NCBI GenBank assembly: GCA_903858815.1
Contig: CAIOKE010000203.1
Coordinates: 1-32,353, forward strand
Length of the DNA stretch: 32,353 bases
Direction of reading: 5' to 3'
Origin: an uncultured Planctomycetaceae bacterium
GTDB taxonomy: Bacteria; Planctomycetota; Planctomycetia; Planctomycetales; Planctomycetaceae
This document shows positions 1-32,353 of this stretch, piece after piece. Position 1 is the first letter of the stretch, and the number at the start of each line of letters is the position of its first letter. Made by a program: the position numbers and the translations under genes. The notes under the pieces were generated by a model. The model was given only the letters and a program-made list of their open reading frames with translations. It ran no database searches and was not told the DNA's origin.

Positions 1-73
1 CACCCCGGGACCACCGAGCACCAGCTCGGTCCACACCACCACACACCCCGGGACCACCGAGCACCAGCTCGGT
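1..73. repeat. Two tandem 30-bp hairpin-bearing repeats
   Basis: The same 30-bp sequence occurs at 1-30 and 44-73, a period of 43 bp. Each copy contains a perfect inverted repeat, ACCGAGC-ACCA-GCTCGGT (13-30 and 56-73), giving a 7-bp stem and a 4-nt loop. The 13-bp spacer between them is rich in CA. The array may continue left of the window. It lies just downstream of the minus-strand gene that ends at 152, so it could act as a transcription terminator or be a REP-like element. There is no T-run typical of an intrinsic terminator. Confidence 0.8.
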
Positions 74-81
74 ACACTAAC

Positions 82-119
82 CCAACCTCCTGAGGTTCGG
101 CAGGAGCCTCACACTCCCA
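82..119. repeat. Dispersed intergenic repeat, copy A
   Basis: Positions 98-119 match 17987-18008 at 20 of 22 bases (core CGGCAGGAGCCTCAC). The preceding 12 bases, CCAACCTCCTGA at 82-93, recur exactly at 17776-17787. An inverted repeat AACCTC-CT-GAGGTT lies at 84-97. The match to a second non-coding region 17.9 kb away marks this as a member of a dispersed repeat family; its function is unknown. Confidence 0.6.
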
Positions 120-151
120 GGAGCCACTGCGCCTGCACTGACAACGCCCCT

Positions 152-3100
152 CTACGCCGCACGAAATGGACGAGCATTCGCAGCCCACTGGATCCACGCC
201 GTGACCGTCGACAGATCAGGCTCACCAGCCGTCTTCAACAGCTTCTGACCCTCGGCGGATTCCGACAGCGGACGGACACTCAACAACACCTGCTCCGGAC
301 CACGTTCCGACAGGGCCTCCGGAGTCAGAATGCCACAAGCCACCAGAATCTGCGAATCCACTGCTCGCAACTCCGGTATCTGACACATCAGACGCGCCTG
401 CGCCTGCCACTGGCGCACAATCGCTGCCGTAATCCGCCGCGAATTCAGCTTCTCAGACACACGCTCCGGAGTCATGCTGAGGAATTCTTCCACCGTCCGC
501 AACCCCGCCGCCTGTAACAGCTCGGCCGTTCGCGGGCCAATCGAAGGAGCACTCGCAACACTGCTGGTGCGACTCAGGAAAAATCGCATGCCCCCGACTC
601 GCTCTGCCACCTGCGCACCACCCTCGGACTCCGGCAGCTCCACACGATGCTCCGCTGCCAGCTGCTGCCTTCGAGCTGTTCGCTTCGCCCGACGTGTCTC
701 GGTTGCGGCATCCACCTCAACCTTCCGCCGCCGCTTCTTCGCGACAGGCTTCACTGCAGACTTCGCACCCGCTTCACTCACCACCGCAGGCTCTCCCCGG
801 GTCGCTGCAGGTCGCACGACGGCCGCGCGCACCGCAGACTTCACACTCGTCCGCGCACCAAAACGGGAACGAGTCTGAAAGACATCCTCCAAAGAACGCA
901 GAAACTGACCAAAACGCGCCCAATTCAAAGCCTGCTGCCGATCAATCAGGCGACCCGCTCGACGAAATCGAGCCCCCGACTCAGATCGCTGGAAACGCGT
1001 CACTCGCTCATACACCGTCTCTGGTCGCAGTCGCGAAAGCTCCTCAGCAGTATGAATCCCCGCCGCAAACAACAACGCCGCATCGCCTCGCCGCAGCAAT
1101 GGCACACGCGCTGCCAGCTCAGCCTGACCCCACAATGCCTGCAACCGCTCAACCGGTACCACAAAGCCCTTCAGTCGTGCCAGTTCCTCCAGCTGCGGAA
1201 TCGTACGCGTCAGCAGATCTCGCACCGTTAATACACCCGCAGTCCGCAAAGCCTCCAGCTCGCCAAGACTGATCCCGGCAAGATCCTCTATCCCATGATC
1301 CGCCTCCAGATAAAACAACCAGTTCGAAGCATGAGGATCATGCGACTCTGCTGACTGTGGCAGCAACACCAGCTCCGAATCAGCCACCGCAGCAGACAAC
1401 GGCTCCTCTGCAACCGACTCCGCTTCCTCGCCCACATGCAGTTGCAGCAATGGTGCGGCCACCGCTGCCAACGGTTCCTCCACGGAAATGACCGGCGATT
1501 CCGGCACCACACTCGACTCAGGCTCAGACTCAGGCTCAGGCGGCAATTGCTCCACAACCATCGCTGGGAAGGGTCGGACCTCCAGCCAGCGTCCCTGCTG
1601 ATCCGGCAGATCACAGCTTTCCGCCAGAACCAGTATCTGCTGGCCAGCCGCTGCAAATGACTCAAGCACCGCTGCCGTCCCCGCAGACCACGATTCCCCG
1701 GCATGCAGATGCACACCATCCAGAATCAACGGCACATTCGCACCTCGCAGCTGCAGCAGAGATAGTCGCAGAACCAGACCAACCAGATCCTGTACGGCTG
1801 CGTCCAGCTCATGGAGTGAAACGGCCGCAGGTTCACCACCAGGTGACACCAGCAACCCACCATCCACTGCCCAGCTCAGATCACGAACTTCACCACCCGT
1901 CGCTCGCCGCAACGCCGCACCAGCTGTCTCCAGCAGACTGTATACCGGACGCTCTGACAACGCTGCCAGCAGCTCACACACTGTCTCCTCAGCCTGATCC
2001 AGCTGACGCCTCTGCTCCTCCAGTTGCGTTGTCTCCGCCTCCAGCTCCGCAATCGTCGCTCGCAGCTGATCCAGCGTCTCCAGAGTCAGTGCCGGCTGCA
2101 GATCACCCCGCAGACACTCCAGACTCTGCTCCACAGTCGCCAGCTCGGCCTGCAGCTGCTGCAGTTCGCTGCTGCAGCAATCCCGCTCACTCTCGGCAGT
2201 CGACATTGCCGCACGCAGCTCCGTATCGGCCAGCAGACGCAAAGACTCGTCCGCCGGTACCGCCTCGCCGGCAGACTCATGCAGCCTTCTCAACTCCGCC
2301 TGCAGTAGCTCCGTAACAGCCAGCCCCTGCTCCAGACACTGCTGCATCAGGGCAGCACGCTGACTCAGCAGATTGTCGGGCGACACCTCAGTCGCAGACT
2401 GCAGCAACTGCAGCGCTGCACCCGCCAGCTGACCGGATTCCTGACGACGACAGACCGCCAGTTCCCGAGCCATCAGCGCCGTGATCGCCTTCCACTGCCC
2501 CAGCGACTCCGCAGTCTCCTCAGCCGTAGCGGCAGTGTCACGTCGAATACGCAGACGCTGCACCGACTCAAGCTGACGTACCCGCTCCTGCAAACCCGCC
2601 AACCGCAACTCGAAAGTCGCCAGCCGAGGCAACAGCACAGCACGCTGCTGCTCCAGTGCACGAATCCGCGCTGCCAGTGATTCCGCCGGTTTCCGCAACG
2701 CCGCGATGCGACCCTGCAGCTCGCCCTGCTGACGACGCAGTTCCGATATGCGATGAATCAAACCACCAGATAAGCCATTCCCGTCCCGCTCAGTACGAAT
2801 CCGCTCCAGACCCTCTTCCGCCTGACGCCGCTCCGACTCCAGAGTCAATCGCTGGTCACTCTCACGACACAGCTTCAGCAACAACTCAAAACGACCCGAC
2901 TCCGCCAGACCCGGACTGCAGATCTCACGAAATACGGTTTCATCAACCCAGCTCGGCAGAACCCCCGCAACAGCTGAATCCTGCAGCGACAACAGCTCAC
3001 CAGACTGCAGCTCAATCTCGCCCGCAGCAAAGGCTCCAGACTGACTGCCATGCCAGAAACCTGAGTGCGATTCTGCCGATCGCGGCCGGAATACCTGCCG

Positions 3101-3232
3101 CAGAAACGCCACAAAGTCCCGCCGCTCCGCCGCTGAAACAGAATGCAGCACCGTCGCTCCACGCGACAGACACTCCACAACTCGACCGGAAAGCCCACCG
3201 TACTCTTGAATTCTCACTGCCTGCAGATACAT
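152..3232 (-). CDS. YhaN/Rad50-like coiled-coil protein with degenerate ATPase motifs and two DUF4332 regions
   Basis: A 1026-residue protein. The N-terminus (YLQAVRIQEYGGL) and the spacing to AFLRQVF (42-48) fit the ATPase head of YhaN/SbcC-type proteins. Where a Walker A GxxxxGKST should stand it reads SVSAAERRD (31-39), so the P-loop glycine, lysine and serine are gone. A Gln/Glu/Arg/Leu-rich coiled coil spans about 120-430. The signature region (VSLHELD, about 467) lacks S-x-G, and Walker B reads VPLILDG (500-506) without the second acid. An acidic Pro/Glu/Ser linker follows, then a DUF4332-like helix-hairpin-helix region (about 640-760), a very basic linker (KKRRRKVEV and following, about 830-860) and a second DUF4332-like region (about 885-1020). 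It starts 40 bp after the YhaO-like gene; AAGGA lies 10 nt before the ATG. Inferred: a structural or DNA-binding partner rather than an active ATPase. DUF4332 itself has no settled function. Confidence 0.75.
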   Translation of the reverse strand: MYLQAVRIQEYGGLSGRVVECLSRGATVLHSVSAAERRDFVAFLRQVFRPRSAESHSGFWHGSQSGAFAAGEIELQSGELLSLQDSAVAGVLPSWVDETVFREICSPGLAESGRFELLLKLCRESDQRLTLESERRQAEEGLERIRTERDGNGLSGGLIHRISELRRQQGELQGRIAALRKPAESLAARIRALEQQRAVLLPRLATFELRLAGLQERVRQLESVQRLRIRRDTAATAEETAESLGQWKAITALMARELAVCRRQESGQLAGAALQLLQSATEVSPDNLLSQRAALMQQCLEQGLAVTELLQAELRRLHESAGEAVPADESLRLLADTELRAAMSTAESERDCCSSELQQLQAELATVEQSLECLRGDLQPALTLETLDQLRATIAELEAETTQLEEQRRQLDQAEETVCELLAALSERPVYSLLETAGAALRRATGGEVRDLSWAVDGGLLVSPGGEPAAVSLHELDAAVQDLVGLVLRLSLLQLRGANVPLILDGVHLHAGESWSAGTAAVLESFAAAGQQILVLAESCDLPDQQGRWLEVRPFPAMVVEQLPPEPESEPESSVVPESPVISVEEPLAAVAAPLLQLHVGEEAESVAEEPLSAAVADSELVLLPQSAESHDPHASNWLFYLEADHGIEDLAGISLGELEALRTAGVLTVRDLLTRTIPQLEELARLKGFVVPVERLQALWGQAELAARVPLLRRGDAALLFAAGIHTAEELSRLRPETVYERVTRFQRSESGARFRRAGRLIDRQQALNWARFGQFLRSLEDVFQTRSRFGARTSVKSAVRAAVVRPAATRGEPAVVSEAGAKSAVKPVAKKRRRKVEVDAATETRRAKRTARRQQLAAEHRVELPESEGGAQVAERVGGMRFFLSRTSSVASAPSIGPRTAELLQAAGLRTVEEFLSMTPERVSEKLNSRRITAAIVRQWQAQARLMCQIPELRAVDSQILVACGILTPEALSERGPEQVLLSVRPLSESAEGQKLLKTAGEPDLSTVTAWIQWAANARPFRAA

Positions 3233-3272
3233 CGCTGAAGATCCTTCTTCGCTGACTCGCTCTTTCGAATAC

Positions 3273-4292
3273 TCAGGCCGCCGGCCAGAGCACCCTCAGT
3301 GTTTCCGCTACCTCACTGCCAGTCCCCAGCGGCAGACCCTGCATCGGATGACAGGCAGATTCCACCGACTGTCGCCGCAAATGACGTCGCTGAACAGCCT
3401 CTGAAAACTCCCGACTCAGGACGCTCACACCAGCCGACAAAGACAACTCACTGCGATCCGAAAATCGAATTCGCGCTGGCCACGCACCCGCATGACCAGC
3501 ACACAGACCAGCACGCAGATCACGCAGTAACTCCACCTCACGCAGACGCGAACCACTCAGACTGTCCGCACACAGACGACCGTCAATCTCCCACTCCACC
3601 ACAGTCGTTCCACGCAGACCCGCAAGACCTCGACTCGCTGACAGCAGGAGTTGCAGTAACTGCTCAGGAGTCGTCCCGTCAGGACAATTCAGCTGCTCGC
3701 GCACAAACCGCAGCACCTGCACCGCACTGTGCCACACGGCAACTGCCCCCTGCTGCAGATCCGCCTCACACACCAGACAGCCACCACCCGATTCCAGCGC
3801 CGACAGCGGCTGCAGCCAGCCACATTCCGCCGCACCCTCAACCCCGCTCAGACCCGCTTCAGTCGCCTCGAAACTGCAGACACCCGCCGGAACACGCCCC
3901 GCAGCCACCTGCAAACGCATCCCCTCAGCTGCTGAGCTCACCAGTAATCGCTCACCACGACGCATCACCAACGCGTCCGAAAGACCCAGTTCCACCGCCT
4001 CTGACGCATCTGCACCCGCCAGCACCAGCCGCACACCAGCCTGCCGCAGACGCTCATACTGACACGCCAGCCAGTTCACCGCAGGCCGCAAATCTTCAGC
4101 TCGCTCTGTCAACCGGCCCGCCACATACACAAACTGACAGCCACCAGCCAACGCCGCATCAAAGAACTGAACCACCGACTGCCGAACAGCGGAGGAAGCG
4201 ATTCGTCTGAGCCACTCCGGGCTGTCAGTCAGTCCCATAATCGGACTGCCCAGACGCAACGCCCCGGTATGCACAAACCGCACCAACGACAT
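3273..4292 (-). CDS. YhaO/SbcD-like metallophosphoesterase homologue lacking its active-site residues
   Basis: About 339 residues from the preferred ATG at 4292. The N-terminus follows the YhaO (DNA repair exonuclease, SbcD/Mre11-like) pattern closely: RFVHTGALRLGSP, then a long helix, FVYVAGRL, YERLRQAGVRLVLAG. Every metal-binding motif is altered: the usual DLH-x-D becomes A11-L-R13-L-G15, GD becomes G59-R60, and GNHD becomes G93-A-D-A96. A later stretch, GGGCLVCEADLQQG, resembles the strand after the family's GHxH motif, but no GHxH is seen. The protein is shorter than typical YhaO (about 400 residues). The next gene encodes the YhaN-like partner, also degenerate, as in yhaO-yhaN operons. 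Inferred: a pseudo-nuclease scaffold. An ATG at 4310 is possible, but GGGAGG sits within those first codons, 6 nt before 4292. Confidence 0.75.
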   Translation of the reverse strand: MSLVRFVHTGALRLGSPIMGLTDSPEWLRRIASSAVRQSVVQFFDAALAGGCQFVYVAGRLTERAEDLRPAVNWLACQYERLRQAGVRLVLAGADASEAVELGLSDALVMRRGERLLVSSAAEGMRLQVAAGRVPAGVCSFEATEAGLSGVEGAAECGWLQPLSALESGGGCLVCEADLQQGAVAVWHSAVQVLRFVREQLNCPDGTTPEQLLQLLLSASRGLAGLRGTTVVEWEIDGRLCADSLSGSRLREVELLRDLRAGLCAGHAGAWPARIRFSDRSELSLSAGVSVLSREFSEAVQRRHLRRQSVESACHPMQGLPLGTGSEVAETLRVLWPAA

Positions 4293-4298
4293 TCCAGG

Positions 4299-4304
4299 CC
4301 TCCC
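4299..4304 (-). promoter_or_regulatory. Ribosome binding site deciding the YhaO-like start
   Basis: GGGAGG on the minus strand lies 6 nt upstream of the ATG at 4292 and inside the codons that would follow the alternative ATG at 4310. It therefore supports the shorter protein. Confidence 0.65.
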
Positions 4305-4455
4305 TGCCACGGTACTTGCTGAAACTCAACCCTGCAGACGCCTTTCTGCAGCTGAATCCTGAAATCTAAGCAATTCCGCGCAACGGCTCCAGACCAAATC
4401 AGCAGAAACTGCCGGAGCCGGAATCCACTGACCAATCCACGCACACCGCCAGCCC

Positions 4456-5913
4456 TCAACTGACCGGCAGGAGCTCTGAAATCGGATCCCCAAATGGCAG
4501 AATCGGCATCGGACGGCCACTGTAGTCGGGAAACGATTGAGTCCAGTCAATGCCCAGATGACGATACACCGTCGCCCACAGGTCATTCGGAGTCAACGGA
4601 CGCTCCTTCGGCTCCTCACCCTTCGAATTCGTACTGCCAATCACCTGACCCGTTCGCATCCCACCACCAGCCACCAGCATCGACATCGCCTGCGGCCAGT
4701 GATCACGACCCGGTTGCATCACCCCCGTCTGACTGCCCAGCGTCGAATTGATTCGCGGAGTCCGACCAAATTCCCCTGTCACCACCAGCAGCACTCGTTT
4801 GTCCAGACCGCGAGCATACAGGTCCTCAACCAACGCCGTCACCGCCTGGTCGTAAATCGGAAACCGCACCAACGCATCATCGAACAGATGACAGTTGACC
4901 GCATGCGAATCCCAGTTGTAGGTGCCGTTCTTCAACCACGGCACTCCCGACTGATACGGATTCTCCATCACCATCGTCACAAAACTGCAGCCCGCTTCCA
5001 CCAGACGACGAGCCAGCAATGCCCGCTGCCCCCAGCAATGACGCCCATAACGATCCCGCAGCTCCGCCGGCTCCTGAGTCAGATCAAAGGCCGTGCGAGC
5101 CGCATCACTGGTCAGCATCGAAACCGCCTGACGATTGAACTGATCCATCGCCTGCATCACACCACTCTCATCGATCCCCCGCCGCAGCCGATCAAAACCC
5201 TGCAACAGCTGCACCCGATCCTCCAGACGACTGGATGCCACCTTGTCCACCGACAGATTCTTAACCGTGAATCCCGCCTCTCCAGGGTCACCCGGCACGT
5301 TGAATGGAACATACGAAGGCCCCAGCCACGCCGCGCCAAAACTGTAAACGTCCACGCCCGCTCGGCCCGGTTCTGTTCCCGAAATGTAATTCGGCAGACC
5401 CGTCACCACTCGCTCACGACACCGCGACACAATCGAACCGACCGCCGGAGCATCATTCACGAAACCCGTCGGCGTCGCCGGTAAACGGCCCGTCAGAAAT
5501 CGCTTGTGACCTCCACCATGGTCAGCAAACTCATGCGCCACAGAACGAATAATGTTGTACCGGTCCGCACACTTCGCATGCAAAGGCAACAACTCGCAGA
5601 CGTCCAGTCCGGACACGTTGGTCGCAATCGGAGAAAACAAACCACGATACTCCGCCGGAGCCTCCGGCTTCATATCGTACATCTCCATATGCGGAGGACC
5701 CCCAGGCAGCCAGATAAAAATCACCGCCGTCTCAGCAGCACCCGCACCAACCCCGGATCCCGCCGCCGACTGCTCAGCCCGTAACTTCAAAACATCCCCC
5801 AGACCCAGCATCCCCAATCCCAGCGATCCCGCCTCCAGAATACTACGCCTGGAAACCGGTCCCGGACACATCGAAGCCGTGATGCAAGACGCCGAACTGC
5901 GAGAATGACGCAT
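4456..5913 (-). CDS. DUF1501 family protein with twin-arginine signal
   Basis: About 485 residues from the ATG at 5913. The N-terminus carries a twin-arginine-like signal (SRRSILEAG at 21-29, then a Gly/Leu-rich hydrophobic stretch), so export as a folded protein is likely. The body shows DUF1501 features: IFIWLPGGPPHMEMYDMKP, SVAHEFADHGGGHKRFLTG, WDSHAVNCHLFDD and LLVVTGEFGRTPRIN, a fold related to sulfatases and alkaline phosphatases. Planctomycetes encode many of these, usually beside DUF1549/DUF1553 cytochrome-like genes; substrates are unknown. Here the only such partner lies about 18 kb away at 23741. An upstream in-frame ATG at 5973 would add 20 residues before the signal and is disfavoured. 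A 163-bp gap separates this gene from the YhaO-like gene, so co-transcription is uncertain. Confidence 0.92.
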   Translation of the reverse strand: MRHSRSSASCITASMCPGPVSRRSILEAGSLGLGMLGLGDVLKLRAEQSAAGSGVGAGAAETAVIFIWLPGGPPHMEMYDMKPEAPAEYRGLFSPIATNVSGLDVCELLPLHAKCADRYNIIRSVAHEFADHGGGHKRFLTGRLPATPTGFVNDAPAVGSIVSRCRERVVTGLPNYISGTEPGRAGVDVYSFGAAWLGPSYVPFNVPGDPGEAGFTVKNLSVDKVASSRLEDRVQLLQGFDRLRRGIDESGVMQAMDQFNRQAVSMLTSDAARTAFDLTQEPAELRDRYGRHCWGQRALLARRLVEAGCSFVTMVMENPYQSGVPWLKNGTYNWDSHAVNCHLFDDALVRFPIYDQAVTALVEDLYARGLDKRVLLVVTGEFGRTPRINSTLGSQTGVMQPGRDHWPQAMSMLVAGGGMRTGQVIGSTNSKGEEPKERPLTPNDLWATVYRHLGIDWTQSFPDYSGRPMPILPFGDPISELLPVS

Positions 5914-5920
5914 AACAACG

Positions 5921-5927
5921 CTCCCTT
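5921..5927 (-). promoter_or_regulatory. Ribosome binding site of the DUF1501 gene
   Basis: AAGGGAG on the minus strand ends 7 nt before the ATG at 5913. This spacing selects the start that places the twin-arginine motif near the N-terminus. Confidence 0.65.
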
Positions 5928-6330
5928 CTGTCACCCCATCTTCCAGCCAGCACCACGGATTGTCAACGCTCAATCAAGCAACCAATCCAGCCCCCACCTC
6001 AACTCTTTCGACACCCAAATCCCCCCGGATGCGGACACTTCACCCCAAACCGCGCAAAAAAAAAACGTCCTCCGGCGATTCCGTCAGACGTGCGGGGAGT
6101 GAACTATGGGAAGCTGGGGAGGTCGATCAGGCTGGGTCACCAAATCGACTATTGGCTTATGAGTTCAGCACGTTTGACGAACGTCGGAGGACGCTCAATG
6201 CTTCCCAACTGCAGCATATCCTGTGCCAAACAGCAAAAATCAAAAACATCACCACCGCACCCACACGATCCTGCTGGTTAGCGCGATTTTTCACCCATTC
6301 ACTGGCTTTTTGCGTTCTGTCTGCTAGTGT

Positions 6331-6441
6331 TTCGGCGCCGACATCCAACTCTTCCTGTTCGACGATCGGCGCCGAAACCAGTTTTTCACGTTGATTTTCG
6401 GCGCCGAACTGGAACCCAACCCACAGGCTTTACGGCGCCGA
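6331..6441. promoter_or_regulatory. Four phased palindromic sites (TCGGCGCCGA), putative operator
   Basis: The 10-bp palindrome TCGGCGCCGA occurs at 6332-6341, 6366-6375 and 6398-6407, and once with a single change (ACGGCGCCGA) at 6432-6441. Flanking T and A bases extend most copies toward TTTCGGCGCCGAAA. Centre-to-centre distances are 34, 32 and 34 bp, close to three helical turns, so all sites face roughly the same side of the DNA. The last copy ends 22 bp before the ATG of the sigma-54 activator gene. This suggests cooperative binding of a dimeric regulator, possibly the activator's own Fis-type helix-turn-helix domain. The identity of the regulator is inferred, not shown. Confidence 0.75.
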
Positions 6442-6463
6442 AGGCGTGAGATAAACCGCACAC

Positions 6464-9400
6464 ATGAGCGTTATCAGTGGACGATCGCGAATCGCTGGCG
6501 GATCCGCAAACGACGGCCGGTGGCTTGTTGCCGCCTTCGTCGGCTGCACCGTCTTCTACTGCGTCGTCACACTCTGGTACGTTGCCACCTTCCCCGATGC
6601 CGGACTTCGCTGCCTGCTCCCCGAATCCAGCCGCTCCGGCCCTGGCATCGAAATCCAGGAATACCTCGACGTCTCATGGGTCACCACAGACCCTGCGCCC
6701 AAACCCGGCGATCGACTGCTGAAACTGAACGGACAACCCATCCACACCTTTCTTGATTTTGTGCGAGTTCTCCAGGCTCTCCGATTTGCCCAAATTCCAC
6801 CCGGTGGCCAACTGGCCCCCGGCTCCGATCCCGTCGAACTCAAAGTCCCTCCGCTCGTCGAAGTCTACTCCCGCGACCCAGGCTCACCAGCAGTCCGCCT
6901 CGTGGCCGTCGAATACCAGCGCAGTGACGCCACCGCCGGCCCGGACGGACGACGACTGACCCAGATTGCGTTCCTCCCCATCCGACCCGTCACCACACTC
7001 GAAATCGGACTCACCATCATCTGGTTCGGCTGCCAGCTCACCATTCTGATGTTTGCCGTCACCTCGTGGTGGTACCGCCCCTACGACCGAGCAGCCCGCG
7101 CTTTCTGCCTGATGTCGACCGCCGCCATGGGCGCCTTCGTCCCCGGATTTCACTGGTGGATCCTGCCCGGCAACCCCCTGCTCAACATCCCCTTCATCAT
7201 CTGCGCATCCATGCTGCCCGCTCTGGTGCTGAATTTCTTCCTCACCTTCCCCCGCGAATTTGAGGGCCTGCGCACATGGCGTCGCGGACAACAGCTGGCC
7301 GTCTACGGCCCAGCCACCGTCATCAGCTTCCTCATCGTTCTCACCTACTGGTCCTGCTGGGTCCTGAATGGATCCCTGTCCAGCGGCCCCCTCACGGCTT
7401 TTCAGAAACTGGCCATCGTCGCACAGATCATCTGCTATGGCGGTGGCTCTGATCGCATCCCCGTAGAAACATCCCTGCAACTGCTTGAACACCTCCGCAT
7501 CCTCGCACAGATCGGCATGGGCATCGGCTCCATCTATTTCGCCGTCACCGTCGCACGCCTCTCCTTCAGCCTGTTCCACAGCGACACGCCACGCGAACGC
7601 CGGCAGGTTGTCGCCATCCTCGGCGCAGCACTGCTGGCCACACTGCCGATGGGCTACACCGTCTTTCTCGCGTTCTTTCGACCGGTTGATTTTGCCCTTG
7701 GGCGAGCTCAGATTCCGATGTTCGTCGCCAGCATGCTGTTTATGGCCGCCTACTCCTACGGCATGCTTCGCGACCGTCTCATGCTCGCGGAAGATGTTGA
7801 TGACCGCAACCGCCGCTACGTCGGCATGTCACTGCTCGTCTCCGCCGGCTTCGCTGTCCTGATGGCCGCCGGCGGTATGCAGGCCCAGTCATGGAACCTG
7901 CCCCTCAGCACTTCCACCACCCAGCAGATCGCACTCTTCCTGATCCTGCTGCTGGCGGCAGGTCTCAGCCTCTGGGTTCGCGATCAGCTGCAATCTGTCG
8001 TCGATCGCCGCTTCTTCAGCGAAAAATATCAGCTCGATCGCGCCATGCAGCAACTCAATCGCTCGGCCGCCTACCTCGCTGACCCCTCTGCCATGGCCGA
8101 AATGACACTCAAAACCTGCGAAGATGTTACCGGCACGTCATGGTCCGCCATCTACGTTCGCGATGGACAGGGGATCCTTCGACAGATTGGCTCGCGCGGC
8201 ACCTCAGTCGCGCCGGAAAAACTACCCGCCGAACTGCTGCAGGGCGAATCCTCACCCTCCGCCATTATCCCCCGCCTGCCCTCCGCAAATCGCGAATCCA
8301 TGGAACCCGTGCAGCGACTGCTGCACGACCTGCGCGCTGAACTGCTGTGCCGTCTCGAAGTCGCAGATGGACTGCACGGCGTCATCCTGCTCGGACGTCG
8401 CCGCGATGGACTCGCCTGGTCCGCCGAAGACTTCGCCTTCCTGCAGGCGATGGCCCAGATGAGCGTTCTGGCACTGCACAGCTCACGAGCAAACCAGACC
8501 ATGGCACGACTCAACGCCGAACTCAAAACCAAAATGGAAAGCATCTCCGAGCAGCAGCGGCAACTCACAGCCCTCCGCGCGGAACTCACCATCCTGCAGC
8601 AGGAAGCCGGACAGAACCCCGTACAGCAATCCGATGTGGAACTCGATCGCGAGGGTGTTCGCGGCAGCAGCCCCGCACTCCTCGCTGTACTCTCTCAGGT
8701 CCGCAAGGTCGCTCGCAGTGACTCCACTGTCCTCATCCGCGGCGAAAGCGGTACAGGAAAGGAACTGCTGGCGCGAGTCATTCATCGCAACAGCGAACGC
8801 GCCGCTGCCAGCCTGATCTGCGTCAACTGCGCCGCACTCTCCTCCTCCCTCCTCGAAAGCGAACTGTTCGGGCACGTCCGCGGAGCTTTCACCGGAGCTC
8901 ACGCAGATAAACCCGGACGCTTCCTCGCCGCACACGGAGGTACCCTGTTCCTTGACGAAATCGGAGACATCTCCCCGGAAACTCAGGTCAAATTGCTGCG
9001 AGTCCTGCAGGAACGACGCTTTGAACCCGTCGGCAGCGATCGCACCATCGATGTGGATGTCCGCGTCGTCGCAGCCACCAATCGCAACCTTGAAGAACTG
9101 ATCGCCAAAGGCGAATTCCGCGAAGACCTGTTCTATCGACTGAATGTCGTCTCACTCACACTGCCCGCACTCCGCGATCGACACGAAGACCTCGCCGAAC
9201 TCGTCTTCTACTTCCTCAGTCGCGCCGCTCAGAAAACTCGCAAACAAATTCGACAGATCGAACCCGCAGCCCTCGAGGCCCTGCAGGCTCACCCGTGGCC
9301 CGGTAATATCCGCGAACTCGAAAATGTCATCGAACGAGCCGTCGTGCTGGCCGACAGCGACGTCGTCACATTCGCCGATCTCCCCACGGAACTGCGCACC

Positions 9401-9658
9401 GGCAGCGTCGTCGTTCGACCCGTCAAAGCCTCCGTCCGCACAACCAGTACGACTGCCAGTACCACCACCAGCACCACAAACACCTTCACCGCAGTCGCCC
9501 GCAGAGTTGCCCCGGCAGCTGTCGATCAGCAGCTTGAAGAACGCGCCATTCGCGAAGCACTCAGGGCCGCCGGAGGAAATAAAGCGGTGGCCGCTCGCAG
9601 CCTGAATCTGCCCCGCAGCACCTTCTTCAGCAAATGCCGACGCTACGGCATCAGCTGA
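6464..9658 (+). CDS. Membrane-anchored sigma-54-dependent transcriptional activator (PDZ-like, multi-TM, GAF, AAA+, Fis HTH)
   Basis: A 1064-residue protein. A membrane segment lies at about 22-46, then a PDZ-like segment ([15 protein letters not shown], about 80-95), then about eight more hydrophobic segments between 175 and 510. A GAF-like sensor region spans about 530-680 and a coiled coil about 680-725. The AAA+ domain is complete: Walker A GESGTGKE near 759, the sigma-54-contacting GAFTGA near 806, Walker [12 protein letters not shown], the arginine-rich DLFYRLNVV region, and [14 protein letters not shown] Ser/Thr-rich linker leads to a Fis-type helix-turn-helix at about 1026-1064. There is no receiver domain, so it is likely a one-component regulator sensing a membrane or periplasmic signal. 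Its 3' end overlaps murF tail-to-tail by 16 bp. The four palindromes upstream are candidate autoregulatory sites. Confidence 0.93.
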
Positions 9659-11088
9659 TCTGCCGCACCAGCACCAGCACGCAACAGCCAGTCAACCGTC
9701 TCCTCCAGACGCAGCCGACGCGATCCCTTCACACACACCAGATCACCGGACCGCAGCACACACCCTAAGACCCCCTGCAACTCGGCATTGTCCGACACCG
9801 CGTGCAGCTGACCCCGCAAAAATCCGGCAGCTGCAGCAGCCTCCACACACTCCACCGCAAATTCACCACAAAAAACAGCCACATCCACTGCAGAATCCAC
9901 CAGAGCTGCCGCCACCTCACGATGCAGACGCCGTCCCTCCGACCCCAGCTCCAGCATATCACCCAGTACCAGAATCCGACGCCCACCAGACCAGTCGCCA
10001 AGTGCCCGCAGGCAAGCCAGAGCACTCGCCGGGCTGCAGTTGTAAGTCTCGTCCAGTATTCGCCACGAGCCAGCCGTTAACAGTCGCCCTCGACCACGAT
10101 CCGGACGAAACCGCTGTAATCCAGCGGCGATCTGTCGAGCTGACAAACCGGCCTCCCGACCCACACTCACCGCCGCCGCTGCACACAACAGCAACTGCTG
10201 ACCACCCTCATACTCAAACTCGTCCGCCCCACTGCAGAAACGAATCCGCCCACCCGCCACACCACGCAGCTCACACCGCCCGGATCCCTCCGCCTGACTG
10301 CCAAAATACACCACCCGCGCACTGGTCGCTCGCGACATTGCACACACTTCCGCCTGATCAGCATTCAGAAAAACACAGCCACTGCCAGGGATCGCTTCAA
10401 CCAGCTCCTGCTTGGTCGCCTGCACCGCTGACAGGCTGCCAAATGACTCCAGATGACAGGCTGAAACTCGAGTCACCACTCCCCACTCCGGACATGCCAG
10501 CCCGCACAAAAATCGAATGTCACCCATACGCCCCGCACCCAGCTCCAGCACAGCTGCACCATGCGACGGACCAAGCTCCAGCAACGTCAGTGGCAGTCCA
10601 ATCTCATTGTTATAATTCGCCGGACTCTGCAGCACTGACCACTGCTCACCAAGTACCGCATGAATCATCTGGCGAGTCGTCGTTTTACCCACACTTCCAG
10701 TCACCCCCACACACAACGCCGCCGACTGCTGCCGATTCCAGCTGGCCAGACGCTGCAGCGCCACCAGGGAATCCCGCACCACGATCACATCAGGCCCGCA
10801 CACCCCAAAGCCACCGCCCGCACACTCAACATCACGCGGCAATTCATCCGTCAATACTGCTGTCGCTCCACCTGCCGCAGCTGCCGATACAAACTGCACA
10901 CCATGCCGCCGACGCCCCCGCAACGCAACAAACAGACTCCCCGGCTCCACCCGACCGGAGTCCGTCACGACTCGCTCAATCCGGCCAGCACCCAACCCCG
11001 GCACATCGCTCGCAGATGTCCCGCCAAACCAGACTCGCAGCTGCCCCTGCACCCGCTCTGACGCTTCTCTGACAGTACAGGCATACAT
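9643..11088 (-). CDS. murF: UDP-N-acetylmuramoyl-tripeptide--D-alanyl-D-alanine ligase
   Basis: A 481-residue Mur ligase. It adds D-Ala-D-Ala to the UDP-MurNAc-tripeptide in the cytoplasm, the last cytoplasmic step of peptidoglycan precursor assembly. Visible motifs are the substrate-binding segment [16 protein letters not shown] (43-58), the ATP loop GSVGKTTT (131-138), the MurF-typical [16 protein letters not shown], the central-domain [13 protein letters not shown], the C-terminal [12 protein letters not shown] and LGDMLELG. Length is normal. It follows murE by 26 bp on the same strand. GGAG lies 9 nt before the ATG. The stop overlaps the convergent activator gene. Confidence 0.96.
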
Positions 11089-11114
11089 CCCGGTACTCCG
11101 TCGCCAGACTGACC

Positions 11115-12575
11115 CTAACCCGCCGAAAGTTCCCGTAACAACCGCGCCGTCACTCGCCGATCATCAAAGGCAATCTGACGCTCACCAATCCACTGCGTCT
11201 GCTCGTGACCCCGGCCCAGAATCAACACCACATCACCCGCCGTTGCCGATTTCAGAGCCGCTCGAATTGCCGATTCCCGATCCACAATCCGCTGCACCGC
11301 CAGCCCCGCCGGAAACCCCGCACAGATCGCTTCAATGATCGCTGCAGGGGATTCACTGCGAGGATTATCCGAAGTCACAAAGACCTCGTCCGCTCCGGAC
11401 GCCGCTGCCCCCATCAGTGGCCGCTTGTCCCGATCCCGATCACCACCCGCACCAAAAACCACCAGCACACGACCTCGACCAGCCACTCGCGCTGTCTCGA
11501 TCGCCCGCTCAATCCCATCCGGCGTGTGCGCGTAGTCCACAAAGACCGTAAACCCCGACGCACCCACGATCCGCTCAAATCGGCCCGGTACCGCTACACC
11601 CTGCTCCAGACCCTGACGAATCTGCGCGACACTGAATCCCAGTAACTCAGCCAGACCCGCAGCAGCCAGCACGTTCAAGGCATTATGCCGGCCAGGCAAA
11701 GTCGTCCGCACAGACAACTCAGACCCCTGCAGACGCAAACTCAACTGCTGACCCTCCAGACCGGCCGATTCAATTCGTACTGATAATGGCCACTGCGGAT
11801 CAAAACCAAAACCCAGCACCGGAACGCCACACTGCTGCACCGCAGCACGCAGCCGCGGCTCATCAAATCCCGCCAGCAACACCGCTCCCGGCTGCAACAA
11901 CTCCGCAATCTGCAGCTTCGCCCCCAGATAATTCTCAAATGTCCCGTGATAGTCCAGATGATCGTGAGTCACATTGGTGATCGCCGCTGCCGCCAGTCGC
12001 AGCGCCGAACACCGCTGCTGCTTCAGAGCATGACTGCTGATCTCCATCACACAGTCCGATGCTCCCACCTGACGCATCTGACGCAACAGTTGAGCCAGCA
12101 TGGGAGCATCCGGGGTCGTCAGACCGGCCGGACGAGTCTGCTGGCCGTCATGATACTCCAGAGTCCCAATCAACCCCGTACGCACACCCGCTGCTCGCAG
12201 AATTCCCCGCAATAACCACGCCGTCGTCGACTTGCCGTTCGTACCCGTCAATCCACAACACCGCAGATCACGCTCAGGAAAACCCTCCTGAGCCATCGCC
12301 AGCCATGACCAGACCTGTCGAGTCGATCGGACGATGGCCTGAGGGACACGCACCTGAGGCAGAACCTGCTCCACCACCAGCGCAGCAGCACCAGCCTCGA
12401 CTGCCGCAGACGCCCACTGATGACCGTCCGCACGATGACCCCGCAACGCCACAAAGACATCGCCACGACGAATCAATCGGCTGTCACAGACAAACTGCCG
12501 ACCCTCGATGTCACCACAGTCCAGAAATCCCACCGGACACGGACAATCACGAATACTGACCGGCACACCACCCAT
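11115..12575 (-). CDS. murE: UDP-N-acetylmuramoyl-L-alanyl-D-glutamate--2,6-diaminopimelate ligase
   Basis: A 486-residue Mur ligase that adds the third stem-peptide residue. Motifs are DSRLIRRGDVFVALRG (31-46), the ATP loop GTNGKSTT (111-118), LTTPDAPML, the carbamylated-lysine region, MEISSHAL, TNVTHDHLDYHGTFENY, VDYAHTPDG, and TSDNPRSE. The DNPR motif is the usual marker for meso-diaminopimelate rather than lysine as substrate. It begins 6 bp after the bioB stop and is followed by murF, so the three are probably one transcript. The ribosome binding site within the end of bioB is weak, which fits translational coupling. Confidence 0.96.
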   Translation of the reverse strand: MGGVPVSIRDCPCPVGFLDCGDIEGRQFVCDSRLIRRGDVFVALRGHRADGHQWASAAVEAGAAALVVEQVLPQVRVPQAIVRSTRQVWSWLAMAQEGFPERDLRCCGLTGTNGKSTTAWLLRGILRAAGVRTGLIGTLEYHDGQQTRPAGLTTPDAPMLAQLLRQMRQVGASDCVMEISSHALKQQRCSALRLAAAAITNVTHDHLDYHGTFENYLGAKLQIAELLQPGAVLLAGFDEPRLRAAVQQCGVPVLGFGFDPQWPLSVRIESAGLEGQQLSLRLQGSELSVRTTLPGRHNALNVLAAAGLAELLGFSVAQIRQGLEQGVAVPGRFERIVGASGFTVFVDYAHTPDGIERAIETARVAGRGRVLVVFGAGGDRDRDKRPLMGAAASGADEVFVTSDNPRSESPAAIIEAICAGFPAGLAVQRIVDRESAIRAALKSATAGDVVLILGRGHEQTQWIGERQIAFDDRRVTARLLRELSAG

Positions 12576-12581
12576 GACAAA

Positions 12582-13694
12582 TCAACCACACCCACCACTG
12601 CTGCAACTGCCGGAAACACCCGCACCACACGACACCTGATGCGGGACCTTCCAAAGCTCCAGCAGCTTCGACGACTCATAGTCACCAGCCGTGATCCGGA
12701 AACCCAGATCCGAAATCATCCGGAAATCCTCTTCCGCCTTCTGCCCCGGAGTCGTCAGGTAGTCACTCACAAACATCGAATTCGCAGGATACAAAGCCAA
12801 CGCCTGCATCGAACGCAGATTCACTTCCCGGCCACCCGCCACTCGCAACTCAGCCGCAGGATTCGTCAGACGAAACATCGCCAGAACCTTCAGACAGTAA
12901 CGAGGATCCAGCTCGTGCTGAGACTGCAATGGAGTCCCGTCAATGGCATGCAGAAAATTCACCGGGATCGATTCCACATTCAACTCGCCCAGCTTCAACG
13001 CCACATCCACCACATCACCGTTCTGCTCGCCCATCCCCACAATCATCCCCGCACATAACTCCAGACCCGCATCACGACAGATACTCAGTGTCTTCAGACG
13101 GTCCGCAAACGTATGAGTCGTACAGATCTCCGGATGAAAACGCTCGCTCGTATTCAGATTGTGATTCACCCGGTCCACACCAGCAGCCTTCAGCTTCAAT
13201 GCCTGCTCCGGCTCAAGCAATCCCAGACAACAACAGATGTGCAGACCATACTGGTCCTTGATCTGACGCACCACGCCTGCCACATGATCCACCTCCCGGT
13301 TCGTCGGACCACGACCACTGGCCACGATACAATATGTCCGCGAATTGCTTTCAGCGGCCTTGCGAGCTCCATCCAGAAGACGCTCAGCATTCAACATCGC
13401 ATAACGCTCAATCGGTGCCTCCGAAATCTTCGACTGCGAACAGTACGAACAGTCCTCCGGACACAAACCACTCTTCGCGTTCTTCAGATAATACAGCTGC
13501 ACAGTGTTGCTGAACCAGTGGCGACGAACCGCATAGGCAGCATCCAGAATCGACAGCAACTGCTCGTCTGGTGCCTCCAGAATGCTGATCGCCTCGGCTC
13601 GACTCAGAACGCCACCCTCAAGGACACGACGAGCAAACTCACTCCAGTCCTGCTGCACAACAGTTGGTTCGGCTAACGACATACGGCTACCCAT
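12582..13694 (-). CDS. bioB: Biotin synthase (radical SAM)
   Basis: A 370-residue protein that inserts sulfur into dethiobiotin. The radical-SAM cluster motif is C78-PED-C82-SY-C85. Other family features are QLYYLKNAKSGLCPEDC, cysteines for the second iron-sulfur cluster (RTYCIVASGRG, HICCCLGLL, ELCAGMIVGMGE), the conserved LRVAGGRE arginine, and the C-terminal AGDYESSKLLELW region. The C-terminus ends in a Cys/Gly/Ser-rich tail (SCGAGVSGSCSSGGCG) beyond the usual core. It heads a bioB-murE-murF cluster with a 6-bp gap to murE. No other biotin genes are nearby. An alternative start four codons in (13682) is possible. Confidence 0.96.
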   Translation of the reverse strand: MGSRMSLAEPTVVQQDWSEFARRVLEGGVLSRAEAISILEAPDEQLLSILDAAYAVRRHWFSNTVQLYYLKNAKSGLCPEDCSYCSQSKISEAPIERYAMLNAERLLDGARKAAESNSRTYCIVASGRGPTNREVDHVAGVVRQIKDQYGLHICCCLGLLEPEQALKLKAAGVDRVNHNLNTSERFHPEICTTHTFADRLKTLSICRDAGLELCAGMIVGMGEQNGDVVDVALKLGELNVESIPVNFLHAIDGTPLQSQHELDPRYCLKVLAMFRLTNPAAELRVAGGREVNLRSMQALALYPANSMFVSDYLTTPGQKAEEDFRMISDLGFRITAGDYESSKLLELWKVPHQVSCGAGVSGSCSSGGCG

Positions 13695-13909
13695 GACCCC
13701 AATTCAACGGCAAGAACTTCCAGACAGCAGGCAAACAGCCCACAAACACAGAATTCCGTAGTGTATCCGGTTCAAAGACAAAATGCATGGCCACACCACA
13801 CACACACCAGACCCGGAACTTCAGAAACCCCCAAAACAGCCCCCCCAAAAAAACGCGACTACAGGATCCCCTTGTCTTTATTTGCCACCGCCGCCCGTGT
13901 TCGCCTGAT

Positions 13910-13972
13910 CGGCCCCATCGGTCCCATAAGTCCCATAAGCCCCATCAGGCCCATAGGTCCCACAAGACCCAT
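13910..13972. repeat. Seven tandem copies of a 9-bp unit (nnGnCCCAT)
   Basis: Seven consecutive 9-bp units fit the pattern [CA][GA]GnCCCA[TC]: CGGCCCCAT, CGGTCCCAT, AAGTCCCAT, AAGCCCCAT, CAGGCCCAT, AGGTCCCAC, AAGACCCAT. CCCA is invariant. The 9-bp period keeps frame, so translation gives a Gly/Pro/Ile pattern resembling collagen. However, the surrounding frames have no start signal or domain, so it reads as a non-coding minisatellite. Confidence 0.85.
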
Positions 13973-14127
13973 TCCCGCCCCCACACACACCCGAGAATCG
14001 AAAAACACACACGCCCAACGCCATTTCAATTCGACCTGCCTTGCCCACTAAGCCAACTTCCGGGATGATTCAGTCACCCGGACCCATACACCAAAAAACA
14101 TCTGAACACCGTTGCCACTGGCAACAA

Positions 14128-14156
14128 TTGACAAAGCTGGCTGCAGGACCGTCATC
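14128..14156 (+). promoter_or_regulatory. Possible weak sigma-70-type promoter of the recO cluster
   Basis: A perfect TTGACA lies at 14128-14133, just after a small hairpin (14111-14125) and 49 bp before the recO start. At the right distance (17 bp) the -10 position reads GTCATC, a poor match, so this is only a candidate. Confidence 0.25.
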
Positions 14157-14181
14157 ACTCTGACGGCACAGGGGGCAAGGA

Positions 14182-14955
14182 GTGTCGCTGGAAAAGGCCA
14201 ACGCAATCGTCATTCGGCAGGCGGATTTCAGCGAATCCAGCCGCGTCATCACGTTTTTCAGCCGGGAATTCGGCAAGTTCTCTGCTCTCGCCAAGGGGGC
14301 CAAACGGCTCAAAGGCCCCTTCGATGCTGCTCTTGACCTGCTTTCGGAAGGTCGCATAGTCTTCATCCGGCGACCGGCAGGGGTCTTGAATCTGCTGACG
14401 GAAGCCCGCCTGACCACCCGCTTTCAGCCTCAGCAACCCGGAATTTCCGACGGACTGCTGCGGATGTACGCGGGGTGTTATGTGGCCGAGCTGCTGAATG
14501 GTCTGACCGAAGACTTCGATGCAGCTCCGGAAATCTTCGACCTCGCGACGGCTCTGCTGCTGGGACTCTCAACTCCCGAATGTCACGTTTCTGCGCTGAT
14601 CATTCACTTCGAATTGTCGCTCCTGCAGCTGACCGGTGTGCTCCCTGATCTCTCTGGATGTGCGGTCTGTGGCGGTTCAGTCGAACCGTCCGGCAGATAC
14701 GTGCACTGGGTCAGTCAGGGCGGACTGCTGTGTCAGGACTGTCGCCGGGAAGAATACAGTGGCTCGTCCGTCTCAACCGGTGCCGTGGAAATTCTGCGTC
14801 GCCTGACCGGAGGAACCACGGATCTGGCTGGTCGCGTGCGTCTGACGCCGGCACAGGCGGAAGAATGTCATCGATTGGCAGTGTCCGCTGTCTCACACGT
14901 TCTCGGACGTCGACCTCAGACTCTGCGCTACCTGCAGTTTTCCTCACATCACTGA
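14182..14955 (+). CDS. recO: DNA repair protein RecO
   Basis: A 257-residue protein of the RecF recombination pathway that helps load RecA on SSB-coated DNA. The N-terminal OB-fold reads KANAIVIRQADFSESSRVITFFSREFGKFSALAKGAKR in pattern (shown here as landmarks 5-42). A helical region follows, then a four-cysteine zinc site: CAVCGG (about 158) and LCQDC (about 183). Length is normal. GTG is the only standard start after an in-frame stop at 14161. The purine-rich GGGGGCAAGGA directly before it is a close-set ribosome binding site. It heads a plus-strand cluster with the BamD-like gene 11 bp downstream. Confidence 0.93.
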   Translation: MSLEKANAIVIRQADFSESSRVITFFSREFGKFSALAKGAKRLKGPFDAALDLLSEGRIVFIRRPAGVLNLLTEARLTTRFQPQQPGISDGLLRMYAGCYVAELLNGLTEDFDAAPEIFDLATALLLGLSTPECHVSALIIHFELSLLQLTGVLPDLSGCAVCGGSVEPSGRYVHWVSQGGLLCQDCRREEYSGSSVSTGAVEILRRLTGGTTDLAGRVRLTPAQAEECHRLAVSAVSHVLGRRPQTLRYLQFSSHH

Positions 14956-14966
14956 ATCCGCGACTC

Positions 14967-16283
14967 ATGCAACCGCACACCCCGCTCGCACAACGCCGCT
15001 CAAAGGCGTTCGCCGGATGTCTGTCAGCCAGACATCGTTCGGCCCGTGCATTCGTGGTCTTGCTGCTGACAGGCCTGCTCTGTGGCTGCATGGGCAATCC
15101 CTTCCGACGTGAATCCAGCCGCCCGGGAATGTGGGAACGCATGCAGCGTTCCATGGGCTTCGCTAAGGAAACACCACTGGAAATGGGCCGCAAGTTCAGC
15201 CCTCAGGAACAACGCGAAGTCGAACTGTGCCGTCGTACTTACGAACAGAAGGACTACGACAAAGCCATTGAGCTGTGCAAAGCCGCAGCCAAAAAATTCA
15301 GGGAATCATCGCTCGGCGAAGAAGCCCAGTTCTATCTGGCAGAGTCCTGGTATGCCAAACAACGCTACTCCAAAGCTCAGGACGCCTACGATCAACTGTT
15401 TGAAGACTATCCTTCCACCAAATATGTGGAACCTGTCACTCGCCGACTCTACAGCATCGCTCAGTCATGGCTGCAGACCAGTGAACCAGGTGCAAAGGAA
15501 GGAATCCGCACCGTCAGCGCAGAAAAAGTCATCTCCTCGCAACCCGAAAAGAAGCCGGCCGATCCCACTCTGCGAGTTCGGATTCTGCCCAACTTCCACG
15601 ACCGCTCCCGACCGGTCTTCGACACACAGGGCCGCGCTCTGCAGTGCCTGAAATCCATCTGGATGAACGATCCCACTGGACCCCTCGCGGATGATTCTCT
15701 GATGCTGACTGCCGCATGGCACCAGCGACACGACAACCATGTGGAAGCCGATCGCTATTTCGGGATTCTTCGCGAAGAATATCCGGACAGCCCGCACCTC
15801 GAAGCGGCCTTCGTCCTCGGAGCTCACGCCAAACAAATGAGCTATCAGGGGGCCTTCTACGAAGGTGAAGATCTTGTCGGAGCTCGACGGCTCAAGGAAC
15901 AGACACTGCAGCTGTTTCCTGCTTCACACCAGCGGCAGCAGCTGCGGAAGGACCTTGACGTCCTGTACCGACAGGAAGCCGAACGCCAGTGGGCCATGGT
16001 CGACTACTACCGCCGTAAGCAGCGTCCGCGAGCCATCGCGATTGCCTGCGTCCGACTGATCTCCGAATACCCCGATACCGGCTACGCTCGGGAAGCCCGC
16101 ACTCTGCTGGCAGACATTGATCGCAGTGAATTACGCGATCTGCCCGAAGTCCTGCAGTTCATGGAATCACTCCCTCGCAATGCTCCGGCCCCCGTCCCGG
16201 CTCAGAATGACGGGAACCCCGTAAAATCTGTCAGCCAGCCCGAGACCTCCGAAAACAGCACCTCCGGCAAAGCAAGGCTCTGA
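14967..16283 (+). CDS. BamD/YfiO-like outer-membrane assembly lipoprotein (TPR repeats)
   Basis: About 438 residues from the ATG at 14967. The N-terminus is basic, followed by a hydrophobic stretch and a lipobox-like LLCGC with the lipidated cysteine at about 41. The region after about residue 80 shows BamD-like tetratricopeptide helices: AIELCKAAAKKFRESSLGEEAQFYLAESWY, KAQDAYDQLFEDYPSTKY (landmarks only), and a second set near the C-terminus (RLISEYPDTGYAREA). BamD of proteobacteria is about 245 residues, so this one has an added middle and tail. It begins 11 bp after recO and ends 4 bp before the LptE-like gene, which supports an envelope role. It may be a general TPR lipoprotein rather than a true Bam subunit. 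The longer frame from 14658 would overlap recO and lack a signal peptide. Confidence 0.82.
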   Translation: MQPHTPLAQRRSKAFAGCLSARHRSARAFVVLLLTGLLCGCMGNPFRRESSRPGMWERMQRSMGFAKETPLEMGRKFSPQEQREVELCRRTYEQKDYDKAIELCKAAAKKFRESSLGEEAQFYLAESWYAKQRYSKAQDAYDQLFEDYPSTKYVEPVTRRLYSIAQSWLQTSEPGAKEGIRTVSAEKVISSQPEKKPADPTLRVRILPNFHDRSRPVFDTQGRALQCLKSIWMNDPTGPLADDSLMLTAAWHQRHDNHVEADRYFGILREEYPDSPHLEAAFVLGAHAKQMSYQGAFYEGEDLVGARRLKEQTLQLFPASHQRQQLRKDLDVLYRQEAERQWAMVDYYRRKQRPRAIAIACVRLISEYPDTGYAREARTLLADIDRSELRDLPEVLQFMESLPRNAPAPVPAQNDGNPVKSVSQPETSENSTSGKARL

Positions 16284-16287
16284 CCCG

Positions 16288-16803
16288 ATGATGCGCACGG
16301 GACTCCTGCTGATCGCCCTCGCCTGCCTGTTGACCACAGGCTGTGGCTACAGCCTCGGCACGCCGGTGGTACCCGGAGTTCGCAGTGTGCATGTGCCGGT
16401 GTTCCGCTCAGACTCCTTCCGCCGCGATACCGACTACCTGCTGACCGAAGCCGTGCAGCGCGAAATTCGTACCCGCGGCGGCTATCGCCTTGAAGAAGCT
16501 GCTACAGCCGACACCATCCTCACTGGGAAGATTGTCGAAGTTCGCAAATCACCCCTCAGTGAAACCCGCTTCGATGATCCTCGCGAACTGCAGCTGTCAC
16601 TGGGTGCTGAAGTCACCTGGATGGATCGCCGCACCGGCAAGGTTCTGATCCAGCAGACCTTCCCGCTGACCAGTGCACTGATGCCTCAGATGTCCAGTGT
16701 CTCAATGGCCCCGGAAGTCGGACAGTCCTTCGCAACCGCTCAGCAGGAAGCCGCCAAACGCCTCGCATCCAGCATCGCTGACCTGATGGAAATCGCCTGG
16801 TAG
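16288..16803 (+). CDS. lptE: LptE-family LPS-assembly lipoprotein
   Basis: 171 residues. It has a short signal peptide ending in a lipobox (LLTTGC, cysteine at about 19) and then the family-typical CGYSLGTPVVPGVRSVHVPVF. Further features are the strand-helix pattern LTEAVQREIRTRGGYRLEE, a GKIVEVRKS strand, and the C-terminal helix AAKRLASSIADLMEIAW. In Gram-negatives LptE plugs the LptD pore that inserts lipopolysaccharide in the outer membrane. It starts 4 bp after the BamD-like gene and is followed 10 bp later by the deacetylase-like gene. The planctomycete versions are often annotated only as hypothetical, so the LptE call rests on the fold pattern and context. Confidence 0.75.
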   Translation: MMRTGLLLIALACLLTTGCGYSLGTPVVPGVRSVHVPVFRSDSFRRDTDYLLTEAVQREIRTRGGYRLEEAATADTILTGKIVEVRKSPLSETRFDDPRELQLSLGAEVTWMDRRTGKVLIQQTFPLTSALMPQMSSVSMAPEVGQSFATAQQEAAKRLASSIADLMEIAW

Positions 16804-16813
16804 AACAGCGCCA

Positions 16814-17719
16814 GTGAAACTCTTTACCACCGACCTGTTCGTGCTGCCCCTGCCACCCGGCCATCGTTTCCCCATGATCCGCTATCGACTGCTGCGGGAA
16901 CGACTGCAGCAGTGCGGGCTGTTTCAGCCGGACGACTTCGAAGTTCCCCCGGCCGCGTCGGAACAGCAATTGCAGCTTGTGCATACGGCTGACTGGGTGC
17001 GGCGAGTCCTTGCTGGTGAACTGACAGGTGATGAGATTCGCCGCATCGGATTTCCGTGGAGCCTGCAGATGGTTGAGCGCTGTCGCCGCTCGACCGGCGC
17101 CACCGTGGCAGCGTCCCGCGCAGCCCTGCGCGACGCTGTCGCCGTCAACCTTGCCGGTGGTACCCATCACGCCTTCCCGGATCGCGGTGCCGGTTACTGC
17201 GTTTTCAACGACGTCGCCGTTGCCGCCCGCAGCATGCAGCAGGAACAACGGATCCAGCGGGCACTGGTACTGGATGGCGATGTCCACCAGGGTGACGGCA
17301 CGGCTGCTGTCTTCGCGGATGATCCCTCTGTCCGCACATTTTCACTGCACGCCGCAAAGGCCTTTCCCGTCCGCAAAATGCGCAGCGATCTGGATATCGA
17401 GCTGCCCCCGGGCACCACTGACAGTGATTACCTTGCCGCATGGCAGGAAGGACTGCACTGGGCAGCACACCAGGAACGCCCCGACCTTGTCTACTTTGTC
17501 GCCGGAGCTGATCCGTATGTCGGAGACACCCTCGGCGGTCTGGCCGTCAGTAAATCCGGACTGCAGACCCGCGATAACCTCGTCTTCGAATTCTGCACCC
17601 GCCAGAAATGCCCACTCGTCGTCGTCATGGCCGGCGGCTATGCCGAATCCGTCAACGACATCGTCGATATTCAGTTCCACACCGTCACAGCCGCAGCCAG
17701 CCTGCAGCAGGCCCCCTGA
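16814..17719 (+). CDS. Histone deacetylase family protein
   Basis: A 301-residue zinc-dependent deacetylase of the arginase/deacetylase fold. Active-site features are all present: GGTHHAFPDRGAGYCVFND (histidine pair H118-H119), LDGDVHQGDG with zinc ligands D156 and H158, SLHAAKAFP, and the third zinc aspartate in VAGADPYVGDTLGGL. The C-terminal MAGGYAES supplies the glycine-rich loop. Bacterial members act on acetylated proteins or small molecules such as acetylpolyamines; the substrate here is not evident. The start is GTG, 10 bp after the lptE stop, and it closes the recO cluster. Followed by a repeat-rich non-coding region. Confidence 0.93.
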   Translation: MKLFTTDLFVLPLPPGHRFPMIRYRLLRERLQQCGLFQPDDFEVPPAASEQQLQLVHTADWVRRVLAGELTGDEIRRIGFPWSLQMVERCRRSTGATVAASRAALRDAVAVNLAGGTHHAFPDRGAGYCVFNDVAVAARSMQQEQRIQRALVLDGDVHQGDGTAAVFADDPSVRTFSLHAAKAFPVRKMRSDLDIELPPGTTDSDYLAAWQEGLHWAAHQERPDLVYFVAGADPYVGDTLGGLAVSKSGLQTRDNLVFEFCTRQKCPLVVVMAGGYAESVNDIVDIQFHTVTAAASLQQAP

Positions 17720-18080
17720 CAGGACGCGACAATCACAGGAATGAAATCGCCGGCATGCTGACGCGTACACAGGTGCCAACCTCCTGACGAAACAGGAACC
17801 CCGGCGCACACCTTTGAAAAATGGATCTGCGCTCCATCAAGGGCGCAACTGCTATCTGCAGGTTTGACCACGATTTACAAAACGCTCCTGCTAAAAACTC
17901 AAGTTTGACATTTGCCCACGCGTGGTCCACCGTCCCGCAACTAAACTCAAAACCAATCGCCTGAACGGCAGCAGCAGCCTTCGGTGCGGCAGGAACCTCA
18001 CCCTCCCAAAGGTGAACTTCACGGCGTTTGAAAATTGACCACTGACCACTGACCACTGCCTTCCTTCGCAACAACCCGGT
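17720..18080. repeat. Non-coding mosaic of dispersed repeats
   Basis: A 361-bp gap between convergent genes, with no gene of its own. It contains CCAACCTCCTGA at 17776-17787 (identical to 82-93) followed by a diverged CAGGAACC. At 17987-18008 a 22-bp core matches 98-119 at 20 positions. At 18036-18056 there are three perfect tandem copies of TGACCAC. The arrangement looks like several interspersed repeat types stacked between genes. The reading frames that cross it are artefacts. Confidence 0.7.
18036..18056. repeat. Three tandem TGACCAC heptamers
   Basis: TGACCAC is repeated three times without a break, within the non-coding mosaic between the convergent deacetylase-like and CinA-like genes. 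No promoter or gene is associated with it. Confidence 0.85.
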
Positions 18081-18572
18081 TCACCCAAGGTGTCGCAACA
18101 GACAGGCAATCGCACCGCCCACTGCAGACTCCTGACGCCACGCTCGCAGGCTCTCAAAACCCGCAGGATATGTCTCCGGCAACTGCAGACACTCCGCAAA
18201 ACTCGCTCCACCCCTGAACGACACACCCAGCCATGCCACTCCGTCCAGGCCCGCCGGTGCACCGGGACCCAGATGCCCCGTAATCGCCAAAGAGACGGTT
18301 GCCTGCGGCGTCTGCCGCAATGCCCCCTCAGCCATCAGCAACGCCACCTCACCACTTACCACGTTGGACTCGTTCACCACACCGTCAGCCAAACCCAGCC
18401 AAACCTGTTTGCTGGCGATCTGATACACCACCAGACTGCCACACAAACATCGCGACATGCCCGGTGTCCGTGCCAGAGTCGCTGCAATCAGGCCGGCTGT
18501 ACAACTTTCCGCCAGCACTAACTGATGCCCCGCACTCTCCAGCCGCTGCTGAATCTGATGCCCATCAATCAT
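18081..18572 (-). CDS. CinA C-terminal family nicotinamide-nucleotide amidohydrolase
   Basis: About 163 residues, corresponding to the stand-alone C-terminal domain of CinA (PncC), which deamidates nicotinamide mononucleotide. Motifs are LVLAESCTAGLIAATLARTPGMS (landmarks ESCTAG), GSLVVYQIASKQVWLGL, VVSGEVALLMAEGAL, and SLAITGHLGPGAPAGLDGVAWLG. The catalytic-region AESCTAG and the AITGxxGP loop are intact, though the usual YxxxxK reads YQIASK. The ATG at 18572 is preferred. A TTG at 18593 would start inside a T7G9 homopolymer tract and add seven mostly glycine residues. Confidence 0.9.
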   Translation of the reverse strand: MIDGHQIQQRLESAGHQLVLAESCTAGLIAATLARTPGMSRCLCGSLVVYQIASKQVWLGLADGVVNESNVVSGEVALLMAEGALRQTPQATVSLAITGHLGPGAPAGLDGVAWLGVSFRGGASFAECLQLPETYPAGFESLRAWRQESAVGGAIACLLRHLG

Positions 18573-18582
18573 CTGCCCCAGT

Positions 18583-18598
18583 CCCCCCCCCAAAAAAA
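18583..18598. repeat. C9A7 homopolymer pair at the cinA-like start
   Basis: Nine C followed by seven A on the plus strand, i.e. T7G9 on the coding strand, ends 11 nt before the ATG of the CinA-like gene. The G-rich run may stand in for a ribosome binding site, and such tracts are prone to slippage. A similar C7A7 pair lies at 13840-13853 upstream of bioB. Confidence 0.8.
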
Positions 18599-18825
18599 CT
18601 GCTGCTCACCAGTGATCACCCCACCCGATACGCCTTACACAACTGCGAATTCTGCGGGACGACCGGCCATTCCTGCCTGCGGACATCCGCAGCCCCATGA
18701 ATTCCCCCGTGTCGTCATCCGCCCGGCCAGGACTGCCGTTGCTCTGCATGACGCACCTGAGCGATGCTGCGGAGTGACTGTAGCGGTGGCCCCTGCGCCG
18801 CCCAATCATACCAGGGATACCCACC

Positions 18826-19338
18826 ATGTTTCTCATTCTGCGCCCCATTCGCCTGCTGTTGCGGGCCACGTTGATGGACTCCACACCCCGACAGATGTCG
18901 CTGGGGCTGGCCTGCGGAATTCTCGTCGGACTCGTCCCCAAAGGCAACCTGCTGGCAATTGCTCTCGCCATGCTGCTGGCTGCCACGCGACTGAACCTCG
19001 CTGTAGCCGGCCTCGGAGCCATGGTTGCCGCACTGATCGCCGTTGGCTGCGACAGCTTCTTCGATCGTGTCGGCTGGTATGTCCTGTCACAGCCCTCTCT
19101 CGCAGGTGTCTGGGTCCGACTCTACGAAACACCATGGGTCCCGTGGACCCACTTCGATAACTCCATCGTCATGGGCAGTTTTGTCACGGGGCTTGCCCTG
19201 CTGCTGCCGGTCCACTGGATTTCCCGACCCCTGTTCGCAAAGTACGCCTGCACACTCGCAAAGTATGCTCGCGACACATGGCTGGTGAAACTGATGCTGG
19301 GCGCGGAAGCAGCCGAACGCATCAGCCTCGTTGAATAA
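18826..19338 (+). CDS. TIGR03546 family membrane protein
   Basis: 170 residues. The N-terminal pattern RPIRLLLRATLMDSTPRQMSLGLACGILVGLVPKGN (landmarks) matches the uncharacterised TIGR03546 family, which resembles DUF2062. Hydrophobic segments lie at about 22-38, 42-65, 105-130. It is followed after 84 bp by a TIGR03545 gene, the partner with which it is regularly found in planctomycetes and some marine gammaproteobacteria. The conserved pairing suggests the two act together in the inner membrane. Molecular function is unknown. Confidence 0.85.
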   Translation: MFLILRPIRLLLRATLMDSTPRQMSLGLACGILVGLVPKGNLLAIALAMLLAATRLNLAVAGLGAMVAALIAVGCDSFFDRVGWYVLSQPSLAGVWVRLYETPWVPWTHFDNSIVMGSFVTGLALLLPVHWISRPLFAKYACTLAKYARDTWLVKLMLGAEAAERISLVE

Positions 19339-19422
19339 CAATCGTCTTCCAACCACGAATCCGTCTGAATCCTCTTCGCAGGCCACTCACATGGCCTGCT
19401 CGACAGCCTCAGGTGAACTGTC

Positions 19423-21672
19423 ATGCGCTGGAAATGGATTGTCCCTCGACTGCTGATCGCATTTTCGATCTGGGCCTTCATTCACTGGGGCATGGACCCG
19501 CTGCTGCGCTGGACTGCCGTCTCGGCACTGCAGTCCGTCACCGGTGCCCGTGTCGACATCGGTCGCGTTGTCACCACATTCCTGCCTCCCTCCATCGATA
19601 TCCAGCAGACAGCAATCGCCAGCGCACGACGTCGCGGTCGAAATCTGTTCCAGTTCGATCGCATGAGCCTGCAGCTGGAAGAACGGTCCCTTTCGCAACG
19701 CCGTTTCGTCATCACCGACGGACGCATCGACAACCTCCAGTTCGATACCTGGCGCAGCGATGACGGACAGCTGGAAAAGCCGGCCACTCCCATTGTTGAA
19801 GAACCGTCATGGGCCTCCGAAAAACTACGTGAACTCGGTGATGAATGGCTGACTCAGCTCAGTGATCAGGCCCGCGCTCAACTTGACCCCAATACCCTCG
19901 AAACATGGCGACTGGGCTCGTCCGTTTACGAAAAATGGGACGGTCGCTTCGAAGAACTTTCACAACGCGCCAAAGATCTGGAACCCCGCGTCCGAGCCCT
20001 CAGTGAACAATTCAAACAGGCCAAAGACGGGTCAACCATTGATCAGATCGAAAAATATCTGCAGGTCGCACGCGACGCTGATCTCGTCCTGCAGGATGCC
20101 CGACAACTGCAGGCCGACCTGAAACAGATGGCCCCCGAAGTGCGCACGGACTACGAATCCATCAATCAGGCCCGACTGAATGATCAGCAGATGATTCAGC
20201 ACAAAATCGCCCTGCTGAAACCCGATGGACGCCGCATCTCGCAGGCCCTGCTGGGCCGCGATGTGTATCTGCGAGTTCAGGAAATGCTGTCGTGGTTCGA
20301 ACTGTTCCGTAACTACCAGACGGAACTGACGCAACAGGTCCAGCCTCCACGCAACCCCGGGCGCACATGGCCCGTGCTGCCCATCAGCCCAGGACCCGAA
20401 TTTCACGCACGCAGTCTCAGCCTCTCCGGACAAATGTCCGTCGATCGTGATCTCATTCCATGGCAGGCCGTTCTCACCGATCTCACCAGTGACCCCGCAC
20501 TGCTTGGAAAACCGGCCGTACTTGAAGCCAGCGCCGCCGGTCCTCGACCACTGCAACTCAAGTATGTTGTGGATGCCACCTCAGACGTCCTGAAGTCTGA
20601 ATTGACTGCCGAACTGAAGGACCCACAGGGCTTCGCACTTGCTGCCGGACGGAAGCAACGAGCCCATTTTCAGGCTGGACTCAGCAACCTCACATGGTCC
20701 GCTCAGGTCTCACTCACCGGCAATGAAATGTCGGGCTTCATCCAGCTGCTGTCCGATATCGATGGACTCAGCTTCGAAGCCTCCAGTGACGTACGATCGG
20801 AAATCGTCGAAGCCGCCAACGAAGCACTGCATGACATCCAGTCCCTCGACGTCGTCCTCGCACTCACTGGCACACTGCAGAAACCCGACATCGTCCTCAG
20901 TACCGAACTCGGCGATCAGATCGCTTCCGGAATCCAGACCGCGGTGATGCATCAGCTGGATAAAGCTCGCACTCGACTGCTGGAAGAAGCCGATCGACAG
21001 GCCACCGCTCAGCTGGCCCGCTTACGCACACGCTTCGGCGAAGAATATCAGCGTCTTGCCACGGATAACGAAAAACTGATCACTCAGGTCAGGGAAGTCT
21101 CGGCCCTGCTGGCCACTCTGAAGTCCGGAAAGGTTGATCCACAGGCCGTCATTCGCCAGGTCTCCAACTCCAGACTGCTGAAGGAAAAAGATCGCGAAGC
21201 TGTGCAACGTGTCATGAATGGCGTCAACGGCGTGATGCAGGGACAACTGCCTCAGGAACTGATCAAACGACTGCCCATCCCGACCACCGATGACCCCAAC
21301 GCAGCACCACTCATGATTCCCGGCATGCTGCCGGGATCTCTGCCAGGACTGCTGCCAGGCCTGATGCAGGGCATCCAGCAGGCCAAAGCAGAAGCCGAAC
21401 AGAAAACCGCACCAGCACGCAAAGTCATCGATTCCGTCATGCTGCCGCAAACAAAAGCCTCAGCCGCCAGCAAAGTCAGTGGCATGATCAACTCCCGACT
21501 GCCAGGACTGCTGCCCGCGCTGAACCCACGCCCGGCTCCTGCCACCAGCCAGCTGCTGGCGACTCCTGCAGACACAACAGAAGTCACCATCGACGAAGCA
21601 GCAGCAGAGGAATCGGCAGCACCCGACAATCAGTTACCAGTCATCATCCCCAGCTTCAGACCGCGCCGCTGA
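19423..21672 (+). CDS. TIGR03545 family protein (AsmA-like membrane-anchored)
   Basis: 749 residues. An N-terminal membrane anchor (about 6-24: IVPRLLIAFSIWAFIHWGM) is followed by an AsmA-like start (GARVDIGRVVTTFLPPSIDIQ, landmarks 41-60; MSLQLEERSLSQRRFVITDGRID). A long helical section rich in Gln/Arg/Glu (about 160-300) follows, then a beta-rich region (about 320-520), another coiled coil (about 510-580), and a Pro/Gly/Leu repeat LPGSLPGLLPGLM (about 635). This layout fits TIGR03545, a family of unknown role linked to TIGR03546. The AsmA resemblance suggests a role at the periplasmic face, perhaps in lipid handling, but that is inference. AGGTGA precedes the ATG by 6 nt. Confidence 0.85.
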   Translation: MRWKWIVPRLLIAFSIWAFIHWGMDPLLRWTAVSALQSVTGARVDIGRVVTTFLPPSIDIQQTAIASARRRGRNLFQFDRMSLQLEERSLSQRRFVITDGRIDNLQFDTWRSDDGQLEKPATPIVEEPSWASEKLRELGDEWLTQLSDQARAQLDPNTLETWRLGSSVYEKWDGRFEELSQRAKDLEPRVRALSEQFKQAKDGSTIDQIEKYLQVARDADLVLQDARQLQADLKQMAPEVRTDYESINQARLNDQQMIQHKIALLKPDGRRISQALLGRDVYLRVQEMLSWFELFRNYQTELTQQVQPPRNPGRTWPVLPISPGPEFHARSLSLSGQMSVDRDLIPWQAVLTDLTSDPALLGKPAVLEASAAGPRPLQLKYVVDATSDVLKSELTAELKDPQGFALAAGRKQRAHFQAGLSNLTWSAQVSLTGNEMSGFIQLLSDIDGLSFEASSDVRSEIVEAANEALHDIQSLDVVLALTGTLQKPDIVLSTELGDQIASGIQTAVMHQLDKARTRLLEEADRQATAQLARLRTRFGEEYQRLATDNEKLITQVREVSALLATLKSGKVDPQAVIRQVSNSRLLKEKDREAVQRVMNGVNGVMQGQLPQELIKRLPIPTTDDPNAAPLMIPGMLPGSLPGLLPGLMQGIQQAKAEAEQKTAPARKVIDSVMLPQTKASAASKVSGMINSRLPGLLPALNPRPAPATSQLLATPADTTEVTIDEAAAEESAAPDNQLPVIIPSFRPRR

Positions 21673-21700
21673 ATCACTGCCATCAACACCACCGTGACGA

Positions 21701-23194
21701 CTACTGCTTGCCAGCCTTTGCCTCAGCAGTCTTCGTCGGTGTCAGATCACCACGGGCCAACGGCAGTGAACCGGCAAACAAACCCTGAATAATCCGAGTC
21801 ATGTGTGGCAGATTCAGCCTCGTATACTCGTCCGTCAGCTGGTGATAGTCCTGATGCAGTGAACCGGCAGAAAAACTGTGAGCAATCACGCCCTTCTGCA
21901 CGAACGAATAGTTGTCACTGCGAGCATACAGCATCTCGCTGACATCCTCGCGATGAAACACCTCGACTCCTGCACGCTTCGCACCAGCAGCCAGCTGCGG
22001 GCCCAGAGTACTGCGGGTCCAACCGGTACCCCACATCTTCTCAGCCGCACCTTCCTCAGGGCGACCAATCATCTCAATATTTACATTCGCCACCGTCTTC
22101 TCAAGGGGCCACAACGGCTGCTCACACCACGCCTTCGAACCCAGCAGGCCCTTCTCTTCACCCCAGAACGTCATAAACACGACCGATCGCGCCGGTCGTG
22201 GCTGCAGCCGTCCATAAGCCTCCGCCAGAGTTACCACGGCAGTCACCCCCGTCGCATTGTCGTCTGCCCCGTTGTAAATCGTGTCCCCCTGACGATCACC
22301 CGCGATTCGACCAATGTGATCCAGATGCGCCGTGATGATGATCGCCTCTGCTGACAATTTCGGATCCGTACCACGCAGTACACCCACAACATTCCGGACC
22401 TGCTCCGCCACTCGCGTGCGTGGTGGTACCGACAACTGCACCTCACCCGTCAGATCAGCCTCTCGCGGAACCAGCACCACCGGAAATGACAACTGCTGCG
22501 GTAACGCCGTACCCTCAGCTCGCAGCCGCTGCATCGCGGGCCACAAAACACCATCGCCAGCCACACGCACCAGCACAGCGGCCGCGCCACGAGCCGCCAA
22601 GGGGGCCACCCGACGAGCCAGACTCAAGCCTGCCATCGCAGGATTCTCTGCCGCCGCGGGTGGCAATGGAGGCTCCTCGATCACCACAATCGCACCACGC
22701 AGCTCAACACCCGCAGCATCCGAAACAACCGGACCACGCAGCTCGGCAACAGCATCACCACCACCCACCGCAATACACCCCGACAGGCCCTGTGGCTGCG
22801 CTGCCGTCAGCAGTGTCGGACTGCCCTCCGGAACAAAATATCGAGGCAACTCCTGCACCTGATAAAAACTGCCGTCAGGCCCAGCCCCCTCAAGGCCAGC
22901 ACCACGGAATCGCGAAGCCACATAAGCCCCGGCGATCTCCAGCTCCTTCGATGGCGTATCACGACCTGCCAGCTCGTCCGATGCCAGAAACGAGATCGTC
23001 GCCAGCACATCTCCCTGCTCAATCGTCTGCAGCACACGCTGCTCATCAGCCGTCAATGCAGGAACTGAGATGTCGTCCGAACCCGGACCTGCCACACCAG
23101 CCCCCGTTGCTATACCACCCCACGCGGCAGACCACAGCAGTGATGTCACAAACCGTCGACCCAGCCGTGCCCGCCCCACAACACCACGCAACAT
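21701..23194 (-). CDS. M28 family metallopeptidase, exported
   Basis: 497 residues with an N-terminal signal peptide (basic start, hydrophobic stretch to about residue 35). The peptidase fold is split by a PA-like insert (about 120-270). Zinc-binding motifs of clan MH are present: TAHLDHIG, GADDNATGV, WGEEKGLLGS (general-base Glu and zinc Glu), NIEMIGR, and the final HQDYHQLTDE histidine. Members are aminopeptidases or related exopeptidases acting outside the cytoplasm. It lies convergent to the TIGR03545 gene (28 bp gap) and 126 bp downstream of the DUF2237 gene. GGGGGAAG lies 5 nt before the ATG. Confidence 0.93.
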   Translation of the reverse strand: MLRGVVGRARLGRRFVTSLLWSAAWGGIATGAGVAGPGSDDISVPALTADEQRVLQTIEQGDVLATISFLASDELAGRDTPSKELEIAGAYVASRFRGAGLEGAGPDGSFYQVQELPRYFVPEGSPTLLTAAQPQGLSGCIAVGGGDAVAELRGPVVSDAAGVELRGAIVVIEEPPLPPAAAENPAMAGLSLARRVAPLAARGAAAVLVRVAGDGVLWPAMQRLRAEGTALPQQLSFPVVLVPREADLTGEVQLSVPPRTRVAEQVRNVVGVLRGTDPKLSAEAIIITAHLDHIGRIAGDRQGDTIYNGADDNATGVTAVVTLAEAYGRLQPRPARSVVFMTFWGEEKGLLGSKAWCEQPLWPLEKTVANVNIEMIGRPEEGAAEKMWGTGWTRSTLGPQLAAGAKRAGVEVFHREDVSEMLYARSDNYSFVQKGVIAHSFSAGSLHQDYHQLTDEYTRLNLPHMTRIIQGLFAGSLPLARGDLTPTKTAEAKAGKQ

Positions 23195-23320
23195 GATCGC
23201 TTCCCCCCACCCCCAACATCCGGACCTGACGCATCATTCCACTGGCACTCACACCCATGCGGTGCCCCCACTCTGCCCCTGGCTCAGGGCCAGTCAATCT
23301 GCCGCCGACACTGTCAGCAT

Positions 23321-23716
23321 TCAGTCTTCCATCGGCGGATCCGGAACGTAATCTTCCGCATCCAGAGAATGCTCCAGCAGAACATGCATCGGCACGTGCT
23401 CGATCGCTGAAATATGCGTTGCTCGCAGCAGCAGTTTCGGAGCCTTCCCGGCGTGCAGGGCCTGCAGCCAGCGCTGCAGACAAAGACACCAGCGATCACC
23501 CGGATGCAGACCAGGAAAACGCCACTGCGGCACCGGAGACGAAAGGTCGTTGCCAACGCTTTTCGAAAACGCCAGAAACTCGGCCGTCATCTCGGCACAC
23601 ACCGTGTGCATCCCCGTGTCTTCGCCACAGGTCTCACAACGACCATTTCGAAAAAAACCAGTCATCGGATCAGCCGAACAGATCAGCAGATCCTGCCCAA
23701 ATACATTCTTGGCCAT
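23321..23716 (-). CDS. DUF2237 family protein
   Basis: 131 residues. The pattern KNVFGQDLLICSADPMTGFFRNG, CETCGEDTGMHTVCAEMT, FLAFSKSVGNDLSSP and FPGLHPGDRWCLCLQRW (landmarks) matches DUF2237, small proteins of unknown function with conserved cysteines and histidine. It starts 24 bp after the stop of the DUF1549/DUF1553 gene, so the two are likely co-transcribed. Length is normal for the family. Confidence 0.9.
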   Translation of the reverse strand: MAKNVFGQDLLICSADPMTGFFRNGRCETCGEDTGMHTVCAEMTAEFLAFSKSVGNDLSSPVPQWRFPGLHPGDRWCLCLQRWLQALHAGKAPKLLLRATHISAIEHVPMHVLLEHSLDAEDYVPDPPMED

Positions 23717-23740
23717 CGGACGTCACCCGTTTCCTGAACC

Positions 23741-26608
23741 TCAGTCAATGAATCGGAAATCCAGACTGGAATACAACGCCTGAAAGACGGCCGCCCAGTG
23801 CTCCACAGAACGAGGATCTGACTGCACCGCCGACTGCAGTAACTGCTGCTCACCAGGCATCGGATCCCGACCAAGACAACGTCTCACTGCATCACCAATC
23901 ATCGCGGAAACATCCGGGGATTGCGAGTCATACAGGGCCAGAAAGTTCCTGGCAGCCGACTCAGACTGCTGCGTCAGTAATTGACTGTTCAGCATGTAAA
24001 GCGCCTGCGCCGGACGAGTACTGCGATTACGCAGCCCCGTCACCGTATTCGGATTGGCCGCATCAAAAATCTCAAACAGATCCAGCATCGAATTCCTGAA
24101 CGCCGGCACATACACACTGCGACAGAACAGCGGATGATCCGCATGACGATACTCGTTGTCATACGTCGACAGCTTCCCGATCGTCGGGCCACCCTGCACG
24201 GACAAATCCAGCGTCCCGGCCACCTGCAGAATAACGTCCCGCAGACTCTCAGCATCCAGACGACGACGCACAGACCGAGTCCACAGTCGATTATCCGGAT
24301 CCTGCGCGGACGACCAGAGCTGATCCTGGGAGGTCATGCGGAATGCCCGACTTAATACCAGTCGACGCACCATCGCCTTCGTTGACCACCGGTCCTCATG
24401 CACCAGCTGCCACGCCAGATGATCCAATAGAGCAGGGTGCGTCGGCAGCTCTCCCGCAGCACCAAAATTGTCAGGAGTCCGCACCAGACCAGCACCAAAC
24501 ACATTCAGCCAGATCCGATTCGCCCAGACCCGCGATGTCAGTGGATTCTGTGACGCACCCAGCCAGTCCGCCAACTGCACCCGGCCACTGCCCGCAGCCT
24601 CCTTCGGCAACGTCACAGGCAGGTCAACAGGAGTCGCCACCTGCAGAAATCCACGCGGCACCACCGGGCCAAGGTTCCGAATCTCTCCACGCACATGCAG
24701 ATGCCAGTCCCCGGCGTCCGGTTCTTCCGAGACACACATCGCAATCGGCATCGCCGGCTTATTCGCCGTGTGCTGCTTCCGCTCATTCTCCAGACGCTGA
24801 AGATTCGCGGCCGCACCCTTGCCACCTGCCCCCTTGCCACCGGCATCAGTGCCACCAGTAACTTCGGACGCCGCCAGCCTCCCAATCTGCTCGACCGGCA
24901 CAAAATGAAATGCATCAATAATGACATGACCGGGCGATGCTGCCTCAGCCCTCACAACCACCCGCGCCTCGGCAGCTGCTTCAAAACGAAAACGACCCAG
25001 CTCCTGAAATCCCCCCGGAGCTGCCCCCGGCTGACGCTGACTGACGCTGGTCTCTGTCTCACCATCCGCATGAAAAATCACAACCGGAACACTCTCTGAT
25101 CGACTGCTGCCGTGATTGATCACCATCCGCACCAGATACTCACCATCAGCCGGCAGACGCACACGGTACGTCGCCGCTGTTCCCACTCGCGGCATCCCGC
25201 TGTGCCGATAACCACGGCCCAGAAACGGGCGCTGGACCTGCGACTGAGTCCACGTGCCCTCCAGCTCCGCCTCGTCGTCATCCACGAAGATTCCCGGCAA
25301 GGCCTGGGCCGGCTGAGCCGCAGTCTGCTTTTTCAACTGCGCAATCTGCTCCTGTAACTCACGATCACGCTGCTCCCACGCCTGCACCGCCGCCTGATCC
25401 ACACCCGCCTGCAACGGCTTCGTCACCCAACCACAGACGTTCCCGGGTGTCAGCGAACGAGTACTGCGGAAAATCCCCGCCAGAGCGTAATAGTCGTGCG
25501 TCGGTATCGGATCGAATTTGTGATCGTGGCAGCGCGCACAACTGAGAGTCATCCCCAGAAATGTTCGCCCGATCGTATCGATCTGCTCGTCCACCACGTC
25601 CATCCGCAACTGCTCTTTGTCCTGCTCTTCATAGTTGATCGCACCCAGCATCAGATACCCCGCACCCGTCACCTGCTCATCATGCTGACGCTCATCGGCG
25701 GCCGGTAACAGATCACCCGCGATGTGCTCACGAATCAGCTGCGGATAGGGCTTGTCCTGCTGAAACGAACGAATCACGTAGTCACGAAAACGCCACGCGT
25801 CAGGCAGCATCATACTGCGACCACCACCCGTTGAATCCGCATAACGCACCACATCCAGCCAGTGTCGACCCCACCGCTCGCCAAACTGCGGAGCAGCCAG
25901 CAGACGATCCACTGTCTCCTCCAGGACCTGCTCAGGAGCCTGAGCGTATCGCTGCACAAAATCCTGCTGCTCTGCGACCGTCGGCTGCAAACCCGTCAGC
26001 ACAAAATACACCCGACGCAACAGGGTCTGCGGCGCTGCATCCTGAGGAAACCCGGAGATCCCAGCCACCGCCCAGCCTTCAGCCAGAAACCGATCCACCG
26101 CACCCAATGCCCACGGATCTCCGACCATCGGCACAGCCACCGATGACACCGGGCGAAATGACCAGAACTGACGCCCCTGCGCCAGATCAATCTCACGCCG
26201 CTCAACCCGCACTGTGCCCTGACGAGGATCCACAGCGCCATCCTGAATCCACTGCCGAAAATCCTCAATCACAGACTGAGATAAGCGACGATCCGGAGGC
26301 ATCTCAAGGCCCTCGTGCCGCAATGCTGACAACAGATGGCCCGCCTGCACATCACCCGGAACGATCGCCGGACCTGAATCACCGCCCTGCAGCAGACCCG
26401 CACGAGTATCCACAAGCAGACCACCACGCACCTGAGTGGCCTGAGCAGAATGGCACTTGTAACAGTGCTGCACCAGAACCGGACGAATCTTCTGCTCAAA
26501 AAACTGCAGCCGCTGATCGTCCTGAGCCACACAAAGACATGCCGCAACAGCCTGCACAAAACACGGCAGCCACAACACACAGACAGAGCGGACAGACAGC
26601 TGGAGCAT
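23741..26608 (-). CDS. Exported cytochrome c/DUF1549/DUF1553 protein with golvesin-like insert
   Basis: About 955 residues from the ATG at 26608, which begins a clear signal peptide (1-28). A planctomycete-type cytochrome c domain follows with the heme motif C49-YK-C52-H53 and a distal EMPPD methionine. DUF1549 covers about 150-380 (GERWGRHWLDVVRYADS; CARCHDHKFDPI is a further Cys-His motif). An insert at about 435-570 (GTWTQSQVQRPFLGRGY, ATYRVRLPADGEYLVRM, HVIIDAFHFV) resembles the golvesin/Xly carbohydrate-binding-like fold. A Gly/Lys linker then leads to DUF1553 (about 680-940: TSRVWANRIWLNVFGAGLV, LDAESLRDVIL). Function is unknown; redox or polysaccharide roles have been proposed for the family. 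The usual DUF1501 partner is not adjacent. The longer frame from 26659 would bury the signal peptide. Confidence 0.92.
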   Translation of the reverse strand: MLQLSVRSVCVLWLPCFVQAVAACLCVAQDDQRLQFFEQKIRPVLVQHCYKCHSAQATQVRGGLLVDTRAGLLQGGDSGPAIVPGDVQAGHLLSALRHEGLEMPPDRRLSQSVIEDFRQWIQDGAVDPRQGTVRVERREIDLAQGRQFWSFRPVSSVAVPMVGDPWALGAVDRFLAEGWAVAGISGFPQDAAPQTLLRRVYFVLTGLQPTVAEQQDFVQRYAQAPEQVLEETVDRLLAAPQFGERWGRHWLDVVRYADSTGGGRSMMLPDAWRFRDYVIRSFQQDKPYPQLIREHIAGDLLPAADERQHDEQVTGAGYLMLGAINYEEQDKEQLRMDVVDEQIDTIGRTFLGMTLSCARCHDHKFDPIPTHDYYALAGIFRSTRSLTPGNVCGWVTKPLQAGVDQAAVQAWEQRDRELQEQIAQLKKQTAAQPAQALPGIFVDDDEAELEGTWTQSQVQRPFLGRGYRHSGMPRVGTAATYRVRLPADGEYLVRMVINHGSSRSESVPVVIFHADGETETSVSQRQPGAAPGGFQELGRFRFEAAAEARVVVRAEAASPGHVIIDAFHFVPVEQIGRLAASEVTGGTDAGGKGAGGKGAAANLQRLENERKQHTANKPAMPIAMCVSEEPDAGDWHLHVRGEIRNLGPVVPRGFLQVATPVDLPVTLPKEAAGSGRVQLADWLGASQNPLTSRVWANRIWLNVFGAGLVRTPDNFGAAGELPTHPALLDHLAWQLVHEDRWSTKAMVRRLVLSRAFRMTSQDQLWSSAQDPDNRLWTRSVRRRLDAESLRDVILQVAGTLDLSVQGGPTIGKLSTYDNEYRHADHPLFCRSVYVPAFRNSMLDLFEIFDAANPNTVTGLRNRSTRPAQALYMLNSQLLTQQSESAARNFLALYDSQSPDVSAMIGDAVRRCLGRDPMPGEQQLLQSAVQSDPRSVEHWAAVFQALYSSLDFRFID

Positions 26609-26755
26609 GCAGATTTCCACACCGGCGTTCAGAACTGACCCGCAGAAAAGCAGGAACATCAGCAGGAAATCGTACCGGAAGGGAGCGAACTTGTCACCAA
26701 AAACCGGTCACCCGGCAGGCGGTTTTCAGTGGGGAATTCGGAGCATCCGCTGCGA

Positions 26756-28276
26756 TCAGTCCAGCGTCGCCTGCTCACCCGTACGCAGAATCTCCAGCAC
26801 CTCGCCCGGTGTCGCTGCCGTCCGTAAACGCTCAGGAATAAACTCGCTCTCGTCCAGCAGCGTCGCTATCACCGCCTGTAAACGCTGGTGCACTCGAGGC
26901 TGGCCGGCCGGAGTCAACAGCACAAACAGCAGATGCGCCCGCTCGGTCGTTCCCCGGTACGGAATCCCTCGCTCCGAACGAATCACCAGCACGACAGCCT
27001 TCTGCAGACCGTAAAGCCTTGCATGCGGCATCCCCAGATGCCGCCCCAGATACGTTTCAATCAGCCGCTCTCGCTCCTCAACACCCCGCACAATCTCATC
27101 TCGCGGCACAGGCAGAGATTCCACCTTCAGACGCATTAAGGCTCGCCGCACCGCCTCAATCGTACTGTCAGCCTCAATATTCAGCTGGATCCGGTCCTCG
27201 GTCAGCGCATCCGCCAGACTGACAGGTTCCTCATCCTCAAACTCATCGCGAATCGTGCCGACAATCTCCTCAATCACGTCCTCCAGAGTCAGAAAGCCGG
27301 ACCACGCCCCACGCGCATCCCGCACCAGAGCAACATGACACCGCTTCTTCTGCATCTCGGCCAGCACTGCTTCCAGCGGAGCTGTCTCGTCGGCCAGAAT
27401 CACCGGACGCAGCAGCGACTTCAAACTCTCCGGACCACCACCTGATAAGGTCAGGTCCTTCAGATGCACAAACCCCTCCGGCATCTCAGTGCCATCCAGC
27501 AACGGGTAACGACTGAAACGATATCGCCGCGCCAACTGCAGGTTTTCTTCCAGAGTATCCGCGGTGTTCATACAACGCACCTGCGAACGCGGTCGCATCG
27601 CATCACGTACCAGCAACTCGCCCAGATCAAACACGTTCTCCAGAAACAACAGTCGACGGAAACTCATCAATCCCGATGACTGAGACTGATTCAGCAGAAT
27701 TCGCAGCTCGTCCTCACTGTGAGTATCGTGGCCAGCCACTGTGCCGATCCCCAGCATTCGCAGCAGCAACGCAGCAGAACCGTTCAGCACCCTCAAAGGC
27801 AGCGCGAATAATGTTCGGAACAGACGCAGCAACGGAGCTGTTGCCAGTGATGCCTGATCCGTACGACGGATCGCCATCGACTTCGGTACCAGTTCGCCAA
27901 CCAGTATATGAGCATAACTGACGACCGTGTAGCTGATCGCTATGGCCACCGCAGACGACGACAGAAAGACCACCGTCCCGCCACCGGAAAACCAACCCGT
28001 CCACTCCAGCAATGGACCAACCAGCCGCGCTACCGCAGGTTCACCCACAAACCCCAGACCGATCGACGTGAAGGTAATGCCCACCTGACAGACCGACAGG
28101 TAATCGTCCAGATGCTCAGAAACATGCTGAGCAGCACTGGCGCCGCGCACACCATCGTCCAGCAACTCGCGAATTCGCGATGGACGCATCTTCACTGCAG
28201 CGAATTCCGCCAGCACGAAGAAACCATTCAGCAGCACCAGCAGCACTGCAATAACGAGATAACCAAGTGCCGCCAT
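26756..28276 (-). CDS. CNNM/CorC-type transporter (DUF21, CBS pair) with C-terminal PTS EIIA-like domain
   Basis: About 506 residues from the ATG at 28276. The DUF21 membrane domain (about 1-185) has GYLVIAVLLVLLNGFFVLAEFA, the VGITFTSIGLGFVGEP helix and GELVPKSMAI. A CBS pair (about 205-340) follows, with GFLTLEDVIEEIVGTI. Instead of the usual CorC_HlyC tail, residues about 355-500 read like a PTS EIIA type 2 domain: ERERLIETYLGRHLGMPHARL, with a histidine in the MPHAR position where EIIA carries its phosphorylated histidine, and AHLLFVLLTPAGQP. Members of the transporter family move Mg2+ or Na+. The fused domain suggests regulation by phosphorylation or ligand binding (inference). The start is uncertain: a TTG at 28291 is also in frame. 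Confidence 0.88.
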   Translation of the reverse strand: MAALGYLVIAVLLVLLNGFFVLAEFAAVKMRPSRIRELLDDGVRGASAAQHVSEHLDDYLSVCQVGITFTSIGLGFVGEPAVARLVGPLLEWTGWFSGGGTVVFLSSSAVAIAISYTVVSYAHILVGELVPKSMAIRRTDQASLATAPLLRLFRTLFALPLRVLNGSAALLLRMLGIGTVAGHDTHSEDELRILLNQSQSSGLMSFRRLLFLENVFDLGELLVRDAMRPRSQVRCMNTADTLEENLQLARRYRFSRYPLLDGTEMPEGFVHLKDLTLSGGGPESLKSLLRPVILADETAPLEAVLAEMQKKRCHVALVRDARGAWSGFLTLEDVIEEIVGTIRDEFEDEEPVSLADALTEDRIQLNIEADSTIEAVRRALMRLKVESLPVPRDEIVRGVEERERLIETYLGRHLGMPHARLYGLQKAVVLVIRSERGIPYRGTTERAHLLFVLLTPAGQPRVHQRLQAVIATLLDESEFIPERLRTAATPGEVLEILRTGEQATLD

Positions 28277-28448
28277 TCGTGCTTTTTCCAATCTCCGTTA
28301 GCTAAGTTGGGACCGTTGAATATGATACGGTGGCATGCTGATGGTTGCCAGTAAGTCTGCAAAGCAGGAATTCGGCTGGCTGCCCGCTCTGGAAAAACTC
28401 TGCTCGTCTTTGCCTCAGTCACCACAATAACCAACACCACCCACCAAA

Positions 28449-29174
28449 ATGAATCACAGACTCAGACTGGCTGTCGTGGCCGATGACGGGGTCAGCCCGC
28501 CTGCTGCCGAGCTGCACGTGCGGCTGCTGCAGTGGTGGCTGCAGATTCCCGAAAGCCAGACTATTCTCAATCTGACGCCCCCCGTTCTTCCAGACCAAAC
28601 GCCGATCCAGCCCGCATTCACAACACCAGACTCCCTGCTGCTGCTCAGATATGACCTCGTCCCACAGTCTGCCTGTCAGCAGGCGACTGCTGCGGAATCA
28701 GCCCCGCACCAGGGCACCCTTCGCTGCAAAAGCCCACAATGGATTTCCCACACCACACTCCATGATCTCCCCGCCCTGCTGCACCTGTATTCAATCATCT
28801 CATCAGCTGAACTGCAGCAGGATGCCCTGCTGCAGACAATCCGGCTGGCCCAGGCTGGCGAAACACGCCTGACGATTGTCCCGTGGACAAACACCGACCA
28901 CACCACGGACACCACACAGGACCTGACAGAGCAGATCCGGCTGCAGTTACTGCAGACCGATTATCGGACCCTGCCGCACGGACTGCAGTTCACAGCACCG
29001 ATCTGCCAGCTCAACCGCTGCCTGCCGGATCAGCCCGGAGACGACGAATTCCGCGTCGTCCTGATCCCAGCCGGTCTGCTGACCGACTGCGAAACAACCG
29101 CCAATGTTTTCAAGATGATCTTTGGCCAGCCGTCCGTCGCCGTTCTGATCCTGCCGGAGCCTGACAGTGAGTGA
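28449..29174 (+). CDS. Hypothetical protein of unknown family
   Basis: 241 residues, no family recognised. It is Gln/Leu/Thr-rich and has no signal peptide or membrane segment. The N-terminus (RLRLAVVADDG) and the C-terminal FRVVLIPAGLL and VAVLILPEP segments look like buried beta strands of an alpha/beta fold. A central helical portion includes LHLYSIISSAELQQDALLQTI. Reality is supported by the stop overlapping the GTG of the CPBP gene by 8 bp, typical of translational coupling. It lies head-to-head with the CNNM gene; a TATGAT at 28321 could be its -10 box, though no -35 was found. Confidence 0.65.
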   Translation: MNHRLRLAVVADDGVSPPAAELHVRLLQWWLQIPESQTILNLTPPVLPDQTPIQPAFTTPDSLLLLRYDLVPQSACQQATAAESAPHQGTLRCKSPQWISHTTLHDLPALLHLYSIISSAELQQDALLQTIRLAQAGETRLTIVPWTNTDHTTDTTQDLTEQIRLQLLQTDYRTLPHGLQFTAPICQLNRCLPDQPGDDEFRVVLIPAGLLTDCETTANVFKMIFGQPSVAVLILPEPDSE

Positions 29175-29793
29175 CCTGCATCCAAAGAACTCAGATTTGA
29201 CGCCGCAGCAGTTTCTGCTCAGCGCCGCAATCTTTGAAGGCCTACTGCTGGCAGTGGCCTTCGGCGGCGGCTGGCTGGCCGGCGTCAATCCCACCATGCA
29301 TCTCCGCTGGTCCACGTCCGACCTGCTGCTGGGAGTCGCTGCGACGCTGCCAATGCTGGCCGTGCTGGCAGCCTGCATGCTGTCCACAGCACAGTCACTC
29401 CTGCAGATGCGGCAGCTGCTGTCTGAACTGCTCGGTCCCGTGCTCACGCGCTGTCGCCTGCATGACCTGTTTCTGCTGTCACTGCTGGCCGGTCTCTGTG
29501 AAGAAATCTTCTTCCGCGGATTCCTGTATTCGTGGCTGGCAACACTGAATCCGTTTCTGGCCGTTCTGATCAGCAGCCTGCTGTTCGGCCTCGCTCATGC
29601 CGTGACGCCAGGCTACACCGTCTTCGCAGCGTTTCTTGGCCTGTATCTGACAGGATTACTGGCGGCCGATTCGACCCCGAATCTGCTGATTCCCATTGTC
29701 GCACACACCCTGTACGACCTCGTGGCATTCCTTGTCCTGCTGTGGGACTTCCGTCGGCAACAGTTATCCGACAAAGTGAATTCTGCGGAATGA
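29167..29793 (+). CDS. CPBP family intramembrane metalloprotease
   Basis: 208 residues, multi-pass. All three motifs of the CPBP (Rce1/Abi) family are present: CEEIFFRGFLYSWL (EExxxR), LLFGLAHAVTPGY (FxxxH) and IVAHTLYDLVAF (HxxxD). Hydrophobic segments lie at about 17-38, 48-72, 100-115, 128-150, 150-168, 172-192. Such proteases cleave prenylated or other membrane substrates; in bacteria some serve in bacteriocin immunity or membrane homeostasis. The start is GTG, overlapping the upstream hypothetical gene by 8 bp. Confidence 0.93.
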   Translation: MSDLHPKNSDLTPQQFLLSAAIFEGLLLAVAFGGGWLAGVNPTMHLRWSTSDLLLGVAATLPMLAVLAACMLSTAQSLLQMRQLLSELLGPVLTRCRLHDLFLLSLLAGLCEEIFFRGFLYSWLATLNPFLAVLISSLLFGLAHAVTPGYTVFAAFLGLYLTGLLAADSTPNLLIPIVAHTLYDLVAFLVLLWDFRRQQLSDKVNSAE

Positions 29794-29903
29794 AGCAAGT
29801 GATGCCCGAAGCCGAGAAGTTCTGACGGAATGGGCGGTTCGGCAGTGGCCAGACTACGACCGGACTGACAGAATGTTGAAATGTCGCAGGATTCGGGACC
29901 AAC

Positions 29904-29908
29904 GGGAG
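29904..29908 (+). promoter_or_regulatory. Ribosome binding site of the 35-residue membrane peptide
   Basis: GGGAG lies 7 nt before the ATG at 29916, near-ideal spacing. It is the main reason to treat the small frame as a real gene. Confidence 0.6.
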
Positions 29909-29915
29909 CAGATTC

Positions 29916-30023
29916 ATGGGCAGATGGCCAGACACGCCGCGGGCAACTCTGACAGGGTTTCTGCTCATTTTTGTACTCTTTCCGCTGCTGGCATGGCTGT
30001 GCCTTCGATTTATGGGACGTTGA
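29916..30023 (+). CDS. Small single-pass membrane protein, 35 residues
   Basis: An unlisted short frame: 35 codons plus TGA. The product starts MGRWPDTPRAT, then a hydrophobic helix of about 19 residues (LTGFLLIFVLFPLLAWLCL), and ends RFMGR. Positive charges flank the helix on both sides. It has a good GGGAG ribosome binding site and lies in the 239-bp gap between the CPBP protease gene and the PPOX gene, 9 bp before the latter, all on the same strand. Possible roles are a small partner of a membrane protein or a coupling peptide for the next gene. No family recognised. Confidence 0.55.
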   Translation: MGRWPDTPRATLTGFLLIFVLFPLLAWLCLRFMGR

Positions 30024-30032
30024 GGGCCTCTC

Positions 30033-30626
30033 ATGACAGAGCTGCAGATCATCTTTCAGCAGTGCTGGGACCGGCTGTCACAGGCATCGCAGACGCCGGG
30101 CGCTGCCTGGAGAACCCCGGTTCTGGCCACAACCGGGGATCGTGGGCCACGGCAGCGAACTGTTGTGCTGCGGATGGTGGACCTCAGGGCCATGCAGTTG
30201 TGGCTTCATACGGATGTTCGTTCGGCCAAGGTTCAGCAGTTGATCGCGCATCCAATCGCCAGCCTGCTGTTCTATGATTCGGTGACGGAAACACAGCTGC
30301 AGGTGCGGGGACAGGCCGTCATACAGACCACTGGACCGCAGTGGCAGCAGCTCTGGAATAACAGCCCGGAAACCAGCCTTCGCATGTATCTGGCGCCACA
30401 GGTACCGGGCAGCCCTGCTGCTGCAGCAACGTCAAATCTTCCGGACAGTGTCGCTTCGCGAATTCCATCGCGTGAAGAGCTGGCGGACGGGCTGCGGAAT
30501 TTTGCTGCAGTGAGAATTCAGGCAGAACAAATCGAGTGGCTGCAGCTCTCTCGTGGCGGACATCGAAGGGCTGCGTTTGACATTGCTGGTGAGCAACTGC
30601 AGCATGCAGCGTGGCTGGAACCATGA
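30033..30626 (+). CDS. Pyridoxamine 5'-phosphate oxidase-like FMN-binding protein
   Basis: 197 residues. The order of motifs fits the PPOX split-barrel, Alr4036/PF12766-like type: AWRTPVLATTGDRGPRQRTVVLR, LWLHTDVRSAKVQQLIAHPIASLLFYD, LQVRGQAVIQT, and a C-terminal FAAVRIQAEQIEWLQLSRGGHRRAAFD (landmarks). The RTVVLR and D-x-RSAK segments are the expected FMN-phosphate contacts. It is probably not classical PdxH, since the closing substrate-binding R-x-H/RLSP tail is absent. It starts 9 bp after the small membrane peptide and is followed by mnmA after 63 bp. Confidence 0.88.
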   Translation: MTELQIIFQQCWDRLSQASQTPGAAWRTPVLATTGDRGPRQRTVVLRMVDLRAMQLWLHTDVRSAKVQQLIAHPIASLLFYDSVTETQLQVRGQAVIQTTGPQWQQLWNNSPETSLRMYLAPQVPGSPAAAATSNLPDSVASRIPSREELADGLRNFAAVRIQAEQIEWLQLSRGGHRRAAFDIAGEQLQHAAWLEP

Positions 30627-30689
30627 AACGGGGCGGCGGCAGACAACCGTCCTCGTGAAACGGATTGATAAACGGAGCACAAGCGGGTT

Positions 30690-31787
30690 ATGGGTGACCG
30701 TGTCGTACTGGCGATGAGCGGAGGAGTTGACAGTTCGGCGGCGGCGGTGCTGCTGCACGAACAGGGCTATGACGTCGTCGGCCTGTTCATGCGCTCGGGT
30801 GAATCAGAAGCCGCCTGCAGCGTAAAACCCGCAGGCCTGCTGCCAATCGCCGCACCGCATCGTCAGGGTTGCTGCAGTGCTGAAGATGCAGCCGACGCCA
30901 GACGAGTCGCAGACCGCATGGGCATTCCATTTCATGCACTCAACTTCCGGGACGAATTCCGCAGGATCAAGGATTACTTTGCTGACGAATATCTGGCCGG
31001 CCGCACTCCCAATCCCTGCGTCCAATGCAACAACTGGCTGAAATTCGGCAAATTGTGGGAGTTTGCCCGGCAGATTGATGCTCGCTTCATTGCAACCGGA
31101 CATTACGCTCAGACAGCCGTGCAGCCCGACGGAACGTGGGCTCTGCTGGCAGGCGCAGACAATAACAAAGATCAGTCCTACGTGCTGTTCGGCATTCAGC
31201 GCGCACTGCTGCCCAGTATCCTGTTTCCTGTCGGCAGCAGTGAAAAGCCCGAGATCCGCAGGCTGGCTCGCGAAGCCGGACTGCGAGTCGCCGATAAGAA
31301 GGACAGTTACGAAATCTGCTTTGTTCCCGATCAGGACCACACCGGCTTCCTGCGCAGTTTCCGCGGACCACAGGACACAGCAGGAGAATTTGTCGACCTG
31401 CAGGGCCACGTGCTTGGACAACATGATGGCTACGAACGATTCACCATCGGACAGCGAAAAGGCCTTGGGCTGGCCTTCGGTGAACCCCGCTTCGTGGTCC
31501 GGATTGACCCACAGTCAAAACAAGTCGTGCTGGGACGCCATGCAGATCTGGCTGTGACATCAATTCAGATTCATCAGACCAACTGGCTGATCGACCTACC
31601 GCAGTCCGCGTTTTCGTGCGAAGTCAAGGTTCGCTACAGACAGCGCAGTGAGAGTTGTCAGGTGCTGCCGGGCAACGACGGCACCGCCTGCATCGAAATG
31701 CAGTCGCCGATTTTTGGCGTCGCCCCTGGACAGGCTGCTGTCTTCTACGACGGTCGGCGAGTCCTTGGTGGAGGCTGGATCCGCTGA
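30690..31787 (+). CDS. mnmA: tRNA-specific 2-thiouridylase MnmA
   Basis: A 365-residue enzyme that thiolates U34 of glutamine, glutamate and lysine tRNAs. The PP-loop SGGVDSS lies at 10-16. Catalytic cysteines appear in NPCVQCNNWLKFG and in DSYEICFVPD, and the ATP/tRNA motifs ATGHYA and NKDQSYVLFGI are intact. The central and C-terminal beta-barrel domains read FTIGQRKGLGLAFGEPRFVV and AVFYDGRRVLGGGWI. An insert with CSVKPAG...QGCCSAEDA after the first strand is a known variation of the family. Its 3' end overlaps the convergent transposase-like gene by 43 bp. Confidence 0.97.
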   Translation: MGDRVVLAMSGGVDSSAAAVLLHEQGYDVVGLFMRSGESEAACSVKPAGLLPIAAPHRQGCCSAEDAADARRVADRMGIPFHALNFRDEFRRIKDYFADEYLAGRTPNPCVQCNNWLKFGKLWEFARQIDARFIATGHYAQTAVQPDGTWALLAGADNNKDQSYVLFGIQRALLPSILFPVGSSEKPEIRRLAREAGLRVADKKDSYEICFVPDQDHTGFLRSFRGPQDTAGEFVDLQGHVLGQHDGYERFTIGQRKGLGLAFGEPRFVVRIDPQSKQVVLGRHADLAVTSIQIHQTNWLIDLPQSAFSCEVKVRYRQRSESCQVLPGNDGTACIEMQSPIFGVAPGQAAVFYDGRRVLGGGWIR

Positions 31788-32353
31788 CGTCTGCGACGGG
31801 AAAGAAATGCCTCGTGCACTCGATCCGCCCGACCAGCCTCAGTGCGAAACCGACGGCGGAAATTCCGCACCAGATCCAGCCAGACACCCGACACACAATC
31901 CAGCCGCTGCAGAATCGGATCCAGCTCGGGCGGAATTCGCCCCGCTTTGTCCGGCCGCAGTTGACGGCCCGTCCAGTCCACCAGACGCAGATACTGATCC
32001 AGTGTCATCGGCAGACAACCGCGATTGCTGGCACGCCGGACAGTGACGGTGTCACGCACCGCCGAACACGGCACATCGAGAGCAATCGGGGACAGCCAGC
32101 CGGCCTGCGGTCCATGCTCGATCTGCACTTCACGCTGCTCTGAAGTAGTGGCCTGCTGAGCTGTCCGGCGGTCGGAAATACGCTGCTGAACGCTGGTAAA
32201 TTCGCTGTTTTCCGGAGTCTCTGCGACAGCCGCTCGAACCGGATTCAAATCCACATAGGCCATGCACGCCGCAATCGCCAGCTCGTCCAGCAGCGGTTGA
32301 GCTTTGAAGCGGGATTCCCAGAAATGTCCCTTCAGATCGTCTTCCCGATTGGC
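31745..32353 (-). CDS. REP-associated tyrosine (Y1-type) transposase, partial, cut by the window edge
   Basis: The frame stays open to the right edge, so the 5' end is missing. The first visible residues read GHFWESRFKAQPLLDE and then ACMAYVDLNPVRAAVAETPENSEFTS. These are the hallmark of the C-terminal half of REP-associated/IS200-like Y1 transposases (RAYT); the HUH and catalytic tyrosine region would lie outside the window. About 203 residues are visible, with an Arg-rich tail (FLSRRRRQRIQPPPRTRRPS) that overlaps the end of mnmA by 43 bp. RAYTs are usually single-copy, domesticated genes linked to REP palindromes. The methionine at 32263 is internal, not the start. Confidence 0.88.
   Translation of the reverse strand, partial: ANREDDLKGHFWESRFKAQPLLDELAIAACMAYVDLNPVRAAVAETPENSEFTSVQQRISDRRTAQQATTSEQREVQIEHGPQAGWLSPIALDVPCSAVRDTVTVRRASNRGCLPMTLDQYLRLVDWTGRQLRPDKAGRIPPELDPILQRLDCVSGVWLDLVRNFRRRFRTEAGRADRVHEAFLSRRRRQRIQPPPRTRRPS

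Follow-up and report, generated by a model that had tools for sequence, protein, structure and literature searches.

The window that we analyzed, a stretch of 32,353 nucleotides of contig CAIOKE010000203.1 from an uncultured Planctomycetaceae bacterium, carries a pair of genes encoded by two minus-strand frames with 40 nt between them. The upstream gene (3273..4310, GTG start) encodes a 345-aa protein with the Mre11/SbcD fold and without nuclease residues, referred to here as pseudo-YhaO on the basis of its frame, its motifs, its AlphaFold2 model and its Foldseek and hhalign matches. The downstream gene (152..3232) encodes a 1026-aa pseudo-YhaN, in which the frame, Pfam, the structure model and profile matches define a Rad50/SMC-like head, a coiled coil and two DUF4332 blocks. 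All features described below lie on the minus strand, and their positions are those of the window. Both frames are long and intact, as the initial annotation had reported, and the nuclease-type gene precedes the YhaN-type gene, an arrangement that readable relatives share, with both genes on one strand. No conserved neighbour was found outside the pair: no gene cluster of the flanks is common to more than five of the 22 loci compared, and a conserved operon larger than the pair was rejected on this count.

Comparison of the upstream family with six canonical YhaO proteins gave a strong profile match (hhalign 99.4%, E 1.2e-21, 328 columns). The AlphaFold2 model of the upstream protein has a pLDDT of 84, and 46 of its 48 Foldseek matches at E <= 0.001 are Mre11/SbcD structures, the other two being LpxH; the best match, 7yzo_A, has an E of 4.1e-6 at a modest TM of only 0.45. 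With E. coli SbcD chains, the upstream profile gives a weak match (E 0.0025). The same genome encodes an intact SbcCD. Against its SbcD, whose motifs are intact, the hhalign match of the upstream family is negligible (1.5%, E 0.035, with a single-sequence target), and membership of SbcCD was rejected on this ground. None of 23 upstream family members is recognized by Pfam or NCBIfam models; consequently, the family is probably annotated as hypothetical.

Next to the canonical copies, the former D-x-H site now reads A17-L18-R19 (4254..4262), the former G-D site has changed from AGD to AGR (G65-R66, 4113..4118), and the former GNHD site has become LAGADAS (residues 97-103, 4002..4022); by the same comparison, GNHD and GHxH are both absent from the window protein. 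D-x-H and GD are lost in all 34 readable members of the family, which span six genera, and the histidine of D-x-H is replaced by Arg in 32 of these 34. For motifs I and II, only G067 was unread, at a contig end. Judged from its sequence, the upstream gene is a YhaO/Mre11 homologue without the nuclease residues, and loss of the activity is predicted.

The downstream family matches four YhaN proteins (hhalign 99.3%, E 2.8e-20), its profile matches Rad50 3qku (E 1.2e-9), and its structure model matches SMC, Rad50 and Lamassu heads. The initial assignment of the two genes as YhaO-like and YhaN-like is thus confirmed by profile and by structure prediction of each protein singly. Chance resemblance or a misread frame was rejected by the profile and fold homology of both proteins. 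Long helices in the structure model form a coiled coil at about residues 136-425 (1958..2827). A C-x-x-C zinc hook is absent from the window protein and from the three canonical YhaN read.

The Walker A lysine is kept in 24 of the 33 readable heads (those of G015 and G069 are unread) and lost in nine, all of which belong to one clade of nine species that includes the window genome; we refer to these copies and their clade as dead. Aligned with intact copies, the former Walker A of the window protein (residues 31-39, 3116..3142) reads SVSAAERRD, with K37R and T39D, and the former ABC signature (LDAAV, residues 476-484, 1781..1807) carries S477D and G479A. Walker B (PLILDG, residues 501-506, 1715..1732) retains D505, while its second acid has become Gly. 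The earlier claim that all motifs are degraded therefore holds for the nuclease motifs, Walker A, the signature and the second Walker B acid, but not for the first Walker B aspartate, which survives in the window copy, with N or R in its place in the eight other dead copies. By its motifs, the downstream gene is a YhaN/Rad50 homologue that lacks Walker A, the signature and the second Walker B acid.

S477D is present in all nine dead copies and T39D in eight of them, so that two ATP-contacting hydroxyls are now aspartate. When the nine dead copies were compared with 12 intact ones, these were two of the six columns, among 243 head columns, that are conserved but switched. Ancestral substitution followed by simple inertia could also account for the aspartates. 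One could imagine that the heads or the phosphoesterase fold are still active through unusual residues, as both folds are retained in the models, but the columns of the metal ligands and of the Walker A Lys have been lost or vary, and we regard such cryptic catalysis as scarcely credible.

Of 170 Planctomycetaceae genomes, 35, in six genera, have a strong match to the upstream gene, and the pair is present in all 18 genomes of the genus. Six further heads have a P-loop and a damaged signature. The P-loop is intact in pairs of the G001/G011 type, and the closed genome G071 carries an ATPase-intact pair. Outside these counts, the distant relatives G031, G028 and G021 have no nuclease motifs and keep the P-loop. 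Because the nuclease motifs are gone in every readable member and loss of the Walker A lysine is confined to one clade, the motif pattern indicates that the two losses are separated in time, with the nuclease going first, across six genera, and ATP binding later, within nine species. The initial annotation had spoken of a paired decay of both active sites, which in that form is not supported by this distribution.

The pair tree, from which the upstream sequence of G016 is missing, lies near the species tree and supports the dead clade with a UFBoot of 100 (69 in the MurE+MnmA tree). In it, all pseudo-YhaO families are separated from the canonical ones; the branches are long, however, and one key node has a support of 85, and for this reason we make no claim that the nuclease was lost only once. 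All dead copies derive from fragmented assemblies. Assembly error was rejected, since dead-clade copies are found in eight separately named records besides the window genome (L174, L175, L176, L177, L183, L187, L190 and L199). Intact motifs in close relatives had been proposed as the sign of a single decaying locus. Congeners with an intact ATPase do exist, but the dead state is common to nine species, and a single decaying locus was rejected.

The distribution also bears on whether the pair could serve in defence against phages or plasmids, as a module of the Lamassu/SMC type. The downstream model resembles Lamassu LmuB heads, a relative with an intact ATPase gives hits to PADLOC mad3 (E 1.4e-14) and to LmuB (E 1.5e-13), and L174, from the dead clade, weakly matches LmuB (9.6e-4). 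However, LmuB is not matched by the window downstream protein at E 0.01, nor is any PADLOC model matched by the upstream proteins; presence throughout the genus and a pair tree near the species tree are unlike mobile defence genes, and no defence gene was identified beside the pair when the flanks were clustered by gene, without annotation. We consider a role in defence very unlikely.

The C-terminal tail of the downstream protein comprises a first DUF4332 block (residues 637-790, 863..1324; Pfam, model and alignment), a basic linker with a computed net charge of +11 (residues 791-878, 599..862) and a second DUF4332 block (residues 879-1026, 155..598; Pfam and model), which contains the HhH hairpin IGPRTA, read from the sequence (residues 898-903, 524..541). 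DUF4332 (PF14229) scores 103 bits in the window protein, against a gathering score of 23.2, in two stretches, and is matched by 26 of 27 aligned downstream members. The Pfam matches of the window protein above curated cut-offs, HHH_5 included, are confined to this DUF4332/HhH tail. The linker is positively charged in all 29 copies computed, and the hairpin is found in each of the eight dead copies with tail sequence available. An unrelated 666-aa protein carries the same DUF4332 tail. We know of no function for DUF4332; one open-licence PMC paper mentions the domain, by name only.

The HHH_5 match and the IGPRTA hairpin suggest that the tail may bind DNA. Its ligand could instead be protein, with the tail and the pseudo-heads forming an adaptor that binds and regulates other proteins, for example the genome's second YhaO/YhaN-like pair or a DNA-repair factor. 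The occurrence of this tail on the 666-aa protein fits such an adaptor, as do the conserved C-termini of both partners (all 31 complete downstream proteins end in -AA) and the fact that dead Mre11-fold subunits in other systems are structural partners. Against it, the HhH matches and the basic linker point to nucleic acid, and no neighbour is conserved outside the pair. We consider the adaptor unlikely, though worth keeping in mind.

Both genes are under purifying selection, with dN/dS values of 0.11-0.27 (0.07-0.16 for the MurE control), which supports the earlier proposal that the pair has been retained as a non-catalytic YhaO/YhaN derivative. Upstream dN/dS is 0.25 and 0.27 in two of three dead pairs, compared with 0.11-0.15 in the three other pairs, and in G000/G007 a value of 0.43 is reached over the first 100 residues of pseudo-YhaN; therefore, part of the pair has relaxed. 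Regional rates were computed from eight of the nine dead genomes (G016 was left out, and some regions had seven), three of four intermediates and four intact genomes. Nearly all regions evolve faster in the dead clade. The C-terminal head lobe does so about 4.3 times faster (2.79, against 0.65 in the intact group), and even the first DUF4332 block, the slowest dead-clade region against the same reference, has a rate of 1.40 versus 0.57. The DUF4332 blocks are the best-conserved part in the dead clade, with 64 of 158 and 52 of 146 columns invariant; in the head lobes, these numbers are 10 of 125 and 16 of 118 (8% and 14%).

The general acceleration, the upstream dN/dS of up to 0.27 and the few invariant head columns would fit a relaxed remnant, one that is losing its function in the dead clade and in which selection reflects only the integrity of frame and tail for a minor role. 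Yet both frames are open, where complete, across nine species, dN/dS is well below 1, DUF4332 is strongly constrained and S477D is fixed, making this explanation improbable.

The loss of key residues in both subunits suggests a passive, DNA-holding scaffold. We hypothesize, with a probability of roughly 0.55, that the pair is an ATP-independent DNA-binding tether that lost its nuclease long ago and then, in one clade, its ATP binding, and whose selected part is the DUF4332 tail. Our model starts from a YhaO/YhaN-like complex in which nuclease chemistry would have been lost long ago, followed by ATP binding in the nine-species clade. Two coiled-coil arms would be joined by the pseudo-Mre11 subunit, while ATP would no longer engage the heads, in which two positions that contact phosphate now have fixed aspartates. 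The activity under selection would lie in the tail, with its two DUF4332 HhH blocks and basic linker probably contacting DNA. Binding between the two proteins, binding of the tail to DNA, heads that stay apart and the possible role in chromosome structure raised by the initial annotation are all inferred. A more specific and tentative version envisages a chemistry-free DNA clamp that arose stepwise: the nuclease would have been lost first across six genera, fixed Asp at the Walker A Thr and the signature Ser would have replaced ATP gating in one clade, and the HhH tails would hold DNA permanently, without a motor or nuclease cycle, with intermediates kept in sister species.

The pair resembles canonical YhaO/YhaN (planctomycete G029 C119 and G022 C62) in gene order, profile homology and the arrangement of head lobes around a coiled coil. 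In contrast to the window pair, the canonical proteins keep D-x-H, GD, GNHD, GHxH, Walker A, the signature and Walker B, and DUF4332 is absent from the three canonical YhaN scanned. With SbcCD and Mre11-Rad50 the pair shares the overall fold of both subunits, but it lacks their catalytic residues and C-x-x-C hook and has the added DUF4332 tail. In a second pair of the same genome (L156), a damaged nuclease-type gene likewise adjoins a YhaN homologue, whose ATPase motifs, however, are intact (GPNEAGKTT, LSGGTREQL, LIMDD) and which has no DUF4332.

Further afield, the B-subunits of eukaryotic replicative DNA polymerases are regulatory and non-catalytic and have retained an Mre11-like phosphoesterase fold; they differ in that their partner is a polymerase and not an SMC-like ATPase. 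PMC4996933 compares them with DP1 and Mre11. The inactivated archaeal B-family DNA polymerases (PMC2527604) are similar as a conserved, inactivated family of DNA enzymes that has long been kept, although their fold and partner are unrelated. Among the matches listed from open-licence PMC papers, we found no description of a pair such as the one reported here, which does not prove its absence.

In the usual understanding, Mre11/Rad50 and SMC complexes are machines driven by ATP. A homologue that has neither activity and is maintained vertically, beside relatives that have ATP-binding motifs but no nuclease, and with intermediates in sister species, offers a natural experiment on structural versus catalytic roles. 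It also places DUF4332 in a context where its function can be tested.

The pair is kept vertically and under selection without recognisable catalytic residues. Both genes lie on the minus strand, 40 nt apart: the upstream gene, pseudo-YhaO (3273-4310), encodes 345 aa, and the downstream gene, pseudo-YhaN (152-3232), encodes 1026 aa. In single-sequence scans the upstream protein matched no Pfam family and gave one sub-threshold NCBIfam match, and the Pfam matches of the downstream protein above cut-off were confined to its tail (DUF4332, E 1.3e-29; TfoX_C; HHH_5), where two DUF4332/HhH blocks (residues 637-790 and 879-1026) flank a basic linker. These scans were largely uninformative, and family-level comparison established the homology of the pair. 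A 23-sequence upstream profile and six canonical YhaO proteins of planctomycetes aligned across 328 columns (hhalign, 99.4%, E 1.2e-21), and among PDB entries the profile also picked up SbcD of E. coli (E 0.0025). The AlphaFold2 model (pLDDT 84, pTM 0.81) retrieved Mre11/SbcD in 46 of its 48 structural matches at E <= 0.001, the other two being LpxH; the top match had E 4.1e-6, TM 0.45 and 13% identity. The downstream profile matched YhaN (hhalign, 99.3%, E 2.8e-20), beginning at the coiled coil and running through the C-terminal head lobe, and also Rad50 (E 1.2e-9). For the model of this protein (pLDDT 77, pTM 0.39) the structural matches were heads of SMC, Rad50 and Lamassu proteins, the best at E 4.4e-7.

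The upstream protein was matched in 24 of 59 related genomes and the downstream protein in 33, several of those outside the genus by the DUF4332 part only; all 18 genomes of the genus matched both. Across 170 family genomes the upstream profile matched in 130, mostly weakly and to other YhaO-like proteins, with strong matches (E <= 1.1e-28) in 35 genomes from six genera (18, 8, 4, 3, 1 and 1). The 26 named loci come from records of planctomycetes, one of which bears the title Fuerstiella, and a single-contig 8.9 Mb genome (G071) carries the ATPase-intact form. Two records that carry the pair and fall inside the genus (L184, L196) are titled Candidatus Kuenenia stuttgartiensis and look mislabelled. 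Across the 22 loci compared, sharing of flanking genes was confined to sub-clades.

Where canonical YhaO reads ADIHLDS, AGDLYD, GNHD and GHVH, the window has GALRLGS, AGRLTE, AGAD and no counterpart; for the intact YhaN motifs GPNGxGKST, LSRGTRDQ and LILDDV it has SVSAAERRD, LDAAVQDL and LILDGV. Motifs I and II were readable in 34 of 35 upstream copies, and all 34 lack both the Asp and the His of D-x-H, with Arg at the His position in 32, as well as the D of GD; GNHD occurred in none of the copies read. Of 33 readable heads, 24 retain the Walker A lysine and nine have lost it. Judged from these motifs, the nuclease was lost first and the ATPase later. Six copies combine the lysine with a damaged signature, four in the same genus (G004 LSHES, G005 LSQDA, G006 LSRSS, G017 LTHGV) and two in a third genus (G142 LSLTT, G143 LSQQT); thus, ATPase erosion began more than once. 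In G015 the signature region reads ISQES, with the P-loop unread. Two loci of the third genus (L241 1525-4722, LSLTT; L243 1549-4800, LSQQT) have lost the signature glycine with the P-loop intact, probably a separate early step of this erosion. Full ATPase motif loss was seen in G000 (the window's genome), G007, G010, G003, G016, G008, G002, G013 and G009. These group as a single clade in the pair tree (UFBoot 100; that tree lacks G016), a grouping recovered weakly in a MurE+MnmA tree (support 69).

The window's genome also encodes intact SbcD and SbcC (ADWHLGQ, GNHD, GPTGSGKST, LSGGE) and a second pair (L156 7026-12035, G000 C119) in which the YhaO is damaged and the YhaN is intact and lacks DUF4332. 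The loss therefore does not extend to the whole genome. In the L156 YhaO-like frame AANLRLDVP occupies the D-x-H slot, and damaged nuclease motifs beside an intact ATPase likewise occur in relatives from other genera. In another family of the class, YhaO-like genes beside intact YhaN (L086 9605-10825, L087 7688-8908, L088 8480-9751) keep D-x-H, and one of the three keeps GD, with GNHD and GHxH gone; these genes may represent an earlier step in losing the nuclease. A YhaN-DUF4332 relative from another family of the class (L085 8532-12116) keeps GTGKT and has lost the signature and Walker B, perhaps an independent ATPase loss; that locus gave no upstream-family match.

We defined switched columns as those in which 12 intact copies share one conserved residue and the dead copies, which lack the Walker A lysine, share another (thresholds 75% and 87%), and found six among 243 head columns. 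Two of the six are the Walker A threonine T39, which is D in eight of nine dead copies (R in G009), and the signature serine S477, which is D in all nine; Lys37 has drifted to R, S, E or G. The hydroxyls of this threonine and serine touch ATP phosphates in ABC-type heads. The pattern looks unlike free decay and suggests ATP exclusion, in which the aspartates would either keep the heads apart, the option we prefer, or imitate a phosphate. As one clade alone carries them, they may also be kept by inertia.

NG86 dN/dS for the upstream gene was 0.11-0.27 in six pairs (0.25 and 0.27 in two of three dead pairs versus 0.11-0.15 in three other pairs). For the downstream gene, four dead pairs gave 0.11-0.18 and three other pairs 0.16-0.19, compared with 0.07-0.16 for MurE (five pairs). 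Regional rates, as distance to G022 (a genome with canonical copies) divided by species distance, were, for dead, intermediate (P-loop kept, signature damaged) and intact copies respectively, 2.79, 1.32 and 0.65 in the C-terminal head lobe, 3.23, 1.70 and 1.58 in the N-terminal lobe, 2.92, 1.83 and 1.72 in the coiled coil, and 2.63, 2.24 and 2.00 in the upstream protein. Thus, the heads are strongly relaxed in the dead clade. The first DUF4332 block (1.40, 0.79 and 0.57) is faster in dead than in intact relatives but is still the slowest region against G022; the second block gave 1.10, 0.60 and 1.46 with G001 as reference. The strongest constraint is on the DUF4332/HhH tail: invariant columns among dead copies number 64/158 and 52/146 in its blocks and 10/125 and 16/118 in the head lobes. 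The basic linker is positively charged in 29/29 copies, and the IGPRTA hairpin is present in 8/8 dead copies with tail sequence at hand.

The linker after the head (window 1343-1597, residues 546-630) is strongly acidic in dead copies, with a net charge over residues 546-636 of -6 to -17; the values computed for other copies run from +4 to -8. Each of the 31 complete proteins read from the downstream family ends in -AA (window 155-160) and nearly all upstream proteins in -A (window 3276-3281), C-termini resembling a degron or a conserved partner site. A 666-aa protein (L095 8410-10410) with a different N-terminal part has a similar tail ending KAA, so the tail is not restricted to the downstream family. 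At the contig end (window 1-77) lie two copies of a 34-nt repeat with hairpin core ACCGAGC-ACCA-GCTCGGT, a REP-like dispersed palindrome. Exact copies of a 24-base stretch of this repeat number 192 in the genome (113 forward and 79 reverse, against 0 for a reversed-pattern control) and frequently lie in spaced clusters and close to the ends of contigs. Strand asymmetry is strong over window 1-14000 (GC skew -0.17 to -0.34) and mostly weaker at 14-22 kb.

Dead Mre11-fold subunits are already known in the polymerase B-subunits. Inactivated DNA enzymes are likewise known (PMC2527604). Among the matches listed from open-licence PMC papers, none reported a YhaO/YhaN pair that has lost both activities and has intermediates in sister species. 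The main doubts about function concern the ligand, DNA or protein, and the interaction of the pair. With a probability slightly better than even (about 0.55), we infer that the pseudo-nuclease and the coiled coils would form a passive frame that offers the HhH modules to DNA.
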